From contig NZ_JNUP01000047.1 of the NCBI RefSeq assembly GCF_000758165.1, positions 1 through 64,000 of the forward strand: a stretch of 64,000 nt of DNA, read 5' to 3'. The position numbers were made by a program, and so were the translations under genes. Source of the stretch: Spirochaeta lutea (GTDB lineage: Bacteria > Spirochaetota > Spirochaetia > DSM-27196 > Salinispiraceae). Positions 1-64,000 of the stretch are shown here, piece by piece (positions within the stretch are counted from its first letter, which is position 1; every line of letters begins with the position of its first letter). The notes beneath the pieces are model-generated. The model made no database searches, was not told where the DNA came from, and saw nothing but the letters and a program-made list of their open reading frames with translations.

Positions 1-2
1 GA

Positions 3-1205
3 TTAAGCAACCTTTTTTCTGTAAATTTCTTTAAAAGCAGGGCGATCATTAGACTCGGGTAAGTACCGTTTTTCATTCTGCCATTGATCGTTCTGTTCGA
101 TCAGCATGGCCGCCGCAAGGCGAAGCAAACTATCGGCATTAGGGAATACGCCTACGACCTTTGTTCGCCTTTTTATTTCTTTCATTTGACGTTCAGCCAA
201 ATTTGAGGTTCGTAACTTCCTCCTGTGGTTTTCCGGGATATGAAATACGCTTAATCCCTCCCGGAGATTTTCATCAGCCCACTGGGCAAGACGGGGCTGG
301 GTCTTCTCATACTTTTCTACCAGGCTCTGCAAGTACCTTTCGGCGTTCTGTTCATCTGGGGCATTGAAAACCTTGCGGATTTCCGCCGCTACCGCCGGGA
401 CATCGTCTTTCCTTGTCACGTAACCACGAGCATTTTGCTGCAAGTGAAATTGACACCGTTGCCACAAGATTCCAGGAAACACAGCATCGATAGCTGCTCG
501 AAGACCCGCATGGTCATCACTGGTAATCATGGTCAGACCATGGAGCCCTCTACGAACCAGGCCTTCTAGAAACGATCGCCAATTTACCTCCGCTTCGCTA
601 TTGGCTACTTCTGTGCCCAAAATCTGACGTTTGCCTTCATAATCGACGCCTATGGCCATCAGTAGGGACTGTTTGACCACTTTCGAGCCTACACGCACTG
701 ATTCATATGTAGCGTCGAGCACGAGATACTGTATTTGTCCTACCGGCGAGGATCGCCAGGATGTTGCCTCTTCATCCAGCTCCTTCGCCAATCGACTTAC
801 CTGTGAGGAGCTCACCTCGGTGCCGCATAGGATTTCTACGATATCTGAAACCCGTCTAGTACTGACCCCTTTTACGTACATCTCGGCTATCGCAAGTTTT
901 AAGGCTCGTTCACTCCGAATACCCTTTTCGATACAGCTGGGATAGAATTCCAGTCCGCGGACTTGAGGTATCTTGAGTAATACCTTCCCGGTAGCCAAAG
1001 CCAAGGTTTTGTTCTTAAACCCGTTGGCGTAGCCCATTCGATCTTCGGTCCGCTCATAGGGTTCGGCCTGAAGGGTTTTGGCTCGCTCAAGTTTCATTGC
1101 TTCGTTCACTACCTTTTCTATCACCTTAGAAAATTTACTGTCTTCCTTGGTGGCTAACATTTGGATCACTTGCTCTAAAAGTGTATACTCTGATTGGTAG
1201 GCCAT
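3..1205 (-). CDS. IS256-family (mutator-type) transposase
   Basis: DDE transposase that catalyses cut-and-paste or copy-out movement of its own element. The 400-residue protein has the family layout. The first catalytic Asp is in QYLVLDATYESVR, the second in MITSDDHAGLRAAI followed by the conserved WQRCQFHLQQN block, and the Glu region is in RTSNLAERQMKEIKRRTK. I chose the ATG at 1205 (protein starts MAYQSEY) because AGGAGA lies a few bases upstream. A longer frame reaches 1241 without a better ribosome site. The gene is full length and ends at 3, so the element may be active. No frameshift is visible. Confidence 0.92.
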   Translation of the reverse strand: MAYQSEYTLLEQVIQMLATKEDSKFSKVIEKVVNEAMKLERAKTLQAEPYERTEDRMGYANGFKNKTLALATGKVLLKIPQVRGLEFYPSCIEKGIRSERALKLAIAEMYVKGVSTRRVSDIVEILCGTEVSSSQVSRLAKELDEEATSWRSSPVGQIQYLVLDATYESVRVGSKVVKQSLLMAIGVDYEGKRQILGTEVANSEAEVNWRSFLEGLVRRGLHGLTMITSDDHAGLRAAIDAVFPGILWQRCQFHLQQNARGYVTRKDDVPAVAAEIRKVFNAPDEQNAERYLQSLVEKYEKTQPRLAQWADENLREGLSVFHIPENHRRKLRTSNLAERQMKEIKRRTKVVGVFPNADSLLRLAAAMLIEQNDQWQNEKRYLPESNDRPAFKEIYRKKVA

Positions 1206-1272
1206 CGGGCTCTCCTTATGGTTTGTTTCGTCACTTACCATTTGAGCCTGATCGGCCTGCTTTCTTCAACCT

Positions 1273-1296
1273 AATTTACAGAAAGAATTGTACACC
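1273..1296. repeat. Right terminal inverted repeat of the IS (partner at 16-27)
   Basis: AATTTACAGAAA at 1273-1284 is the exact reverse complement of TTTCTGTAAATT at 16-27, which overlaps the last codons of the transposase. The outer ~12 bp (GAATTGTACAC) match the other end only loosely. IS256-type ends are often imperfect. Confidence 0.55.
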
Positions 1297-1504
1297 AACT
1301 TCCGTAGAGCCAACCAACCCCGGTGGTCACACTGACTACAAAGGCAGAATGCGCGCTGGGGATCCCGCCGGCTGTTGTTAGATACCTAGGCTCTATCCGG
1401 CCATCGCGAATAGAATACACAACAAACTTAAATAGCTGACATGATAGTTGGATGCCAGCTGCGATGATAAGGGCAAGTCCGGGAAACATAGTATTGTCAT
1501 TCAT
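1297..1504 (-). pseudogene. DUF212 / YuiD-like membrane protein, 5' fragment cut by the IS
   Basis: The first ~68 codons encode the N-terminus of the divergent PAP2 (DUF212) family: a hydrophobic start (FPGLALIIAAGIQLSCQLFK), then IRDGRI and the signature TTAGGIPSAHSAFVVSVTTG, which matches the family GGMPSSHSA motif. The frame runs into the IS right end after GWLYG and stops a few codons later at 1271. A normal family member has ~140-150 residues, so more than half is missing and should lie to the left of base 1. The ATG at 1504 follows the TolC-like gene by 18 bp, so it was probably the last gene of that transcript. The family function is unknown. Confidence 0.8.
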
Positions 1505-1522
1505 AGTACCCGAAGAATAGCC

Positions 1523-2944
1523 TCATCCAGGTTTCTCTGCAAGTTTGGTTGGCGCATCAATCATCGATTCTCGATATAACGTCCAGATTTCAAGCTCTGA
1601 AAGGAACACCTCATAATCAATTTCAGCCTGTTGAATTCGATCGCGATATAATTGGGCGTAGGTGTAATCACCCTGAGACGCTGATTCCTCCAACGACCGT
1701 AATCTTTCGGCGTTTCTTGATTGCAGTTCCAGGAGCGCCTTATACCGATGGATCGCGTGTTGGTATTCATGCTCCCTGACAACCCTGCTTTCTGAGATCC
1801 GCTCCTGCTCAGCTCTATACTCGTGAAAAACCAACCTCTCCTCCCAATTAAGATCCAACACATCCATACGCCGTCGTCGGTCCCAGGGGGTCCAAGCCAG
1901 GGAAACGCTCAGAATCAGGGGCTCGTACCAGAGTTCCGGCGCGATTCCCTTCCAACTATCACCGTACCCGGTACCCGCAACTGAAAAAGCATTGCTGGAA
2001 AGGGAATACCCTAGGGTGATCTCGACAATGGGACTGGAATATCGCTTAGCCTCTAAGCCCTGGTTTAAAACCCGTTGAACTCCTAACCGAGAAAGCGCCA
2101 ACCGAATTTCATCACTCCTCCGTTCGAATCCTGGTTTGTAATACCCCCCCGGGTTATCAGCTATACGAGGTATTATCCGGAGAAACTCCTCAAACCCAAT
2201 ACGGCGGAACAGCCCTTCACTCTGGAGATAGGCGAATAGGCTGTGATACTCTCGGTTTAACGTGAGGGTCTCAAGCTCAAGTCGCAGCAGTTCCTGACGG
2301 ATCGCCTCCAAGTTGACCCGGGATGATCCCAGGTCAGCTTGCTTCTCTTCACCGACTTCAATCTCTTGGATCAGGGTTCGCTGCCTCTCTAAATACGCAG
2401 TGCGTTCAGATACGATACACCATTGTTGAAACACCCCAAGACAGTCTAGTTGATCCTGGATTGAATCAAGCCCAGCAGAGAGGTTTAATTGATCCCCTCT
2501 ATATAGGGACTGCCGCTGGGATTCTCCCAGACGGTATGCTCCGGCAAACTGGAGGGGTTGAGTCCAGGAAAAATCACAGCTAATTTCCTGATAAAACCCT
2601 CCTTCCTGGTCCGGTCCGGGCAAGGTGATGCCGCTGCTGTGGGAAAGTGTCCCCGTTATTTTTCCTCCGAAGGGGAGATCAATCTGGGAAGAAACACTAC
2701 CCTTTAGAATGATGTCCCCGGGCAGATACCCACTCCAGGCGGAGATGGGGGATAGGGTCAGTGAAGTACTTCTTAAGCCGAATCTCGGAATTGCGTTTAG
2801 TCTTGCGGCATTTGCTTGGGATGCCCGCATTCTTACCCCTTGTGTCGTGAGGCTTTCCTGTTGCCAAATTTCCCAAAAGGTTTCCCAAGTCATAGCCGAA
2901 CAGGGAAATGTAATGCAGAACCAGCATAGAATTATTTTTTTCAT
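1523..2944 (-). CDS. TolC-family outer-membrane channel of the type I export system
   Basis: Predicted outer-membrane exit duct for the exporter encoded just upstream. It is 473 residues long. A short signal peptide (MKKIILCWFCITFPCSA) is followed by a mature part with alternating helical and beta stretches. Two long heptad-like helical blocks (about residues 160-240 and 375-455) fit the TolC alpha-barrel. Sequence identity to a named TolC is not obvious, so the family call rests on length, architecture and position. The ATG overlaps the adaptor stop as ATGA, implying translational coupling. Base composition is A+T-richer than the rest of the window. Confidence 0.75.
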   Translation of the reverse strand: MKKIILCWFCITFPCSAMTWETFWEIWQQESLTTQGVRMRASQANAARLNAIPRFGLRSTSLTLSPISAWSGYLPGDIILKGSVSSQIDLPFGGKITGTLSHSSGITLPGPDQEGGFYQEISCDFSWTQPLQFAGAYRLGESQRQSLYRGDQLNLSAGLDSIQDQLDCLGVFQQWCIVSERTAYLERQRTLIQEIEVGEEKQADLGSSRVNLEAIRQELLRLELETLTLNREYHSLFAYLQSEGLFRRIGFEEFLRIIPRIADNPGGYYKPGFERRSDEIRLALSRLGVQRVLNQGLEAKRYSSPIVEITLGYSLSSNAFSVAGTGYGDSWKGIAPELWYEPLILSVSLAWTPWDRRRRMDVLDLNWEERLVFHEYRAEQERISESRVVREHEYQHAIHRYKALLELQSRNAERLRSLEESASQGDYTYAQLYRDRIQQAEIDYEVFLSELEIWTLYRESMIDAPTKLAEKPG

Positions 2945-4080
2945 ACCCAGTCCAAGACTTCTAAAATGAAATGAATAATTTTCCGTCGTTGCAGAATAAT
3001 TCTAGCCTCCCCGATAATTCCCGGCGGAATCGGAATCTCAGAGGAGGACTCCCTATGCTTTACAAGAGATGGGATTTCAGCTTCCAAAAAATATACAGGC
3101 TCTCCGGCATGGGTATGGGAAGAATCTGCAGGAATGGTAACCACGGTACCAACAATCGGCTCATATTCATTTATTGGCAGAGACTCAAAATGGATAATCA
3201 CCTTCATTCCCGGCTGTATAGAGACAATCTCTGCTGGAGTAACCTGAATTTGAACCTTTAGAACCCCAGCTATTCCAGGTACCAATTCAAGCAGGGGTTG
3301 ATGGAGAGCTACCCGATCCCCAGGGTTGAGTTTAAGCATATTATGTACGCGTCCGGTAATGGATGCAGGGATGTTTGCTTCGTTTACCTGCTTCTCCAGA
3401 AATGCGATTTTGGCTTGGAGAGATCCTACCTCTTCCTGGGTGTTCTGAATAATCTGGGTAGCCTGGAGAATCCGCTGATGTTCCCATCGGAGCAGATCAA
3501 GACTCAGTTGTTCTCGCTGTAACTCCAACCGTCTGATGGTAACCATACTTTGAAGGAGTTGCGGTTTTTCCATCTCGATCGAGAGTTCATATTCAATGGT
3601 TCGGATTCCATGGGTACGGAGACGCTTTTCTGCATTGAAATCCTCCCAAAGCACCTGTTCATAGCCCCCGCCTAGATATTGAGGAGCTGCGATTCCGCTC
3701 AGGCTATGGAGAAGCACCTGATTAGCATACAAATTCTCAAAGGCAGTCTTGAGCCGCGGTTTTAACTCATTCAGTTGAATCTGCTGCTCTGTAATATTCA
3801 TGGTGACTAGTATCTCTCCGGCCTCAACCAAATCCCCGTCCTTGACATGCACAGTCTGTACAATCCCTGAGGATCCCGGCGAGATAAGACTTGGATTTGC
3901 TACTGGACGGGTTTCTGCAATCCCGTATGCAACATCTTCTACCGAAAATAGGAAAGACCAACCCAAAAGCGACAAACAGAACAAGCAGATTAATAGAATG
4001 CCGACCCTGCAGATGATGGGCCTTGAAAGCTCATAAAATTCTCGGCTATGTTTTATGACATCACCAGAGAGAATGTTCAT
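2941..4080 (-). CDS. HlyD-family periplasmic adaptor (membrane fusion protein)
   Basis: Links the inner-membrane ABC exporter to the outer-membrane channel. The 379 residues contain one N-terminal membrane helix (about residues 24-47), a first half-lipoyl segment (SSGIVQTVHVKDGDLVEAG, ~70-90), a long coiled-coil hairpin (~95-235), the returning lipoyl half (ASITGRVHNMLKLNPGDRV, ~237-255) and a C-terminal beta-barrel region. This is the order seen in bacteriocin-type accessory proteins such as LcnD/CvaA. It starts with an ATGA overlap on the ABC gene stop and ends with an ATGA overlap on the TolC-like gene. All three are therefore one translation-coupled export cassette. Confidence 0.88.
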   Translation of the reverse strand: MNILSGDVIKHSREFYELSRPIICRVGILLICLFCLSLLGWSFLFSVEDVAYGIAETRPVANPSLISPGSSGIVQTVHVKDGDLVEAGEILVTMNITEQQIQLNELKPRLKTAFENLYANQVLLHSLSGIAAPQYLGGGYEQVLWEDFNAEKRLRTHGIRTIEYELSIEMEKPQLLQSMVTIRRLELQREQLSLDLLRWEHQRILQATQIIQNTQEEVGSLQAKIAFLEKQVNEANIPASITGRVHNMLKLNPGDRVALHQPLLELVPGIAGVLKVQIQVTPAEIVSIQPGMKVIIHFESLPINEYEPIVGTVVTIPADSSHTHAGEPVYFLEAEIPSLVKHRESSSEIPIPPGIIGEARIILQRRKIIHFILEVLDWV

Positions 4081-6299
4081 TGGTCGTCCTCACCCTCAAC
4101 CCCTGAAGTAATGGTGACCTGTTTCTGGCACTCCCATAACCGTCGGTACTGCCCCCCTGGTTTTTGTAGAAGCTCTTGGTGTGTTCCGGTCTCTTGTACC
4201 CTACCATTTTCTAACACAACTATCCGGTTACAGTTCTGTACGGTAGTGAGCCGATGAGCAATAATCAAAATGGTAGTACCTACATGACGTAATCCTTCAA
4301 GGAACATCTGAAATCCCGATTCAGTTTTGGTGTCCAGGGCGCTGGTTGCCTCATCTAGGATTAAGAGCCGGGGCTTCCGTATCAACGCCCGGGCAATCGC
4401 CAGCCGCTGCCGCTCCCCGCCGGATAATTTCGCACCACGGTCCCCGACCTCGGTAGCGAATCCATCAGGCAATCCTTGAATGAAGGGTAAGGCCTGAGCC
4501 ATAGTACAGGCATAGAGCACATCGCTGATATGGGGCTTTTCTAAGCCGATGATGAGATTATCCATAATCGTACCGGAGAACAGCATCGGATCCTGGGGCA
4601 CATATCCGATTTGCCTACGTAGTCCTTGGGAGTCAAAAAGTCGACTGTCCCGTCCGTCAAATAGCAGTGTTCCCTGGGAGGGCGTGTACATCGTAAGAAT
4701 GAGTTTGACGAGGGTGGACTTACCGCTCCCGCTCTGTCCCACAATTCCGACAGTTTCACCAGATTCAATTTCCAAGGAAAAATTCTGCAATGCAATATTT
4801 TTCACCCCATAGGAGAAGGATACATTTCTAAATGAGATCGCACCGAAAAGGGTTTCTGACTCGGAGATTGGCGAAGGAGGATTCCCAGATACCATGGGTC
4901 TTTTCCGCCGTATCTCCTTCTCGTCTGGGAGCTCCAGGATGGAAAGCAGTCGTCTAGCAGCAACATTTGCACCCTGCAACTGAGGTTGAAGCAGAAGTAA
5001 CCGCTTAATTGGCCCGATAAAATATCCCAGTAAAGCATTGAAACTAATGAGCTGGCCAATGGATATCCGCCCCTGAAGGATTAACCATCCACCTACCCAA
5101 AATAAGAGAACCTGTGAAACAGCCTCAATAGCCCCCAATAACCCTCCTTGGGTTATACCCAGTACATCAAGGGTGAATTCCTGTTTTAATGACGCCAACA
5201 CCCGTTGTTCTGCTTGCTCATACATGGGGTCTTCATAACCGAAGGCTTTAATGTGAAAAATACCGGATAAACTCTCCACCAAGTGGGTATGCTGAGCTGC
5301 ATGAAGGGACATGGCTCTGGTATTATTTCGGGTGAAGGGCTTTCGATACAGAATTACAACCAGGGCAAAAAACGGAAGGGATGAGACACTGAGCAGGGTG
5401 AGCAAAGGGCTTTGAAGGAACAGGAATATCCCAACTCCCAGGATCATCAAGCTGTCAATACATGCAGATAGGGTCAGTCCGGACAACACCTCCCGTATTT
5501 TGCGTCCATCCTCCAATCGGGTTAGTATCTCGCCGACCCTCCGCTTATCAAAAAAAGACTGGGGCAGAAATAGAACCTTTTTGAAATATAGCAGGGCAAT
5601 AGAAAGATCCACCCTGCTCCCCAGATGGCTCAGCGTGTATTGACGGATCCCATTGAGGATATTCTGAACCAACACCAGAACAATCATACCCCCGGAGACT
5701 ATATGAAGGGTCCGTTGCATATGACCACCGACAACCGAGTCAATGATGAATCGGATGTATAGGAATTGAGTAATACCGAAGAGTATCAAGGCAAAGGAGG
5801 CAATAAACACCTCCACAAACTCGCGTTTGAAAGGTTTCAGAAGAGACATGAACGCTATCAGAGGAGTTGAGGCTTTCCCCTTGGCAATGAAGTTTGGGCC
5901 CGGTGCAAGAATAATGAATGACCCGGTCCATATGGCTGAAAGCTCCTCCATGGATAGCTTCTTCACACCTTCGGCTGGATCTGCTACCCGTATCGAACCC
6001 TTGGATATTCTCAGAACAACCATAAAGTGGAACTGCTCTCCCTGTTGTACATGGAGGATGGCAGGCATCGGAGTGTGGCTCGGCAGTCTCTTATCCTGGG
6101 AGAACAGCGCGTGGGCGGTGAACCCTAACACCTGGGCAGCCTGGAGCATACCGGCAAAACTAGTGCCCTGGGTATTGGTACCGGCAATTTCACGGATCAT
6201 CCCTATACTAGCAGAAAGTTTGTAGTATTTGGAAATCATCGCCAAACAGGCTGCACCGCAGTCCGTTTCATCAAGTTGAGAAATAAATCGTAACCCCAC
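4077..6299 (-). CDS. Peptidase-containing ABC exporter (C39 peptidase, membrane and ATPase domains)
   Basis: Inner-membrane transporter that cleaves double-glycine leaders and pumps the cargo out. It has 740 residues and starts with GTG at 6299 after AGGGAGGG. Residues 1-125 form a C39 cysteine peptidase with all key residues present: oxyanion Gln8, catalytic Cys14 (ETDCGAACLAM), His91 (EQFHFMVV) and Asp107 (RVADPAEG). A six-helix ABC membrane domain follows (~150-430). The ATPase carries Walker A GQSGSGKST, signature LSGGERQ, Walker B LLILDEATSAL and the switch IIAHRLTT. Because the peptidase triad is intact, a substrate with a cleavable Gly-Gly leader is expected. One is encoded upstream at 8804-10015. 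Confidence 0.95.
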   Translation of the reverse strand: MGLRFISQLDETDCGAACLAMISKYYKLSASIGMIREIAGTNTQGTSFAGMLQAAQVLGFTAHALFSQDKRLPSHTPMPAILHVQQGEQFHFMVVLRISKGSIRVADPAEGVKKLSMEELSAIWTGSFIILAPGPNFIAKGKASTPLIAFMSLLKPFKREFVEVFIASFALILFGITQFLYIRFIIDSVVGGHMQRTLHIVSGGMIVLVLVQNILNGIRQYTLSHLGSRVDLSIALLYFKKVLFLPQSFFDKRRVGEILTRLEDGRKIREVLSGLTLSACIDSLMILGVGIFLFLQSPLLTLLSVSSLPFFALVVILYRKPFTRNNTRAMSLHAAQHTHLVESLSGIFHIKAFGYEDPMYEQAEQRVLASLKQEFTLDVLGITQGGLLGAIEAVSQVLLFWVGGWLILQGRISIGQLISFNALLGYFIGPIKRLLLLQPQLQGANVAARRLLSILELPDEKEIRRKRPMVSGNPPSPISESETLFGAISFRNVSFSYGVKNIALQNFSLEIESGETVGIVGQSGSGKSTLVKLILTMYTPSQGTLLFDGRDSRLFDSQGLRRQIGYVPQDPMLFSGTIMDNLIIGLEKPHISDVLYACTMAQALPFIQGLPDGFATEVGDRGAKLSGGERQRLAIARALIRKPRLLILDEATSALDTKTESGFQMFLEGLRHVGTTILIIAHRLTTVQNCNRIVVLENGRVQETGTHQELLQKPGGQYRRLWECQKQVTITSGVEGEDDQ

Positions 6300-6383
6300 C
6301 CTGTTCCCTCCCTGCTCATCCTCATACAGCCTGGTTTATTCCCTGGTCGTCATCGGACCAGGAGTTCCCGTCTATACAATGGT

Positions 6384-7556
6384 CTATTGGGAGAACTGTT
6401 CCATTATGTCGCGGACATAGATGATTTCACCAGCCCGATTGAGAAAAGCCCACCCATCTCGGGTGCCCGTGGAGTAATCTTTTTCCATTATGGAAACCCA
6501 CCCGTGTTTATAGACGGAAGGGTAGCCGCCGAAGGTATCGTAAATTTCATTGGTAAAGATGAATCCTTCCGGTAGATACTGGACAATCTGTCCGGACGTG
6601 TCCCAGAACCCTAGAATTAACTCTCCGTTCACCGAACCCTGAAAACTTGCGACCCCTTCCTCAAAAGCACCGCCGATGGCAGAAAAAGGAGAAAGAAACC
6701 CCCGGCTTCCGTCCCGATGCAAATAGAGAGTTCTGGAATTCCAGGGCTGGGGGGCAACTCGGTCCGTACTTCCTATTGCATAGACATAGCCGTCACCGCT
6801 GACCCTCTGGCTGTTCATGAACCAACGTTCGCCAGGCAGGCGATCACGTATCAGCTTGGGATGAAAACGGATGACAACCTCTCCCCGCGTATCAATGAAG
6901 TAGGTGAAGGTATCCTGCTTTACCTGAGCCAGTCCAAGATGAAAATCTTCAGCTTCATCCCATACGGGCTCAATGGCCCACTGCCCCGCAGGGTTCAAAA
7001 ATCCCACCGAATTCCCATACTTAACTCCCACTGCCAACCCCTCGCTGAAGGGCTGGATGTGAAACAGCGCATTCATTTTGATGAGTTCTCCCGATCTGTT
7101 CATTAAAACATGATGTTCGGGGAAAAAGGGCTTTGCTGTACCGGCCACACCCTGGGAAAATTCCGTAGTCGACCGATCAAACTCCCTTTGAAAGACATCC
7201 TGCCCATTCAAATCAAGAAAAACCACCTTATCGTCGAACATTGATCCATAATCGCGAATGAGCCTGCACAACCCGTCGGAGGGAGGATCAAGCCGCTCTC
7301 CCTGCACCTGAAATACCACCTGACCCCTTGAGTCCAATAGTTGCCATGTTTTTCCATCAGGCAGCAAAGCGCTTAGGTATCCTTCCCTGGGGTAACTGAG
7401 TTCCGCATATCTCGGCTCAATAATAAGGGTCAAATTCTGATCTAAAAGCCCGACCCTATTGTTGTAAAAAAACCGATGATAGCTTCGCTCTGCATCCTGG
7501 GTGAAGATGCTCTGCACCCCGAGAAAAACCAGCAGCAGTACGAGCAGATTTTTCAT
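6384..7556 (-). CDS. Secreted WG-repeat protein, paralogue 2
   Basis: The protein has a cleavable-looking signal peptide (MKNLLVLLLVFLGVQSIFTQ) and about 370 mature residues built of WG-type (KWG-like) beta repeats, recognisable as GLLDQNLTLIIEPRYAEL, GFLNPAGQWAIEPVWDEA and GWAFLNRAGEIIY. It is a close paralogue of the next upstream gene along its full length: NSQRVSGDGYVYAIGSTDR here corresponds to NSRKVSGDGYVYALGTTDR there. I prefer the second of two nearby ATGs (7556) because AAGGAG is 8 nt away. WG repeats are usually protein-interaction surfaces. A role as immunity protein, chaperone or receptor for the exported cargo is inference from position only. Confidence 0.85.
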   Translation of the reverse strand: MKNLLVLLLVFLGVQSIFTQDAERSYHRFFYNNRVGLLDQNLTLIIEPRYAELSYPREGYLSALLPDGKTWQLLDSRGQVVFQVQGERLDPPSDGLCRLIRDYGSMFDDKVVFLDLNGQDVFQREFDRSTTEFSQGVAGTAKPFFPEHHVLMNRSGELIKMNALFHIQPFSEGLAVGVKYGNSVGFLNPAGQWAIEPVWDEAEDFHLGLAQVKQDTFTYFIDTRGEVVIRFHPKLIRDRLPGERWFMNSQRVSGDGYVYAIGSTDRVAPQPWNSRTLYLHRDGSRGFLSPFSAIGGAFEEGVASFQGSVNGELILGFWDTSGQIVQYLPEGFIFTNEIYDTFGGYPSVYKHGWVSIMEKDYSTGTRDGWAFLNRAGEIIYVRDIMEQFSQ

Positions 7557-7622
7557 ACGCATCTCTCCTTCTTGTTTCTAGTGTTTAGAGGATTGATCCA
7601 GACAAGCAATGCGAGTTCATTG

Positions 7623-8807
7623 TCACTGTTCACCGGATTCCTTATTGCGGTAGTACTGATCCATGATGTCGCGGACATAGATCACCTCATCTTCCTTGTT
7701 GAGAAAGGCCCAACCCTCCCAGGTGCCTGTTCGATAGTCCTTTTCCATTATGGGAACCCATCCATTCTGGTAGTTGGATTTGTAGTCGCCAAAACTATCA
7801 AACACTTCATCAACAAAGATGAATCCCTCGGGTAAGACCTGGACTATCTGACCGGTGGTATCCCAGAACCCCCGGGTAAGCTCCCCATCTACCATGCCGG
7901 TAAAACTTGCGACACCCTCCTCAAAGTCTCCTCCTATGGCGAAGAAGGAAGACATGAAAACTTGGCTGCCGTCTCGGTAGTAGTAGAGGGTTCTGGTATT
8001 CCAGGGTTGGGGTGCTGCCCTATCGGTGGTTCCCAGAGCATATACGTAGCCGTCTCCGCTGACCTTACGGCTATTCATGAACCAGTTCTCGTATGGAAGA
8101 TCATCAATATGCTTAGGGTTTAAATCTATTACCGGTTCACCCTGGTGATTGATAAAGTAGGTGTAATCAAAGCGGTGAACCAGAGCTAACCCGTTATGGA
8201 AATCCCCAATCTCCGTCCATTCCGGCCGGATGGCCCATCGCCCTTGGGCATCTAAGAACCCAGCCCAATTCTCAGGAGTAACCGCAGCTGCCAAACCCTC
8301 CTGAAAAGGCCGGATCTCCAGCATGGGTCTCATCTTCAGGTAGGTCCCCTGGAGGTTAATAAGTGTGTATTGTTCACTATCAACGGGGCTGCTCACCGGG
8401 GCAAGCCCGTTCCCGAAGGGTCTGGCCGATGGGTACTGCACCCCGAAGGGGTTCCGGCCTTCCAATGTCAGAAATTCAGCATACCGTTGTTTACCCACAC
8501 CTAGGTTAAAAATAGCGAGAGAAAGGTCATCCCGGACTGGATACAGCCGGATGGCATCAACCTCAAATAAGGTCTGACCATCCAGGGTCACCACACCCCA
8601 GGTGGTGTCATTGAGTCGGTAAGTGCAATATCCCTCACTGGGTAGACTCAGCTCCTGATACAGGGGTTCCAGTACTACCTGGAGGTGCTGGTCTAGCAGT
8701 CCGGTCTTACCCATATAATAAAACCGGTGGTAATCCCCCTCAGCTGTATCCGGGAATACTCCCTGTAATCCGAAAACAATCCAGAATATAAACAGTATGG
8801 TCTTCAT
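7623..8807 (-). CDS. Secreted WG-repeat protein, paralogue 1
   Basis: It has 394 residues with an N-terminal signal peptide (MKTILFIFWIVFGLQGVFP). A series of ~35-residue WG-type repeats follows, including GLLDQHLQVVLEPLYQEL, GFLDAQGRWAIRPEWTEI, YFINHQGEPVIDLNP and GWAFLNKEDEVIYVRDIM. No catalytic motif is visible. Its ATG overlaps the stop of the cargo gene as ATGA, so the two are translated together. Tight coupling of a toxin-like enzyme to a periplasm-directed partner is typical of effector-immunity pairs, but no homology to a known immunity family is evident. The tandem copy 60 bp downstream suggests gene duplication with divergence. Confidence 0.85.
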   Translation of the reverse strand: MKTILFIFWIVFGLQGVFPDTAEGDYHRFYYMGKTGLLDQHLQVVLEPLYQELSLPSEGYCTYRLNDTTWGVVTLDGQTLFEVDAIRLYPVRDDLSLAIFNLGVGKQRYAEFLTLEGRNPFGVQYPSARPFGNGLAPVSSPVDSEQYTLINLQGTYLKMRPMLEIRPFQEGLAAAVTPENWAGFLDAQGRWAIRPEWTEIGDFHNGLALVHRFDYTYFINHQGEPVIDLNPKHIDDLPYENWFMNSRKVSGDGYVYALGTTDRAAPQPWNTRTLYYYRDGSQVFMSSFFAIGGDFEEGVASFTGMVDGELTRGFWDTTGQIVQVLPEGFIFVDEVFDSFGDYKSNYQNGWVPIMEKDYRTGTWEGWAFLNKEDEVIYVRDIMDQYYRNKESGEQ

Positions 8808-10015
8808 GGCCTGTTATTTCCCCGGATCGGCACTGATGGATCCCAAAAGTCGAAGTCCTGCCAGTTTAGGCCCCCACGCTGCCATGACCGCTTCATCTCA
8901 CTCAGGCTGGAATAAACCTCCACATGCTGTCCACGATCACGCGAGGGACTATCGTACATGTACCCGAAGGCCGCAACGAGAACCGATCCGTCCCTGTTTA
9001 CCCGGATAGCGGCCGCATGACCACTAGCACCCTTTGTTGGATCGGTCGCCAGGACAACATTCCATTTTCCGACAGCAGGTTTTGAACGTAGGGCATTTTC
9101 AGCATCAAGGTAGGCTTCATGACCTTCAACGGTGTATGTCTCAGCACTCCCCCAAATATCCTTGATAGGAATCTTGACTACCTCTTTGAAAAACTCTTCA
9201 ACATAATTATCGCATCGATGCAGTGCCGGGTCCCAGGTTGAGGCCTCACTATCCAGGTGAAATTCTCTTATCTGGTGAACAACACTCCTTACCTCATAGG
9301 TGTAGGGTAAAGTGTGCTGCATGGGCATGTTCAGCTCTCTTCGTCGTTGGTTTTCCCTTGCAATTAAAAGCCGTTCCTGTTCAGGGGTTAATTCTTCGGG
9401 ACGTTTCCTACTCCCCGTTTCCGGCAAAGTCGGAGAGAAATCCTTCGTTTTGGTTTTGACGCCGGTGGTATAGCCTGTTTTTTGGGGCTTGGGGGATTTA
9501 GTACCCCCTGAGGTTGGACTCGAACCGCTTAGGTCTTTCTTTTTATCCTGAGCGGCTGCCTGGCTGGTGGGTGAGGTTTTATTCGGTCTCGCCTTGCCTC
9601 CGGCAATCGCGGTTGAGGTAGGTTTATTTTTCGTCTTGGGCGGGGGAACGGATCGAACTGCGTAGGGATTTGTCTTTGTTTTTGAGGTCGTCGCAGCCAT
9701 GGTTTTGGTCGGAGTGGTTTTTGCTTTGGGCCCAGGACCGGCGCTTGCTCCGGGATCCTTCTTGGGGACTTGAGGTTTCTGTGATTTAGTACCACCGTTG
9801 TTTGCCTTTGTACGGATTTGTTGCATTTTGGTTACGGATGTGGGCCGAGATGCTGTTGAGTAGCTGGAAGGTGAAGTACGGGCAGGGGTGGTTTTACTGG
9901 TAGAAGTCCGGTTGTAGGTTGATGGGTTTCCGTATCCGCCTCCCCAGGTCATGAGCTGTTCAGGGGTAAGCTCAGTAATACCCTCAAGTTCTAACTGGGA
10001 TCCGAAGTACTTCAT
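8804..10015 (-). CDS. Exported effector: double-glycine leader, Thr/Ser/Lys/Pro linker, cysteine-peptidase-like domain
   Basis: Proposed cargo of the C39 exporter. The protein has 403 residues and starts at 10015 after AGGAGG at ideal spacing. Residues 1-27 look like a double-glycine leader: ELTPEQLMTWGGG places Leu16 at -12, Leu21 at -7 and Gly26-Gly27 at -2/-1. Residues ~30-205 are a low-complexity Thr/Ser/Lys/Pro/Ala linker. Residues ~206-403 form a folded domain with the only cysteine of the protein, Cys268 (HRCDNYVEEFFKEV), and His333 (GASGHAAAIRVNRDGS). That spacing and context resemble CHAP/NlpC-P60-type cysteine amidases or peptidases. The substrate is unknown and peptidoglycan is a guess. 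The gene overlaps the upstream glycosyltransferase by 32 bp and the WG gene by 4 bp. Confidence 0.8.
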   Translation of the reverse strand: MKYFGSQLELEGITELTPEQLMTWGGGYGNPSTYNRTSTSKTTPARTSPSSYSTASRPTSVTKMQQIRTKANNGGTKSQKPQVPKKDPGASAGPGPKAKTTPTKTMAATTSKTKTNPYAVRSVPPPKTKNKPTSTAIAGGKARPNKTSPTSQAAAQDKKKDLSGSSPTSGGTKSPKPQKTGYTTGVKTKTKDFSPTLPETGSRKRPEELTPEQERLLIARENQRRRELNMPMQHTLPYTYEVRSVVHQIREFHLDSEASTWDPALHRCDNYVEEFFKEVVKIPIKDIWGSAETYTVEGHEAYLDAENALRSKPAVGKWNVVLATDPTKGASGHAAAIRVNRDGSVLVAAFGYMYDSPSRDRGQHVEVYSSLSEMKRSWQRGGLNWQDFDFWDPSVPIRGNNRP

Positions 10016-11711
10016 GGAGTGCTTCCTCCTTTTTTATTGTCTGACCGAAGTCAGGGGTACAGGGGTGTTGTTTCTGTAGTGCAACCAGAATCAGAATCTC
10101 CATGTTCTGGAGGGTGATGGAGTGATGAAGGGTGAATCCGGGCAACCCGGTGAGAACCTCCTCGGTCGACTCGATCTGCCAACGCTGTCCAGTAAGCCGT
10201 GGTCCACGGAGGAGTCCAAGTATTATCGTCCGGGCTCCGGAGGTTGCAATCTGATTCAAGGCGGTGTGGATGTCAGTAGCGTATTCCAGCCACCCGAGGA
10301 TGATAATTTGGAACACATCGGGATGATAGACTTGGAGGGTCTCTAAGCAGGCGGCTTCAGCACTTACCTGCAGGGTATACTCCGGGTAGCTATCCAGTAG
10401 CTCATCGCCAGCCCAATCGGCACCCCAAATGAGGGCGGGGATGTCGTTATCTACCCACGGAAGAAGCTGCCGCAGCAACTCAGCTAATTCCGTTCTGGTT
10501 GGGTGTTGCGGGGGTAGCGAGGGCAGGCCAGCCTGGGCTGATAGATGGAGATTGGGAGCTAATCCATTGAGGACGGCCTTGTACATCCGAAGATGCTCCG
10601 ATCCCGCCCGTTGCCAAGACCATTTTTGGGTATCCTCAATGCCTTGAAGTATGAGGGGGCGGAGGGCTGACCAGTTGGAAAGGACATAGTACAAGGTAGT
10701 CGCTACCGATTCGGCTGTACTGGCAATTGCTATCCCGTTTTTGCCGGGTTCAAAGTACTCATCCATTCCGAGGCCGGGGGGAGCCATGAGCAAGCAGCCA
10801 TGCATCAATGCTTCAAGACCAACCAACCCAAAGGGCTCATACCGGCTGGGCATGATCACAACATCCGCCTCCTGGTAGGCTTTTTCTCGAGCGGAGCCGT
10901 GGACGAAGCCCATGAATGATACTCGGGGGTAGGCGTCCTCGGGAGGAGGCGGCCCGAACCCGTAGACCCGAAACTGCAGCTCCTCAGAATGATCCGGCCA
11001 CCGGTTACAGAAGCCGGAGACACCCTGGAGGTAGGCGTCAAGTCCCTTCTGTTTCGAATCCAAGCGTCCGAAGAAGCTGATGACCCGGGGAATCGATCGC
11101 GGCTTTGTTTTGAGAACCCCAGCCTCACAGGGTACTGCGCCCAGGGGCATGATGACAGCCCGGGCATTCGGAGAGATGGCGTTTTGCAGTCGCTTCCGGC
11201 TGAAAGCCGAGTACACCAGGGTGAGGGTGGCGTGTTCGGCGGCACAACGGTCAATCTTGAGCTCCTGCATCCATTGATCATCCAGGAGTGCCATACCTGA
11301 GAGATCAGGCATAGAGAGATGCAGGGAAAAAACCACATTGGGCATACAGTGGAAGGGCATATAGGTTTGCCGGTCATTACAGTGAATAATGTCTGGACAA
11401 AACTCCTGAAATACCGGAATCATCCGGGAAAGCAGGGAGAAGCCTGCTTCAAGCACCTCTCCCTCGGGGGTGAAGGTGGGAAAAACCGGTCTGCATGCAA
11501 CATGGAAGTCTATGAACCCCGAGGGAGGAGGCCCCTCCGTCTCGCAGCTTGGGTCGGTATAATCCAGGAGAAGGATCTTTACCTGATGGCCGAGGTGCCG
11601 GAGAGCTTGGGTCAGCTCTCTGACAAACTCCCCCAGACCGCCGATCTGCCGGCCGGGGTCTTCGGTGGTGACCATGAGTATACGCAGTGGTTTGCGGGGT
11701 TCTAGGCTCAT
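9984..11711 (-). CDS. GT4/GT5-type glycosyltransferase with a C-terminal methyltransferase-like domain
   Basis: GT-B fold transferase of 575 residues. N-terminal signature IGGLGEFVRELTQALRHLG (~23-41) resembles glycogen-synthase-type enzymes. The C-terminal half has FFGRLDSKQKGLDAY and the donor-site EX7E block in PSRYEPFGLVGLEALMHG. The last ~170 residues form a second domain whose late part (VFQIIILGWLEYATDIHTAL) recalls a class I methyltransferase, though the usual SAM glycine motif is not clear. Its 3' end carries the ribosome site and start of the cargo gene, so both are coupled. Modification of the Thr/Ser-rich cargo linker is plausible by analogy with glycocin clusters but unproven. 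The start has only a weak ribosome site. Confidence 0.82.
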   Translation of the reverse strand: MSLEPRKPLRILMVTTEDPGRQIGGLGEFVRELTQALRHLGHQVKILLLDYTDPSCETEGPPPSGFIDFHVACRPVFPTFTPEGEVLEAGFSLLSRMIPVFQEFCPDIIHCNDRQTYMPFHCMPNVVFSLHLSMPDLSGMALLDDQWMQELKIDRCAAEHATLTLVYSAFSRKRLQNAISPNARAVIMPLGAVPCEAGVLKTKPRSIPRVISFFGRLDSKQKGLDAYLQGVSGFCNRWPDHSEELQFRVYGFGPPPPEDAYPRVSFMGFVHGSAREKAYQEADVVIMPSRYEPFGLVGLEALMHGCLLMAPPGLGMDEYFEPGKNGIAIASTAESVATTLYYVLSNWSALRPLILQGIEDTQKWSWQRAGSEHLRMYKAVLNGLAPNLHLSAQAGLPSLPPQHPTRTELAELLRQLLPWVDNDIPALIWGADWAGDELLDSYPEYTLQVSAEAACLETLQVYHPDVFQIIILGWLEYATDIHTALNQIATSGARTIILGLLRGPRLTGQRWQIESTEEVLTGLPGFTLHHSITLQNMEILILVALQKQHPCTPDFGQTIKKEEALHEVLRIPVRT

Positions 11712-11790
11712 ACCTTATATATCCAGATTTTTTTTCACGGTGCTTCAAAGTTGTGATTTTTTTAAGTTTTTTTTTTTGCATACATGACAG
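11712..11790 (-). promoter_or_regulatory. A-tract-rich region upstream of the export operon
   Basis: Read on the minus strand, three runs of 11, 7 and 8 adenines precede the glycosyltransferase start, followed by GATATATAAGGT next to the ATG. This is the only strongly A+T-rich upstream segment of the cluster and the likely promoter. I could not fix a convincing -35/-10 pair: TTGAAG lies 19 bp from GATATA. Confidence 0.4.
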
Positions 11791-12089
11791 GCAGGATCCG
11801 AGGCAGAACAAGGAGAGGTCCCACCCGGGGTGGTGTCGCCGAGGTGAGGGGCTGTACCCTAGCAGGCTGGTGAAACCGGCCAGGAGGCGGTTCCCGGTCT
11901 ACGCTGGGATATTCAGCATCATTGCAGGGCTCGCTCACAACGGAAGGGTTTCTTCGGAGGGCTCCGGTACTTGGAACGCTCCCCCAGGCGCCAAAAGGGA
12001 GGTCAGAGCGGGCGACCCGGCTACACGGCCGGGCCTGGAGTGTTGGGACATTGGAATCCCCTTAAACAACCAAATAAGTGCCCAGACAA
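11791..12089. other. Non-coding stretch with several hairpins
   Basis: No credible gene is present. An open frame on the plus strand has no recognisable domain. Three compact inverted repeats are visible: 11865-11881 (7-bp stem, GAA loop), 11903-11917 (GCTG/CAGC) and 12016-12033 (CCCGGC/GCCGGG). One copy of the dispersed GAATC motif sits at 12048-12071. It could be a structured RNA or trailer of the adjacent genes. No known RNA family was matched. Confidence 0.35.
12048..12071 (+). repeat. Dispersed GAATC(A/C)CCC motif, copy 1
   Basis: ACATTGGAATCCCCTTAAAC fits the consensus CATGGGAATCACCCTAAAAC seen at eight other places in the window. It lies between genes. Confidence 0.5.
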
Positions 12090-13514
12090 CTAGGAGAGGG
12101 AGTTCTCCCGGGCAAAATTCGCGAACGCAGGGCCTAGACGCTCCATGGCCAGCTCAAGATCTGCCTCGTTGTGAGCGAGGGAGAGGAATGTACCCCGATG
12201 GGGAGCAAGGTAAACGCCCTGGGAAATACAATGCCGACTCAGGGAAGGATTGAGCAGCCCCTGGGGATCGCCAGCGATCCGGATTGAGGGAACCGCCGGA
12301 GGACCGGTTATGGAGAGGGACAGCCCCGCCTCACCGGCAATCTCATGCAGTCCCCGGCGAAGGGACTGCCCTCGGAGTTGGAGGATCTCCATGTGATTTT
12401 GGGATCCCAGGGTTTCCAGGGTCCCCAGGGCTGCGGAGATTGAGGCGGTATTGACGGGATGGAAGAACTCCCGGGGAATTCGGCTGCCGGCTGATTCCAG
12501 AGCCTTGGTTCCCAGGAGCACCCCCATGGGCAGACCGTTTGCCAGGGTGGAGCCTAAACAGATCAAATCCGGGTGGGCGCCGAAGTAGGCATGGCTCCCA
12601 TGCAGACTCAGCCGCAGGGTTGTATCAAGATCATCCAGAATAAAGAGTGCCCCTTCCTGCCGGCAGAGGGATTCTACCCGGGTGTACCAGGTTCCGTGGG
12701 GCATTACCGCGTGATCCGATGCGGGTTCCAGGTAGGGCGGCAGAAGTACTGCGGCGATTTTACCCCGATGACGCCGGAAAAGCTCTTCCAGGGCGGGTTC
12801 ATCGCCGTAAACCAAGGTTTGGATCTGATCCGGGCCTAGGAGATTCAGGGGAAAGGTCCTCTGTCCGCTGAGGCAGAATGGGTAGGCGGTTTGCCGGGAG
12901 TCTCGGGGTAGGAGGATGAGGCGTTTACCGGTTTCCTGCCGAGCTAGGGCAACGGCCGCTTCCACTGCGCTGGTGCCGTCATGGGTTATGGCCGTCCAGG
13001 TTGTCCCCTGGATTGTTTCTGTCAATTTCTGGGCGAGGGTGATTGTAAGGCTGGACGGTTCGGGAAGACGGTCCAAGCAGCCGGCTTCAAAGGCATCCGA
13101 AGGGCTCCCCCCTGCCCGACTGGCGGCCTTGGGGGTGTCGCTTTTCACCTCGCCCCGGAGCGCCCCATCCGGATTCTGCAGCCCGGTACACGGCTGGTAA
13201 AACCTGGTACCCCCGAAACCGAGGATAGCGGATCCCTCCCCGCTGGTAAAATCGATGTAATCCTTGCCGGTGGTATCCTTGAAACGGCAGCCCGAGGCGC
13301 TTGTAATGATGAGGGGATGGATACTGAGCCCACTGAAATTTGCGGCCGAAAGACCGTTAGGTAGGGGATTCCCATTCTCCTGAGCCCTGGATTGCTGAGA
13401 AATCCCGGGGGTTCCCAGAGCATCATCCCCCCTCTTGGTCGGGTTAGCCCCGGATACGGGGTTTGGTTGGACGGTGTGGTGCGGGGGCACCTGGGGCCTT
13501 CGGCTGTTCTGCAT
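12090..13514 (-). CDS. Class III aminotransferase homologue without the PLP lysine
   Basis: It has 474 residues. It aligns with glutamate-1-semialdehyde aminomutase-like enzymes: DTTGKDYIDFTSGEGSAILG near the start, the cofactor Asp in LFILDDLDTTLRL, and LICLGSTLANGLPMGVLLG where active members read LGKxxGGGLPxGA. The lysine that forms the Schiff base is replaced by Ser, and the usual DEV is DDL. Residues ~100-145 hold an insertion of low complexity. The start at 13514 has GGAGGATC just upstream. The protein therefore probably lacks transaminase activity and may bind a ligand or partner, or it may be decaying. The frame is intact with no stop. Confidence 0.75.
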   Translation of the reverse strand: MQNSRRPQVPPHHTVQPNPVSGANPTKRGDDALGTPGISQQSRAQENGNPLPNGLSAANFSGLSIHPLIITSASGCRFKDTTGKDYIDFTSGEGSAILGFGGTRFYQPCTGLQNPDGALRGEVKSDTPKAASRAGGSPSDAFEAGCLDRLPEPSSLTITLAQKLTETIQGTTWTAITHDGTSAVEAAVALARQETGKRLILLPRDSRQTAYPFCLSGQRTFPLNLLGPDQIQTLVYGDEPALEELFRRHRGKIAAVLLPPYLEPASDHAVMPHGTWYTRVESLCRQEGALFILDDLDTTLRLSLHGSHAYFGAHPDLICLGSTLANGLPMGVLLGTKALESAGSRIPREFFHPVNTASISAALGTLETLGSQNHMEILQLRGQSLRRGLHEIAGEAGLSLSITGPPAVPSIRIAGDPQGLLNPSLSRHCISQGVYLAPHRGTFLSLAHNEADLELAMERLGPAFANFARENSLS

Positions 13515-13744
13515 CCGATCCTCCTTGAACCCGAATCGCCGAGCGGTTCAGGGTTCGCCCGGGGGCATACCTCTATTGTTACACAGTTTTGACGGGCTTA
13601 ACAGGGTTGGAGAAAAAAACTTCCGAGTACTCCGGGAGGAGAAGCAGCACGCCCCGGGCCACGAAATGAATTCGACCCGGGGCGGCATTAATAGGTTCCA
13701 GGGACAGCCATGTGCCCCTTCGTATCGGTTTTCGGCGGTTTTGC

Positions 13745-15424
13745 TTAGAATCCCAGCACGAGGATTCCCCCGGGCTGAAGGTCCATATCCACCGTCTCCG
13801 GACTGGACATCTCGATGCCTGCCCGGTCGGTGAGGAGGATTTGGCTGTCCTGGGGAGAAAATCCGAGTGTATCAGAACCCACGGATAGTTTGCGGGAAAC
13901 GCTTGCTAGGCTTATGACTACTAGGGTGCTGTCGGCACTGCTTGTCCGACGTACCATGAGTACACTCCCGGCTGTTGACACTACCTGCCAATCTCCCCTG
14001 CGAAGACTCTCCCGCTCCGACCGCAGGGCGGTAAGCTCCCTTACCAGATTGAGAAGGGATGCCGGGTCGGCTTCCTGGTCCGCGACGAGGCTCCACTCCA
14101 GGGGCTGGCGGTGTCTTCGGTCCTCATGGCTCTGACCGGCATACTGATCTGCATCGGCCTGCCCCACCTCGTTCCCGTAGTAGATAAAGGGTGTTCCCAC
14201 GCCAAGTAATTGAGCCGCGGTTACAGCACGCACCATCTGAACCGAGTGACGGCTGCCGGGACGTATAACCACATTATCATGGTTGGAGAGGAAGGTGCCC
14301 ATGCGGGCTTCCGGGTTCAGGGACTCTACCGCCCAGGAGAAATGACTGTTAATCATGGCGATATTCCGGTCGTTGAGAGCATACGCCGATGGAAAATCCA
14401 GGGTCATGTGGAAGGCTGTTTTTTGGTCTTTCACCATGTAGGATTCGAGGCTGGAGCGGTCACTGGTCCAGTTCTCCGCCACCATCATCTTATGCAGGGG
14501 CCGTCCCTGGCCGTCGGTATGGCTGCTGTAGGCATCCAGAATCTGGGAACGCAGCGCCTGGTAGTACCGGAAGGTTTCAGCCTGGTCTTCATAGCCGCCC
14601 CGGATCATTCCAGGATCCTCGTACAGGTATTTCACTGCATCTACCCGCATACCGTCAAATCCCCGATTCAGCCAGAAAATCGCCACATTCGTCATGGCAT
14701 CTTTGGCAGCCTGATTGCGGTAGTTTATATCAGGCATCCCCGACCAGAATACACCGTAATAGTAGCTGCCAGCAGCGTATTCATGGAGTACCTGCTGACC
14801 CCAGGGACCGCTTCCTGCCTGGGACGTATCATGCCAGACAAACCAGCCATCCTTGCCATCCCGTCCCTTAGCCGAATCCTGGAACCAGGGATGCTTGTTC
14901 GAAACATGGTTCGGTACAAAATCGAAGATGACCCTAATACCGCGGTCATGGGCCTGGGCGAGAAGGTGATCTACATCGGCCAGGGTGCCAAACCGAGGAT
15001 CAACCCGGTAATGATCCGTAGTATCGTACATGTGCAGATTGATTGCCTCGCTGGCACTTTCAAAAAAGGGTGACAGCCAGAGAGCGGTTACACCCAAATC
15101 GGCCAGATAATCCAGCTTCTCAGTAATACCCGGGATATCCCCTACCCCGTCACCGTCCGAATCGTTAAATGCATTGACCCAAATATGGTAGAACACTGCA
15201 TCCCGGTACCAGTCCCGGGTGTCGGATCCAAGACTGGTTTCTGCTACCGGCTGGATCTGCTCAAGATCCTCAAAGGTTTCCGGAGACGGTGAGGTGTGGA
15301 ACTGAAATTCATCCCCGGCAGGCTTATCTAAGCCGGGGGTGACGCATCCCCCCAGAAAAGCCATGACCCCGAGAACCAATAGAACCGCCCAGATATCGGC
15401 GGTCCCCCGTTTGAGATTGTTCAT
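13745..15424 (-). CDS. GH13 alpha-amylase-family lipoprotein
   Basis: Secreted, lipid-anchored enzyme that hydrolyses or rearranges alpha-glucans. The signal peptide ends in the lipobox LGGC (about residue 27 of the chosen start), so the protein should be membrane attached. The GH13 conserved regions are all visible: FVPNHVS, GMRVDAVKYL (nucleophile Asp), MMVAENWTS (acid/base Glu) and FLSNHDN (transition-state Asp). The length is 559 residues. I chose the ATG at 15424 because AAGGGGG lies 6-10 nt upstream; a frame 27 bp longer has no better site. The gene stands alone, with 230 bp to the next gene downstream and a minisatellite upstream. Confidence 0.93.
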   Translation of the reverse strand: MNNLKRGTADIWAVLLVLGVMAFLGGCVTPGLDKPAGDEFQFHTSPSPETFEDLEQIQPVAETSLGSDTRDWYRDAVFYHIWVNAFNDSDGDGVGDIPGITEKLDYLADLGVTALWLSPFFESASEAINLHMYDTTDHYRVDPRFGTLADVDHLLAQAHDRGIRVIFDFVPNHVSNKHPWFQDSAKGRDGKDGWFVWHDTSQAGSGPWGQQVLHEYAAGSYYYGVFWSGMPDINYRNQAAKDAMTNVAIFWLNRGFDGMRVDAVKYLYEDPGMIRGGYEDQAETFRYYQALRSQILDAYSSHTDGQGRPLHKMMVAENWTSDRSSLESYMVKDQKTAFHMTLDFPSAYALNDRNIAMINSHFSWAVESLNPEARMGTFLSNHDNVVIRPGSRHSVQMVRAVTAAQLLGVGTPFIYYGNEVGQADADQYAGQSHEDRRHRQPLEWSLVADQEADPASLLNLVRELTALRSERESLRRGDWQVVSTAGSVLMVRRTSSADSTLVVISLASVSRKLSVGSDTLGFSPQDSQILLTDRAGIEMSSPETVDMDLQPGGILVLGF

Positions 15425-15460
15425 GTGTACCCCCTTGTACGGGATTACCATACATGGGAT

Positions 15461-15540
15461 CGGCGCTTCTATCCAGCCCCCAGCACTTCTATCCAGCCCC
15501 CAGCACTTCTATCCAGCCCTTGGTGCTTCTATCCAGCCCT
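15461..15540. repeat. Minisatellite, 4 x 20 bp
   Basis: Four 20-bp units in exact register, each containing CTTCTATCCAGCCC. The last two carry a T for C at the unit end. It lies just upstream of the GH13 gene. Confidence 0.9.
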
Positions 15541-15665
15541 TGGCGGTGACCGCTAGCTCCATCACGGAATCCGCGTCGACACGCCTGCTGTTCTATCCAT
15601 TAGTTGCTGCTTTGGGGAATCGGGGTAGGCATCCGTGGCTTCTCGCCCCCAGGCCCCTTCCCGCC

Positions 15666-15697
15666 AAAAAAAAGCCCCGCTGCCATGAGCGGGGCTT
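15666..15697 (-). terminator. Intrinsic terminator of the helicase gene
   Basis: AAAGCCCCGCT and AGCGGGGCTTT pair around the 6-nt loop GCCATG. On the minus strand the stem is followed by eight T. It lies ~50 bp beyond the helicase stop at 15748. Confidence 0.9.
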
Positions 15698-15747
15698 TGT
15701 ATACCACCGGCTTGAGCCGGTATCAATCGTTTCGGGGTGGCGGGTGG

Positions 15748-17577
15748 TTAACCGGCCCGCTGTTCCCGGTTCATATTGAAACTGTCCTTCCTCCCTGGCT
15801 TGGCACTCTTTCGTCCCTTGGACGGATACGGACGGTCATTCCAGGATTTCTGCTTTTTTGAGCGTCTGGGTTGTTTCGCCCCGCTCTGGTCGGATGAGGT
15901 TTTCTGTACAAGAATGGGCTGGCCCTGAATTTGCATGGTCGCCATTGCCTTGGGCAGATCCCGAGCGAATTGCTGATCCACCTCGAGATAGCTGCTGCCA
16001 TTCGAAATGCGGATCTTCCCGACCTCAACCCGGTCTTGGGGGAAGCAGTTGTTCAAAATACCGATGATCCGGGCGGGAGTAAGGCCATCAGCGGCACCAA
16101 GGGGCATGGTGAAGCCTTGGAATGTGGAGTTCCGGTTTTCCCGGGGTGATTCGAATGGCCGATCGCCCCGACGGCCCCGGCTTGTCCGGTCGCTGGAACC
16201 CCGCTGATTGCGGCCTCTGGCTTTGGAATCACCTTCCTGGACATTCAAATCCTCTGAATCCGCATAGTGGTGCTGAAGCCGCCCCAGCTCTTCCTGGGCT
16301 AGGCGCGCGATGAGGGTGCGCCGGTCAAGGGACTCAAGGCGTGATTCGAAATCCGAGAGCATTAGTTCGATGTCCGGCGAAATCTCCAGGGGTTTTGCCA
16401 AGGATTCAACCATGGCGTCCATCCGAGCCACGATAATATCCTTACCTACGGGGATCGGAATCCTCATAATCGGCCTGCCCATACCGCGTTCAATAGCACG
16501 GAGCCGCCCGAATTCCTTACTATGAATGATGGAAACACAGACCCCGTCCTTTCCGGCGCGCCCGGTCCGGCCGCTGCGGTGAACATAGGTTTCGGGATCA
16601 TCGGGGAGCTGGTAATTAATCACATGGGTGAGCTCGTTGACATCCAACCCCCGGGCTGCCACATCGGTAGCCGCCAGAATCTGGAGACGGCCCGAACGGA
16701 AGCGTGCCATGGTCTGATCGCGCTGGATCTGGCTATGGTCACCGTGCAGACTCTCGGCATCGTAGCCGTCCCGTACCAGATGATCACAGACCTCCTGGGT
16801 CTCCCGCTTGGTTCGGCAGAATACGATCCCGTAGATGTCCGGATGAAAATCAAGGAACCGGCGCAAGGCGGCGTAGCGGTCCCGGGCTCTGGCAACCATG
16901 TACTCGTGGCGGACGGTTTCCGCCCCCTTCAGCCCCTTGGAAGCGCCCTCCTGGCCGGTTTTAATGGTCTGGGGATCCTTCATGTAGGTGGCGGCAATAC
17001 GGGCGATGTCGTTGGGCATGGTAGCGGAGAACAGCAGGGTGGTCCGGCTTGCAGGGGTCTGGCCAAGGATAACATCGAGATCATCCTTAAAGCCCATATT
17101 GAGCATCTCATCGGCCTCATCCAAAACGAGGAATTCCAATGCGGATACATCCAGGGCGCCTCTACCCATGAGGTCGATTACCCGGCCGGGGGTGCCTACC
17201 ACAATCTGGGCACCGGCCCGGAGCGCCCGGATCTGGGCAACGATACCCGCACCTCCGTAAATGGCTGCAACCGAAAGCCCGGGGATGTTAAGGGAGAAGC
17301 GTTCCAGATCCCTGGCGATCTGCAGGGCGAGCTCCCGGGTGGGGCTCAAAATCAGGGTTTGTACCCTGGGGAGTTCGGGCTTTGCGTAGTGAATCACCGG
17401 CAGTCCGAAGGCTGCGGTTTTACCTGTTCCGGTTTGGGCCAGGGCCAGCAGATCCTTGGGCCCCTCTTCCAACAGGGCAGGAATTGCCTGGGCCTGGATG
17501 GGTGTAGGTTCAGTGAACCCAAGACCCTCGAGGGCCTGGAGAACTTCGGGCTTCAGCCCGGTCTGAGAAAATGTCAT
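15748..17577 (-). CDS. deaD: DEAD-box RNA helicase with DbpA-type RNA-binding domain
   Basis: ATP-dependent RNA helicase, probably for ribosome assembly or cold-stress mRNA unwinding. The 609 residues show the Q motif (FTEPTPIQAQ), Walker A AQTGTGKTA, PTRELALQ, GTPGRVID, LDEADEM, SATMP, ARGLDV and HRSGRTGRAG in order. A basic, low-complexity linker (~435-490) follows. The DbpA RNA-binding fold (~495-570) contains GLTPARIIGILNN and VEVGKIRI. A Lys/Arg/Ser-rich tail ends the protein. The linker DNA contains one clear (16131-16160) and one weaker (around 16222-16242) copy of the dispersed GAATCACCC motif. The terminator lies directly downstream. Confidence 0.96.
   Translation of the reverse strand: MTFSQTGLKPEVLQALEGLGFTEPTPIQAQAIPALLEEGPKDLLALAQTGTGKTAAFGLPVIHYAKPELPRVQTLILSPTRELALQIARDLERFSLNIPGLSVAAIYGGAGIVAQIRALRAGAQIVVGTPGRVIDLMGRGALDVSALEFLVLDEADEMLNMGFKDDLDVILGQTPASRTTLLFSATMPNDIARIAATYMKDPQTIKTGQEGASKGLKGAETVRHEYMVARARDRYAALRRFLDFHPDIYGIVFCRTKRETQEVCDHLVRDGYDAESLHGDHSQIQRDQTMARFRSGRLQILAATDVAARGLDVNELTHVINYQLPDDPETYVHRSGRTGRAGKDGVCVSIIHSKEFGRLRAIERGMGRPIMRIPIPVGKDIIVARMDAMVESLAKPLEISPDIELMLSDFESRLESLDRRTLIARLAQEELGRLQHHYADSEDLNVQEGDSKARGRNQRGSSDRTSRGRRGDRPFESPRENRNSTFQGFTMPLGAADGLTPARIIGILNNCFPQDRVEVGKIRISNGSSYLEVDQQFARDLPKAMATMQIQGQPILVQKTSSDQSGAKQPRRSKKQKSWNDRPYPSKGRKSAKPGRKDSFNMNREQRAG
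16131..16160 (-). repeat. Dispersed GAATCACCC motif inside the helicase linker
   Basis: On the coding strand CCATTCGAATCACCCCGGGA encodes PFESPRE in the low-complexity linker. It closely matches the intergenic copy at 59301-59328. Confidence 0.55.
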
Positions 17578-18162
17578 AATCGTCCTTTTGACAGACCGGT
17601 AGAATCCCCTTCACCCCAGGGATTGGCGGCCCGCCGCTTATGGTGTAGTTGAGCATCCTGGAAGATACCGGGACTACTCTATGCTGATGTGATTTTTCAG
17701 TCTGATTTCATTAACACTGCATCAGGGGGGAAGGTATAAAAAAGATCAGCCGTTATTGGTCCGTAGCATACTCCAGCATACGGTACCTCGGGGCGGAACT
17801 TCTACAAACCTCATGGTTCTGGGTGTCCAGAATTCTTATTGTGTGGGCTCCGCTGTATGCCAACCCAAAAAACTTTTGTAATTGGCTCAGGTTTTATCCC
17901 ACGGATAGGAATAAATGTCAACTCACCCGTGAACCCGGTTCCACCTGAGTCATGCAGAATTCGATAATTTCTTGATTTTTGCTGTTAAAGGGTGCATATT
18001 TTAAGGGGGTTGGGACGGCTGTCAAAGGCTTGTACTACCCCGGGGTTCGATTTGAACCGGGTTATACCGGGTGTTGCAATAGAGCCCTGCATGTAAAAAA
18101 AAAGCTGCGGTATTTCTAAGCGTGCACTGCTTATGGGAGGGGTTATACCGGAGGAGGCGTTT
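17578..18162. other. 585-bp gap between divergent helicase and EAL genes
   Basis: No gene is evident. It must hold the promoters of both neighbours. Visible items are a small hairpin GGTTC-GATTT-GAACC around 18043-18058, a run of nine A near 18100, and CCGTA...TACGG around 17760-17783. A weak GAATCCCCTTCACCC similarity lies at 17602. A long 5' leader for the helicase would fit, as is common for cold-shock helicases, but no known RNA motif was recognised. Confidence 0.3.
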
Positions 18163-19578
18163 ATGACTAACACGAACTCACATCCGGATTCCCAAGGGAT
18201 CGCGGTTCTTTCCACTGCTGATTTTATTCTGAGTCTTGAAGCCCTGGCAGCCAATGCCAGTACCGCTACACCGGTAATCCTTGCAGCCTGCTGTTTCCCC
18301 GGCGGGGGACTCCGCCGGAGGCTCTCCCGCTTTGACGATCTCCTGAGGAAACAGCGTTTCATAACATCGGGGCTGGGTGAGGTGATGCCGGCCCAGTGTA
18401 TCTTCGGGCAGATAAGTTCCGATGTGTACATGGCAGCCTGGCGGGATACCAAACAACAGCCCGGAGACCTGGAGCTTGTTCTGGATACCATCCGTGGGCG
18501 ACTCCTGGAACTTGGGCAGATTAATCCATCCCTCACCCCGGGAAAGTTCCGCCTCGGCTGCGCTCAATATCCCCTCCAGGGGAAAACCGTGCTGGAAACC
18601 GCCGATATCCTCACCGGGGCCATTTCCATGTCAGACTTTTCCCTGGATAACATCATATTGAACCAAGAACCCCGGGTCATCCAGCGTCTGTCCGAGGAGT
18701 ACCGGCTGATTGACCAGCTTCCCATGGCCCTGTCCCACAATTTGCTATACATGGTAGCCCAGCCGGTGATGAATCTCACCACGGGGCAGCCGGTGAGTTT
18801 AGAGCTCCTGGCCCGGTGGTTTGATCCGGAAACCGGGTTTGTAAGCCCGGACCACTTCGTTCATATCGCAGATAAGCTGGGATTGAGCGAACTACTTATT
18901 GAGAAAAGCCTGTCTGCTGCGGGAGCATTGGCAAAGGTCTTCCAATTACAAAACCTGCCGCTCCCGCTAATGACCATCAATGTAACCATGGCTGATCTGG
19001 TCCGGAAGGATTTCTGTCCGTGGTTCTTCCGCCGGGTAGATCACTGGAATGCTCCTGTGGACCGGCTGGGCCTGGAGATATCCGGCAGGGTGGATTCCTG
19101 GCCACATTACAGCACCGTTGCCAATTTGCGCACCCTGCAGGAAAGCGGCATTGAAATCATCCTCGATGATTTTGGCAGCGGCCCGAATAACTACGAGTCG
19201 GTTTGGTTTCTTCAACCCAGCAGGGTGAAGCTATCCCAGCGTTTCACCCGGGAATTAATCAAGGGAAACCTGGAACCTGATACAGAGCCTGAACACCAGG
19301 GGCACTCGCATTTTGAAATAATTCATAGGCTCACTGAAACCATAGGGGTTTCCGTCATTGCAAAGGGTGTAGAAGAAGAAATACAGGTGCAGTCCCTACA
19401 GGATGGTGGGTTCATCTATGCTCAGGGAAATTTCTTCAGCGAACCCCTGGATCTGGAAAAGGTCGCAGATTGGGTGGGCAGGCTTTCCCTCCCCGGTGCT
19501 GCCGGCAGTCTTCCCGGGGGGATGGAGGATCAAACAGATAGTTTGCTGAGCCTCTTCTCAGACGAGGAACTCTATTAG
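18163..19578 (+). CDS. EAL-domain protein with degenerate GGDEF domain
   Basis: Likely cyclic-di-GMP phosphodiesterase or sensor, 471 residues. The start at 18163 follows GGAGGAGG. The N-terminal ~195 residues keep a GGDEF-like pattern (LGCAQYPLQGKTVLETADILTGA) but lack the GGDEF active site. The EAL part (~195-440) keeps most catalytic residues: SLELLARW (EAL Glu), NVTMADL, LGLEISGR, ILDDFGSG, RVKLSQ and AKGVEEE. The metal and catalytic residues look largely intact, so activity is possible. No membrane helix is present, so it is probably cytoplasmic. A PilZ protein at 53545-54330 could be a downstream reader. Confidence 0.88.
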   Translation: MTNTNSHPDSQGIAVLSTADFILSLEALAANASTATPVILAACCFPGGGLRRRLSRFDDLLRKQRFITSGLGEVMPAQCIFGQISSDVYMAAWRDTKQQPGDLELVLDTIRGRLLELGQINPSLTPGKFRLGCAQYPLQGKTVLETADILTGAISMSDFSLDNIILNQEPRVIQRLSEEYRLIDQLPMALSHNLLYMVAQPVMNLTTGQPVSLELLARWFDPETGFVSPDHFVHIADKLGLSELLIEKSLSAAGALAKVFQLQNLPLPLMTINVTMADLVRKDFCPWFFRRVDHWNAPVDRLGLEISGRVDSWPHYSTVANLRTLQESGIEIILDDFGSGPNNYESVWFLQPSRVKLSQRFTRELIKGNLEPDTEPEHQGHSHFEIIHRLTETIGVSVIAKGVEEEIQVQSLQDGGFIYAQGNFFSEPLDLEKVADWVGRLSLPGAAGSLPGGMEDQTDSLLSLFSDEELY

Positions 19579-19687
19579 GAATCGCCGAGAGGAGGATCCC
19601 CTGCTGCCCCGGGTTGCCCGTCTGCCCGTTACCGGCAACTTCGTTCCACGCCAGGGGCGTTTTTCGTTAAAATCACCCTGAAGAACA

Positions 19688-19715
19688 TTGACAATCTTCT
19701 AGGATTTGATAAGAT
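19688..19715 (+). promoter_or_regulatory. Sigma70-type promoter of leuA
   Basis: TTGACA at 19688-19693 and TAAGAT at 19710-19715 are separated by 16 bp. Transcription would start near 19722, directly at the leader-peptide ATG (19723). Confidence 0.8.
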
Positions 19716-19722
19716 TTGTCCC

Positions 19723-19815
19723 ATGAATGATTATCGGTCTGAACACTTCAACCTCCACCTCCTAGCCCTACTCCTTTTCTCTGGCTCTGCAGTGGCGGTA
19801 CGAGGTAGCCGATAG
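19723..19815 (+). CDS. leuL: Leucine-rich leader peptide of leuA
   Basis: A 30-codon frame between the promoter and an intrinsic terminator. It contains six leucines in an eight-residue stretch (LHLLALLL, codons 11-18) and then a stop at 19813. This is the layout of amino-acid attenuation leaders: ribosomes stalling at Leu codons when leucyl-tRNA is scarce would change RNA folding. The codons CUC, CUA and CUU are mixed rather than one rare codon. The start lies at the predicted transcription start, so the leader may be translated without a ribosome-binding site. Confidence 0.8.
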   Translation: MNDYRSEHFNLHLLALLLFSGSAVAVRGSR

Positions 19816-19869
19816 CCTACCTGGGTATTACCAAGCCCGCTGCGGAGAGATCCGGGCGGGCTTTTTTTT
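19803..19869 (+). terminator. leuA attenuator (pause hairpin and terminator)
   Basis: AGGTAG (19803-19808) pairs with CTACCT (19817-19822) across the leader stop codon. A terminator follows: AAGCCCGC (19833-19840) with GCGGGCTT (19856-19863) and a run of eight T. It ends 70 bp before leuA. Which segments form the antiterminator was not worked out. Confidence 0.82.
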
Positions 19870-19938
19870 AACCCTGTCCGGTACTCCCCGGGCAATCCAC
19901 GCATCCCCAGGGACGGGTACATTCAAAAGGAGGAAGAA

Positions 19939-21675
19939 ATGGCAAAGTATCGACCCTACCCCCCGGTGAAATTGTCCGACAGGACCTGGCCGGAACGGGT
20001 AATCAGCACGCCGCCCCAGTGGTGCAGCGTTGATCTTCGTGACGGGAACCAAGCCCTGGCAACCCCTATGAATATCGATCAGAAAATGAAGATGTTTTCC
20101 CTGCTGGTCGAACTCGGTTTCAAGGAAATCGAGATTGGGTTTCCCTCAGCCAGCCAGATAGAGTATGATTTTCTCCGATCCCTCATCGAGAAGGACCTGA
20201 TTCCCGAAGACGTGACCATTCAGGTCCTGACCCAGAGCCGAAGGCACCTGATTGAGCGCACGGTTCAGAGTCTTAAGGGCTGTAAAAAGGCAATAATCCA
20301 TCTGTACAACTCCACAAGCGAACAACAGCGGCGGATTACCTTTTCCATGAGTCAACAGGAGATCCTGGACATCGCCATTGCGGGAACCAAGACGATTATT
20401 GAACTGCTGCCGGAGCTGGAGGGTACCGAGGTGACTCTGCAGTACAGTCCGGAGAGTTTTACCGGAACCGAATTGCCCTATGCTCTGGAGGTCTGCCAGC
20501 AGGTCATTCAAACCTGGGATCCAAAGCTCCGGGGACCGGTTATAATCAATCTGCCCGCCACCGTGGAGCTATCCACCCCGAATATCTATGCTGATCAGAT
20601 CGAATGGTTCTCCCGTAATTTAGACCACCGTGAACAGATCATTATCAGTCTGCACACCCATAATGACCGGGGTACCGGTGTGGCAGCCACAGAATTGGGC
20701 CTCATGGCAGGTGCCCAACGGGTTGAGGGCACCCTCTTTGGTAATGGGGAGCGCACGGGGAATGTGGATATCGTGACCCTGGCATTAAATCTCTTCAGCC
20801 AGGGAATCAACCCCGGATTGGACTTTAGCAATCTCCCCAGAGTACGGCAGGTGTACGAGGAATGCACCCAGATGGATGTTCATCCCCGCCACCCCTACGC
20901 CGGGGATCTGGTCTTTACCGCGTTTTCTGGCAGTCACCAGGATGCAATTTCCAAGGGGATGGCGTTGGTGGAGGGCAAAACCGAGGCTCTGGGTACCCAG
21001 TCCAAGGCCCGGTCTAGCTGGAACCAGGCCTTTGCTGAGAACACTCCCCTCTGGGATGTTCCGTACATTCCCATAGATCCCAAGGACATCGGGCGTACCT
21101 ACCAGGCCATAATCCGGATTAATAGCCAGAGCGGCAAAGGGGGCGTGGCGTACATCCTTGAACAGGAGTACGGGTTCCGGGTACCCCGGGCGATGCAGCC
21201 AGAACTGGGGGCCGCGGCGAACCGGGTCAGCGATTCTCTGGTGAGGGAATTGACAGCCGAAGAAATTTTCACCATCTTCCAAGAGGAATTTGTAAACTGC
21301 CGAAGCCCGTTCAGCCTAAAGTCCTATTCTCTCCAGAGAAACGGCAGCCACCAGGTAGCCTTTACCGGGGTTTTGCTCCAGGAGGGGGAGGACATGAGAC
21401 TCCAAGGCTTAGGCAACGGTCCCATTGATGCCTTTGTCCATGCACTGAAAGAGGCCTTCGGGCTTTCCCTGAGCGTGGCTGAATACACCGAACAGGCCAT
21501 CGGGGCGGGGAGCGGAACGGAGGCTGCCGCCTTTATCTGCCTTCAAACCGAACACGGGGACCGTATTTGGGGTGTTGGACAGGATACCGACACCTCAGGG
21601 GCGAATTTCGCAGCGATCCTAAGCGCCATAAACCGGGGGATTGCCGCAGGAAACACGGCCTTTTCCAGCCTTTGA
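19939..21675 (+). CDS. leuA: 2-isopropylmalate synthase (type 2, long form)
   Basis: Condenses acetyl-CoA with 2-oxoisovalerate, the first step of leucine synthesis. The 578 residues match the long LeuA subfamily: PPQWCSVDLRDGNQA at ~26-41 (metal and catalytic Arg-Asp), GFKEIEIGFPSASQ, the metal-binding LHTHNDRGTG and a C-terminal regulatory dimer domain (~430-578) expected to bind leucine for feedback inhibition. The start has AAAGGAGG 6 nt upstream. It is controlled by the leader peptide and attenuator described above. No other leu gene follows, since the next gene is mltG, so leuA is probably expressed alone. Confidence 0.97.
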   Translation: MAKYRPYPPVKLSDRTWPERVISTPPQWCSVDLRDGNQALATPMNIDQKMKMFSLLVELGFKEIEIGFPSASQIEYDFLRSLIEKDLIPEDVTIQVLTQSRRHLIERTVQSLKGCKKAIIHLYNSTSEQQRRITFSMSQQEILDIAIAGTKTIIELLPELEGTEVTLQYSPESFTGTELPYALEVCQQVIQTWDPKLRGPVIINLPATVELSTPNIYADQIEWFSRNLDHREQIIISLHTHNDRGTGVAATELGLMAGAQRVEGTLFGNGERTGNVDIVTLALNLFSQGINPGLDFSNLPRVRQVYEECTQMDVHPRHPYAGDLVFTAFSGSHQDAISKGMALVEGKTEALGTQSKARSSWNQAFAENTPLWDVPYIPIDPKDIGRTYQAIIRINSQSGKGGVAYILEQEYGFRVPRAMQPELGAAANRVSDSLVRELTAEEIFTIFQEEFVNCRSPFSLKSYSLQRNGSHQVAFTGVLLQEGEDMRLQGLGNGPIDAFVHALKEAFGLSLSVAEYTEQAIGAGSGTEAAAFICLQTEHGDRIWGVGQDTDTSGANFAAILSAINRGIAAGNTAFSSL

Positions 21676-21714
21676 TGCAGTGGAATCTGCCAACGGCTCC
21701 GGGCGATATGATAC

Positions 21715-22761
21715 ATGAGAGGATCCAGGATAGTGATATATAAAAAGTTGGGGTTGATACTTCTGGTGATGGCAGCCGTTGGCCTTGGCCTGGGGGCTGC
21801 CGGGGGTGTCCTGCTGTATCAGAGCTGGAGGTCCCCCATGACCTCCCTAGAACCCAGGGAATTTACCATTGCCCGGGGAGACAGCCCGGAACTCATTGCC
21901 AACCGCCTGGTACAAGAAGGGCTGCTCACGAATTCCTGGAGCTTCCGGATTCTGGTTCGGCTCTACGGGTATGCACCGCATATTAAGGCGGGTCGGTATG
22001 GAATCCAACCCGGTGACTCCCTTCGGGACTTTACCCAGGATATTGTATCGGGGAATAGCATTCCAGATGATATTACCCTGCGGTTTACCGAAGGGATGAG
22101 GGTGGATCAGATGGGTCAGATCCTGGAGCAGGCAGGATTTTCATCGGGCCAGGAATTTAACGCCCTGGCCGTGATGGATGAAACCTGGGAGGACCTCTGG
22201 GTCATCCAGGGACTTGAGCCTGGGCAGAGCCTTAACGGGTATCTGTTTCCGGATACCTACCGAATCCGTCCCGGGACGCAACCCCGGAGTATAATCAGAA
22301 CGATGGTGGAGAATCTTCAGGTAAAACTGCAGAGTCTCGGTATAACCAATCGGGATTACCGGAGTCCCCAGGGGCTTTCGATCCACGAAATACTGACCTT
22401 TGCCAGTATTGTGCAGCAGGAAAGCCCCCTGGAAGACATGGAACTGATCGCTGGAGTCTTTGAAAATCGGCTTGAACGCGGTATGCGCTTTGAGTCGGAT
22501 GCAACGGTCAATTTTATCCTCGGAACCAGCAAGCTCATTCCCACCGCCACGGATATCCGTGTTCAGCATCCTTACAACACCTATCTGAACCGGGGGCTTC
22601 CACCGGGCCCTATCGGAAATCCGGGTATTGAGGCTATCCGAGCCACTCTAAATCCCGAACAGCATGACTACCTCTTCTTTTTACACACCCCGGAGGGTGT
22701 AACGGTTCCATCCAGAACCTTCCAGGAGCATCTGGCAGCCCGCAGAATCCACTGGGAATAG
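21715..22761 (+). CDS. mltG: Endolytic murein transglycosylase MltG
   Basis: Inner-membrane enzyme that cuts nascent peptidoglycan strands and sets glycan length. The 348 residues have one N-terminal membrane helix (~10-32), a LysM-like part with FTIARGDSPELIANRLVQEG, and the YceG catalytic domain. The catalytic Glu is in LTFASIVQQESP, followed by IAGVFENRLERGM, RFESDATVN and YNTYLNRGLPPGPIGNPG. All family blocks are present. The start is uncertain: ATG 21715 lacks a clear ribosome site, and a GTG 15 bp further in is possible. It lies 39 bp after leuA. Confidence 0.95.
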   Translation: MRGSRIVIYKKLGLILLVMAAVGLGLGAAGGVLLYQSWRSPMTSLEPREFTIARGDSPELIANRLVQEGLLTNSWSFRILVRLYGYAPHIKAGRYGIQPGDSLRDFTQDIVSGNSIPDDITLRFTEGMRVDQMGQILEQAGFSSGQEFNALAVMDETWEDLWVIQGLEPGQSLNGYLFPDTYRIRPGTQPRSIIRTMVENLQVKLQSLGITNRDYRSPQGLSIHEILTFASIVQQESPLEDMELIAGVFENRLERGMRFESDATVNFILGTSKLIPTATDIRVQHPYNTYLNRGLPPGPIGNPGIEAIRATLNPEQHDYLFFLHTPEGVTVPSRTFQEHLAARRIHWE

Positions 22762-22920
22762 CCACCAAACCACCGAACCCGGAACTACTCGAAGGGACAG
22801 GCAATCAGTGGGTAGTGCGTACCGCCTGCTACCCTGAGATATTCCCGGGGGTAGGGCTTCCGGTAGCAGATGGGATACGATGCGGGGAATTGCATGTCCT
22901 GCTCCGCTCCTTGAACCAAT

Positions 22921-22953
22921 AAAAACGGCCCCCGGAACCAACTCCAGGGGCCG
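22921..22953 (-). terminator. Intrinsic terminator downstream of the 145-residue gene
   Basis: On the minus strand CGGCCCC pairs with GGGGCCG around a ~13-nt loop, followed by five T. It lies ~100 bp beyond the stop at 23055. Confidence 0.75.
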
Positions 22954-23054
22954 ATGACTTTAGTACGGGGAATGCCAATTGCGAAGGTCTTTTACAATCG
23001 GCTTGAGGTATCCAGGAGTAATCCAGAATCCCCTAAACCCCTATATTCCAGGGC

Positions 23055-23492
23055 TCATGCCGCCGTGAAGGTCTTCAAGCGGTACATGAACCGGGAAAAA
23101 CTCCGGTGGGCGAACTGGGAACCGAAGCTGCAGACAGCCTCGGCTGCACCCACTTCGCGCCGGGATTCTTCCTTAAGGTAGTGCCAGTGACGGCAAACCC
23201 AGAGGTAGAGTTCGGCTCTACTATGGCCTGGAAAGGCTCCTGCTAATCCCTCCTGATCAATAGCCCTGCTAATAGGCTCGTACACATTCTCGTACCAGGA
23301 ATATACTGCATCCCTCATGGAGATCTCATAGGGTATACGCTCATTGGTCAGGTATTTATGGTCGCTGATGTGTTGAAGTACCTCATGGTACTGTTCATCG
23401 GATGTCAGCTGAAAATTCTCACCCGAAAATTCCGGGGTTCCCAGTACTAACGATTCGAATTCCTTTCGAAATCTGCCTGTTGTTTGTGCCAT
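23055..23492 (-). CDS. Conserved small hypothetical protein
   Basis: It has 145 residues and no signal peptide or membrane helix. AAGGAGG lies 6 nt before the ATG, so the frame is real. The middle part (SMRDAVYSWYENVYEPIS, then FPGHSRAELYLWVCRHWHYLK) resembles a short module I recall from DUF4032/ParB-like nuclease-associated proteins, where FPGRTEADLYLWV is typical. That link is from memory and not certain. The rest is charged and probably helical. It is monocistronic, with its own terminator. I cannot assign a function. Confidence 0.7.
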   Translation of the reverse strand: MAQTTGRFRKEFESLVLGTPEFSGENFQLTSDEQYHEVLQHISDHKYLTNERIPYEISMRDAVYSWYENVYEPISRAIDQEGLAGAFPGHSRAELYLWVCRHWHYLKEESRREVGAAEAVCSFGSQFAHRSFSRFMYRLKTFTAA

Positions 23493-23763
23493 AACGAACC
23501 TCCTTGGTGTTTGGCAGCGAGGGTTACGCGGCGGATCTCCTGATCCTGCGCAACTTCCTTCTATATGGGGTCGCTACTCCTCCCGTTTGGGAGGAAGACC
23601 CGGAGATTGAGAACCGTGCCGGCCTCCCGGCTTACCGGGTAGCGGCAAACTCAATCGTTATTTTTTTCTCTATCATCCCTTCGGGACTAACAATAGTCAC
23701 AAAAAAGCCAGAAGTCAATCATGGGTCCATAAATTTGTCAAGGATTTTTTATAGGAAAAGAAT

Positions 23764-24096
23764 ATGCTACTCAGATTCTGGGACTTCCAGTACAATGACG
23801 GTATGAAGAACCAGGGGATTCACGGTGATGCAATCCGGTTTCTGGTCTCAGGGAGGGTCCAGGGGGTCGGGTTCCGTTACAGTACTATGGAGATGGCAAG
23901 CCGGTTGGGACTGGGTGGTTGGACCCGGAACCTTCCCGACGGCAGGGTCGAGGTGGTGGCCCAGGGACCCGACCATGCCCTGGAGGATCTGGGGCGCTGG
24001 CTCCAGGAGGGCCCCGCCTTCGCCCGGGTTGAGGCAGTGGAATCCTCCCCGATCCACCTGACAGAGCCGCAAAAAGAATTTACTATACGACGGTGA
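23764..24096 (+). CDS. acyP: Acylphosphatase
   Basis: Hydrolyses acyl phosphates. The ~90-residue fold is complete: [37 protein letters not shown] contains the phosphate loop with catalytic Arg and the Asn of GWTRN. I keep the ATG at 23764 because AGGAAA lies 8 nt upstream. It adds ~13 non-conserved residues before a second ATG (23803) at which normal-sized family members would begin. The stop overlaps the start of the MFS gene (GTGA), so the two are coupled. Confidence 0.92.
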
Positions 24097-26489
24097 ATCC
24101 GAAACGACCATATTCTCGGAGCCAGCAGAGGCAAGGACGAAGCTCCTTTTCCTGGTTCCAGTTCATTAACACCCTTTCCTTCTCGTTTCTGGCGGGGAAC
24201 GTACTGACCCTGCTGCTCCTGCGCCTGGGGGCGAGTAATACCCTCATCGGGGTTGTAAACAGCTTTGTGTACCTCTCATTCTTTTTCATGCCCCTGGGGC
24301 GTATGCTAGTAGGGAAATTCGGGCTGGTTGCCACCTTTGCCAGGGCCTGGGGGGCCCGGTACGTGGTGATGATTCCGGTAATTTTTGTACCCCTGTTGTG
24401 GCAGGATTCTCCGGGCACGGCGATTCCTCTGATTGTTGCAGGGTACCTCGGCTTCCAGGTGTTCCGTGGTATCGGTATCGTGAGTTTCAACCCTATTATG
24501 AAGGCACTGAGCCACGGAAAGGACCAGGGAACCTTTCTCAACCGGGTACAGATCCTGGTTCATCTGGCGAGCATCTCCGCAAGCCTTGGCGTGGCGTTTC
24601 TTATCGGTCGGGAAGCGCCCCTCTGGCGTTATTCGATCTCTCTGGGTTTCGGATCCCTTCTGGGGATTTGGGCTACCCTCCTGTTCACCCGGTTACCTGA
24701 ACCCCGGGATAGCGAGATTACCCAAGGCCCCGGCCTTGAAACCGGCCCCGGACTTAAGACGGGCCCCGGCCTTGAATCCGGCCCCGGCCCTGGGACAGAA
24801 AACCGGACTGATCCTCGGTCTGGCTTGGTTGATGCCCTGGCACGGCAGTGGAAACACCGGGATTTCAAGCGGTTCATTCCAGCCTTCAGTTTGCTCATCT
24901 GCGTATCCAGCCTTGTCCGGGCCTTCCTTCCCGTATATGCCAAGCAGGTGTATCTCCTGGGGGACGATATGGTCCTGATGCTCAATCTGGCGGGCAGCCT
25001 GGGGGCGGTGGTGATGGGCCTTATCAACCGCAGGGTGATGGATCGGCTGGGGGCTAAGCCGATGGTAATGATTTTTACGGGAATACTGCTGCTCTCCCTG
25101 GGGCCGGTCATCCTGGTTCCCCGGATAGAGGGTATCCTGGGGCTCCTGCTGTTAGGGGGCAGCTTCTTTCTGTCCTTGATGGGTATTGCGGGAAGTGAAA
25201 CCAGCAGCCAAGGTTATTTTTACGCCATTCTTCCCCGGAAGGGCGAGCTGGATTTGGGAATCTGGTACTATCTTATCATGGGTGTGGCGGGTTCCCTTGG
25301 ATCGGCCTTGGGAGGAGTGCTCCTGGACGGGTTAAAAACAGTAATGCCTATTCAGAGTTCGTTCTCGGTCTTTTTCATCCTAGCCGGCTTGGGTATTTTA
25401 TTGACGGTGGTTCTTCAGGTACGGATGGATCGGCTTAATGCCTCTAGTTTGCGTTCGGCTCTGTCGATGCTCTTCAGCCTTCGGGATTGGCGGGCTATAA
25501 GCATGATTCAGCGGCTGGAGGGTTCAAGGACCATTGATCAGGAACAGCAGGTGCTCCGGGATCTCCAGGGCTCATCCAGCTCGCTTCCCGTAGAAGAGGT
25601 GTTAGAGCGGCTTTCAAGCCCCCTCTTCCGGATCCGCAGGCAGGCCCTCACAGCCCTGTACTACCTCCCCTACTCCCGGCAGGTACAAGACGCCTTGTTG
25701 GAACAGATCCGCTGCCATCAGTTTGCCACGGCCTACCACGCCGCCAGGATTGTGGGCCAGCGGGGAAGCAAGGAGGCTATACCCGTATTGAGGGAGGCGG
25801 TTACCAGTAACGATTACCTCTTGGCAGCCAACAGCATGCTCGCTCTGGCCGATCTTGGCGACCACGCCTCCCGCCCCCGGATTGAGGCCATGGTACTGAG
25901 CCACACCAATCCCATGATTCTGGTATACGGGGCTGCCGCCCTACGGGTATTTGATGCCTGGGAGAGTCTGCCCTTCCTCTATCAACTGGGTGAACAACCC
26001 GGGGTACCGGATTATGTTGTTCAAGAAGCGGCATTCTCCGCTGCAGGGATTCTCGGACTGGAGAATACAGTGTACCGGGCGTACCGTGAATACCAGCAGG
26101 ACCCCGAGGAAGGCCTGGCCCTGGCCGGGGAGACCCTGGTAAAGAACCATGAACCCTACTGGACGGAGAAACTCCTCCATGCAACCCCCGGGGAACTCTT
26201 TCATGAGGCTGAAGCCCTTGGCATCATCCTCAGTGAAGAGGGGAGCCGCCCCGGTCACGAAACGACGGCAGAATCCCCGACCCAGACCCCCTGGGATCCG
26301 GAAGCCCTGGGGCAGGGCTTATCAGATCCTGGATCGGACCATGGAGGCCACGGACCGGCGCTATTGGAACAGGCCCGGCTATTAGCAGCCAGACCGGGGC
26401 TCATGGAATCGGCAGCCTTTGTGTTTTTATGCAAGAGTTTGATTCTCGCAGCAGCAGGGGAACTTCCCCCGGAATGGTATCAGGAGTAG
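24093..26489 (+). CDS. MFS-type transporter fused to a C-terminal HEAT-like repeat domain
   Basis: 798 residues from a GTG start overlapping the acylphosphatase stop. Residues ~20-470 contain about 12 hydrophobic helices with major-facilitator features ([13 protein letters not shown] near the first loop). A central cytoplasmic loop (~205-245) carries a Gly-Pro-rich tandem repeat. Residues ~480-800 are soluble and made of HEAT/PBS-lyase-like helical pairs ([42 protein letters not shown]). The substrate is unknown. Transporters fused to helical repeats usually use them for protein contact. Stop and start of the next gene are 4 bp apart, suggesting an operon with the flavin reductase. Confidence 0.85.
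24726..24794 (+). repeat. 18-bp tandem repeat inside the MFS gene
   Basis: Almost four units of GGCCCCGGCCTTGAAACC encode GPGLET-type hexapeptides in the cytoplasmic loop of the transporter. The unit length keeps the reading frame. Confidence 0.9.
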
Positions 26490-26493
26490 GGCC

Positions 26494-27306
26494 ATGGAGA
26501 TTAGACGCGTGACTGGATTAGAACCCTTGGGTCCCTCGGGCTGGGTCCTGTCCATAGCCGGCCCCTTGGACTACATCCCCGGTCAGCACATCGGGGTGAC
26601 CCTTCCCGGAGGCCCGGAACCCCGGCTCTACAGCATAATCCCGGTGGATCGGCCGGAACACTTCGGAATTCTATTTACCCCGGTACCCCAGGGAGAGCTC
26701 ACCCCGGATTTGCTGAGCCTGAAACCGGGAGACAGAATCCTGACCACCGAGGTTCGGGGAAGCTTTTTTGACCCCCCGGGCCGGGTATGGTGGATCGGAG
26801 CGGGCACCGGTATCGCCCCATTTTATGCCATGAGCCGCCTAGGCAGAAACCGGTCCGGTGCTCAGCCCCCGGGGAAGGGAGATACGGTCTCGAAACAGCC
26901 CCCCGACGGGAATCAGCATACCGGGGACGGCTACAGGGCAGCCACGCCCAGGGACGGCTGGTTCGCTTCAGATCAATCTCGCAAAGCCGGGTACGGAACT
27001 GTCTCGGACAGTCCGGAGCGTCTCCTGCTGCATTCCGCCCGGCAGGAGCAGGACCTGTATTTTCGGGACTACTTTACCAATGCGCCGGGAATACGGTATT
27101 GTCCCTTCTCTACCAGGGAACGGCCGGGCCCTGGGGTCCGGCATCAGCGGATCACCACATGGATTGATCAGACCGAGGACGAGGTGTTCCAGAGGGTGGA
27201 CGCGGTGTTACTCTGCGGATCCACCCAGATGATTCTGGATCTGCGGGAGCTGCTCATGGCCAAGGGGCTGGCCTACGATCGGATTTTTTCAGAGATCTAC
27301 TTTTAG
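26494..27306 (+). CDS. Ferredoxin-NADP reductase-like flavoprotein
   Basis: Electron-transfer flavoenzyme of the FNR superfamily, 270 residues. The FAD domain shows PGQHIGVTLPG and the flavin motif PRLYSI. The NAD(P) domain begins with WWIGAGTGIAPFYAMSR and ends with LLCGSTQMILDLRELLMAKG and the C-terminal FSEIYF. Between them lies a ~50-residue polar insertion (~125-175) not found in typical members. Ribosome site GGAG at 26485-26488 overlaps the end of the MFS gene. The electron partner is unknown; the small ferredoxin at 55471 is a candidate only by type. Confidence 0.87.
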   Translation: MEIRRVTGLEPLGPSGWVLSIAGPLDYIPGQHIGVTLPGGPEPRLYSIIPVDRPEHFGILFTPVPQGELTPDLLSLKPGDRILTTEVRGSFFDPPGRVWWIGAGTGIAPFYAMSRLGRNRSGAQPPGKGDTVSKQPPDGNQHTGDGYRAATPRDGWFASDQSRKAGYGTVSDSPERLLLHSARQEQDLYFRDYFTNAPGIRYCPFSTRERPGPGVRHQRITTWIDQTEDEVFQRVDAVLLCGSTQMILDLRELLMAKGLAYDRIFSEIYF

Positions 27307-27354
27307 AACCGGGCGGTTCAGCCCATTGGGAAGCCGGACCGGAATACTATCCGG

Positions 27355-27379
27355 GGCATGGGAATCACCCTGGGAAAGG
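27355..27379 (+). repeat. Dispersed GAATCACCC motif upstream of rlmN
   Basis: GGCATGGGAATCACCCTGGG lies 25-49 bp before the rlmN start, same orientation as the gene. Confidence 0.55.
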
Positions 27380-27403
27380 ATCCTCGGAAGGAAGGACACG
27401 CAT

Positions 27404-28459
27404 ATGAATACTCAAAAACCCTCACTATATGGCATGACATTGGATGAGCTTGAGGGGATTTTAACGCCTCTAGGACAGCCGGGTTTCCGGGCGGTCCAAG
27501 TTTTTGAATGGATGTACAGGCACCACGCCCGAAGGATTCAGGAGATGACGAACCTGCCGGCGGACCTGCGGGACGCCCTGGAGCAGCACTGGGGCTTGGA
27601 TCGGCTGGCCATCAGCAAGGCGGATGAGAGCCAGGACGGGACGAAGAAATACCTCTACCCGGTATCCGGTCACACCTTTGTTGAGTCTGCCTATATCCCC
27701 GAAACCGAGCGGAAAACCCTCTGTGTTTCTACCCAGGGGGGGTGCAAGATGGGATGCCTGTTCTGTATGACCGCCCGTCAGGGGTTTCAGACCCAGCTGA
27801 CGGCCGGTCAAATCGTGGCCCAGCTGGAGGCCATTCCTGAACGGGATGAGATCAGCCACCTGGTCTACATGGGTATGGGTGAACCCCTGGATAACACCCG
27901 GGAGGTGATAAAGAGCATCGCCCTCCTCACCCACCCCCGGGGATACGGGATAAGTCCTCGCCGCATCACCGTATCAACCATCGGTATTCTGCCGGGTATC
28001 CAGGCACTCATGGCGGAAACCCAGGTGAATCTGGCGGTGAGCCTACATAATCCCTTCCACGAGCAACGTAAACAGATAATGCCCATCGAGAGTGTGTACC
28101 CCCTGCGGGATGTGCTGGCATTCTTAGAAACCCAGGATTTTTCCAAGCGGAAGCTCTCCTTCGAATACATTATGTTCGACGGGCTGAACGATAGCCCGGC
28201 CCATGCCAAGGAACTGGTCCGGATTTTGAGCCGTCTGCCCTGCCGGGTAAACCTGCTGCACTTCCACCCCATACCCCAGAGCCCCATGCGTCCCTGCCCC
28301 CGGGAAACTATGGAGGCCTTCCAGGCTATTCTGAAGGAAAAGGGGCTTATGACCACAATCCGGAAAAGCCGGGGGGAGGACATCCAGGCGGCGTGCGGAT
28401 TATTAAGCACCAAGGAACTGGTTAACCAATCCAAAACAGATTCCGACCCGGATTATTAA
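27404..28459 (+). CDS. rlmN: 23S rRNA (adenine2503-C2)-methyltransferase RlmN
   Basis: Radical-SAM enzyme that methylates A2503 of 23S rRNA and A37 of some tRNAs. The 351 residues show the cluster motif GCKMGCLFCMTARQGF, GMGEPLDN, RITVSTIGI, NLAVSLHNP and the C-terminal catalytic cysteine in QAACGLL. The ATG at 27404 follows GGAAGGAAGG. An upstream extension in the same frame to 27326 merely reads through the dispersed repeat and is not conserved. The N-terminal (~1-90) helical domain is present. Confidence 0.97.
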   Translation: MNTQKPSLYGMTLDELEGILTPLGQPGFRAVQVFEWMYRHHARRIQEMTNLPADLRDALEQHWGLDRLAISKADESQDGTKKYLYPVSGHTFVESAYIPETERKTLCVSTQGGCKMGCLFCMTARQGFQTQLTAGQIVAQLEAIPERDEISHLVYMGMGEPLDNTREVIKSIALLTHPRGYGISPRRITVSTIGILPGIQALMAETQVNLAVSLHNPFHEQRKQIMPIESVYPLRDVLAFLETQDFSKRKLSFEYIMFDGLNDSPAHAKELVRILSRLPCRVNLLHFHPIPQSPMRPCPRETMEAFQAILKEKGLMTTIRKSRGEDIQAACGLLSTKELVNQSKTDSDPDY

Positions 28460-28670
28460 TCACCCCAGCCCAGGAGGTACGGCTGACCCTGGCCCTCCCT
28501 TTGCCGGTCTTGTGGCTTGTACGGCCCGCCCCCGAGGTACGGTACAGGGTTCACGCGGAGTGCCTGGAGCACCTAGACACCCCGGACCACCTCCCACCCC
28601 GGGGTGCACAACCGGGTCTTCTTCGGCGGGTCGGCGTCAGCCAAGGATCCTTCCTCGGCCAAATCCCCTC

Positions 28671-29360
28671 CTAGGCTACAAGGTCGAAGCCGAACAGGGC
28701 GCTGAAGATAATCAGATCCTGGATAAAATGGATTAGAAACGCCCAGAACATGCCCCGGGTCTCGAGTACCGACCGTGCCAGGGCATACCCGAGAAATCCT
28801 GACATGATAATTCCCACCGGACCGCCAGGGCTTCCCCACCAATGAGCGGCCCCAAACACGATAGCAGATAGTAGGGGGAAATATCCTTCGCCAGGCGTAC
28901 CTGCAACGATTTCCCCGGGGATCAGGCGGAAGAACAGCTCCTCGCTCCAGGCGTTGCTGATGGAAAAGGCGAGTATGATGGGGAGATGCTGAAGCAGCGC
29001 CCGGGAAGAAAACTCTGCCCCGCTCTGGGAGGCATTCCCGAACATGAATACCCCGAGAACCAGGGATATCACCACCGTTAGGCTTAACCCCGTGTTGGTC
29101 CAACTGGTCCCCTGCTTGACGAGTAACAGGCGCATCCGATCACCCGGGGCTGCAATGTCTCCTTTCCGGAGAAACACCAGGGGTTTTTTGCGCCGTAACG
29201 CCAGGATGCCCAAGGAAATGAGGGATACAATCAGAATACCCCCCTGATAGGTAGCCATCTTCCAAACACCCTCCAGGGGAATTACCTCTGAGAAAACCAG
29301 CATGAACAGGGCGAAAAACACCATGCTGAGTCCCGATAGTAGTATGGGTTTCATTGTCAT
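28671..29360 (-). CDS. CPBP-family membrane protease (CAAX protease-like)
   Basis: Predicted intramembrane metalloprotease, 229 residues with about six to seven membrane helices. The family motifs are intact: NAWSEELFFRLIPG (motif 1, Glu-Glu and Arg), FGAAHWWGSP (motif 2 His) and FWAFLIHFIQDLI (motif 3 His...Asp). Bacterial members are often linked to self-protection from exported peptides, or to unknown membrane processing. It is far from the export cluster here. The start at 29360 lies after AGGAGGTAAG. About 190 bp of non-coding sequence separates it from the upstream Crp/Fnr gene on the same strand. Confidence 0.88.
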   Translation of the reverse strand: MTMKPILLSGLSMVFFALFMLVFSEVIPLEGVWKMATYQGGILIVSLISLGILALRRKKPLVFLRKGDIAAPGDRMRLLLVKQGTSWTNTGLSLTVVISLVLGVFMFGNASQSGAEFSSRALLQHLPIILAFSISNAWSEELFFRLIPGEIVAGTPGEGYFPLLSAIVFGAAHWWGSPGGPVGIIMSGFLGYALARSVLETRGMFWAFLIHFIQDLIIFSALFGFDLVA

Positions 29361-29552
29361 TCTTACCTCCTGCCCGGGAATGTACCGGCCAGGGGGTGGT
29401 CATGTCTGTGATCAGGATCACAATCGTCCGAGGGAACTGCGGGGCACGTACCATCTCAGCTCTTGAAGACCGTGCTCCGGAATATCCGGGGTAGCTAGGG
29501 GCGTGCAACCGGCTCAAGGTTAGGATAGCCCTCGGCCATGGGATTTCGGCGG

Positions 29553-30122
29553 CTACCGAGCGCGCAACCGGCTCAGATGCTCCCGGCTTATACCAAGCCA
29601 TGAAGCCAGGACCGTAACGGAGACCTTCGCCATGAGCTCGGGATGATCCCTGCGGAGTTGGGAGAAGCGTTCCATGGGGGTTTGGGTTAACAGGCTGATT
29701 AACCGGTTCTGACGGTCAACGAACATCGCCTGGCTCGCAGAATCGAGTATACCCCGGAGCCTCCCGGTTTGATCGCATTGGATGGTCGACACGGGGATCT
29801 TAGCCAGGGTACAGGGTTCAAGGCATTGGGTGAAACAGCTGGTGATTTCTCCGGTGATCAGGCTTTCGTATTCGGTCAGGAAATCTCCTTCTAAGCAAAG
29901 ATCCAGGCAGATGGTCTTGTCGGTTCCGGGTATAAAAATCCCAGCGCTACCCGATACTATGAGATAAATCCATTCCTCCCTGGTTCCGGCGCGTTTAACA
30001 ATGTCCCCCTTCTTACAGGACTGCAGTTGACTGGTTTCCGCGAAGGCCTGGGCTGCCTCCCTATTAGCTGGAAAATGTTTGAGAAATTGGGAAATGATCC
30101 TGTCCCGAACGCCTTGATCCAT
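29553..30122 (-). CDS. Crp/Fnr-family transcriptional regulator
   Basis: 189 residues. A cyclic-nucleotide-binding-type beta-roll fills ~20-120 (CKKGDIVKRAGTREEWIYLIVSGSAGIF). A helix-turn-helix at the C-terminus (VTVLASWLGISREHLSRLRA) is typical of this class. The cAMP-binding Arg-Ser pair is not evident, so the effector is unknown. Four cysteines (36, 74, 95, 103) are present but not in an Fnr-type cluster pattern. The start at 30122 follows GGAGGGTG. It may control the CPBP gene downstream. Confidence 0.88.
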   Translation of the reverse strand: MDQGVRDRIISQFLKHFPANREAAQAFAETSQLQSCKKGDIVKRAGTREEWIYLIVSGSAGIFIPGTDKTICLDLCLEGDFLTEYESLITGEITSCFTQCLEPCTLAKIPVSTIQCDQTGRLRGILDSASQAMFVDRQNRLISLLTQTPMERFSQLRRDHPELMAKVSVTVLASWLGISREHLSRLRAR

Positions 30123-30278
30123 CTCTACACCCTCCTTCCTGGTTCTGTTTTCGATGAAATCCGGTATTCCCGGCCCGCCAGAGCCATTTCGGCGGATTTA
30201 TTCTTGATGGCCTGGGGGATGGGGAAAAGCAAGCCGCTTTCGACCCCAGCCCCGTACCCCAGAATACCCTCCCCAGCG

Positions 30279-30310
30279 TTGACCCTTCAAGCTTTTTTAG
30301 AGTACTCTAA
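30279..30310 (+). promoter_or_regulatory. Promoter with overlapping palindromic operator
   Basis: TTGACC (30279-30284) and TACTCT (30303-30308), spacer 18 bp. The perfect 14-bp palindrome TTAGAGTACTCTAA (30297-30310) covers the -10 box, a natural site for autorepression by the DtxR-type regulator that starts 6 bp later. The start codon is about 7 bp after the -10 box, so the mRNA is probably leaderless. Confidence 0.65.
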
Positions 30311-30315
30311 CATTT

Positions 30316-30846
30316 GTGAACAAGCCCCATGAAACCGAGCTAACCAGCAGCCAAGAAGACTATCTCACCACCATCTGGCGCATCGTCAGGGAGAAACAAG
30401 CCGCCAGAGCTACGGATATTTCCCGGCGCATGGGAGTAACCGGTCCCTCGGTTACCAGCGCTCTACGGAGCCTGTCGGAAAAGGGGCTGGTGAACTATGC
30501 TCCCTATGACATTATCACCCTTACAGCCCGGGGACAGGAACTGGCCGACAGTATCGAGCGGCGCCAGAAGGTTCTGCGGACCTTTCTGTCCACGGTTCTG
30601 GCGCTCTCGGCGGATGTGGCTGAGGAGAATGCAAACCGGCTGGAACATGCCGTCAGCCCTGTGGTGCTGAGCCGGCTGACCAAGTTCATTGAGTATTACG
30701 AAACCTGCCCCGGCGAAAAGGTCCGCTTTATCGAGGATATGGGGTATTTCTGCGAGGGACATTCCCCGGAGTGCAGAAACTGCGCTGCTATGCGGCACCC
30801 GGATTTCGGATTTCATGCAGCCAAGGGCCCTGCAGCGGAGGGCTGA
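30316..30846 (+). CDS. DtxR/MntR-type metal-dependent regulator
   Basis: 176 residues from a GTG start without ribosome-binding site. A winged helix (SSQEDYLTTIWRIVREKQAARATDISRRM, then GPSVTSALRSLSEKGLV) is followed by the dimerisation and metal-binding region with SADVAEENANRLEHAVSP, where Glu and His ligands of the family are kept. The C-terminal tail has an unusual cysteine cluster (FCEGHSPECRNC) that could bind metal or an Fe-S cluster. No SH3 domain is present, so it is the short form. The iron importer operon starts ~350 bp downstream, making it the likely target. Confidence 0.9.
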   Translation: MNKPHETELTSSQEDYLTTIWRIVREKQAARATDISRRMGVTGPSVTSALRSLSEKGLVNYAPYDIITLTARGQELADSIERRQKVLRTFLSTVLALSADVAEENANRLEHAVSPVVLSRLTKFIEYYETCPGEKVRFIEDMGYFCEGHSPECRNCAAMRHPDFGFHAAKGPAAEG

Positions 30847-30878
30847 GCCTCAACCCGGGTATACCGTCCCCCCGCTCA

Positions 30879-30965
30879 GCAACACCCAGGAGCAACACCC
30901 AGGAGCAACACCCAGGAGCAACACCCAGGAGCAACACCCAGGAACAACACCCAGGAGCAACACCC
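30879..30965. repeat. Minisatellite, 6.7 x 13 bp
   Basis: Unit GCAACACCCAGGA repeated without gaps. One unit has an A for G. It lies 33 bp after the regulator stop codon and before the importer promoter. Confidence 0.92.
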
Positions 30966-31014
30966 GGCAACGGCTTCCCCTCCCGCCCATGATCAGAAAT
31001 CTCCATCCATCGGA

Positions 31015-31073
31015 TTGACAAAAAAGTTTCTTTGCATTAACAATTATCCTATTATTATGACTATTTTAGTCAT
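31015..31073 (+). promoter_or_regulatory. Promoter and palindromic operator of the iron importer
   Basis: TTGACA (31015-31020) with TTAACA (31037-31042), spacer 16 bp, is a possible promoter. A perfect inverted repeat ATGACTA-TTT-TAGTCAT lies at 31057-31073, followed by CATGTTTACATG (31071-31082). This is a plausible binding site for a metal regulator, although its sequence differs from the palindrome before the DtxR-type gene. Confidence 0.55.
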
Positions 31074-31199
31074 GTTTACATGACAGCAGACTGGATACAA
31101 CGGGATGGGACGGTGTTCCCTTCTTGGCTGCACCGAGAGGTGGATGCCCGGTAATGCCCCGTTTTGTTGATTCAGGTGTTTTCGGAGGGAGGATTTACC

Positions 31200-32264
31200 A
31201 TGATTACGTACCGAAACAATTGGAAACTGGCTCTCGGAGCGGTTCTTTTCATAGTATTGACTGCAGGCCTGGTTTCGGCCGGCGGCGCAGAGGAAGGGAG
31301 GAGTGACGAGCAACCCGGGGTGGTGAACGTGTACAGCCACCGCCACTACGATGCAGATCAGCAGCTCTTCCAGGACTTTACCCGGCAGACGGGGATTACA
31401 GTGAATGTGGTCCAGGCTGGGGCGGACCAGCTCATCGAACGCCTCCGGGCGGAAGGTGAAAACAGTCCCGCGGACCTCCTGATTACCGTGGACGCCGGGA
31501 GACTGCACCGGGCCACCGACCTGGGGCTCCTTCAAACAGTCGAATCCCCAACCCTGGAAGAGAATGTCCCGGCACATCTACGCCATCCCGGGGGCTACTG
31601 GTACGGTCTGACGAAACGTGCCAGGGTTATTGTCTACGACAAGACCAAGACCGGTCCCGGGGCCATGGACTATGAGGACCTTGCAGATCCCGATCTGCCC
31701 GGGGAGATACTGGTGCGCTCCAGTTCCAGCATTTACAATATCAGCCTGCTGGCAAGTATCATCAATGCCCGGGGCGAGGATGCTGCTGCCCAATGGGCCC
31801 GGGGTGTGGTGGAAAACATGGCGAGGTCCCCCCAGGGAAACGATAGGGATCAAATGAAGGCCCTGGTGGCCGGCGCCGGGGATTATGCCCTGGTAAATAC
31901 CTACTACGTGGGTCTGCTCCTGAATTCTTCGGATCCGGAAGAACAGCGGGTGGGAGAACGGATCGGCATTCTGTTCCCCAACCAATCCGGAAGGGGCGCC
32001 CATGTCAATGTGAGCGGTGCGGGAATAACCGCCCACGCTCCCAATCCCGAGAATGCCCTCAGGCTCCTGGAATTCCTCACCGGGGAGGAGGCTCAGGGGG
32101 TGTTCGCCCAGGTGAACTACGAGTATCCGGTGAATCCCCGGGTCGAACCCGGGGAAACCATCAGCGCCTGGGGTGAGTTTATCGAGGATACCGCTGATCT
32201 GAAGGTTCTCGGTGAGCTGGGTCCCCAAGCGATACGGATCTTCGACCAGGCCGGTTGGCGCTAG
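31200..32264 (+). CDS. Ferric-iron ABC transporter, periplasmic binding protein
   Basis: FutA/FbpA-type iron-binding protein, 354 residues with a signal peptide (residues ~1-26, ending near LVSAGGA). Mature start VVNVYSHRHYDADQQLFQDF matches the family NVYSxRxY opening. The iron-ligand tyrosine pair lies in VNTYYVG. FTRQTGI and GGYWYGLTKRARV are further family features. The start at 31200 follows GGGAGGA; a 12-codon longer frame has no better site. First gene of the three-gene importer, preceded by a palindromic operator. Confidence 0.93.
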   Translation: MITYRNNWKLALGAVLFIVLTAGLVSAGGAEEGRSDEQPGVVNVYSHRHYDADQQLFQDFTRQTGITVNVVQAGADQLIERLRAEGENSPADLLITVDAGRLHRATDLGLLQTVESPTLEENVPAHLRHPGGYWYGLTKRARVIVYDKTKTGPGAMDYEDLADPDLPGEILVRSSSSIYNISLLASIINARGEDAAAQWARGVVENMARSPQGNDRDQMKALVAGAGDYALVNTYYVGLLLNSSDPEEQRVGERIGILFPNQSGRGAHVNVSGAGITAHAPNPENALRLLEFLTGEEAQGVFAQVNYEYPVNPRVEPGETISAWGEFIEDTADLKVLGELGPQAIRIFDQAGWR

Positions 32265-32268
32265 ACAG

Positions 32269-33966
32269 ATGCGGAAGCCGGAAAATCCGGAAGCCCCGGG
32301 GGGACCGGGGCTCCGTCCGGGTTTTGCCAGATTTTGGGGGATCTCCGAGGGTTGGAATCACCCTAAACCGAGACCATACGGCCTCGGTCGCTACGGATTC
32401 TGGAAATTCTTCCTGGTATTGGTATCCCTGGCCTTGATAATCCCCCTGGCTGGCCCCCTGGCACAGTTGATTCTGCCCCGGGGGAAGGCCTGGGACCACC
32501 TGGCCGGCACCGTTCTTGGGCGGTACAGCGCCACCACCCTCATTCTGGTGGCGGGGGTGGTTCCCCTCAGCGGGATCCTGGGTACCGTCAGCGCCTGGAT
32601 TGTGAGCCGCTACCGCCTGCCCCTGGGATGGATGGTAGATCTGCTCCTGATCCTGCCCCTGGGACTGCCCAGTTACCTTACCGCCTATGCCTATGCCGGA
32701 GTGTTTGACTATTTCGGCCCCCTGCATGATGCCCTGGTGTTTCTGGGGATGAGCCGGGAGGCTGCCTCGGGCCTACGGATTCAGAGCCTTCCGGGGCTTA
32801 TATTCGTACTGACTGTTTCCCTGTATCCCTACGTGTACATCGTGATGCGAAGCCGTTTTTCTCACGGCCTCACTGCGCCCCTGGAGGCGGCCCGGAGTTT
32901 GGGTGCCCGGGGCTTCCGGCAGTTCTGGGGGGTGGCGCTGCCTATCAGCCGCCCTGCCTTGGCGGGGGCTATGGGCATCGTGCTCATGGAGGTGTTGGGG
33001 GAATACGGCGCAGTAACCTACTTCGGGTTTGATACCCTGACCACCGGGGTTTTTAAGGCGTGGTTCGGGTTTTACGATTTGGCGTCGGCTGGGCGTCTGG
33101 GTGGCATGGTGATTTTGTTGGTGCTGGGGATCTTGTGGGTGGAGCAGCGGCTTCGCCGGAACCGGGGGTTCAGCGCCGAGTACCGACGCAGCCGTGATCT
33201 GGAACGAATGGGGGTTCTCCCCTGGAAGGCGGCCGGCCTGGGGCTGATTGCGGTTCTCCCGGGGGTGCTGGGATTTCTTGTTCCGGTGATGCAGATCCTC
33301 TCCTGGGCATGGATGGCCCTGCCGGAGGCTCGGTGGGCTCCGGTGATGGCGGGGATCAGCAATACCCTGGGGCTCGCCCTGGGAACGGCCCTTCTCGGGG
33401 TGGTTCTCAGTGTGTTCCTGGGGTATGCCAGGAGGCTGAGCGGCCGGGGGGTCCTGTTCCGGTTTTCCGAGATCTCCCTATTGGGCCACAGCATTCCCGG
33501 TGCGGTCGTCAGCCTCGGGGTGCTGGGTCTGGGCGGAGTGGTATCCTCATGGCTCGGCCTCAACACCAGTGTCGGCGCGGCGGCAATCATGCTCCTGGTC
33601 TTCGGATATTTGGTGCGTTTTCTCTCGGTGGCTCAGCGGCCCATATCGGCAGCTTTGGAGCATTCCGGACGCAGCCTTGATGAGGCAGGCAGGAGTCTGG
33701 GCTGCGGGCCCTTGGCGACCCTGCTGCGGGTGCATGTACCGACCCTGGGGCGTCCGGCAGCTGCAGGCCTGGTATTAATGTTCCTGGATATTGCCAAGGA
33801 ACTCCCCCTAACGATCATCCTCCGGCCCTTCAACTTCAATACCCTGGCGGTCCGGGCTTACGAGCTTGCTGCGAACGAGATGGTGCATGCGGCGGCGATT
33901 CCGAGTTCAATGCTGGTTATCCTGGGGATGATCGGGGTTCTGCTCATACGAAAGAGGCTCTTATGA
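32269..33966 (+). CDS. Ferric-iron ABC transporter permease (two-domain FbpB type)
   Basis: The inner-membrane channel, about 565 residues with ~12 helices arranged as two binding-protein-dependent permease domains. EAA loops read EAARSLGARGFRQFWGVALP (first) and EAGRSLGCGPLATLLRVHVP (second). The ATG at 32269 is 5 bp after the binding-protein gene. A frame 57 bp longer overlaps that gene and is less likely. The first ~40 residues are polar, not conserved, and contain a copy of the dispersed motif (GWNHPKP). The stop overlaps the ATPase start (ATGA). Confidence 0.92.
   Translation: MRKPENPEAPGGPGLRPGFARFWGISEGWNHPKPRPYGLGRYGFWKFFLVLVSLALIIPLAGPLAQLILPRGKAWDHLAGTVLGRYSATTLILVAGVVPLSGILGTVSAWIVSRYRLPLGWMVDLLLILPLGLPSYLTAYAYAGVFDYFGPLHDALVFLGMSREAASGLRIQSLPGLIFVLTVSLYPYVYIVMRSRFSHGLTAPLEAARSLGARGFRQFWGVALPISRPALAGAMGIVLMEVLGEYGAVTYFGFDTLTTGVFKAWFGFYDLASAGRLGGMVILLVLGILWVEQRLRRNRGFSAEYRRSRDLERMGVLPWKAAGLGLIAVLPGVLGFLVPVMQILSWAWMALPEARWAPVMAGISNTLGLALGTALLGVVLSVFLGYARRLSGRGVLFRFSEISLLGHSIPGAVVSLGVLGLGGVVSSWLGLNTSVGAAAIMLLVFGYLVRFLSVAQRPISAALEHSGRSLDEAGRSLGCGPLATLLRVHVPTLGRPAAAGLVLMFLDIAKELPLTIILRPFNFNTLAVRAYELAANEMVHAAAIPSSMLVILGMIGVLLIRKRLL
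32350..32370 (+). repeat. Dispersed GAATCACCC motif in the permease N-terminus
   Basis: GGTTGGAATCACCCTAAACC encodes GWNHPKP in the non-conserved head of the permease. Same strand as the gene. Confidence 0.55.
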
Positions 33967-34985
33967 ACCATGTATTGGATGTTCTGAGTATCACGAAAAC
34001 CTATCCCGGGGAGGTTTCTCCGGCGGTCCAGGGGGTAACCCTGGGGCTGCAAGCCGGGGAAATCCATGCCATTACCGGGGAGAGCGGGTCAGGAAAATCC
34101 ACAACCCTGCGGATCATTGCTGGGTTCGAGAATCCCCAGGCCGGACGGGTTCTCATTCAGGACCGGTTGGTGGCCGATGCAGAGGCGGGAAAAAGTCTTG
34201 CCCCTGAAAAACGGAACATCGGTATGGTGTTTCAGGATCATGCCCTCTTCCCCCACCTCACCATCCAGGAAAATATCGGATTCGGTCTGACCCGGTCATC
34301 CGGGTTATCCAAACCGGCCATCCGGGAGCGTATTGATGAGCTGCTGGAGATTGTTCACCTCCGGCCCTTCCGCCGCAAATACCCCCATGAAATTTCCGGG
34401 GGCCAAGCCCAGCGGGTGGCCCTCGCCCGGGCCCTGGCACCCCGGCCTGCAGTACTGCTCATGGATGAGCCCTTTAACAGCCTGGACGTTCGGTTAAAGC
34501 AGCATCTCATTCCCCAGGTGCGCCAGGCCATCCAAGCCACCCAAACCCCCACCCTCCTGGTCACCCACGACCGAAACGAGGCCTTCGATCTGGCTGACCG
34601 CATTTCCATCATGCATCAGGGCAGAATCCTGCAAAGCGGAAGCCCCCAGGAACTCTACGAACGGCCGGTGAGCTGCTACGTAGCCGAGTTCTTCGGCCGG
34701 GCATCCATGCTCCATCGCAGGGGCGAAACGTATATGATCCGTCCGGAGCATCTGGTTTTCACACCCCTGGCGGAAGAAACCTCCAGCGTCATGGAGATTG
34801 AAATCCTTGGGCGTTACTACCGCGGTCATCACTGGGAACTGGAGGGGCTGATACAGCGCTGTCCGGAGGTTCCCGAGTTTGCCGGTCAGGTTGTCTCCTG
34901 CTATGTCGCCGGAACCGCCCTTCCCGGGGATCAAGTGGTTTCCCTGTATTTCAGAAAGAGTGCTTTGCAGCGCCTTCCTTTATGA
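33963..34985 (+). CDS. Ferric-iron ABC transporter ATPase (FbpC type)
   Basis: ATPase that energises iron uptake, 340 residues. Walker A GESGSGKST, Q-loop VFQDHALFPHLT, signature SGGQAQRVALARAL, Walker B VLLMDEPFNSLD and switch His in LVTHDRNEAF are all intact. A C-terminal regulatory (TOBE-like) domain (~250-340) contains MIRPEHLVF. It starts with an ATGA overlap on the permease stop and is the last gene of the iron importer operon. Confidence 0.95.
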   Translation: MNHVLDVLSITKTYPGEVSPAVQGVTLGLQAGEIHAITGESGSGKSTTLRIIAGFENPQAGRVLIQDRLVADAEAGKSLAPEKRNIGMVFQDHALFPHLTIQENIGFGLTRSSGLSKPAIRERIDELLEIVHLRPFRRKYPHEISGGQAQRVALARALAPRPAVLLMDEPFNSLDVRLKQHLIPQVRQAIQATQTPTLLVTHDRNEAFDLADRISIMHQGRILQSGSPQELYERPVSCYVAEFFGRASMLHRRGETYMIRPEHLVFTPLAEETSSVMEIEILGRYYRGHHWELEGLIQRCPEVPEFAGQVVSCYVAGTALPGDQVVSLYFRKSALQRLPL

Positions 34986-35039
34986 GTATTTTTATCATGT
35001 TTTAGGATAGCATCACGGAATTTCTACAGGAGGATTATT

Positions 35040-35861
35040 GTGAGACACGGATACAGACCTGTTCTTGGTCTTTTTTTATTGGTAATGGTGATTCTAATGG
35101 TTGGTTGTACCCCGTCTGAAGGGGGTACCCAGGGGGGTGATTCATCCGCCGCGGGCTCCCGGGGTTCAGCCCTCGACCAGATACTCGAACGGGGAAGCAT
35201 CCGAGTCGGCACCACGGGTGACTATTTTCTGAGTTTTATAGATCCGGAAACCGGTGAACGGGCCGGGTTTGAGATTGAGCTCGTTCAAATGTTGGCGGAG
35301 GATCTTGATATTGAGGTGGAGTGGGTACAGACGGACTGGGCTAACCTGATTAGCGGAATCGCCGCCGGAAAGTACGATATTACCGGAGCTGCCAGCTACA
35401 ACATGGGCCGGGCGAGGAGTGCAGGATATACCAATCCGGTTCTGGACTACGGTACGGTTCCCCTGGTGTTGGCTGCCAGGGTCGGCGAGTTTTCCACCTG
35501 GGAGGATGTGAATTCAGGGAATGTTACGGTAGCGGTGCGTCAGGGAACATCCTTTGAAGATCTTAGCCGGGTCATCGCCCCGGAGGCCCAGATAACCGCC
35601 ATTGCCAGCCCGGCAACGGAGTACCAAGAGGTGCTAACCGGAAAGGCCGACCTTGCCCTAACATCCAGTATCGATGCTGCCAACCTAGTCTCCCAATATC
35701 CCCAGCTCGCCATCCCGGATCTTCCGGCCAGGGTCCGGACCCCCATAGGAATGCTCACTCCCCGGGGTGATTTCACCCTTATCAACTTCCTCAACACCTG
35801 GATTGCATCCCAGGAGTATTCCGGGGCGCTGGAAGAGTTGCGGCAGCGCTGGAACCTGTAA
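35040..35861 (+). CDS. Periplasmic amino-acid-type solute-binding lipoprotein
   Basis: 273 residues from a GTG start after AGGAGG. The lipobox LMVGC places the anchor Cys at about residue 22. The family 3 binding-protein fold is clear: LERGSIRVGTTGDYFLSF, GFEIELVQMLAEDL and DITGAASYNMGRARSAGYTNP. It resembles cyclohexadienyl-dehydratase-like binding proteins, which are often misnamed as enzymes. In this operon with a permease, a transport role is more likely. The ligand is probably an amino acid or aromatic/keto acid. The stop codon shares one base with the start of the permease. Confidence 0.87.
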   Translation: MRHGYRPVLGLFLLVMVILMVGCTPSEGGTQGGDSSAAGSRGSALDQILERGSIRVGTTGDYFLSFIDPETGERAGFEIELVQMLAEDLDIEVEWVQTDWANLISGIAAGKYDITGAASYNMGRARSAGYTNPVLDYGTVPLVLAARVGEFSTWEDVNSGNVTVAVRQGTSFEDLSRVIAPEAQITAIASPATEYQEVLTGKADLALTSSIDAANLVSQYPQLAIPDLPARVRTPIGMLTPRGDFTLINFLNTWIASQEYSGALEELRQRWNL

Positions 35862-36559
35862 TGGACTATTCATGGGCCTGGTATGAGGTTTCGCCCTTCA
35901 GCGCTCAGGGACAACGCAACCTGAGTTTCATGCTGGAGGGCCTGCTACCCACCCTGAGCGTGAGCCTGGCCGCCTTCGGTGTATCCATTGCTCTGGGCTT
36001 GGTGATCGCCCTGCTGGGATTTATTCCCTGGAAACCCGCGAAGATCCTCAACCGGGTTTGGGTGGAGCTATTCCGCTCGATCCCCTTTCTGGTCATGATC
36101 CTCTGGGTTTACTACGGACTGCCCATCAGCATTGGGATTGATTTGAATATTTTCTCCGCCGCGGTGGTAGCCCTGGCACTTACCGACAGCGCCTTCGAGG
36201 CGGAGATCTTCCGGGGTGGCATACAATCCATCGGGAAGGACCAGCTTGAGACGGCGCGGTCTCTGGGCCTTACCCCCGGACAAACCATGGTATCCGTGGT
36301 TCTTCCCCAGGCTATCCGCCGGATTCTGCCTCCCCTGGGTAATCAATTTGTATACATGCTGAAGATTTCTTCCCTGGCGTCGGTCATCGGGTTTGCGGAG
36401 CTCACCCGGAAAGCGAACGAGTTAACCCTAATCAAATACCGCCCCCTGGAAATCTACACCGTTCTCATTCTGGAATACCTTGCCCTGATCCTTCTTGCAT
36501 CATGGCTGGTGAGAAGGCTCGAGGCTCGCTTGGGATCCTCTCAGGAGGGACACGGCTGA
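35861..36559 (+). CDS. Polar amino-acid ABC transporter permease (HisM/GlnP type)
   Basis: 232 residues with about five membrane helices. The family opening ARNLSFMLEG-type helix is followed by ELFRSIPFLVMILWVYYG and the EAA loop EAEIFRGGIQSIGKDQLETARSLGLTPGQTM. These are typical for the His/Glu/Asp permease class. It is directly coupled to the binding-protein gene (TAATG). No cognate ATPase gene is present: the next gene is an FAD oxidase, and the preceding ATPase is of the iron type. The ATPase may be shared or encoded elsewhere. Confidence 0.92.
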   Translation: MDYSWAWYEVSPFSAQGQRNLSFMLEGLLPTLSVSLAAFGVSIALGLVIALLGFIPWKPAKILNRVWVELFRSIPFLVMILWVYYGLPISIGIDLNIFSAAVVALALTDSAFEAEIFRGGIQSIGKDQLETARSLGLTPGQTMVSVVLPQAIRRILPPLGNQFVYMLKISSLASVIGFAELTRKANELTLIKYRPLEIYTVLILEYLALILLASWLVRRLEARLGSSQEGHG

Positions 36560-36562
36560 CCC

Positions 36563-37654
36563 ATGAACAAACCCATCGTCATTGTGGGCCAGGGCATTGC
36601 CGGTTCAACCCTGGCCCTCGAACTGATCCGGCGGGGGTACAAGCCTTTTGTGCTTGATGCCTCATGGATCTTCGGTTCCACCGCAGCGGCAGGGGGAAGC
36701 GTTCACCCCTGGGTCCTTTCCAAACAGAGACCTACCTGGCGGGGACTTGAAAGCTTCGAAACCGCCCAGCGCTGGTATCGGTCAGCTGAGGCGATGCTAG
36801 GATTACGGGTGTGGCATCCTCTCTCCCTGTATAGGCTATCACCCTCGGGAAAGTCCCCCGGTCCATCACCAGCCTTGGCATCCCCCGACACCGGGTCGAT
36901 GGGTGCAAACAGCCGGGATGCCGAGAAACACATCCTGGAAGACGGCCGGATTGTTCATGCCGGATTTGGGGCCTGGTTGAATACCCGGGTCCTAGTATCG
37001 GGCATCAGGGGGTACCTGGCTCGGAGAAACATGCTTCGTACGGCTATCCTGGGAGAACGGGACATTAATTTCAAGGACCGTATTATTTCCCTACCCGGGG
37101 GTAAGACCCTCGGATACTCAGCCCTGGTGCTCGCCACCGGGCTTCAGGCGAGCCAGGGCCACGGTCTGCCCTGGCTGCCGCCGGCAACTCATCTGCCCTT
37201 TTACGGTGTCCTGGGCTCGATTATTGAACTCTATCTTCCGGAACTGCAGCTTCCGGGGCTCATTCACGGTCCGGTGAACATCCTGCCGATTCCCGGAACC
37301 GGGCGCATACGAATCGGCACAACCTACCACCGGGAGTACAAAGACGCGACCACCCCCCCCAATGATGCCCAGGACCTCTGTCGACGGGCAGCGGCTATCC
37401 TCGGGGGATTCGACGCCGCGGATTTGTTCCGCCGGATTGAGGCCTGCTGGTCGGGAATTCGGCCGGCGAGCCGGGACAGACTGCCCTTCATGGGTCCGGT
37501 TCCGGGGTACGAGAACAACGGGGTGTATTGCTTCAACGGATTGGGAACCCGGGGGCTGCTAACGGCTCCGGGTTTGGCAGCTCAGTTGGCGGATGCCTTG
37601 GGGGGAACCGACTCACTTCCCGAGGATCTGCTTCCTAACAGGGGCAGGGTGTAG
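36563..37654 (+). CDS. FAD-dependent amine/amino-acid oxidoreductase (DAO family)
   Basis: 363 residues. It begins with the dinucleotide fold VIVGQGIAGSTLALELIRRG and ends with the DAO-family closing block GIRPASRDRLPFMGPVPGYEN and CFNGLGTRGLLTAPGLA. This arrangement is found in glycine/D-amino-acid oxidases and in the oxidase half of MnmC. A cytoplasmic enzyme acting on the amino acid imported by the neighbouring transporter is an inference from the 3-bp spacing. The 3' end overlaps the convergent ligT-like gene by 73 bp. Confidence 0.88.
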   Translation: MNKPIVIVGQGIAGSTLALELIRRGYKPFVLDASWIFGSTAAAGGSVHPWVLSKQRPTWRGLESFETAQRWYRSAEAMLGLRVWHPLSLYRLSPSGKSPGPSPALASPDTGSMGANSRDAEKHILEDGRIVHAGFGAWLNTRVLVSGIRGYLARRNMLRTAILGERDINFKDRIISLPGGKTLGYSALVLATGLQASQGHGLPWLPPATHLPFYGVLGSIIELYLPELQLPGLIHGPVNILPIPGTGRIRIGTTYHREYKDATTPPNDAQDLCRRAAAILGGFDAADLFRRIEACWSGIRPASRDRLPFMGPVPGYENNGVYCFNGLGTRGLLTAPGLAAQLADALGGTDSLPEDLLPNRGRV

Positions 37655-38190
37655 CGGAGCTGGTAGAGGCCGTCCTGACTGTACCGTGCGATGGCTATAT
37701 CGGTTATGGTTCCGGATAGACTATGACCGTCGGTGATCTGGGCATCGATCAGGGCCTGGAGCTGTTCCAGACGATTCTGGGGATATTCCACCGCCAGGGT
37801 GCAGTGGGGCATCCATTCCTGGGTTTCGAAGTAGGGTCTGGGATGGGCGGTGTACGGTAGGGCTGTGCGGTATAAACGATCCCGGAGGCGGGTGAGCTCG
37901 GGAACCGGAGAGGGTACCAGAATAAAGGGATGGGGCGGAGCCAGAAATCGCCCGGTCATACTGAACCGCAGGGGGATGGGTTTAGCCGCCTGGGTCAGAT
38001 CATGCAGCCGCTCTACCAGGGTGGCTGAGTCCAGAAGAGTAGAAAACCCATACACGGTAATATGGGGCGGAACGGGTGAATTGAACAGATCCTTGCCCAG
38101 TCCCTGCTCCGATACGCTCTTCCAGAGCTCACGAATCCGGTGGGTCAGATCCTTGTCCAGGAGGGCAATTATTCCGAAATGCTCGTTCAT
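37582..38190 (-). CDS. 2H phosphoesterase / RNA 2',3'-cyclic phosphodiesterase-like protein
   Basis: LigT-like fold, 202 residues. The two catalytic histidine motifs are present: PHITVYGF (~41-48) and PHCTLAV (~130-136), with the family spacing of about 90 residues. Members open 2',3'-cyclic phosphates on RNA or nucleotides. The start has no good ribosome site and lies 12 bp after priA, so it is probably translated as the last gene of the long operon. The tail beyond ~190 overlaps the convergent oxidase gene and is not conserved. Confidence 0.85.
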   Translation of the reverse strand: MNEHFGIIALLDKDLTHRIRELWKSVSEQGLGKDLFNSPVPPHITVYGFSTLLDSATLVERLHDLTQAAKPIPLRFSMTGRFLAPPHPFILVPSPVPELTRLRDRLYRTALPYTAHPRPYFETQEWMPHCTLAVEYPQNRLEQLQALIDAQITDGHSLSGTITDIAIARYSQDGLYQLRYTLPLLGSRSSGSESVPPKASAN

Positions 38191-38202
38191 GGAATAATTT
38201 TC

Positions 38203-40311
38203 TCACAGAAGTGAAACGGGGTCTACATCAATTTCTAGATATACACCCCGGGGGTGGACAACGCCCTGAATACTTGCGCCCACCATCCGATGAACGGCCT
38301 GGAAAACAGCCCCGGTAACCAGAATATGCACCCGGAAATTGCCATTTACCATTCCCAGGGGGGCTTCCGCCGGGCCGAGAATCTCCGTCTCCCCCAGGGA
38401 GGGCTGCTGGTTTTGAAGATTCCTGCGGTTATGCTCGAGCCTGACGGCGATCTGTCGAGCGGAGGACCAGGCCCTGTGGTGGTTCTTTGAGCGAACTAGT
38501 AACCGGATCATCCGGGAAAAGGGCGGGAACCCGAGTTCCCGGCGGGTTTGAATCTCCTGGGTGTAGAAGTCTGATATCCGAGATGTGGAGGCCTGGGCGA
38601 TGGGGCTGCTGGAGGGATTGTAGGTCTGGACCAGGACCAGCCCGTCAGGGGTATACCGGCCCGCTCTGCCACTCACCTGGGTGATTAATCCAAAGGTACG
38701 CTCGGCACTCCGGAAATCCGGCATGTGTAATCCGGTGTCAGCCAAAACGATACCGACCAACCGGACACCGGGAAAATTGAGCCCCTTAGCTACCATCTGG
38801 GTACCCAGGAGCACATCTATCTCACCCCGGCGGAAGCGGGAGATGATCTGCTCCAGACTCCCCTTCTTCTTAACCGAATCGGTATCCAGCCGCTCGATAA
38901 CCCACCCGGGGAATAGCCGGCGCACCTCCTCCTCCACATGCTCGGTACCGAATCCGGCGTAGCCCACGTCCAGGGAACCGCACTCCGGGCAGCTGGCCAT
39001 CGGCGGGGTCCGGTAGCCGCAGTAATGGCAGACCATGGCGTTCCGAGATTTATGGTAGGTAAGCCCCACGGAGCACCGGGGGCATTTCGCCTCGTACCCG
39101 CAGCTCCGGCAATGGAAAAAATGACTGAACCCCCGGCGGTTCAGAAAGAGAATGCTCTGTTTCCCCAGGTCCTTGGTTTGTTTCAATTCGGTTATAAGGT
39201 CGGGGCTCAAACAGCCCTCCACACCCTTGAGATTAACCACCCGAATTTCCGGCTCATCACCCCCGGCGAGTCGACGGCTCAGGCTCACCCGGCTGATCTT
39301 GCCCTCCTCCATGAGGTGGTAGGCCTCCACCGAGGGGGTGGCGCTGCCCATAACCAGGCGTGCACCCTCGGCGGAGGCACGGCGCATGGCAATCTGCCTG
39401 GCATGATACCGCGGGCTGCTTCCGCTTTTATAGGAACCCTCGTGTTCCTCATCCACAATAATCAGACCCAAATCCGGAACGGGAGCAAAGACCGCTGAAC
39501 GGGCCCCCACGACCACCCGGGCCTCACCACGCACAATCCGCCGCCACTCGCCAAGACGCTGACTGGGTGTCAGCCGGGAATGAAGAATCGCTGACGAGCT
39601 CCCGAACCGGGAACGGATGGAATCAGCGACCTGCCGGGTAAGAGAGATCTCGGGGACCAGGTAGATCACACCCCGGCCCTCGTCCACGGTCTTCCGGGCC
39701 GCCGTCAGGAAAACCTCCGTCTTCCCCGATCCGGTCATACCGTAGACATAGTACATACCCCGGGGGCTGGAGCAAATACTCCGCACCCCCAGCTCCTGTT
39801 CTTCAGAAAGCCGGACATCCTTCTCCTGGTAGGCCTCCTCTTCTCCCCCAAGCACCACAGCCCGTTCCTGTTTTCCTCCGGGAATCATCGCCCCCAAACA
39901 CTCACCGATATTCGAGTAGTACATGGTGCTCATCCACCGGGCCAGCTCTACTTGGGAAGGGGTAAAGAGGGGCAGTTCATCCACCTGGGTCAGAAGATCC
40001 TTGGGGGTAATATCCTTTTCCACCAGCTCTCGGGGAAGCTCGGTATACACCTCCAGCACAAAGCCCATGAGGGTCCGTCGTCCCAGTTCAGCCCGGACGC
40101 GCACCCCGGGGAGCACCGGCAACCCCTCTGGAATACGGTAGGTGTACATCTGATCCAAGGGAAGATTGAACACCACCCCGGCCCACCTTCCGCCGTCGGC
40201 AGGCTCAATCTTGCCGCGAGCCTGCTCACCGGAACCATCCGGCCCCTTCATTTCCTCCTGATCATCCGGGGTCTCCGGGCCACCGGGAACCCCTCCAGTC
40301 TCTCTACCCAT
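38203..40311 (-). CDS. priA: Primosomal replication restart helicase PriA
   Basis: 3'-5' DNA helicase that reloads the replisome at collapsed forks. The chosen ATG at 40311 gives 702 residues. A longer open frame reads back through the udg gene and is not used. The DNA-binding N-terminus is followed by Walker A GMTGSGKTEVF, DEEHEGSYK, GSATPSVEAY and the zinc ribbons CRSCGYEAKCPRC and CHYCGYRT...CPECGS. Helicase motifs V-VI (GTQMVAKGLNFPGV, QVSGRAGR) are intact. Eight base pairs overlap with udg. Confidence 0.97.
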   Translation of the reverse strand: MGRETGGVPGGPETPDDQEEMKGPDGSGEQARGKIEPADGGRWAGVVFNLPLDQMYTYRIPEGLPVLPGVRVRAELGRRTLMGFVLEVYTELPRELVEKDITPKDLLTQVDELPLFTPSQVELARWMSTMYYSNIGECLGAMIPGGKQERAVVLGGEEEAYQEKDVRLSEEQELGVRSICSSPRGMYYVYGMTGSGKTEVFLTAARKTVDEGRGVIYLVPEISLTRQVADSIRSRFGSSSAILHSRLTPSQRLGEWRRIVRGEARVVVGARSAVFAPVPDLGLIIVDEEHEGSYKSGSSPRYHARQIAMRRASAEGARLVMGSATPSVEAYHLMEEGKISRVSLSRRLAGGDEPEIRVVNLKGVEGCLSPDLITELKQTKDLGKQSILFLNRRGFSHFFHCRSCGYEAKCPRCSVGLTYHKSRNAMVCHYCGYRTPPMASCPECGSLDVGYAGFGTEHVEEEVRRLFPGWVIERLDTDSVKKKGSLEQIISRFRRGEIDVLLGTQMVAKGLNFPGVRLVGIVLADTGLHMPDFRSAERTFGLITQVSGRAGRYTPDGLVLVQTYNPSSSPIAQASTSRISDFYTQEIQTRRELGFPPFSRMIRLLVRSKNHHRAWSSARQIAVRLEHNRRNLQNQQPSLGETEILGPAEAPLGMVNGNFRVHILVTGAVFQAVHRMVGASIQGVVHPRGVYLEIDVDPVSLL

Positions 40312-41155
40312 TGTCACCCCGTCCCGGCAGGGCGGGAAGCAGGCCCCGGGAGAACAAATGCTGATGCAGCACCTGGAGATCCTGCCACACCGTCCGGCGC
40401 AGATCGCGGTTCCGCAGGACCGCCGCAGGATGGTACGTCGGCACCACCGGAATTCCCCGGTATTCAAACAACCGGCCGTGGATGTCCGCCATCCGGTGGC
40501 CCTCTCCCAGCAGCACAGAACTGGAGATCCTTCCCACCGTCAACACCGCCCGGGGTTTCAGAATCTCCACCTGCTCTTCCAAATAGGAGATGCAGGCTGA
40601 AATCTCCTCGGGATGAGGGTCGCGGTTCTCCGGGGGCCGGCACTTAATCACATTGGTTATATACACGTTCTCCTGGCGATAGAGGTGGATGGCCTTCAAC
40701 CACTGATCCAGGTATTGCCCCGCCTTCCCGACAAAGGGCAGTCCGTGGCGATCCTCATCGGCTCCGGGCCCCTCCCCAACCACCAATACAAGGGGATGCA
40801 GGGGCCCCATCCCCGGCACCGCATTAATCCGGGTGATGCAGAGACTGCACTTCTCACAGGACCGAACCCGTCCCGACAACTCATCCAGGGCCTGGACCCG
40901 GGGCTTGGGCATCCCGGAAGGGGGATCATTCCTTTTCGTTTCGACCGGTTCCGGCGGGTTGGTTGGTTTGTTCTGGGGTGATTCCAACCGCGGAGCTACC
41001 TCGGGTGCCGGACTTTCCCGGAGCGGAGCCTGGATCTCAGTTCCCATCCCCGCCCCAGCATCCTCAACCGGATCTATCTCCCGGCGGCTTCCCCGGATAA
41101 TGGCATCCTCAATATCCTGAATTACCCGAACAACTCGGTTTCCCTTACTACTCAT
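40304..41155 (-). CDS. Uracil-DNA glycosylase, Fe-S family 4 type
   Basis: Removes uracil from DNA. The conserved domain starts at ~residue 95: RSCEKCSLCITRINAVPGMGP has the first cluster cysteines, then VVGEGPGADEDRHGLPFVGKAGQ (motif 1), NVIKCRPPENRDP (third Cys) and TYHPAAVLRN (motif 3 His). Residues 1-90 are an unusual low-complexity extension that includes a copy of the dispersed motif (RLESPQNKP). The length of 283 is thus longer than the usual ~200. Start and stop overlap truA and priA. Confidence 0.93.
   Translation of the reverse strand: MSSKGNRVVRVIQDIEDAIIRGSRREIDPVEDAGAGMGTEIQAPLRESPAPEVAPRLESPQNKPTNPPEPVETKRNDPPSGMPKPRVQALDELSGRVRSCEKCSLCITRINAVPGMGPLHPLVLVVGEGPGADEDRHGLPFVGKAGQYLDQWLKAIHLYRQENVYITNVIKCRPPENRDPHPEEISACISYLEEQVEILKPRAVLTVGRISSSVLLGEGHRMADIHGRLFEYRGIPVVPTYHPAAVLRNRDLRRTVWQDLQVLHQHLFSRGLLPALPGRGDNG
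40972..40993 (-). repeat. Dispersed GAATCACCC motif in the udg N-terminal extension
   Basis: On the coding strand GCGGTTGGAATCACCCCAGA encodes RLESPQ in the non-conserved head of the glycosylase. Confidence 0.55.
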
Positions 41156-41904
41156 TCCATTCCCTCATCGTACCGGACCTCCTGAAGATACAAGCCGTGG
41201 GGCGGCGCACTCGGCCCGGCGGCAATACGCTCACCCTCCGCCAGAAATTCGGCTGCCCGGCCCGGGGATATGCCCTTTGCTGAATAATCCAGGATGCTCC
41301 CTAATATCGACCGTACCATCCGCCATAGAAAGCCGTTGGCCGAGATCTCGAATACCGTAAACGGCCCCTGACGGAAGAAGACCGCCGAGCTCACCGTCCG
41401 AATCCGGTGGGAGATCTGCTCATTTGCTGCCGAAAAGGCGGTGAAATCGTGGGTTCCCACAAACACCCGGGCATACTCATTAAGCTGCTGCAGTCCCGGA
41501 AGACGGGGACACCACCATGCATAGTTGCGGTAAAAAGGGTTTTCACACCCATCCCCGTATAAAAAGTAGCGGTAGGTGCGCAACCGGGCATCAAAACGGG
41601 CATGGAAGTTATCCGGTGCGAACACCGCCGAGCGGATCCGGATGTCCCGGGGGAGGAAACTGTTCATTGCCACCGCAAGTTTTTCCTGGGGCACCCTCTC
41701 CAGAGCAGCATCCATATGAACAACCTGACCGGCGGCATGGACCCCGGAGTCCGTCCTGCCCGAGGCGATAATCCGGACCTCCTGCTTAACCATCCGGGAA
41801 ATCTGTTCCTCCATCACCCCCTGGACGGTTCTGCCGCTGTTCTGTTTCTGCCACCCGAAAAACCCGGTGCCATCGTAGGAAACCACCATTTTCACCCTAG
41901 GCAT
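41152..41904 (-). CDS. truA: tRNA pseudouridine(38-40) synthase
   Basis: Converts U38-40 of tRNA anticodon arms to pseudouridine. The 250 residues start at 41904 (MPRVKMVVSYDGTGFFGW). GAGGGGAG lies upstream, and a GTG ten codons earlier is less likely. The catalytic Asp is in IIASGRTDSGVHAAGQ. ARLRTYRYFLY and FLWRMVRSILG are further family blocks. It ends with ATGA overlap on udg. Confidence 0.96.
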   Translation of the reverse strand: MPRVKMVVSYDGTGFFGWQKQNSGRTVQGVMEEQISRMVKQEVRIIASGRTDSGVHAAGQVVHMDAALERVPQEKLAVAMNSFLPRDIRIRSAVFAPDNFHARFDARLRTYRYFLYGDGCENPFYRNYAWWCPRLPGLQQLNEYARVFVGTHDFTAFSAANEQISHRIRTVSSAVFFRQGPFTVFEISANGFLWRMVRSILGSILDYSAKGISPGRAAEFLAEGERIAAGPSAPPHGLYLQEVRYDEGME

Positions 41905-41936
41905 AGCCGGTACTCCCCTCTCCCAATCCTCCACGC

Positions 41937-42821
41937 CTAGACATCTGCCTGGGCATCCTTCTCCGGATCAGCATCCCGCACCCCGAGAACCCGGTTGATT
42001 TCCTGGTAGAGATCCCGGGCGTTGTCCAGAATAGCCTGGGGTTTACTCCTGCTTGCCTTGCCCATGCCGAAAATACGGGCCACCATACGCTTGGCCCGTT
42101 CAAGGTTCCTGTGGCGGATCTCCGGATCCTTGGTCGGCCCGTGGTGGTACTCGAGGTACCCCGTTAGATAGATAACCCCGTCGTACCCGTAGTTTTTATC
42201 AAGATCAGGCCCAAGATTGGGACAGCCCCCGATACTCTGCACCCCTTTCTGCTCGTACTCCAGGGCCGTGGCGTAAAAGAAATGCGCCTTGCGGTACAAA
42301 AGGGCTGCCAGATACAAGTAGTTTCCCTCGGGATCGTCCTCATGCTTATCCAGGGCTAACCAGGCTGCGCGAAGGCTGGAAATCCCTTGTTTCATAACCG
42401 GGGATTGCTCCCCGCGGAAATAATCATAACAGTGGGTAGCCAGAATAAAGCTTGCCAAGCCCTCCTCAACATGGCGGTTGGCCCGAAAATCAATACCGCC
42501 CAGAACCGGGCCGATCAGATCGATCCGCTGGTTTATTTCCTCCTCCGCACGCTCCCGGCTGGCCTCGGGTAGCAGGAGAAAGTCATCCTTCCAGGCGGCG
42601 TAGTAACAATTCGGGCAGACCGTTACCGGGTAGACCAGGGGATTCACCTTCCCGTACTTCTTACTGGGCTCGTAGAGTCGCCGCAGTTCGGTGGTGAGGT
42701 TCCCGGCGATGAGCCTGCCCCGACCGGTCAGGAGTTCCTCCCGGTAAAACCCCGTGTCGCATACCGGACACACGGTTTTCGATTTCTGAAAATAACTAAC
42801 AGCCGGAATTTTTCCGTCCAT
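41937..42821 (-). CDS. DUF2225 zinc-ribbon / TPR-like protein
   Basis: 294 residues. Two CxxC pairs (KTVCPVCDTGFY and VTVCPNCYYAAW) would bind one zinc. The rest is helical and TPR-like (LRAAWLALDKHEDDPEGNYLYLAALLYRKA). This matches the DUF2225 family, which is common in spirochaetes and clostridia and whose function is unknown. It lies inside the operon between acpS and truA, an arrangement I recall from other spirochaetes. No signal peptide. Confidence 0.9.
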   Translation of the reverse strand: MDGKIPAVSYFQKSKTVCPVCDTGFYREELLTGRGRLIAGNLTTELRRLYEPSKKYGKVNPLVYPVTVCPNCYYAAWKDDFLLLPEASRERAEEEINQRIDLIGPVLGGIDFRANRHVEEGLASFILATHCYDYFRGEQSPVMKQGISSLRAAWLALDKHEDDPEGNYLYLAALLYRKAHFFYATALEYEQKGVQSIGGCPNLGPDLDKNYGYDGVIYLTGYLEYHHGPTKDPEIRHRNLERAKRMVARIFGMGKASRSKPQAILDNARDLYQEINRVLGVRDADPEKDAQADV

Positions 42822-42830
42822 ACAGCCTCC

Positions 42831-43202
42831 CTACCACTCTAGTACCACAAACGCAATGGCCATACCGCCGTCATGACTGAGGCTCACGTGCCGGGCCTTC
42901 AGCCCCAGGGACTCGTACTGCTGGCGTACCCGGCCTTCCAATACCAGCTCCGGCCGGCCCGAGGCATCGTTGCGCACCCACACATCCACCAGGGATATAC
43001 CCCGTAACCCGGTTCCCAGGGCCTTCCCGTAGGCCTCTTTGGCAGCAAAGCGCACCGCCAACCGGGCCTCAGCCCCCTGCCCCCGGGCTAACACCTCCCT
43101 GATCTCGCCAGGATTAAAAAAACGCTCCATCAATCCCGGATTATCCACCCAGGTGCGGAACCGAGACACCTCTGCAATATCAACCCCGGTACCGTAAATC
43201 AT
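42831..43202 (-). CDS. acpS: Holo-[acyl-carrier-protein] synthase
   Basis: Transfers 4'-phosphopantetheine from CoA to acyl carrier protein. The 123 residues contain the Mg-binding GTGVDIAEVSRFRTW and the active-site FAAKEAYGKALGTGLRGISL. SLSHDGGMAIAFVVLE closes the fold. All essential residues are present and the length is normal. ATGA overlap with the cdaR-like gene. Confidence 0.96.
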   Translation of the reverse strand: MIYGTGVDIAEVSRFRTWVDNPGLMERFFNPGEIREVLARGQGAEARLAVRFAAKEAYGKALGTGLRGISLVDVWVRNDASGRPELVLEGRVRQQYESLGLKARHVSLSHDGGMAIAFVVLEW

Positions 43203-44224
43203 GGCAGGTTCTCTCCGCCGGGGACATCCGACCCATCCGGGGTTTCTGTCCCCGCATTATCCGGATTCTCAACAGGGGGCGTTTGGAACTCCAGTTCCAC
43301 CTCCTGGGGTGTGTAGCCTAGAATCAATAAGCCCCGGGGTACCTCGGGACGCACCTGCAGACGGTAGGTTCCCGGCCTGGGAACAGTCCGGGCATCGGCC
43401 AACAAACGGACCTGATCCGGGGTAGTACGTTCAATCAGAACCTGGGAGCCTTGAACCCGGATCGAACCCGGCTCAGGTATCTCGGATAGCTGCAGCCCCC
43501 GGGGGGGATCCAACACAATAACATCCACATCCTCAAAGGAGGTAAGAATAACAGACTCGCTCACCGTACCCCGGACCTCAACCGTCGCTTGATCCGAGAA
43601 CGCCAAGCGTTCATCGGGCAGAAGTATCTCAACCCGCTGGGTAAAACTGCCGGTTCGACCGGATAGATCCACCGAAGCGGTCTCTAAGCGCTGAACGGGC
43701 TCCAGTACACCCCGGGGCCCGCCTACCCGGACATCCCCGGGACTAACCCCCGTGGTTCCGAGCTGGTACCCCGGAGCCGGTTGTCCGGTAAACCTGGGAA
43801 TGACAGGGAGGGTTTTCTCCAGGTACTCCTGGAGCTCCACTTCAACCTGTTCATACCCGAGGGTGAGCTCCAGGGGATCAACCCCCAGGGCGTTCCCACG
43901 CTTGGTTATCACCAGGGGCCGACGGTAGATTCCTGCAGCGCGGATCTCCGACATATCAACCCCGATCTGAATATCCTGTTCGCCGATATCCCATACCCGT
44001 TCACTATCACCGCGAATCTGTACCTGTACCTTTTGGACCGACTGGCCCACCAAGGCTAACCCGGCGGGAACCGGCACATCCACGGGAATCGTAATGTGGC
44101 GCTCATCCAGGGTATTAATCCCCGTAAGGGTGTACAACAAGACCGCCGCAGCCAAGCTTAAAATCTTGGCCGGCCAGTTCTGAAAAATCCGTGAAATCCT
44201 GGAGGAAAGGCGTTTTTTACTCAT
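43199..44224 (-). CDS. cdaR: YbbR-domain regulator of c-di-AMP synthesis
   Basis: Membrane-anchored partner of the diadenylate cyclase. 341 residues from the ATG at 44224, which overlaps the cdaA stop. One N-terminal membrane helix (WPAKILSLAAAVLLYTLTG), then four YbbR-type repeats facing the periplasm, seen as VPVPAGLALVGQSVQKVQVQI, VIPRFTGQPAPGYQLG and two more. The Pro-rich C-terminal tail is not conserved. In other bacteria CdaR modulates CdaA in response to envelope state. Confidence 0.93.
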   Translation of the reverse strand: MSKKRLSSRISRIFQNWPAKILSLAAAVLLYTLTGINTLDERHITIPVDVPVPAGLALVGQSVQKVQVQIRGDSERVWDIGEQDIQIGVDMSEIRAAGIYRRPLVITKRGNALGVDPLELTLGYEQVEVELQEYLEKTLPVIPRFTGQPAPGYQLGTTGVSPGDVRVGGPRGVLEPVQRLETASVDLSGRTGSFTQRVEILLPDERLAFSDQATVEVRGTVSESVILTSFEDVDVIVLDPPRGLQLSEIPEPGSIRVQGSQVLIERTTPDQVRLLADARTVPRPGTYRLQVRPEVPRGLLILGYTPQEVELEFQTPPVENPDNAGTETPDGSDVPGGENLP

Positions 44225-45020
44225 CAAATCCTCCGTCCCCGGCCTCTTCAGGCACCGCATCAACATTCAGAAGTTCGCTTAGCCGGCTCCGGGCCTCTTC
44301 AATACCCAGGTTGTAATGCAGCATGGAATCGTATGCCAGGCTGATAGCCCCTGACTCCTCGGAGACCACGAGAATAACCGCATCGCTCTCCTCGGCTAAC
44401 CCCAGGGCCGCCCGGTGCCGGGTGCCGAAACTCCTCCGGATATCCTGCTGCTCCGATAGGGGTAAAAACGCCCCGGCGGCAACAATCCGTCCGTTCTCCA
44501 CCACCGCCGCTCCATCGTGGAGGGGGGTGTCATGACCGAAGATGGTAATCAGCAGGGCAGGGCTCAACTCGGCATCCAGCCTGCTTCCGGTCTCAATGAT
44601 GTTTTTCTGGCCCACGTTCCGCACAAATACCACCAGGGCACCCCGCCGCTGGTCGGACAACACTCCCGCAGCCTTCAACACCGATTCAATCTGGAGGGGT
44701 TTATCGCTCTCCCGAAAATGAAAGAGCTGGCCCTGACCCAGCCGGATAAATATCTTCCGAAGCTCTGGCTGAAAGATAATCGCCACCCCGATGAGCAAAC
44801 TGGGGGCCACCATATTCAGGAGCCACAGGAGGGTACGGAGCTGAAGCAGATAGGCCACACCGTAGAGCACCACCAGAAAAATCACCCCGCGGATCAGCGA
44901 AATGGCCCTGGTCTGCAGAAAGATCTGGTAACCCTTGTAGAAAATAAGGGTTAAGAGGGAGATATCGATAATGGGAATTAGTATGCTTCGCACATACCAG
45001 ATATTGGTCAGCCACTCCAC
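44217..45020 (-). CDS. cdaA: Diadenylate cyclase CdaA
   Basis: Makes the second messenger c-di-AMP from two ATP. The 267 residues start with a GTG directly after the folP stop. Three membrane helices occupy ~10-90. The DAC domain carries both catalytic motifs intact: LHDGAAVVENGRIVAAG (DGA) and FGTRHRAALGLAEESDAV (RHR). Typical partner cdaR follows. The usual glmM is not next to it, unlike in Firmicutes. c-di-AMP commonly controls potassium and osmolyte uptake. Confidence 0.96.
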   Translation of the reverse strand: MEWLTNIWYVRSILIPIIDISLLTLIFYKGYQIFLQTRAISLIRGVIFLVVLYGVAYLLQLRTLLWLLNMVAPSLLIGVAIIFQPELRKIFIRLGQGQLFHFRESDKPLQIESVLKAAGVLSDQRRGALVVFVRNVGQKNIIETGSRLDAELSPALLITIFGHDTPLHDGAAVVENGRIVAAGAFLPLSEQQDIRRSFGTRHRAALGLAEESDAVILVVSEESGAISLAYDSMLHYNLGIEEARSRLSELLNVDAVPEEAGDGGFDE

Positions 45021-45923
45021 CTACTGCACCTGCCTTCCCTGTTGTATTGACCACCACACCTGAACTGCCATCCGGGTTTCCCGGGGGTCATGCACCCGTA
45101 GAATCCTGGCGCCTCGCAGAATCCCGTACAGTCCCGCAGCCAGGGTTCCAATCAACCTCGGAGCCCCCCCGGCAGCCGAATCATCTTCGGCGGTTAACAC
45201 CGGCTCCAGGAGGGTTCCGATGAAGCCCTTCCGGCTATGACCCAGAAGCACGGGGAAGCCCTCAGGCGGAGCCCCCTCAAGGCGGGAACATTCCCCCAGG
45301 TTGTCCAGCAAGGCCAGATTATCTTCCAAGCGCTTGCCGAACCCGATACCCGGATCCACGATAATCCCCTCGGGGTTAACCCCCGCCGCCAGGGCCAAAC
45401 GCACTTGCCTGGCCAGAAACCCCCGAACCTCAGAAACCGGGTCATCATACCGGGGATCAACCTGCATAGTCCGGGGACTTCCCTTCATATGCATAATAAC
45501 TATCGGCGTGTTAGTCCCAGCAACCAAGGGAAGAAGCTCGGGATCATCCCGGAACCCGGAAATATCATTTATTATATCAGCCCCGGCTTCCAGAGCCGCC
45601 CGCGCCACCTCGGCCTTCCTGGTGTCCAGGGAGATTACCACATCACTGTGCTCCCGGATTCCCCGGATCACCGGCAGCACCCGATCCAGTTCCTCCCGGG
45701 CAGACACATACTCAGCCCCGGGACGGGAGGACTCCCCTCCCACATCCAGGATATCGGCCCCTGCCTCAACCAACCCAAGGGCCGACCGCACCCCCTCGGG
45801 GGTACCTGGCACCCGGCTGGGGGCAAAAAAACTATCCGGGGTGGCATTCACGATGCCCATTACCACGGGTGGCTGTTCAGGATCATGGATCCGGCCAAGC
45901 ATCTCTTTCAGGGTGTCTCGCAT
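45021..45923 (-). CDS. folP: Dihydropteroate synthase
   Basis: Joins p-aminobenzoate with the pterin pyrophosphate in folate synthesis, the target of sulphonamides. The 300 residues show VMGIVNATPDSF (pterin/Mg Asn), DILDVGGESSRPGA, DISGFRDDPELL, VDPGIGFGKRLEDNLALL and GHSRKGFIG. It is the first gene of the nine-gene operon and follows a terminator. folB, the other folate gene seen, lies at 55721. A second in-frame ATG seven codons in is possible. Confidence 0.97.
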   Translation of the reverse strand: MRDTLKEMLGRIHDPEQPPVVMGIVNATPDSFFAPSRVPGTPEGVRSALGLVEAGADILDVGGESSRPGAEYVSAREELDRVLPVIRGIREHSDVVISLDTRKAEVARAALEAGADIINDISGFRDDPELLPLVAGTNTPIVIMHMKGSPRTMQVDPRYDDPVSEVRGFLARQVRLALAAGVNPEGIIVDPGIGFGKRLEDNLALLDNLGECSRLEGAPPEGFPVLLGHSRKGFIGTLLEPVLTAEDDSAAGGAPRLIGTLAAGLYGILRGARILRVHDPRETRMAVQVWWSIQQGRQVQ

Positions 45924-45938
45924 GCGTCCCAGATTAGC

Positions 45939-45972
45939 AAAAAAAACCCGCTAGAACAATCCAGCGGGTTTT
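45939..45972 (-). terminator. Intrinsic terminator between the small basic protein gene and folP
   Basis: AAAACCCGCT (45943-45952) pairs with AGCGGGTTTT (45963-45972). On the minus strand the stem is followed by eight T. It separates the rpoZ-miaA transcript from folP. Confidence 0.92.
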
Positions 45973-46024
45973 ACCATCGCACCCTTGTGGGTACGGATTA
46001 CTGATATAGCGTTTCAGAGCCGGC

Positions 46025-46117
46025 TTATTTTCTCTTCTTGTGCCGATTCTTCCGCAGCTTCTTCTTCCGTTTGTGGGTCGCGATCTTTTTTCGTTTACGT
46101 TTTCTTCCGCAAGGCAC
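46025..46117 (-). CDS. Small basic AURKAIP1/COX24-type protein, 30 residues
   Basis: A GTG start at 46117 with AAGGAG 7 nt upstream opens a 30-codon frame made mostly of Lys and Arg (GRKRKRKKIATHKRKKKLRK). This is the pattern of the AURKAIP1/COX24 (mS38-like) small ribosome-associated proteins annotated in spirochaetes and chlamydiae. The terminator lies 50 bp downstream. It likely binds the small ribosomal subunit, by family analogy. Confidence 0.85.
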   Translation of the reverse strand: MPCGRKRKRKKIATHKRKKKLRKNRHKKRK

Positions 46118-46205
46118 TATAGGCTCCTTATCACATAGGGTATCTTCGTTACGAAGCTGGTTCTTTTCGAATGAATTGCCATTATGAACGAGACCCTAGA
46201 CCATG

Positions 46206-47120
46206 TCAACCCTGGTACCAGGACCTGATCTCCGGGATCATTTTCTTGATGGTTCCAGGGTGATTCCAATGCGTCTGCCTCAGCCCCCGGAAAAACGTCT
46301 CCTGCCGTTTGGCATATCTCCTGGTGTTCCGCTGAATGAGCTCAATCCGTTCTGCCCGGGACTCGGCGGCAAAAAATTCCCGGTACCCGATACCCCGCAT
46401 CCCCGGATCCTCGGGTCCGTATCCCCGGTCTACCAGGGCCGCCACCTCGTCCTCCAACCCCGCCTGGAACATCTGCTCCACCCGGGTATTGATCCTGGCG
46501 TACAGCTCCTCCCGGGGACGTTCCAGCCCCAGGATGAGCACCCGCCAATCCTCCCGCATCCGTCCCTCCCGGGAAAAGGATGACAGGGGTCTACCGCTTA
46601 TCCGCCAAACCTCCAGGGCCCGGATGATCCGGTAGGCATCACCTGCACCGATCCGGCCCGCACTCACCGGATCCACCGCCTCAAGCTCCCTGCGGAGATA
46701 CTCCAATCCCCGCAGGCTCAGGATCTCTTCTAACTCCCCGCGAACCTCCGGCTGAGACACCGGGGCCTCGGGCATCCCGAACAGCAGATGCTTAATATAG
46801 AAGGCCGTCCCGCCGCTCACCACCGGGAGGATGGCTCGGCGGTGCAGATCGGAAACTGCATCCTGGCAGCCGCCAATGAAATCACCCAAGGTAAACTGCT
46901 GATCTGGATTGCGAATGTCGATGAGATGGTGGGGCAGTTCGGACCGGAACTGGATGGAGGGCTTAGCAGTGCCGATGTCCATACCGCGATACACCTGCAT
47001 GGAATCGGCGCTGATAACCTCAATGGGCGTCCCCAGTCCCTCTTGAAGGTACCGGAGACTGTCCGTTTTTCCGACCCCGGTGGCGCCGAACAGAACCAAT
47101 ACGGGCCGGGGAGATGGCAT
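46206..47120 (-). CDS. miaA: tRNA dimethylallyltransferase
   Basis: Adds an isopentenyl group to A37 of tRNAs reading UNN codons. 304 residues. Phosphate loop LFGATGVGKTDSLRYL, DSMQVYRGMDIGTAKP, HLIDIRNPDQQFTLGDF and VVSGGTAFYIKHLLFG are all conserved. The C-terminal tail from ~285 (THWNHPGTIKK) is encoded by a copy of the dispersed motif. That tail is absent from ordinary MiaA. The start at 47120 follows AGGGA. It lies between rpoZ and the small basic protein gene on the same strand. Confidence 0.96.
   Translation of the reverse strand: MPSPRPVLVLFGATGVGKTDSLRYLQEGLGTPIEVISADSMQVYRGMDIGTAKPSIQFRSELPHHLIDIRNPDQQFTLGDFIGGCQDAVSDLHRRAILPVVSGGTAFYIKHLLFGMPEAPVSQPEVRGELEEILSLRGLEYLRRELEAVDPVSAGRIGAGDAYRIIRALEVWRISGRPLSSFSREGRMREDWRVLILGLERPREELYARINTRVEQMFQAGLEDEVAALVDRGYGPEDPGMRGIGYREFFAAESRAERIELIQRNTRRYAKRQETFFRGLRQTHWNHPGTIKKMIPEIRSWYQG
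46251..46277 (-). repeat. Dispersed GAATCACCC motif at the miaA 3' end
   Basis: On the coding strand GCATTGGAATCACCCTGGAA encodes HWNHPG close to the C-terminus of MiaA. Confidence 0.55.
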
Positions 47121-47139
47121 GGATTAATTCCCTGGGGAA

Positions 47140-47331
47140 TTAGGCTTCAAGCCGGTACTGAACCTTCCGGGTCAGAATTTGGCTAATTGCGGTGGAAACT
47201 ACCTTACCGTTGTTCTTGCTCAGTTCCTCATCACCGGTAACGGTAACCTGGTAAGCACGGCGGATGGCTGCGCACGTCATTTCGTACACGTTTTCCTCTT
47301 CACTTATAAGCAAGTCAAGGGGAATTATCAT
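47140..47331 (-). CDS. rpoZ: RNA polymerase omega subunit (short spirochaetal form)
   Basis: 63 residues (MIIPLDLLISEEENVYEMTC, then AAIRRAYQVTV and NNGKVVSTAISQILTRKVQY). The AAIRR block and the late NNGKxVSxAxxQxL pattern match omega subunits, which help assemble RNA polymerase. I chose the ATG at 47331 with GAGGAG upstream. A longer frame to 47424 is not conserved. It lies 19 bp upstream of miaA. Confidence 0.85.
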   Translation of the reverse strand: MIIPLDLLISEEENVYEMTCAAIRRAYQVTVTGDEELSKNNGKVVSTAISQILTRKVQYRLEA

Positions 47332-47465
47332 GGAGCACTCCTCATGTATTCGAATACCTGCCAGAATACCACAATGCTCCGGTTTTACACAAGGCCCGCC
47401 CTGTTCGGCGGCTGTGGCTGCCACGTCGGGCTTTGCTACCGCAAATAGCCTCTATCAGCACCCGT

Positions 47466-47510
47466 CTTGGCCTCACTCTTCTTGGCCTCACTCTTCCTTC
47501 TTGGCCTCAC
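47466..47510. repeat. Short tandem repeat, 2.7 x 15 bp
   Basis: CTTGGCCTCACTCTT twice in register, then a partial copy after 4 bp. It straddles the stop codon of the DUF3179 gene. Confidence 0.8.
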
Positions 47511-48667
47511 ATAACCGGGGCGAGCAATTCCCAGGCAAACCGGAAGCACTCCAGCCCGGGAATTTCTTCCAGGGTTCTTCCCGCTAACTCCCCCTCCACG
47601 GCCCGGCCGAACTGGTTCCATTTGCTGCCGGTTTGTAGGTCCCGGAGGGGAAGGCGCGGATCGCCGGTCTCTTCAAAGGTGAGGCTACCGAACCCCTTGA
47701 TCTGCCGGTGGAACACCATCAGCACCCCGGTGGTTCGGGGAATGTCCCGGAAACTGTACACCGACTCAACTCCGGGATTCCACCAGGCTACCACGGGCCG
47801 CATCTCCTCGCCTTCCTCCAACCAGAGATTCCGGGCTCCCCACCCGGCTATCTGGCGGTGGGAAAGGATATGAACGGTATCCCCCATACCAAGCCGGGTG
47901 ACCATCTCCATGGGATTTTCCTGGGATAAAAACCCCTCCTGGACCGGAGGCCATAGAAGCCCCGGCCTGGCCAGCTCATCATAGCCCGGGTATGCCGGCT
48001 GGCCGTAGGGCCTGCTGTATCCGGTCTGGCCGCTGAGAATGGTTAGGGGACCGGTTCGGTTCATGGTCAGGGCATCGCTGAATCCCATCCGTTTTCCGAC
48101 AATTCGGGTTAATTGAGCGCCTGCCAGGGGCCCGGCGATGGCTTTGCCCGAGGCCTGAAGCCATAGGCTGCCGGTCCGGCGGTCCCAAAGAATATCGCTC
48201 CCGGCCATAATCACCCCGGTGGTCTCGAACTCCAGGTGATCATCCATGCCGTCAATACGGGCGTCATACACTCCGATGGTGCCCGCCAGGGGACTGAAGG
48301 TGACCAGAATCCGTTGTTGGCCGAGGACATCGTTTACTACAGGATGGTATTGCAGGATCCGCAGGGGATAGAGCCGGGTTCTAGCGGATCCCCGGACCAG
48401 GAGCATGGGCTCCGCATCGCCGTACCCCGTCAGACTGGCGGAGAAGCGCGGGGAATCCAGGGCTGGCATTACGACCCCCGGGGCAGCCGAGGGAACCGGT
48501 CCCTCTACCAGCTCAAGAACCTCCCGAGGTGATGGTTTAACCGGTGGGTTTCCGGCGCCCTCGGCGGCGGGCTGTTGGGCAAAACCGAAAACACCGGCGC
48601 ACCCAATCCAAAGCAGCACAGCCGTCCAAAACCGACGGCTGACTCTCGGGGAAACAGGAGTAGCCAT
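47507..48667 (-). CDS. DUF3179 exported protein
   Basis: 386 residues with a signal peptide (VSRRFWTAVLLWIGCAGVFG). The DUF3179 core is recognised by YPLRILQYHPVVNDVLG, VTFSPLAGTIGVYDAR, SDILWDRRTGSLWLQASGKAIAGPLAG and the later YSFRDIPRTTGVLMVF. The usual TYCPLCGT cysteines are replaced here (TFSPLAGT), so metal or heme binding proposed for some members is unlikely. The function of the family is unknown. The start at 48667 shares bases with the stop of the membrane protein gene (TAATG). Confidence 0.88.
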   Translation of the reverse strand: MATPVSPRVSRRFWTAVLLWIGCAGVFGFAQQPAAEGAGNPPVKPSPREVLELVEGPVPSAAPGVVMPALDSPRFSASLTGYGDAEPMLLVRGSARTRLYPLRILQYHPVVNDVLGQQRILVTFSPLAGTIGVYDARIDGMDDHLEFETTGVIMAGSDILWDRRTGSLWLQASGKAIAGPLAGAQLTRIVGKRMGFSDALTMNRTGPLTILSGQTGYSRPYGQPAYPGYDELARPGLLWPPVQEGFLSQENPMEMVTRLGMGDTVHILSHRQIAGWGARNLWLEEGEEMRPVVAWWNPGVESVYSFRDIPRTTGVLMVFHRQIKGFGSLTFEETGDPRLPLRDLQTGSKWNQFGRAVEGELAGRTLEEIPGLECFRFAWELLAPVM

Positions 48668-49653
48668 TACCGCGAAATCACCCTGTCCCAGATCCAACCC
48701 AAGCCAAGTAGTCCGATTACCCCGCCGTACAAGGCAACGGGGATAAAGGTTACTTCATAGATGTGGTTGAATCCCCGGACCGATCCGTAGACCCAGGCAA
48801 TGGCACCGAGAAACAGAACCAGCAGCCCCCACCTGAGCCATCCAGGTATCCTCAGGGTATGAACCTGGGTAAGGACGAACATCCATAAGAAGCCGAACAT
48901 GAACATGGGCCAAATGGGATTATCCTTATACACCGTAATGAGGGTCCCGTGGACTGCCACAAAAACCTCCAGAAGCACGATCCACCACCTGTTTGTATGC
49001 AGGGTAGTGTTAAACAGACTCATCTGGATAAAGAGCAAAAACATGTATACGAACCCGCTCACAAGCCCCCAGTTCCCATCCATGGGATGAAACCAGAAGG
49101 TAAACACCAGGGCCCAGGAGATAAACAGGCCGTGCCAGCGTTTAACCAGGGACAACATGGCCTGGGGCGGTTCAAACCGTCTGCCCCAGAACAAGCCCCG
49201 CTTGGGAATCATGATGTACAACACCAATACGAGCATGACGATGACCGAGCCTTGGCTGGTCCAGATGGGTACATCCCGGGCAAGTCCATCGTACCAGAGG
49301 TGGGTTTGCAGCAGATGCAGGAGTACGAATCCCAGGTTTGCTCCCAGCATGGCAATGTGCCACCTGCTCACCCTGCCGGGTTCCGGCTCGATCTTCCGAC
49401 CCTTGAAAAACAGCCACCACACCACAACCTGATGGAGGACATACCCGGTCCAATAGCTCCAGCGCACCAGCCCACCCATCTGCTCGGTCTGCCAGGCGTA
49501 GAACGAGGCTCCGGTATCCTCTGGGAGGGGATAAAAGGCCTCCACCAGCAAGGGGGTTAGGATGATCATCAGGGCCGTGATAAGGGCAAAGGATCCCAGG
49601 GCGATGGCCGCCCATCGGCCCACGGTGAGATTAGCCGGTTTGTTCATGTTCAT
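48667..49653 (-). CDS. Multi-helix membrane protein of unknown function
   Basis: 328 residues with about 8-9 predicted helices. Histidines are placed inside or next to helices (YVLHQVVVWWLF, WHIAMLGANLGFVLLHLLQTHLWYDGL, WHGLFISW, FWFHPMDGNW), which could ligate heme or metal. No named family was recognised. It is coupled to the DHH gene (2-bp gap; its ribosome site GAGGAA lies in the DHH 3' end) and to the DUF3179 gene downstream, so the three products probably work together. Confidence 0.8.
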   Translation of the reverse strand: MNMNKPANLTVGRWAAIALGSFALITALMIILTPLLVEAFYPLPEDTGASFYAWQTEQMGGLVRWSYWTGYVLHQVVVWWLFFKGRKIEPEPGRVSRWHIAMLGANLGFVLLHLLQTHLWYDGLARDVPIWTSQGSVIVMLVLVLYIMIPKRGLFWGRRFEPPQAMLSLVKRWHGLFISWALVFTFWFHPMDGNWGLVSGFVYMFLLFIQMSLFNTTLHTNRWWIVLLEVFVAVHGTLITVYKDNPIWPMFMFGFLWMFVLTQVHTLRIPGWLRWGLLVLFLGAIAWVYGSVRGFNHIYEVTFIPVALYGGVIGLLGLGWIWDRVISR

Positions 49654-49655
49654 AC

Positions 49656-50591
49656 TTATTCCTCGTGTAAGGACTGGATGAGATCCTTAAGGACCTCGTC
49701 TTCAATCTGTCCATCAATCTGACAGGTGCCGGCAGCGGCGTGACCACCCCCGCCGTATCGGAGCATCAGTTCACCGATATTGACCTGGGATGAGCGGTTA
49801 AAAATGGAGCGTCCTACGGAGAATACCGTATTACGGCGTTGGAATCCCCATACAATCTGGATACTAACCGAGGTATCCGGAAAGAGGGCGTACTTCACAA
49901 AGCGGTTTCCGGCGTAAATAGGATCCTCATCCTTGAGGTTGATTACTAACACGTTCTCATGTACGACGGCACAGCGTTTAAGCTGTTCCCGGAAGAGATT
50001 CTGGTGCTCAAAATAGAGGTCAACCCGTTCCTTCACATCCCGGAGGGCGAGAATTTCTTCGATACTATGGTCCCGGCAGTAATCAATGAGATCCATCATG
50101 AGCTGGTAATTAGAGATACGGAAGTTCTTGAAGCGGCCCAGACCGGTACGGGCATCCATGATGAAGTTGAGCAGGACCCATCCCTGGGGATTCAACACCT
50201 CATCCAGGGTGAACTGGGCGCTGTCTCCCTTATCCACTGCGTCCATCATCTCCTGGCTGATGGCAGGAAAGGCCTGGCTGCCGCCGTAGTAATCGTACAC
50301 CACCCGGGCAGCGGAGGGGGCCTGGGGATCTATGATATGATTGGCCTGGGGGCCGACCCGCAGGGTTTCGGAGACATGGTGGTCAAAGGCCAGGTAAACC
50401 CCGGGAACATAGGGCAGATTCGTGGTAATGTCCCGATCCGTAACAGGAATCAACCCGTCTTGCATATCTTTGGGATGTACAAAGGTAATCTCGTCAACAA
50501 GGCCCTTTTCCCGCAGCAGCACTGCGCAGACAAGACCATCAAAATCGCTTCTGGTAAGAAGCCGGTAGGTCCCCTCAGCGGTCTGATCCAT
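49656..50591 (-). CDS. DHH-family phosphoesterase (exopolyphosphatase-like)
   Basis: 311 residues from the ATG at 50591, which has AGGAGG just upstream. A longer frame reads back through the divergent glucokinase gene and is rejected. Metal-binding motifs are present: RSDFDGLVCAVLL (DxD), LAFDHHVSE (DHH), DPQAPSAARVVYDYYGG and the DHHA1-type RYGGGGHAAAGTC (GGGH). Such enzymes cleave phosphodiester bonds in nanoRNA, c-di-AMP/pApA or polyphosphate. The c-di-AMP producer CdaA is encoded 5 kb away, so pApA or c-di-AMP is one possible substrate. Confidence 0.88.
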   Translation of the reverse strand: MDQTAEGTYRLLTRSDFDGLVCAVLLREKGLVDEITFVHPKDMQDGLIPVTDRDITTNLPYVPGVYLAFDHHVSETLRVGPQANHIIDPQAPSAARVVYDYYGGSQAFPAISQEMMDAVDKGDSAQFTLDEVLNPQGWVLLNFIMDARTGLGRFKNFRISNYQLMMDLIDYCRDHSIEEILALRDVKERVDLYFEHQNLFREQLKRCAVVHENVLVINLKDEDPIYAGNRFVKYALFPDTSVSIQIVWGFQRRNTVFSVGRSIFNRSSQVNIGELMLRYGGGGHAAAGTCQIDGQIEDEVLKDLIQSLHEE

Positions 50592-50636
50592 GGATCCTCC
50601 TGTGTATGCGAAAAGGGTAATAGAAAGCATGAGGCT

Positions 50637-50664
50637 TTGCAAGACGGTATTCTGCCGGTACAAT
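50637..50664 (+). promoter_or_regulatory. Promoter of glucokinase, start codon at the transcription start
   Basis: TTGCAA (50637-50642) and TACAAT (50659-50664) with a 16-bp spacer. The ATG at 50671 lies 6 bp after the -10 box and has no ribosome site, so the mRNA is probably leaderless. Confidence 0.7.
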
Positions 50665-50670
50665 ACGAGC

Positions 50671-51744
50671 ATGAAAACCATACCATACTCAAACCAATCA
50701 CCCATGGTACTCGCCGGCGACATCGGCGGGACCAATACAACCCTGGCCCTGGTGGAGCGGGGATCCGCCGGGGATTTTACCGTCCTAGCCAGCAAACGGT
50801 TCTCCAGCCAGGATTTGTCCGGCATGGAAGAGGCCATCGCCCAGGCCCTGGATGAGTTTTCCGCAGACCATCCCCAGGCGAGCCTTCGGGGATGCTGCCT
50901 GAGCGGGGCCGGTCCGGTGGTGGACAATATCTGCCACACCTCCAATATCCCCTGGAACATTGACGGCCCGGCGATCCAGAAGAAATTCGGCCTGCCGACC
51001 ATCATTATTAACGACTTCTCTGCCATCTGCTACGGCATCCCCCTGCTGGATCCGGCAGACCCGGCACAGCTAACCCCCCTGCCCCACCCCGACGGCACCA
51101 TGCCGGCCCAGAGCGAGATGCTACCCGGGTTGTCGGTGCAGGCCGTGGTAGGCGCTGGTACCGGTTTGGGAATCGGGTACCTCGTAAAGGAAGGCCAACG
51201 CTATGTAGCCTTCCCCTCCGAAGCCGGACACAGCGATTTCGGAGCCTTTGACCCCGAAACCCGGGAGCTGCAAGCCTACCTTCACGAGAAGATCGGGGCG
51301 AACCCCGGCACCGAACAGTACGTATCCGGCCAGGGCATCGTAAACATCCATGAGTTTTTCTGCTCCCGCCAGTCCGCTCTGAATGAAACCAATACCGCCA
51401 TCCTCGGCCTTCCCCGAGATCAGCGCGCCCCAGAGATCTCCAAGGCCTCAGACAGCGATCCGATCTGCGGAAAGAGCTTACAGCTCTTCGTTCAGATGTA
51501 TGCCCGGTTCGCCAGCTCCATGGCTTTGACCTACCTGCCCAAGGGCGGATTATTCTTAGCAGGGGGAATCGCAGCGAAAAACAAGCAGTGGTTCATCAAG
51601 GATTCTTTTTTCATGGAAACCTTTCTAAAAAATTATAAAGAATCCATGAAGGCAGCCCTCTATAATATACCCGTGTACATTGTAGAGGATTATGGGATTT
51701 CACTCTCCGGAGCAGCCCATGGTTTCTTCTCCCTTAACCAGTAA
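50671..51744 (+). CDS. glk: Glucokinase (Glk family)
   Basis: Phosphorylates glucose with ATP. The 357 residues show the phosphate-binding LAGDIGGTNTTLALVERG near the N-terminus, IIINDFSAICYGIP, VGAGTGLGIGYLV and SEAGHSDFGAFD (sugar-binding Glu-His region), and FLAGGIAAKNKQWF near the end. These match the Glk type rather than the zinc-containing ROK type. An upstream extension in the same frame to 50590 lies over the promoter and is rejected. The UDPGP gene follows, suggesting sugar activation. Confidence 0.92.
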   Translation: MKTIPYSNQSPMVLAGDIGGTNTTLALVERGSAGDFTVLASKRFSSQDLSGMEEAIAQALDEFSADHPQASLRGCCLSGAGPVVDNICHTSNIPWNIDGPAIQKKFGLPTIIINDFSAICYGIPLLDPADPAQLTPLPHPDGTMPAQSEMLPGLSVQAVVGAGTGLGIGYLVKEGQRYVAFPSEAGHSDFGAFDPETRELQAYLHEKIGANPGTEQYVSGQGIVNIHEFFCSRQSALNETNTAILGLPRDQRAPEISKASDSDPICGKSLQLFVQMYARFASSMALTYLPKGGLFLAGGIAAKNKQWFIKDSFFMETFLKNYKESMKAALYNIPVYIVEDYGISLSGAAHGFFSLNQ

Positions 51745-51787
51745 CCCGGCGGCATAACCGGGCCGGACGGCGAAAGGAGTTACCATC

Positions 51788-53458
51788 ATGAATAACCAGG
51801 AACTTGCAGCCCTGCTCGAGCACCAGGGTATCGACGCGGACCTGTCCCTGTCCATTCTTGAGCGCTACAACACGGGAGCATTGCACCGGAACGCCGAAAC
51901 GATTTCCGGGATACCGAATCTAGACGGCGACCGAATCCTGGACCATGATGCCTTGCCTACGGTCAGTCTGCCCGCATCGGAAATCCGGCGGGCCCTGGGC
52001 GAATTGGGCATTTCCGCTTCCGAGCAGGATACCATCCTGATCCACCTGCAGTGGCTGGCTCCGGGGAAGGATTACAGCATCGGGGCCCCGGAGTACTCCG
52101 GGGCCAAACCCCTGGATCCTCCGGCCCATGACACCCTCATGATTCTCAGTCCGAGGCATTACACCTTCCTGGGCTGGATCCTGCTGCCCCTGGTGAGTTT
52201 TGGGGTCCTGAACGGGGGATCAGCCACCAGCTATGCCGACGAAAAGAAGAACAAACAACCCGATCCGGGGGTTTTTTCGACATTTAGGGACTACTTTGCC
52301 CGTCATGCCAAGGAGGTTCGGGGCATACCCAAGGGAATTGCCCCTGGGTACTACAATCAGGACGGCTCCCCGGGGCCGAGTTTTCTGGTTCTCAAGCTGC
52401 GGGCCAGCCTGCTCATGGCAAAACAATGCCTGGCCATCCGCAAAAGCTTAGAACTGCCAACCTCCCAGGACCTGCGGCCCCTCTTTCCCTTCTTTCAAAT
52501 GACCAGCCGGGCGAATACCGAGACCATCCTGAACACCTACCGGGAGTACGAAAACCACCCCCTGCTGAGGCCCTTGGCCGAGGAGCTGGGCATCAAGATC
52601 TCCGACTGGAAAACCGGTATTCAGCCCATGGTAGCCGCGTTGACCCATAGCGATGAGGGGGAGCCCAAGAGCATTTTCCTCAAGGCCTACGGAAAGCCCC
52701 ATACCCCCCTTGCCCTGCCCGGCGGCCATGGTCAGAACTTTCTGACCCTCCGAACTATCTACCGGGACCTTTTTAACCAGGGAAAACGCCTCGTTTATCT
52801 CGGGAATGTAGACAATCTCGGGTTTCTGCCCGATCCCCAGAGTATCGGCTACCTGGTGATCGACGGGGCCTGTGCTGCCTTTGATTTTGCCTTCAAAACC
52901 AGGGTGGATACCAAGGGGGGAATCCTGCTACGCCGGGAGGACGGCGGACTTACCTGTGCGGACATCGGTCCCGCCATCAGCCCCGAAGAGGTATCCCAGG
53001 CGGAAGACCAGGGTACAAAAATCCTCTTCAACTGCGCTACCGGATTGTTCCGTCTGGATTACCTGGACGAACACCTGGAACGGATCATTGAGGAGCTGCC
53101 GACCCGGATTACCGACCAAAATAAGGATGCCGGAAAGTACAGTCAGGCAGAGCAGGTAACCTGGGAGGTCCTATCACTCCTGGACCGCTTCTTGGTGTTC
53201 GGTGTGAATAAATACCACCGGTTCCTGGCTGCCAAAATTCTCATGGACACCTACCTAACCAGCGGACTGCTCCCCACACCCCCAGATACGGACCAACGGG
53301 ACCAACAGGATCATCCAGCCAGGCCTGAGATCTCCCCGGAGGTCTACCAGGTAGCCCGGGAGCTCCACGAGGGGCTTGAATACCTGCTCACCCACCGGTA
53401 CGGCCTCATCCAGAAGGACGGAACCTGGATCGATCCGGGCGCCGGCCAGGTTCAGTAA
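51788..53458 (+). CDS. UDPGP-family sugar-1-phosphate uridylyltransferase
   Basis: Predicted UTP-dependent pyrophosphorylase, 556 residues. The nucleotide loop reads FGVLNGGSATSYADEKK (~137-153), similar to the family LNGGLGTSMG. Later blocks LPGGHGQNFLTLR, LVYLGNVDNLGFL and GYLVIDGACAAFDFAFKTR match the catalytic core, but several positions are unusual, so the exact sugar is uncertain. The N-terminal ~130 residues are variable. The start has AAAGGAG 8 nt upstream. The stop codon is part of the first unit of a minisatellite. Confidence 0.85.
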   Translation: MNNQELAALLEHQGIDADLSLSILERYNTGALHRNAETISGIPNLDGDRILDHDALPTVSLPASEIRRALGELGISASEQDTILIHLQWLAPGKDYSIGAPEYSGAKPLDPPAHDTLMILSPRHYTFLGWILLPLVSFGVLNGGSATSYADEKKNKQPDPGVFSTFRDYFARHAKEVRGIPKGIAPGYYNQDGSPGPSFLVLKLRASLLMAKQCLAIRKSLELPTSQDLRPLFPFFQMTSRANTETILNTYREYENHPLLRPLAEELGIKISDWKTGIQPMVAALTHSDEGEPKSIFLKAYGKPHTPLALPGGHGQNFLTLRTIYRDLFNQGKRLVYLGNVDNLGFLPDPQSIGYLVIDGACAAFDFAFKTRVDTKGGILLRREDGGLTCADIGPAISPEEVSQAEDQGTKILFNCATGLFRLDYLDEHLERIIEELPTRITDQNKDAGKYSQAEQVTWEVLSLLDRFLVFGVNKYHRFLAAKILMDTYLTSGLLPTPPDTDQRDQQDHPARPEISPEVYQVARELHEGLEYLLTHRYGLIQKDGTWIDPGAGQVQ

Positions 53459-53528
53459 GCCAGGTTCAGTAAGCCAGGTTCAGTAAGCCAGGTTCAGTAA
53501 GCCAGGTTCAGTAAGCCAGGTTCAGTAA
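53445..53528. repeat. Minisatellite, 6 x 14 bp at the UDPGP stop codon
   Basis: GCCAGGTTCAGTAA repeated six times with no mismatch. The first unit supplies the last codons and the TAA of the UDPGP gene. Confidence 0.95.
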
Positions 53529-53544
53529 GCCGGAGAACCGCCTC

Positions 53545-54330
53545 CTAGCCCAGCCCCAGCATGGGCCGCGAACCCTGCAGGACCTTCCGTTCAAATTGGC
53601 TCTGCATTTCCCGGCTGATAAAATCTAGAATCTTATGCTGGGCTGTGGTATCTGTGGAGTGTTGGAAGAGGACAACATACACCGTCGCCGTATCCGTTTT
53701 CCGCATCCCTGCCACGATCCCGTCCACCAGGGCCAAGCGGTTTCCGAGATTCAGCTGAATTCCCGGCAGGCGCTGGTTCTGCTCCAGGTGGATGTGGTGT
53801 CCCGGATCAAAGGCACAGGCCATTCCCGCCACGGAGATATCATAAATCCGGCCCGTTCGGACCGAACCGTCGGTTTTGATGTTATATCCCGCCCGGGTTT
53901 GATCGGTACAGTTTACCCGGAGGTGCTTACGCCTACCCGGCTTGTAAAAGGCCTTCAGGGTCTCTCCCATTTGGGAAAGCACAACCTGGGGACTGCGCTG
54001 GCTATCCACCACCCGGTGGGGAAGATCATAGGGCTTCAGGGCGCTGGCGATGATTCCGGCCTCAGCCTTGGTGCACAAGCCCAGGGCCACATCCCGGGTT
54101 TTCAGATGTCCGGCAAGCCCGCCGATAATACGCAGCCATTCATCGGCCGGCACCCCGGCATCCAGGTTGCAAAAGAAGATGCTCCCCGGAAAGACCTCGG
54201 CGCATTGTTTGATACCCTCATGGCTCTGGGTAACCAGGGTGGGGATTTGTTTTCGAATGAATAACGGAACAACCTGCTCCCGAACCCATGGGGGCGGAGC
54301 AAAGAACAAGACAGAACTTCCCTCAATCAT
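53545..54330 (-). CDS. PilZ-domain c-di-GMP receptor-like protein
   Basis: 261 residues. The N-terminal ~125 form a response-regulator-like or unknown alpha/beta domain. The C-terminal PilZ domain has the RxxxR motif in GRRKHLRVNC and the DISVAGMACAF block (D/NxSxxG), so c-di-GMP binding is likely. ATG 54330 follows AAGGG; a TTG six codons earlier is possible. It is the likely reader of the c-di-GMP pool that the EAL protein at 18163 would lower. Confidence 0.88.
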   Translation of the reverse strand: MIEGSSVLFFAPPPWVREQVVPLFIRKQIPTLVTQSHEGIKQCAEVFPGSIFFCNLDAGVPADEWLRIIGGLAGHLKTRDVALGLCTKAEAGIIASALKPYDLPHRVVDSQRSPQVVLSQMGETLKAFYKPGRRKHLRVNCTDQTRAGYNIKTDGSVRTGRIYDISVAGMACAFDPGHHIHLEQNQRLPGIQLNLGNRLALVDGIVAGMRKTDTATVYVVLFQHSTDTTAQHKILDFISREMQSQFERKVLQGSRPMLGLG

Positions 54331-54460
54331 GGCAGCCCTTACACACAAGAAATGCTCTTTTTTTACTTAATCCCCGAAGCCGGGGGCGGGGAGCTACCCG
54401 TTATCCGAGGCCCCTTGGGTGAAGTTATACCATGAGGTTTGGGATTTTGCATCAGTTTTT

Positions 54461-54490
54461 GCCGGTTTTAGGGTGATTTCCATGCCTGGG
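54461..54490 (-). repeat. Dispersed GAATCACCC motif between dcd and the PilZ gene
   Basis: On the minus strand GCATGGAAATCACCCTAAAA followed by CCGGC. Same orientation as both neighbours. The rest of the 54349-54563 gap holds only a GGCACCC/GGGTGCC hairpin right after the dcd stop. Confidence 0.55.
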
Positions 54491-54563
54491 GTCTCAGACG
54501 CTGACGGGGCTTCCCCCGTCCAGGCCGAGGAAGAGCGGCCCCGCGAACCATGGGCACCCAACC

Positions 54564-55103
54564 CTAGGGTGCCGAGGTGTCGCCGCCCTGAAAATCCCGG
54601 TACAACAGGCTGGGCTGCACCCCCGTATTGTTCTGATATTTCCCCGACGAGTAGGTATCGTAATCACCCTGGATACTGTGGTAAAAAATCTGGCAGATCT
54701 GCACCCCGCTGTAGATGCGGATGGGCTGAACGCAGAAGATTTCCAGGGTCCAAAAACCCCGGAACCCCACATCCCCGAAACCGGCGGTAATATGCACGAA
54801 GAGCCCTAAGCGCCCGATGGACGACCGCCCCTCCAGCATGGGAACCAGGCCGTTGGTGGCGGTGTACTCCTTGGTACGTCCCAGGTACAGGCGGTGGGGC
54901 TCCAGCAGCAGTCCTTCCTCGGGAATTGTAATCCGTGATGCCGGGTTGGGGGTGCGCATATCCAGGACAGGATTGTCGTAGACAAGCAGGTCCTGATGTA
55001 AACGCAGATTGTAACTGTTGGGATTCAGCTGATCCGGGTGAAAGGGATCAATAATTATTTCAGAACCGAGTTTGTTCTGAATTTCACGACCCGAGAGTAT
55101 CAT
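54564..55103 (-). CDS. dcd: dCTP deaminase
   Basis: Deaminates dCTP to dUTP in thymidylate synthesis. The 179 residues have the start ILSGREIQNKLG, NPNSYNLRLHQDLLVYD, the catalytic Glu in MLEGRSSIGRLGLFVH, ITAGFGDVGFRGFWTLE and QICQIFYH. Length and motifs are normal. It begins 18 bp after the 57-residue gene with no ribosome site of its own and is likely coupled to it. Confidence 0.95.
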   Translation of the reverse strand: MILSGREIQNKLGSEIIIDPFHPDQLNPNSYNLRLHQDLLVYDNPVLDMRTPNPASRITIPEEGLLLEPHRLYLGRTKEYTATNGLVPMLEGRSSIGRLGLFVHITAGFGDVGFRGFWTLEIFCVQPIRIYSGVQICQIFYHSIQGDYDTYSSGKYQNNTGVQPSLLYRDFQGGDTSAP

Positions 55104-55121
55104 TGGAAGGACTAGGGGATC

Positions 55122-55295
55122 TTACATCAGATCCCGGGGTTTGCGGGCTTCTTTGCCGGTCTTTTCACACACGGCAAAGTGCCGCATTTTACCATTTTCG
55201 AATACAGACTTCATAATAATCTTACCGCCCCAGCGGCTTACTAGTTCCTTCGCACCTTCACGACGTGCGTTCTTTGAAATGTTACCACCTGCCAT
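55122..55295 (-). CDS. Small conserved hypothetical protein, 57 residues
   Basis: The ATG at 55295 has AAAGGAG 7 nt upstream. The product (MAGGNISKNARREGAKELVS, then RWGGKIIMKSVFENGKMRHF and CEKTGKEARKPRDLM) is basic, soluble and without signal peptide. I do not recognise the family. It is in one transcript with dcd. The good ribosome site and the clean end 18 bp before dcd argue that the frame is translated. Confidence 0.75.
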   Translation of the reverse strand: MAGGNISKNARREGAKELVSRWGGKIIMKSVFENGKMRHFAVCEKTGKEARKPRDLM

Positions 55296-55415
55296 AAGAA
55301 TCTCCTTTGCGGTGTATAGTTAAATCGAGCTGAATATGTACCAGATAAGCCGGAAAAAGGCAAGTCCGCAGAGGCGGGACATTCACCCCTTGCTGGATAT
55401 CGGATACCTCAGTCG

Positions 55416-55450
55416 AAAAAAAGGGGGCTAATCCCGGAAGACCGCCCCCC
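55416..55450 (-). terminator. Intrinsic terminator of the ferredoxin gene
   Basis: On the minus strand GGGGG pairs with CCCCC around a ~17-nt loop, followed by seven T. It lies 20 bp beyond the ferredoxin stop. Confidence 0.85.
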
Positions 55451-55470
55451 AAATTGATCAATACCCTGGA

Positions 55471-55641
55471 TCAACCGGCGTCGATGGCGTCTACAGGACA
55501 AACCTCGGCGCAGGCTCCGCAGCTGGTACAAGCCTCGGGATCAATCACACGTACGTCACCCTGCTCGGAAATGGCCTCTACAGGACATTCAGGCTCACAG
55601 GCGCCGCAGTTGATGCATTCGCTATTAATTGAATAAGCCAT
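55471..55641 (-). CDS. 2[4Fe-4S] ferredoxin
   Basis: 56-residue electron carrier. Two perfect cluster motifs are present: [16 protein letters not shown] (8-23) and [16 protein letters not shown] (38-53), each CxxCxxCxxxCP. AAAGGAG lies 8 nt before the ATG at 55641. It is monocistronic with a strong terminator. Likely partner of anaerobic oxidoreductases such as pyruvate:ferredoxin oxidoreductase, which is not in this window. Confidence 0.97.
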
Positions 55642-55720
55642 AGCGTGCTCCTTTATTCTGTGGATGGGCCATTATAGACCCCAGTCACCGGCTTTGACAA
55701 GCAGCGTTATGCCGGCATGG

Positions 55721-56086
55721 CTAAAACTCCGTTACCAGCAGGCTTGCCCCGGCTCGAGAAAGGGCCCGGGGCTTCCGCAGCTCCAGGCGTCCGGAGACAA
55801 CCTGGGGCCACCGGGCTCTGAGCGCCCGGATTACCTCCAGCGCCAGGGTCTCCAGAAGGTAGTATTCCCCCTCCTGGGCAGTCTGCATAATGACCTCGCT
55901 CATCCCGGCGTAATCCACCGCGAACTGTACATCATCACTCTGGGCCGCCCGGGTTGCATCGTAACTGCACCGGAGGGTTACCGCCAGGGGTTGGGGAAGA
56001 TCCCGTTCCTCGGGATACACCCCGATAATACAGTCAAAGACAAAATCCTCGAATCCAACCTGACATATAAACTGGTTATCCTTCAT
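55721..56086 (-). CDS. folB: Dihydroneopterin aldolase-like protein
   Basis: Folate pathway enzyme that cleaves dihydroneopterin. 121 residues. FDCIIGVYPEERDLPQPLAVTL corresponds to the family GxxGVxxxER opening with the catalytic Glu. VDYAGMSEVI and YYLLETLALEVIRAL (Glu for substrate binding) follow, and the C-terminal strand RLELRKPRAL is typical. The conserved Lys near the end is present. Ribosome site AAGGAGG. folP lies 10 kb away, so folate genes are split. Confidence 0.9.
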   Translation of the reverse strand: MKDNQFICQVGFEDFVFDCIIGVYPEERDLPQPLAVTLRCSYDATRAAQSDDVQFAVDYAGMSEVIMQTAQEGEYYLLETLALEVIRALRARWPQVVSGRLELRKPRALSRAGASLLVTEF

Positions 56087-56233
56087 TGATAGCCCTCCTT
56101 GTCCGTGTCCATCCTACCCTTCAACCCCCCCGGGTTCCAAGGCCTGGGTCTATGAATCCCCTGGGCACCCGGTTACCAGCCCGGCCTTGCGTTGGGGGGA
56201 AAATCGGATGATACTACCCCCGAGAGGAACTAT

Positions 56234-57199
56234 ATGCTTGCAGTTTTTGACAGCGACGGCTGCGTCTTTGACACCATGGAACCCAAACACCGCCGCACCT
56301 TTATTCCCCAGGTAGTCCGCCACTTCGGTCTTGAGGCCTTAGAACAGGAGCTGACCGAGGTGTGGTGTAGGATAAACCTGTACAGCCGCAGCCGGGGGCT
56401 CAACCGCTTCCCCGGACTTATCGCAACCCTGGATACCCTTCGGAAGGACTACGGATTCTCCGATCTGCCCACCCTCCCGGCATTACGGGAATGGCTTGCC
56501 GGCGCTCCAACGCTCTCTAATCCGGCCCTGGAACAGGCCATCGGGAATACCCCGGAAGTATCCGAGGCAAGACAGGAGTTAACCCGGGTTTTAGCATGGT
56601 CCCAGGATGTAAACAATCTAGGGAAAACCGTCCTGGCAGACCCCGGGATTTTTTCCGGAGCTGAGGAAGCCATGAACACTCTGGCGCACCAGGGATTCAC
56701 TCTGGGGGTGGTCAGCCAGAGTCCCCGGACATCGGTTATCCAGCACTGGCAGAGCCGGGGACTCATAACCCGGTATCATCTTTCGGATAGAATGTTCGGC
56801 CAGGAGGACGGAAAGAAGGCAGACTGCCTCATAGACCTAACCCGGCACCCCGCCGAGGACAGGATTCCCCCACTGCCGTCCCCGGGCCCTACAGATAGAA
56901 TCCAGCCGGCCCTGCCGTCTGCACAATACGCCCCGCCCCAGCATCCCCCGGGGATCTTCTTCGGCGACGCCCCGGCTGATCTTGAGGCAGCCCGGGAGGC
57001 GGGATTTCTCTTCTTTCCCATCATTCCGGGCAGGGAGGTGCAATCCTGGCAGTCGGTGCTGATCTGGTTAGATTCCTGGGCTGTCCCGGGAAAAATTCCG
57101 GGCAAGAACGCGGAGACGGGGTTAACCCGTTTACAGGAAGAATTTCTGACAAGCCTGCCCCCTCTGGACGAGGGAGGATTCGGCTATAACGGAGAGTAG
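56234..57199 (+). CDS. HAD-superfamily phosphatase-like protein
   Basis: 321 residues. Motif I is AVFDSDGCVFDTM (Asp nucleophile and second Asp), motif II is GVVSQSPRTS, and motif IV is FFGDAPADLEAAREAG. The usual motif III Lys may be in EDGKKADCL. A ~45-residue Pro-rich stretch (~210-240) interrupts the fold before motif IV. The ATG at 56234 follows AGAGGAAC. The substrate is unknown. It stands alone between folB (divergent) and the convergent nitroreductase gene. Confidence 0.85.
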   Translation: MLAVFDSDGCVFDTMEPKHRRTFIPQVVRHFGLEALEQELTEVWCRINLYSRSRGLNRFPGLIATLDTLRKDYGFSDLPTLPALREWLAGAPTLSNPALEQAIGNTPEVSEARQELTRVLAWSQDVNNLGKTVLADPGIFSGAEEAMNTLAHQGFTLGVVSQSPRTSVIQHWQSRGLITRYHLSDRMFGQEDGKKADCLIDLTRHPAEDRIPPLPSPGPTDRIQPALPSAQYAPPQHPPGIFFGDAPADLEAAREAGFLFFPIIPGREVQSWQSVLIWLDSWAVPGKIPGKNAETGLTRLQEEFLTSLPPLDEGGFGYNGE

Positions 57200-57350
57200 C
57201 ACACCGAGTACGAGTTCCAGCCCGGGACAAGCTCCATAAACCAGGGATCGGGGGGCTGCAGGGCTATACCCCCGGAAACCGCTCTCAGGCGCGCAGGCCC
57301 TTGTCCCCGGCGTCCCGGGAAACTCCGCGACAGTGAACCCGTCCCCGGGA

Positions 57351-58091
57351 TCAGGCAAAGGCCTTAAGGTAGATTTCCACGCTTCGGGCCATTTCCAGAG
57401 CGAACTCGGAGATGTGTTTACGCTGGTAGACGCCTTGGATGTAGTGGTCAAAATCAAAGTCATCCCTGCCGGAGCGCTCCTGAAACATCTGCCTGATCTG
57501 GGTTTCACTCAATGGACTGTAGCTGTCGGTCTGGACGATGTACCGGGGGTCAAACCGGGGCGGTTTTCTCCGCTGAATCTGCTGTTCCGTGGGGTAGCCG
57601 TAGACCAGCATGGCAGCGGGGACGACCCAGGGGTCCAGGGTCAGCAGGCTGGTCACCTCCTGGTGTTGTTCCACAATATCGCCGATGTAGCAGGAGCCGA
57701 GGTTCAGGGCGTGGGCCGCTACAACGGTGTTTTGGGCTGCAATGAGGGCATCGGCGAGGGCGAGGATCAGGTCGCTGTATTGGGGTTTGCGGGGTTCAAG
57801 CCCGGCGGCGCGGTAGATATCGGTCCAGCGCCGGCAGTCCGCCAGGAATATGAGTACCAGGGGGGCTTGGGCGATGAAGGGCTGGTTATCGCAGAGCCGG
57901 GCCAGGCGCTGTTTTTTTTCCTGGCTCTGGATGTCCAGGATAGTGTAGAGCATCTGGTTTCCCGCGGTGGGAGCCTGGAGGGCAGCAGTGATGATCTGGC
58001 GTCGTTCCTGGGGGGCAATAGGCCGGTCTTGAAAGACCCGGACGGATTTCCGGTCATTCAGCTGGGTAAGGACGTCGGGTTGATTCGGCAT
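57351..58091 (-). CDS. Nitroreductase-family flavoprotein
   Basis: 246 residues. FMN-binding DRKSVRVFQDRPI opens the fold. LQAPTAGNQMLYTILDI, LADALIAAQNTVVAAHALNLGSCYIGDIVE and the C-terminal Arg/Lys region match the NfsA/FRP class of NAD(P)H flavin or nitro reductases. The start at 58091 has AGGAG at ideal spacing. The biological substrate is not predictable. Confidence 0.92.
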   Translation of the reverse strand: MPNQPDVLTQLNDRKSVRVFQDRPIAPQERRQIITAALQAPTAGNQMLYTILDIQSQEKKQRLARLCDNQPFIAQAPLVLIFLADCRRWTDIYRAAGLEPRKPQYSDLILALADALIAAQNTVVAAHALNLGSCYIGDIVEQHQEVTSLLTLDPWVVPAAMLVYGYPTEQQIQRRKPPRFDPRYIVQTDSYSPLSETQIRQMFQERSGRDDFDFDHYIQGVYQRKHISEFALEMARSVEIYLKAFA

Positions 58092-58130
58092 GGTCGGTTC
58101 TCCTGTTTCTGGGGCTGGGGAGGTGAAGAT

Positions 58131-58155
58131 GGCATGGGAATCCCCTCAAAACCGG
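58131..58155 (+). repeat. Dispersed GAATCCCC motif between nitroreductase and DAHP synthase genes
   Basis: GGCATGGGAATCCCCTCAAA plus ACCGG, the best consensus match in this region. Opposite orientation to the flanking genes. A CCCCTC-GAAA-GAGGGG hairpin follows at about 58163-58178. Confidence 0.55.
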
Positions 58156-58179
58156 ATCCCACCCCCCTCGAAAGAGGGG

Positions 58180-59286
58180 TTAAAACCCCGTGGATCCCGA
58201 GGCTAACAGATCTCGGGCGCTCAGCAGCAGCTGCCGGGTCTCATCAAGGCTGATGCAGGCGTCGGTAATGGAGACACCGTGCTTCAGCTGATCGAGATTT
58301 TCAGGGATCGCCTGACGGCCCTCGTGAATATTGCTCTCTAGCATGAATCCGGTAATCTCATGAACACCGCTGAGACGCTGGCGAAGGATATCCTCCAAAA
58401 CCAGACGCTGCCGGGTATGATCCTTCCCGGAATTGGCATGGGAACAGTCCACCATGACCCGATCCAGGAGGCCGGCCTGGCGAAGCAGCTGCCCCGACCG
58501 CTCCACCTGTTCGCGGTAGTAATTCGGCCCCTGGTTGCCTCCCCGGAGGATGAGGTGACTCAGTTCGTTGCCCCGGGTAGCCAGGACGCAGGTATTCCCA
58601 TGAATGTCGATTCCAATGAAGCGGTGGGGCTTACAACTGGAGGCCATGGCGTTGACGGCGGTCTCGATGTTGCCGTCGGTTCCGTTTTTAAACCCGATAG
58701 GCATACTCAGTCCCGAGGCCATCTCCCGGTGGGTTTGACTCTCGGTAGTCCGGGCGCCGATGGCTCCCCAGGACAGGAGATCGTCAATGTACTGGGGCAC
58801 GATGGGATCAAGCATCTCGCTTCCCGTGGGAATACCCAGACTGGTGATGTCTACCAGAAGCTTTCGGGCTAACCGCAGGCCGGTCTGGATATCGTAGGAG
58901 CCGTTCAGGTGGGGATCAAGAATGAGTCCGCGCCATCCCAGTTTTGTCCGGGGTTTTTCAAAATACACCCGCATGACCAGGTATATCTCCTGCTCCACTT
59001 CCTTCCGGAGTTCGGCGAAGTGCCGGGCATACTCCAGTCCCAGTTCAGGATCATGGATTGAACAGGGACCCACTACCCCGAGCAGCCGCCGGTCCCGACC
59101 GGTAAGAATATCTTGGATCACCCCGCGGCTTTCCACCACCGTGGCCACACTCTGGGCGGTGATGGGAATCTCCTCTATGAGCCGGCTGGGGGGCGTTAGG
59201 GCCTCTACGCTGGCAATCCGCAGGTCGCTGGTTTTTTCGATGGGGCCCGCCATGGGGTCGTGGAGCTGTTGCTGGTGGTTATCCAT
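58180..59286 (-). CDS. aroF: DAHP synthase (class I, AroF/G/H type)
   Basis: First step of aromatic amino-acid synthesis, from phosphoenolpyruvate and erythrose-4-phosphate. The 368 residues show VVGPCSIHDPELGLEYA, MRVYFEKPRTKLGWRGLI, GIPTGSEMLDPIVPQY, WGAIGARTTESQ, KNGTDGNIETAVNA and VMVDCSHANSGKDH. Metal ligands Cys and His are intact. AGAAGGAAA lies before the ATG. Which aromatic amino acid inhibits it cannot be told from the sequence. A dispersed repeat copy lies 15 bp upstream of the start. Confidence 0.96.
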   Translation of the reverse strand: MDNHQQQLHDPMAGPIEKTSDLRIASVEALTPPSRLIEEIPITAQSVATVVESRGVIQDILTGRDRRLLGVVGPCSIHDPELGLEYARHFAELRKEVEQEIYLVMRVYFEKPRTKLGWRGLILDPHLNGSYDIQTGLRLARKLLVDITSLGIPTGSEMLDPIVPQYIDDLLSWGAIGARTTESQTHREMASGLSMPIGFKNGTDGNIETAVNAMASSCKPHRFIGIDIHGNTCVLATRGNELSHLILRGGNQGPNYYREQVERSGQLLRQAGLLDRVMVDCSHANSGKDHTRQRLVLEDILRQRLSGVHEITGFMLESNIHEGRQAIPENLDQLKHGVSITDACISLDETRQLLLSARDLLASGSTGF

Positions 59287-59612
59287 TGTATTTCCTTCTT
59301 GGTTTTTCCGGGGTGATTCTCATGCCCGGACTTCCGGCATCCTCAGTGCTTTCATGAACCGCCCCCGGCAGTGTCGTTTCATTCCGGCAGGAAATCCTGA
59401 GCTCCCGGGCTTTCCGGGTGGCAAGCCCCCGAACCGCCGAGTCATACGGTTTCCGTGATCTGCTTCACCGAGGCTGGTGCCGGGTCCGGCGGCTAACAGA
59501 ACCCGGAGAACGTGGTTCTGGAATGTGCATCCCGGGGTACTGGGACCGAGTCAGGCCGGACAGGCCGGACACACCCCCAGTCTGTGAGGGTAGCCGGTTT
59601 ACCCCCGGGCAA
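59287..59612. other. 326-bp gap upstream of the DAHP synthase gene
   Basis: Contains the dispersed repeat copy at 59301-59328. No leader peptide rich in aromatic residues, no tRNA and no terminator with a T run were found. The rest shows nothing I can interpret. Confidence 0.3.
59301..59328 (-). repeat. Dispersed GAATCACCC motif at the DAHP synthase start
   Basis: On the minus strand GGGCATGAGAATCACCCCGG followed by AAAAACC, ending ~15 bp before the start codon. Same orientation as the gene. Confidence 0.55.
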
Positions 59613-59954
59613 TCAAGACTGAGCCAGGGCTATCTGCTTCCAAACCTCGGGCTCGTCACCGATGGCGACCATCGTTTTTGTCCGGACCAGGGGAGTTTTT
59701 ATCAATCCCTGGTCGGCTTCCAGCTCCTCGGATACGGAAAATTCCATATAGGCCATACCCCGGTCCTGGTAGGCCCGGCTCTGGCTGTCCAACATCTCAT
59801 CCCAGCTGCGAACCTGGGCGATGTGGGAAAGTTCCCGGGGAGCCAAGCCCTTTTCCTGGATATCCCGAAACTGGAAGGGAATCCTCCGTTCCTTAAAAAA
59901 CCGCTCAGCCTTCCGGGTGATTTTACATTTTTTTGTACCGATAATCTGAATCAT
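59613..59954 (-). CDS. ArsC/Spx-family thioredoxin-fold protein
   Basis: 113 residues from the ATG at 59954 (MIQIIGTKKCKITRKAERFF). Family features are the single active-site-like Cys near the N-terminus, KERRIPFQFRDIQEKGLAPREL, and TPLVRTKTMVAIGDEPEVWK at the end. This is the arsenate reductase/Spx/YffB superfamily. Only one Cys is kept (no CxxC), so either a glutathione-type reductase or a regulator is possible. No ribosome site: the -10 box is 6 bp before the ATG. Confidence 0.88.
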   Translation of the reverse strand: MIQIIGTKKCKITRKAERFFKERRIPFQFRDIQEKGLAPRELSHIAQVRSWDEMLDSQSRAYQDRGMAYMEFSVSEELEADQGLIKTPLVRTKTMVAIGDEPEVWKQIALAQS

Positions 59955-59960
59955 AAAAAA

Positions 59961-59998
59961 AGTATAGCAAATTGACGCCCCCCAGAACAGGTGATACT
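59961..59998. promoter_or_regulatory. Divergent promoters for the ArsC-like gene and asnS
   Basis: Minus strand: extended -10 TGCTATACT with TATACT at 59966-59961, 6 bp before the ATG at 59954. Plus strand: TTGACG (59972-59977) and GATACT (59993-59998), spacer 15 bp, 9 bp before the asnS ATG. Both genes would have almost no 5' leader. Only 53 bp separate the two starts. Confidence 0.65.
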
Positions 59999-60007
59999 CT
60001 GCCATCT

Positions 60008-61435
60008 ATGAAACGAACACGCGTAAAGGAACTGTTATCCTCATCTCCCGGAACTACTCCGGTTTCCGCTAAAGGCTGGATCCGTACCAAACGGGAAAGC
60101 AAGGACCTTGTTTTTTTTGAGATAAATGACGGCTCTTGCCTCTCTGCCATCCAGGTCGTGGTAGACCGATCCACAGCCGAAGGGGCCCAGGCCCTGGCGA
60201 AGTCCGACCTGCCTCGCCTGCAGACCGGCGCCTCGGTGGCGGTGGAGGGAACCCTGGTGGAAAGCCCGGGGAAGAATCAGGCGGTGGAACTGCATGCCAC
60301 CTCCATTCAGGTTATCGGTGAAGCTCCCTCAGACAGCTACCCCCTCCAGAAGAAGCGGCATAGCTTTGAGTTCCTCCGGGAGATTGCCCATCTGCGACCC
60401 CGGACCAACACCTTCGGCGCGGTCATGCGGGTGAGAAACCGGATGGCCATGGCCATCCACGAGTATTTCCAGCAGTTGGGCTTCACCTGGGTCCACACCC
60501 CTATTATTACCGCCAGCGACGCCGAGGGCGCGGGGGAGATGTTCCAGGTTACGACCCTGCCCCTGGAAAAGATTGCGAAGGCAGATCCTTCCCGCTTCAA
60601 GGAGGGCATCGATTATTCCCGGGATTTTTTCGGAAAACCAAGCTACCTGACCGTCAGCGGCCAGCTCAACGCAGAAATTTTCGCCACCGCCCTGGACCGG
60701 GTGTATACCTTCGGACCGACCTTCCGGGCTGAGAACTCCAATACCAGCAGGCACCTCGCTGAATTCTGGATGATTGAACCCGAGGTAGCCTTCTGCGACA
60801 TTTCCTGCAATATGGATCTGGCCGAGGGATTTCTGAAGCATGTTCTCCAGGCAGTGCTCCGGGACTGCGCGGAGGATATGGCCTTTTTCGATGCCCGGAT
60901 CCAGCCGGGAATTCTCAACCAGCTGCAAGAGGTGGTGGACTCCACCTTTACCCGGATTACCTACACCCAGGCGATAGCAGATCTGGAGGCAGGTATGGCC
61001 CGGGGAGTTTCCTTTGACTACAAGCCCTCCTGGGGGGCAGATCTCCAGAGCGAGCATGAAAAGTACCTCACCGAGGAGGTCTACCACGGACCGGTAATCG
61101 TAACCGACTACCCCAAGGAGATTAAGGCCTTCTACATGAAGCTCAACGAAGACGGGAAAACCGTTCGGGGCATGGATATCCTGGTTCCCCGGCTTGGCGA
61201 GATTATCGGGGGCAGCGAGCGCGAAGAACGTCTGGATGTTCTGGAGGCGAGGATGAAGGAGCTTTCCCTGGATCCCCAGGACTACTGGTGGTACCTGGAT
61301 CTCCGGCGCTTCGGAACCGTACCCCACTCGGGGTTCGGACTGGGATTCGAACGCCTTATCCAGTATGTAACGGGCATGCAAAACATCCGGGATGTAATCC
61401 CCTTTCCCCGGACCCCGAAAAATGCAGAGTTTTAG
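60008..61435 (+). CDS. asnS: Asparaginyl-tRNA synthetase
   Basis: Class II aminoacyl-tRNA synthetase, 475 residues. The OB-fold anticodon domain is at ~5-110. Motif 2 [25 protein letters not shown] and motif 3 [12 protein letters not shown] are intact. [10 protein letters not shown] and the lack of an Asp-type LDR pattern support the Asn type. Start [10 protein letters not shown] at 60008 has no ribosome site and lies 9 bp after the -10 box. An in-frame extension to 59972 lies over the promoter. The presence of asnS suggests direct Asn-tRNA charging. Confidence 0.96.
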
Positions 61436-61529
61436 ACACCCCCACGGGTCTCAGCCCCCTCGACGGAGGGTACTACGCTCCCTCGATAGCCGCCCCTCCC
61501 CTAGGCGGGGGGGGCTTCTCCTCCGGTCG

Positions 61530-62567
61530 ATGGTGATAATCCTGGTGCTAGGGATGCTTTCCCTGGTTTCCAGTTGCATGACTCTCCCCAAAACCGGCAG
61601 GGCCACTGTTCTGGATTCCCCGAACTCCCCGGACTCCCCGGGCCAAACACCCCCACCCCCGGAGCAGGCGCAGGATTCAACCCAGGATGGAATTGCAGCG
61701 ATGAATGCCGGCCGCCAGGACCCCCTGGTTTGGATCCTGGAAAAACCCGGGGTACGGCTGACCATTCTCGGGTCGGTGCACCTCGCCCACCCGGGTATGT
61801 TTCCCCTCCCTGATTACATCCTTGAGGCCTTCGATTCGGCCGACCGCCTGGTGGTGGAGGTGGATCTCAGCCGGCTTACCCCGGGCTACACCCAGAAAAT
61901 CACCATGGAAGCCATTACCCTGCCCAAGGGGACGAGTCTGCTGGAGCTCATTCCCGAACAAACCTCGGACCGCCTCATCGAAGTCCTTACCGACTATCCC
62001 CTGCCCCCGGGATTCGCAGAGTCCCTGCAGCCCTGGGCCTTAGAACAGCTGTTGATTACCATGACAGCAGCCCGGGAGGGGATTCATACGGAACAGGGCA
62101 TTGATGCCTATTTTATTCAGCGGGCGATCTCCCAGGATAAATCCATCCATGAACTGGAAACCCTGGAGGAACAGTTGGGGTACTTTCAGCTGATTCCCCG
62201 GGAGAGCCACATCGCCAGCCTGGATCATACCCTGGAGAGTCTGGAGGAGATTCCCGGAGATATCCACGCCCTGCTCCAGGCCTGGAAGGCCGGAGATCTT
62301 CATGCCATTGAAGCCCTCATATGGGAAGATTGGGACCCGGATAGGGCGGATGATGTGATAAACCAGATCTTATTAACCGATCGCAACCACCGCTGGGTTG
62401 ACCGCATCGAAGCAATGATCCACCCCGGAGGAACCGAGCCCTCCCCTCAGAATGCAGCCAGGGGAGAGAACCTCTTTGTGGTCGTCGGGTTTGGCCATTT
62501 GGTAGGCGAGGAATCCCTGGTTGAACTGCTGGTGGACCGGGGATTTACCGTCCGCAGCACTTTTTAA
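61530..62567 (+). CDS. TraB/GumN-like lipoprotein
   Basis: 345 residues with a lipoprotein signal ([13 protein letters not shown]). A Pro/Gln-rich linker is followed by the TraB/PrgY/GumN fold: [20 protein letters not shown] (GxxH motif 1), [13 protein letters not shown] and the closing [18 protein letters not shown] (GxxH motif 2). Members may be metalloproteases related to TIKI, though their bacterial role is unclear. A longer frame to 61422 starts inside asnS and lacks a ribosome site. The 3' end overlaps ychJ by 23 bp. Confidence 0.87.
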
Positions 62568-63042
62568 ACTTCTTACCGCTGCCGCAGGGGCAGGGATCGT
62601 TTCGCCCAACCTGCGGTCCGGTATTAACGACCGTCTTTGGCACCAGGGTGCCCTCCACAAAGTACCATGACCCGTCGAGTTTTTCGAAGCGGCTCTGCTC
62701 ATGGTGCTCATACTCCACCCCATCCTGGGAAAACCGGGCGATGAACTCCACCCCGCCCTGGGTATCCCCCGTCTCTCCACCCTGGGAGGCAATAATCTCC
62801 AGACCACGCCATTCGGACTCGGCGGCCCAGGCCCGGGTGGCTTCCACATCCAGGGAATCTCGGGTATCGGGATGGTGGGTATTTACAATATAATCCACCT
62901 CCCCCAGGGTATAGGCGGTGTATCGGGACCGCATAAGGGCCTGGGCGGTGGGAGCAGCCTGGGCTCCGGTAAGGTAGGGCTGACAACAGTGCAGGTAGGA
63001 CTGGCCGCTCCCGCAGGGACATGTACTTGCTTTTATGCTCAT
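62545..63042 (-). CDS. ychJ: YchJ-family SEC-C motif protein
   Basis: 165 residues. Zinc-binding SEC-C motifs stand at both ends: [17 protein letters not shown] (8-24) and [16 protein letters not shown] at the C-terminus. An NTF2-like central domain (~30-135) matches UPF0225. The function is unknown; SEC-C motifs often mediate contact with SecB or ribosome-associated factors. No ribosome site before ATG 63042. A well-spaced promoter lies 8 bp upstream. Confidence 0.93.
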
Positions 63043-63050
63043 GAGGGATA

Positions 63051-63079
63051 ACTATATCCATACCGGAGGGGGGAATCAA
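63051..63079 (-). promoter_or_regulatory. Promoter of ychJ, nearly leaderless
   Basis: On the minus strand TTGATT (63079-63074), 17-bp spacer, TATAGT (63056-63051), then 8 bp to the ATG at 63042. Confidence 0.7.
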
Positions 63080-63093
63080 CACTCCCTCGGGCC

Positions 63094-63210
63094 GGCAGTA
63101 CGACCCGGCAGTACGACCCGGCAATACGACCCGGCAATACGACCCGGCAATACGACCCGGCAATACGACCCGGCAATACGACCCGGCAGTACGACCCGGG
63201 AGTACGACCC
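63094..63210. repeat. Minisatellite, 9 x 13 bp
   Basis: Unit GGCARTACGACCC in perfect register, with A/G variation at one position and GGG in the last unit. It lies between ychJ and the citrate synthase gene. Confidence 0.96.
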
Positions 63211-63278
63211 GGTGGTGCTGTGGTCGGCTTTCAAACCGGCTCGGGATGGTATATCCTAATCTCCGGCTTACAACCCTA

Positions 63279-63287
63279 TGGTATACT
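63279..63287 (+). promoter_or_regulatory. Extended -10 promoter element of citrate synthase
   Basis: TGGTATACT contains TATACT at 63282-63287 with an upstream TG. No clear -35 box. The start codon lies 27 bp downstream with a good AAGGAG. Confidence 0.55.
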
Positions 63288-63314
63288 GATACGACTACTA
63301 AAGGAGTGCAACCA

Positions 63315-64000
63315 ATGAATACAGATCCAAGCAGATCCCCTGCTTCTTCCATCGACGTTACCGCAATTATCGAAGAGGCTAAGGCCAGGGCCTTAGCTGA
63401 AACCAAGGACGAACCAACCCCGACACCCACCACCACGGTAGAATGGCCCCTTACCTGCACCGTCGGGCCGGGGCTTGAGGGCGCCATTGCCTGCGAGACC
63501 AAGGTTGGGTATGTGAACGGCCAAAAAGGATGGCTGGTGTACCGGGGATATAACATCTTTGACCTCTGCGCCTACTCGAGCTTTGAAGAGGTCAGCTACC
63601 TGCTTCTCCACGGAAGTCTCCCCAGCCCGGCTGAATTGGAAGCCTTTAACCAGAAGCTCTCCACCTACCGGGATATCAGTCAGACCCTCCGGCTGCTGAT
63701 GAACTTTCCCGTGGAGCAGATCAGTCCCATGGCGGCCCTTCGCCTGGGCATAAACCTGATGCGGCAAAAACAGACCTTCCGGGATTACGAGGGCGCCCTA
63801 TCGGATCAAGCCCCCATCGCCAGCGATGAGGACTCCATACCCATGGAAACCCTGCCCAAGGGCGACCGGGAAGCCATCTATCAATTCGATAAACCCCATT
63901 TTATCGCCCCCATGGATACCGCATCGGATCTCGGCAGCAGCACCGAACTGGAGAGCTGTTACCGCCTTATCTCAGGGGTAGCCGTTCTGACCGCAGCCAT
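63315..64000 (+). CDS. gltA: Citrate synthase, 5' part (runs off the window)
   Basis: Condenses oxaloacetate and acetyl-CoA. 228 codons are visible from the ATG at 63315, which has AAGGAG 8 nt upstream. A ~40-residue polar head is followed by the family block GPGLEGAIACETKVGYVNGQ, WLVYRGYNIFDLCAYSSFEEVSYLLLHGSLP and FPVEQISPMAALRLGINLM. Residues ~165-215 are an acidic insertion (SDEDSIPMETLPKGDREAI) before the fold resumes with SCYRLISGVAV. The catalytic His and Asp lie beyond base 64000. Confidence 0.93.
   Translation, partial: MNTDPSRSPASSIDVTAIIEEAKARALAETKDEPTPTPTTTVEWPLTCTVGPGLEGAIACETKVGYVNGQKGWLVYRGYNIFDLCAYSSFEEVSYLLLHGSLPSPAELEAFNQKLSTYRDISQTLRLLMNFPVEQISPMAALRLGINLMRQKQTFRDYEGALSDQAPIASDEDSIPMETLPKGDREAIYQFDKPHFIAPMDTASDLGSSTELESCYRLISGVAVLTAA

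What the first reader, a model, noticed from the sequence alone, without database searches (positions are those of the whole stretch)
1523..11711. A dedicated secretion operon for a large enzyme with a double-glycine leader
Seven co-oriented genes encode a glycosyltransferase, an exported cysteine-peptidase-like protein, two secreted WG-repeat proteins, a C39 peptidase-ABC exporter with intact Cys14/His91/Asp107, an HlyD adaptor and a TolC-like channel. Four junctions overlap (32 bp, then ATGA three times). C39 exporters normally process short bacteriocin peptides. Here the only visible substrate is a 403-residue enzyme, and the cluster has its own outer-membrane channel and a glycosyltransferase. 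I know of no described system with this gene set. The lower G+C suggests mobility.
Basis: partly seen in the sequence, partly recalled or inferred. Interest (0 to 1): 0.85.

Follow-up and report, generated by a model that had tools for sequence, protein, structure and literature searches.

The report
Toxin export operon with paired antidotes
A spirochaete operon appears to make and export a large, probably cell-wall-cutting toxin through a machine normally used for tiny antimicrobial peptides, alongside two antidote proteins of a kind not previously recognised as antidotes; this would be a new route and antidote family in bacterial warfare, inferred so far from genome comparison only.

Summary
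The seven genes are real and as described. The exported 403-aa protein is best read as a polymorphic toxin and the two WG-repeat proteins as its immunity proteins. The toxin's C-terminal Cys/His domain (C268, H333; NlpC/P60-like) recurs in 18 spirochaete genes, attached to interchangeable delivery modules: a double-glycine leader beside a C39-ABC exporter, RHS repeats, a contractile-injection tail tube, an eCIS-core protein. In 13 of 18 cases the next gene encodes an exported WG-repeat protein. In the seven genomes where the pairing was found, all 11 WG genes sit directly 3' of such a toxin (or second in a tandem pair), and all four strong held-out loci repeat it. The exporter with a GT4 glycosyltransferase recurs in six other genomes, five with double-glycine cargo whose C-termini vary. 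Larger cargo there begin 'GG|Y' plus a Ser/Thr/Gly/Tyr-rich stretch, a candidate glycosylation target. Large double-glycine proteins are already known to be secreted by Treponema denticola, but I found no description of them as polymorphic toxins, of WG proteins as immunity, or of the glycosyltransferase. Peptidoglycan cutting, immunity and glycosylation remain inferences. Novelty: new variant of a known kind.

The parts
9984..11711 (-). GT4-type glycosyltransferase, C-terminal part resembling a degenerate methyltransferase; first gene of the operon
   Evidence: Pfam Glyco_trans_1_4 E 9e-19; homologues in the same locus as C39-ABC/HlyD/TolC in 6 other genomes; G130 homologue hits Methyltransf_11 above cut-off
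8804..10015 (-). double-glycine-leader polymorphic toxin, 403 aa; predicted mature form 376 aa, 41.3 kDa, pI 9.9
   Evidence: leader and domain homology; size and pI
9935..10015 (-). leader peptide, residues 1-27, predicted cleavage after Gly27
   Evidence: alignment with ELTDEELFLVNGG-type leaders; mature Tyr28 matches GG|Y of 10 other larger cargos in GT-bearing loci
9314..9934 (-). Ser/Thr/Lys/Pro-rich basic linker, residues 28-234 (pI 10.8); its first 30 residues are 50% Ser+Thr, candidate glycosylation region
8807..9313 (-). C-terminal toxin domain, residues 235-403; C268 (the only Cys), D269, H299 and H333 conserved; NlpC/P60-like
   Evidence: alignment A3; hhalign P 1.7e-5 vs NlpC/P60-CHAP proteins, controls negative
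7623..8807 (-). WG-repeat protein 1 with signal peptide; probable immunity protein
   Evidence: Pfam WG_beta_rep 68 bits; neighbour association
6384..7562 (-). WG-repeat protein 2 with signal peptide, paralogue of WG1 (N part 41%, C part 71% identical); probable second immunity protein
4077..6299 (-). C39 peptidase-ABC exporter, catalytic C14/H91/D107 intact, GTG start
   Evidence: only C39 domain in the genome
2941..4080 (-). HlyD-type periplasmic adaptor
   Evidence: Pfam HlyD_3 E 9e-11
1523..2944 (-). TolC-like outer-membrane channel
   Evidence: position after HlyD as in homologous loci; OEP hits in 2 of 5 aligned counterparts; separate from the genome's other OEP proteins
3..1241 (-). IS256-family transposase of an element with 15-nt terminal repeats at 13-27 and 1273-1287
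   Evidence: NCBIfam NF033543 342 bits

Best explanation
A polymorphic toxin-immunity cassette built into a C39-type (class II microcin-like) type I secretion operon. The toxin is made with a 27-residue double-glycine leader; the C39 domain of the adjacent ABC exporter cuts after Gly27, and the 41-kDa protein leaves in one step through ABC, HlyD and the dedicated TolC-like channel. Its C-terminal NlpC/P60-like Cys/His domain then attacks an envelope target of rival cells, most likely peptidoglycan. The two Sec-exported WG-repeat proteins sit in the producer's envelope and block the toxin there. The GT4 enzyme probably modifies the Ser/Thr/Tyr-rich stretch behind the leader before export. Shown by sequence: gene set, leader, association of domain and WG protein, conservation of the operon. 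Inferred: cleavage, export, toxicity, substrate, immunity, glycosylation, and entry into target cells (route unknown).
For: The same toxin domain is joined to interchangeable N-terminal delivery modules: GG leader (window, L021, L026, L028), RHS (L020, L025, L116-L118), gp19 tail tube (L023), eCIS core (L115). A WG protein is the next gene in 13 of 18 such genes, all above the Pfam cut-off. In seven genomes all 11 WG genes lie 3' of this domain, about 1e-22 under random placement (rough); the four strong held-out loci all repeat it. WG neighbours carry signal peptides or lipobox motifs (by eye). Sibling cargo in related arrays carry M15 and NlpC/P60 peptidoglycan-hydrolase domains. The GT/C39-ABC/HlyD/TolC operon recurs in 6 other genomes, with GG cargo of variable C-termini in five. 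hhalign to NlpC/P60-CHAP superposes Cys and His. Large GG proteins are secreted in T. denticola (PMC11879956).
Against: No experiment on this locus. T. denticola GG-leader proteins showed no killing in supernatant assays (PMC11879956). WG repeats occur in 108 of 393 phylum genomes, so the family is not only immunity. Five of 18 toxin-domain genes have a non-WG neighbour. NlpC/P60 similarity is remote (78% probability; single-protein Pfam hits weak) and the AlphaFold model is unusable (pLDDT 36). How the toxin would cross a rival's outer membrane is unknown.
Confidence: 0.8

Rival explanations
1. The exported protein is a secreted housekeeping or nutritional cysteine peptidase/amidase acting on the producer's own wall or on environmental substrates, and the WG proteins are periplasmic chaperones or wall-associated partners.
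For: NlpC/P60-like enzymes are often cell-wall maintenance enzymes; the genome has a separate chromosomal CHAP/NlpC protein with similar residues.
Against: Rare and patchy (14 of 375 class genomes), located in cassette arrays, fused to RHS, tail-tube and eCIS modules, with swapped downstream partners. A housekeeping enzyme would not be expected to follow this pattern.
Confidence: 0.08
2. The WG-repeat proteins are accessory (chaperone, adaptor or co-exported) proteins of the toxin rather than immunity proteins.
For: They follow the toxin gene and are themselves Sec-exported; two copies are present here.
Against: They accompany the domain regardless of delivery route (C39 exporter, RHS, tail tube, eCIS), so they are tied to the toxin domain and not to an exporter. 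Toxin genes with other partners exist, as expected if immunity families are replaceable. A domain-specific chaperone is not excluded.
Confidence: 0.12
3. The glycosyltransferase serves surface polysaccharide synthesis and does not modify the toxin; it is a neighbour for another reason.
For: GT4 enzymes commonly make polysaccharides; a GG-leader array without a nearby GT exists (L026).
Against: All seven genomes with this GT at E below 1e-20 have it in the same locus as C39-ABC/HlyD/TolC or GG-leader cargo, and in the window its end overlaps the toxin start by 32 bp. All 11 larger cargos of GT-bearing loci start with Tyr and a Ser/Thr-rich stretch; the sample is small and the microcin-like cargo of G285 lacks it.
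Confidence: 0.3

Closest known systems
[quoted passage not shown]
   Same: C39-ABC plus HlyD exporter and large (607-614 aa) double-glycine-leader proteins next to exported lipoprotein genes, in a spirochaete; proteins found in culture supernatant
   Different: No toxin domain, glycosyltransferase or dedicated TolC reported; lipoproteins not described as WG or immunity; no killing seen. Sequences not fetched or aligned here
Polymorphic toxin systems (Zhang et al. 2012, PMC3482391)
   Same: Swappable C-terminal toxin domains on different trafficking modules with adjacent immunity genes; papain-like toxin domains included
   Different: The trafficking modes listed there are T2SS, T5SS, T6SS, PVC, T7SS, TcdB/TcaC, PrsW and MuF; no C39/double-glycine route, and no match for 'WG repeat' in the held text
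Class II microcin T1SS (MccV, MccPDI; PMC10231218, PMC5311971)
   Same: Double-glycine leader cut by a C39-ABC exporter working with a HlyD-type protein and TolC, immunity gene next to the toxin gene
   Different: Cargo given as under 10 kDa, not enzymatic; here 41 kDa with an enzymatic domain, own TolC-like gene and a glycosyltransferase
Glycocins (PMC12457901, PMC8620827)
   Same: Glycosyltransferase and C39-type leader processing in one cluster with the cargo
   Different: Cargo are small glycopeptides; here a GT4-type enzyme and a large toxin; modification untested
PCAT1 (PDB 4ry2)
   Same: Full-length homologue of the exporter (E 4e-164)
   Different: Described as a bacteriocin transporter; adaptor and channel are not part of that entry

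Membership tests
Polymorphic toxin-immunity system | same C-terminal domain found on different N-terminal trafficking modules | tested here: met
   GG leader, RHS, gp19 tail tube, eCIS core
Polymorphic toxin-immunity system | candidate immunity gene directly downstream | tested here: met
   WG protein next in 13 of 18 genes; held-out loci 4 of 4 strong hits
Polymorphic toxin-immunity system | toxicity neutralised by the immunity protein | not testable with these tools
   needs experiment
C39 (double-glycine) type I secretion operon | C39 peptidase with intact Cys/His/Asp fused to ABC exporter, with HlyD and TolC | tested here: met
   TolC by synteny and distant OEP similarity
C39 (double-glycine) type I secretion operon | cargo with double-glycine leader | tested here: met
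   aligned with homologous leaders, Gly26-Gly27; cleavage itself untested
Class II microcin | small (under about 10 kDa) antibacterial peptide cargo | tested here: not met
   predicted mature cargo 41.3 kDa; the related locus L041 does carry 95-141 aa cargo
NlpC/P60-CHAP superfamily | catalytic Cys followed by catalytic His in a matching profile | tested here: inconclusive
   hhalign 78.5%, P 1.7e-5 with Cys and His aligned, controls negative; no Pfam hit for the window domain; AF model poor
Glycocin-like modified cargo | cargo glycosylated by the clustered glycosyltransferase | not testable with these tools
   only co-occurrence and Ser/Thr-rich stretch

The most novel reading that the evidence does not exclude
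Spirochaetes use a C39 double-glycine type I machine, with its own glycosyltransferase, as a delivery route for a whole class of large, glycosylated, C-terminally variable enzymatic toxins, and WG-repeat proteins are an envelope immunity family against one of their toxin domains.
Probability: 0.35. Interest if true: 0.8.

Novelty: new variant of a known kind. Interest (0 to 1): 0.68.

Why it matters
It would add an export route not listed among polymorphic-toxin trafficking modes in the 2012 survey, blur the usual split of type I systems into large-cargo and small C39-cargo machines, give some WG-repeat proteins a first specific role as immunity proteins, and offer a plausible function for the large double-glycine proteins already seen secreted by Treponema denticola. 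All of it is directly testable in laboratory strains.

Tried and rejected
Close-relative search for the full effector: none in genome contigs; only its C-terminal domain is shared. Viral contigs with two alignments: no relatives; a third alignment was too variable to search. Plasmids: none for toxin or GT. PDB sequence search of the domain and of the TolC family: nothing significant. Promoter scan: no more matches than shuffles (11 vs 10.5); terminators 17 vs 11.6 +/- 3.4. Considered and rejected: WG proteins as further cargo of the exporter (they have Sec-type signal sequences and follow the toxin domain irrespective of exporter); cleavage after the first Gly-Gly pair (homologues align to Gly26-Gly27); L003, L014/L029 and L015 treated as chance matches (stops inside, or weak or short hits).

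Full report
What is there. The window is the first 64 kb of a 72.6-kb contig of a 3.5-Mb genome. The seven minus-strand genes, their coordinates, the 32-bp and three ATGA overlaps, and the C39 catalytic residues are all confirmed. Between WG1, WG2 and the exporter there are gaps of 60 and 84 bp. The six downstream genes have G+C 0.46-0.51 and the GT 0.557, against 0.575 for the rest of the window. An IS256-type element with terminal repeats lies 3' of the operon.

The domain led the way. No relative of the whole effector was found in the genome-contig scan, but a 393-genome search found its C-terminal domain elsewhere. In L002/L021 it sits behind another double-glycine leader in a tandem array; in L004/L020 it ends an RHS protein. 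In both, the next gene encodes a WG-repeat protein. A profile of these three found more loci, which were fetched with flanks.

Modular delivery. Counting all profile hits, 18 genes carry the domain: the window's; L020, L025, L116, L117, L118 (RHS, judged by eye from the repeat motifs); L021 (three), L026, L028 (double-glycine leader; in one L021 paralogue the leader lies in a separate upstream ORF); L022 (signal peptide plus double-glycine leader beside a lone C39 peptidase); L023 (gp19 tail tube, Pfam E 2.5e-34); L115 (eCIS core, E 1.8e-27); and L024, L027, L079, L119 (other or incomplete N-termini). Sibling cargo of these arrays have M15 peptidase or NlpC/P60 domains, so peptidoglycan is a common target there.

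WG proteins as immunity. The next gene is a WG protein in 13 of 18: window, L020, L021 (first), L023, L025, L026, L027, L028, L079, L115, L116, L117, L118; all pass the Pfam cut-off. Seven genomes hold 11 WG genes, and all 11 sit directly 3' of the domain or second in a tandem pair (the L079 toxin was missed by the first profile and confirmed with an extended one, E 3e-15). Two genomes with the domain but another neighbour (G297, G371) have no WG gene. Loci L115-L118, found only afterwards, repeated the pairing 4 of 4; the weakest hit, L119, did not. Random placement would give about 1e-22 (a rough figure that assumes one gene per kilobase and independence). WG genes as a whole are commoner (108 of 393 phylum genomes), so the claim concerns this subset. 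The WG neighbours begin with signal peptides or lipobox motifs (read by eye), placing them in the envelope. WG1 and WG2 are 53% identical, 41% in the N part and 71% in the C part.

Catalysis. Across 11 members C268, D269, H299 and H333 (window numbering) are near-invariant; C268 is the window protein's only cysteine. Profile comparison with seven spirochaete NlpC/P60-CHAP proteins gives 78.5% and P 1.7e-5 with the Cys and His superposed, while five control alignments gave 0.2% or less. Both AlphaFold models were poor. I therefore call it NlpC/P60-like, not a proven member.

Export and leader. The exporter passes the NCBIfam cut-off for peptide cleavage/export transporters, matches PCAT1 over its full length and holds the only C39 domain in the genome. 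Leader alignment puts cleavage after Gly27; the mature protein would be 376 aa, 41.3 kDa, pI 9.9. The genome has other OEP proteins elsewhere, so the operon's channel is an additional one.

Conserved operon and glycosyltransferase. The GT finds seven genomes including the window's own. In the other six (G130, G285, G200, G194, G259, G206) it lies in the same locus as C39-ABC, HlyD and TolC-like genes; in G194 transposase genes split the exporter and channel. Five of the six carry GG-leader cargo; G130 shows none, having a BAAT-type hydrolase lipoprotein between GT and exporter. Cargo range from 95-141 aa microcin-like proteins with an Rce1-like membrane protein nearby (L041) to proteins of 166-403 aa. 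All 11 distinct larger cargos in GT-bearing loci begin with Tyr after the leader and are 24-49% Ser+Thr over the next 45 residues; cargo tails from the GT-less loci L026 and L028 are mostly below 20% (range 3-33%). This suggests, but does not show, that the GT modifies that stretch.

Literature. A 2012 survey of polymorphic toxins lists no C39/double-glycine route (PMC3482391). T. denticola releases 607-614 aa double-glycine proteins encoded next to lipoprotein genes, without observed killing (PMC11879956). A 2023 paper divides type I systems into those for cargo above 50 kDa and C39-type ones for cargo below 10 kDa (PMC10231218). No held paper was found that links WG repeats with immunity. 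Only the openly licensed PMC subset could be searched.

Confidence. Toxin-immunity cassette exported by the adjacent machine: 0.8. Peptidoglycan as target: about 0.55. Glycosylation of the cargo: about 0.45. These are judgements, not computed values.

Noticed in passing
L023:8633-17598 (G157): T4 gp19-type tail-tube proteins carry C-terminal toxin domains (this domain, NlpC/P60, and by eye an M23 peptidase), each followed by a different exported small protein: possible contractile-injection tube cargo.
   Followed up: partly
L022:8556-9823 (G371): Toxin with a Sec signal and a double-glycine leader next to a lone C39 peptidase without ABC part; it might be processed outside the cytoplasm.
   Followed up: no
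L021:146-7833 (G194): The TolC-like gene and the C39-ABC gene of the homologous array are interrupted by transposase genes, while many cargo cassettes remain.
   Followed up: partly
L040:10541-18734 (G130): Same machine and glycosyltransferase but a BAAT/acyl-hydrolase lipoprotein in place of visible double-glycine cargo, with IS256-type transposases on both sides.
   Followed up: partly
window 6384-8807: WG1 and WG2 are mosaic in divergence: N parts 41% identical, C parts 71%.
   Followed up: partly
L041:3038-10207 (G285): Short (95-141 aa) microcin-like double-glycine cargo with an Rce1-like membrane protein, downstream of two glycosyltransferase genes.
   Followed up: no

Follow-up and report, generated by a model that had tools for sequence, protein, structure and literature searches.

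A predicted leaderless leucine leader peptide and transcription attenuator before leuA in Spirochaeta lutea and related spirochaetes

Introduction

In Salmonella and E. coli the leu genes are preceded by leuL, a leader peptide with leucine codons in which CUA serves as control codon, and the attenuator that governs these genes combines an antiterminator with a terminator. The locus described here, upstream of leuA in Spirochaeta lutea, shares with that system the leucine-codon leader, the CUA control codons and a putative attenuation before a leu gene. It differs in the following: the leader is predicted to be leaderless, the leuA product is the type-2 enzyme, and leuC is found on a separate contig, with no such leader seen there; no sequence relation with leuL is claimed.

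The predicted leaderless arrangement has parallels in other bacteria. In Sinorhizobium meliloti, the trpL transcript upstream of trpE(G) is reported to begin at the leader ATG and to carry a full attenuator (PMC7298713), as proposed here, although this system responds to tryptophan and belongs to an alphaproteobacterium. Leaderless leader peptides are also reported from Streptomyces lividans, before leuA, trpE and other genes; its leuL1 is a leaderless Leu-rich leader before leuA, like the one predicted here, but is reported to lack a typical terminator (PMC8079986). The actinobacterial LEU element likewise places an ORF with leucine codons before leuA (PMC1262725), and differs from the present case in that a pseudoknot and the pairing of Leu codons with the Shine-Dalgarno sequence have been proposed for it; leader mutants of S. 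coelicolor leuA are reported not to fit classical attenuation (PMC1262725). In C. diphtheriae, a leu leader has been annotated (PMC5784534). A survey from 2010 states that its authors knew of demonstrated leader-peptide systems in Proteobacteria and Actinobacteria only, and extends the list to Firmicutes (PMC2965389). A reading made earlier from the sequence alone (the sequence-only reading) knew of no studied case in spirochaetes, and our literature search, with most subscription papers outside its reach, likewise met no recognised description of leucine attenuation there.

Results

Anatomy of the leuA leader

The window analysed, namely, the whole stretch of 64,000 nucleotides from S. lutea, contains between positions 19688 and 19938, all on the forward strand, the parts that the sequence-only reading had named, in the order it had given: a promoter, a 30-codon leader with LHLLALLL, a hairpin spanning the leader's stop codon and a terminator with a run of eight T. 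The promoter, read from the sequence, is of the sigma70 type, with a -35 element TTGACA (19688-19693) and a -10 element TAAGAT (19710-19715) separated by a spacer of 16 nt. The leader ATG lies at 19723, only 7 nt after the -10 box, and opens the ORF MNDYRSEHFNLHLLALLLFSGSAVAVRGSR (19723-19815, 30 codons), which is predicted to be leaderless. Its codons 11 to 18, namely, CTC CAC CTC CTA GCC CTA CTC CTT (19753-19776), would be the control codons, six of them for leucine and two of these six CTA. The stop codon TAG (19813-19815) is enclosed by a hairpin at 19803-19822 (pairs 19803-19808:19817-19822), which forms the apex of the predicted antiterminator. This is followed by an intrinsic terminator hairpin (19833-19863, -21.8 kcal/mol) and its T8 tract (19862-19869), whose first bases pair within the hairpin, and then by the Shine-Dalgarno sequence AAGGAGG (19927-19933, read from the sequence) of leuA. 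The leuA gene itself (19939-21675) encodes a 2-isopropylmalate synthase of type 2, with 747.1 bits for TIGR00970 against a cut-off of 697.4.

The upstream neighbour (18133-19578) encodes an EAL-domain protein, similar to c-di-GMP phosphodiesterases, and after it a small terminator-like hairpin, ACGCC-AGG-GGCGT with a T run (19648-19664, forward strand), was recognised by eye, which may insulate the leader from this gene. Downstream, 39 nt after leuA, stands a gene for an MltG-type endolytic transglycosylase (21715-22761).

The combination of these features is rare. In a scan of 648 kb of strand, both strands of the window were read together with 13 stretches, each of 20 kb, that came from 12 genomes of the class, that of S. 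lutea among them; this yielded 6688 ORFs of 12 to 60 codons, 108 of them Leu-rich. Among these 108, a strong promoter at 5-10 nt upstream is present in two and a strong terminator in one; both features together occur once, in the leader of the window. When the 217 nt from 19722 to 19938 are compared with 200 dinucleotide shuffles, the native fold is the better one in 199 cases (z -2.6). An Rfam search of the window gave nothing at the gathering score; for the leader, with E-values up to 10 admitted, the best match was Trp_leader (20 bits against 41, E 0.094), and no leucine-leader family was among these matches.

Recurrence before leuA in related genomes

We read 109 leuA upstream regions, 29 of them from a search of relatives (L001 and L003-L030; L031 was left out, its gene being truncated at the 5' end) and 80 from a search for the family across the phylum; this second search gave matches in 110 of 392 genomes, five of them already in the set, and 80 of the other 105 were read. 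Leader and terminator were called automatically in 66 of the 109 regions. Eight calls were judged dubious and removed (L117, L126, L132, L148, L149, L153, L166 and L180) and one locus, L010, was added by hand, which gives the final set of 59 leaders.

The anatomy seen in the window is found again at 57 of 75 loci of its class, namely, 28 of the 29 from the relatives search and 29 of 46 further ones, versus two of 34 leuA loci in other classes of the phylum. At the remaining 18 class loci a leader with a terminator was not accepted; some of them keep a similar terminator without an accepted leader (e.g., L148, L149 and L166), and at L029 a leader ORF is visible by eye, with no T run, on a contig that is odd at this place. 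The leader of L097, from the Spirochaetaceae bacterium isolate S145_15, is letter-identical to that of L127, from a genome (G308) of the window's class, an identity that links this class to named spirochaetes. In S. lutea itself, no such leader was seen before leuC (on another contig), ilvB or hisG.

A separate scan of contigs, mostly of other phyla, showed under a loose criterion a Leu-rich ORF and a T run before type-2 leuA at 25 of 80 loci, among them two spirochaetes and many Desulfobulbales. By eye, a locus from Nitrospirae (L060) and a betaproteobacterial one (L080) also look leaderless.

Promoter position and the leaderless start

The coincidence of peptide start and predicted transcription start, pointed out by the sequence-only reading for this one locus, turned out to be recurrent. 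Leader start codons were set by a rule blind to the promoter. In 43 of the 59 leaders the best promoter then falls 5-10 nt upstream of this start, versus 12.5% of shuffles, and its score reaches at least 9 in 49 of 59, versus 7% of shuffles. No Shine-Dalgarno sequence occurs in the 25 nt before the window leader. Over the set, an SD-like core of 4 nt is present within 25 nt of the start in seven of 59 leaders, versus 51 of 59 leuA match starts, and within 16 nt in two leaders versus 30 leuA genes.

These numbers bear on the alternative that the locus is a real leucine attenuator with a normal 5' UTR, in which transcription starts further upstream and the position of the -10 box beside the ATG is incidental. 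Such a reading could account for the 16 of 59 leaders in which the best promoter falls outside 5-10 nt; several of these offer another in-frame start within range, but L006-L008, where the distance is about 20 nt, do not. Against it speak the excess of promoters at 5-10 nt over shuffles, the rarity of SD-like cores before leaders when compared with leuA, and the similar promoter geometry of the trpE and alanine leaders of the same genome (see below). We consider a normal 5' UTR unlikely.

Promoters placed in this way are not confined to leaders. In the own genome, a strict promoter-at-ATG pattern occurs at 32 sites, versus three for the reversed pattern, and 22 of the 30 such sites that were read (L207-L236) open ORFs of at least 94 codons. 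As judged by their first residues, the leaderless-looking ordinary genes include coaD, pgsA, metG, metX and ptsI. At L234 (G000:C69:11840-11876, minus strand) a leaderless-looking ORF of 36 codons lies directly 5' of a gene read as pyruvate, phosphate dikinase. Leaderless genes have been predicted in six of 18 spirochaete genomes, at an average of 3.9% of genes (PMC3160421). The motif of that prediction, TANNNT about 12 bp upstream of starts, resembles what is seen at the leaders here; the main text of that source is without the term 'leader peptide', which is where the present case differs (PMC3160421).

Rare CTA codons in the leaders

At least one CTA codon is present in 56 of the 59 leaders. 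The share of CTA among leader Leu codons amounts to 61% in the 24 leaders of the f24 family, which we take to be Treponema-like, and to 21% in the other 35. In the genomes themselves the codon is scarcer: CTA makes up 0.5-6.2% of Leu codons in 20-kb samples of eleven relatives, with the same range for the seven samples of the f24 family, and 7.5% of 2770 sampled Leu codons in the own genome. In S. lutea, CTA is only moderately rare, and the window leader uses it for two of six leucines. In S. typhimurium, changing three leader CUA codons to CUG is reported to lower sensitivity (PMC1183508), and the strong choice of rare CUA in f24-family leaders provides comparative support, outside enterobacteria, for the notion that codon choice tunes the sensitivity of an attenuator.

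An antiterminator that competes with the terminator

Folding of the RNA downstream of a ribosome stalled on the Leu codons yields, as an attenuator would need, an alternative antiterminator predicted to compete with the terminator. It spans 19785-19847 on the forward strand and begins just 3' of the Leu run, with 11 contiguous pairs (19785-19795:19837-19847, two of them U-G) that connect CUCUGCAGUGG with CCGCUGCGGAG, the latter comprising most of the 5' arm of the terminator and part of its loop. Further pairs follow inward (19796:19835 and 19797-19800:19829-19832), up to the stop-codon hairpin, and the segment 19780-19849 folds as a single long hairpin of -32.2 kcal/mol. When compared with shuffles, the window antiterminator has a z of -2.1 as a duplex and -2.8 as a fold.

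The closest relative, L003, whose leuA is 68% identical, has a different leader sequence built on a similar plan: by eye, a GCAG...GUGU stretch pairs outward with ACACCCGCUGC and an inner hairpin, UCCAGAA...UUCUGGA, surrounds the stop codon. The L003 fold before the 3' arm of the terminator has a z of -5.4 against shuffles. Two designs can be told apart in the set. First, at many loci outside the f24 family, the distance from the start of the antiterminator arm to the end of the stop codon is roughly 28-36 nt. Second, at f24 loci this arm frequently shares bases with the stop codon and pairs with the terminator arm and loop.

Over all 59 loci, leader RNA 3' of the Leu run forms a stronger duplex with the 5' arm and loop of the terminator than dinucleotide shuffles do (mean z -1.50, Wilcoxon 6e-9), bearing in mind that the loci are related and that P-values in this set overstate independence. 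The z is below -2 at 22 loci and above -1 at 28, L003 (-0.98) being among the latter. Since the antiterminator arms were, by eye, out of register between species in the MAFFT alignment A2, column-wise covariation on alignments A1 and A2 was replaced by an alignment-free test, in which arms are swapped between loci. With all loci taken together, native arm pairs did better than the mean of the swapped ones at every one of the 59 loci; within groups, the figures were 21 of 24 (f24 family, where three loci do not favour their own partner), 12 of 12 and 23 of 23. Random re-pairing, over 5000 trials, never attained the native sum overall or in the mixed group of 23 loci; for the f24-family group it did so in 0.02% of trials and for the third group, of 12 loci, in 1.9%. 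The native partner is the strictly single best at only five of the 59 loci.

The same regions allowed us to weigh a mechanism of the LEU-element type, in which the run of Leu codons would pair with the leuA Shine-Dalgarno sequence and control translation, the terminator being secondary. In the window, CTCCTTTT at the end of the Leu run (19771-19778) and AAAAGGAG before leuA (19926-19933) are perfect complements of 8 nt, and there is a slight tendency in this direction over the 59 loci (mean z -0.32, P 0.011). However, at least seven contiguous Watson-Crick pairs are found at only seven loci, the window included, and terminators are present here, whereas the S. lividans leuL1 region is reported to be without a typical one (PMC8079986). 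We regard control of this type as very unlikely.

We then modelled how far the terminator 5' arm would be sequestered before its 3' arm is made (start codons of L006, L012, L138 and L191 were set by hand). On average, predicted sequestration is 0.70 with a ribosome on the Leu codons, versus 0.55 for shuffles, and 0.28 once the ribosome stands at the stop codon and none of the RNA upstream of it may pair. The corresponding values for the window are 0.78 on Leu, 0.02 at the stop codon and 0.56 for shuffles, 17% of which sequester the arm as well as the window does. If pairing across the ribosome is allowed, the stop-codon value rises to 0.46 on average and to 0.73 in the window, against 0.78 when stalled, and the average without any ribosome is 0.51. 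Under this second model several f24 loci still switch clearly, e.g., L140 from 0.64 to 0.16, but the window does not. The off state of the window, if real, would thus require that the ribosome shields 19785-19824 as the polymerase moves past.

Once the full terminator is included, the window at equilibrium prefers the terminator fold both for the stalled ribosome (0.92) and for the one at the stop codon (0.96), so that the switch, if real, must be kinetic. The same preference in both states would suit a constitutive terminator accompanied by a Leu-rich peptide that senses nothing, or simply a terminator belonging to the upstream gene. Yet the leader has its own promoter, the upstream gene is already followed by the terminator-like hairpin at 19648-19664 (by eye), CTA is enriched in the leaders, the composite of features was matched a single time in 648 kb, and the antiterminator pairing is locus-specific. 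We give this alternative the lowest standing of the three, as highly improbable.

Alanine and tryptophan leaders

A second leader of the own genome, L237 (G000:C27, 31162-31245, minus strand), has the sequence MKHTNLSSQHLHLAAAAAAAATMVGPL, with 27 codons and eight consecutive alanines. A promoter lies 7 nt before its ATG, and a terminator and then a gene for a PRK06855-type aminotransferase follow; this gene matches NF005334, and its second-best model is alanine aminotransferase. Leaders with four to eight consecutive alanines precede this gene in 11 of 12 genomes of the class that have it with a readable upstream region (the relatives of L237 being L238, L239, L240, L242, L265 and L273-L277). 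Within this count G315 has four alanines and G427 has no such leader, and G037, with only 183 nt upstream, was set aside. The run of alanines is absent from the 27 loci read in other classes, where nine further genomes with the gene fall outside the count.

Each of the 11 alanine leaders comes with a terminator hairpin and, 5-8 nt ahead of a start picked by hand, with a promoter-like site. As the modelled ribosome moves from the Ala codons to the stop codon, arm sequestration drops clearly in L239, L265, L273, L274 and L275 (from 0.8-1.0 to 0.0-0.4), partially in L242, L276 and L277, and not in L238 and L240; in L237 itself it hardly falls (0.6 on Ala, 0.5 at the stop codon), an intermediate position giving 0.1. 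In three f27 relatives (L273-L275) a predicted antiterminator helix of 13-14 bp extends from a few nt 3' of the Ala codons to the stop codon. The leaderless-looking poly-Ala leader and the terminator before the PRK06855-type aminotransferase gene are thus a candidate alanine attenuator.

The trpE gene of the own genome (L279, G000:C62, before 179116) is preceded by a leaderless-looking leader, MKRYCIEKHCKRNLSNIWNWRPM, with two Trp codons and a promoter gap of 7, and then by a terminator-like hairpin with a T run. The search for trpE matched 42 genomes and gave 30 loci (L279 and L282-L310 among the loci), 27 of which have at least 178 nt upstream; a Trp-rich leader and a T run are present in 18 of these 27.

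Discussion

We conclude that the locus before leuA is probably a ribosome-mediated leucine transcription attenuator driven from a leaderless mRNA, a reading to which we assign a probability of about 0.87. Its parts and their order, its recurrence, the codon bias and the complementarity of the antiterminator are evident in the sequence and its comparison. The leucine attenuation proposed by the sequence-only reading is thereby supported from several sides, namely, antiterminator, recurrence, codon choice, promoter position and locus-specific pairing. Its wording, 'classical translation attenuation', holds as to attenuation but needs correction as to mechanism, which would be ribosome-mediated attenuation of transcription.

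The transcription start site, leaderless initiation, stalling and leucine response that we infer would fit together as follows. RNA polymerase would start at or adjoining the A of the leader ATG, and a ribosome would load on the bare 5' end and trail the polymerase. When Leu-tRNA is short, above all the tRNA for the rare CUA codon, the ribosome would stall within codons 11-18 and leave the RNA from 19785 free, such that the antiterminator could fold, capture the 5' arm of the terminator and let transcription continue into leuA. When Leu-tRNA is ample, the ribosome would cover 19785-19824 while the polymerase makes the terminator; with the antiterminator blocked, the terminator at 19833-19863 would form and leuA would be off.

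The alanine leader is a more novel lead than the leucine attenuator. The only alanine leader met in our literature search is alaL before alaS of S. lividans, which was reported as new (PMC8079986). If our reading holds, the aminotransferase gene of these spirochaetes would be under an alanine attenuator that has both a terminator and an antiterminator. Together with the leucine and tryptophan leaders, this case makes it likely that attenuation by leaderless leader peptides is a system of general use across the class, covering several amino acids.

The principle of attenuation is known from other bacteria, and it is the leaderless-looking arrangement that apparently recurs in many related spirochaetes. 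With the leuA locus, classical amino-acid attenuation would reach a bacterial class in which our literature search found no leucine case described. It also suggests that in this class the regulatory ribosome loads at the bare 5' end of the mRNA, in which case ribosome and polymerase would be coupled from the first nucleotide.
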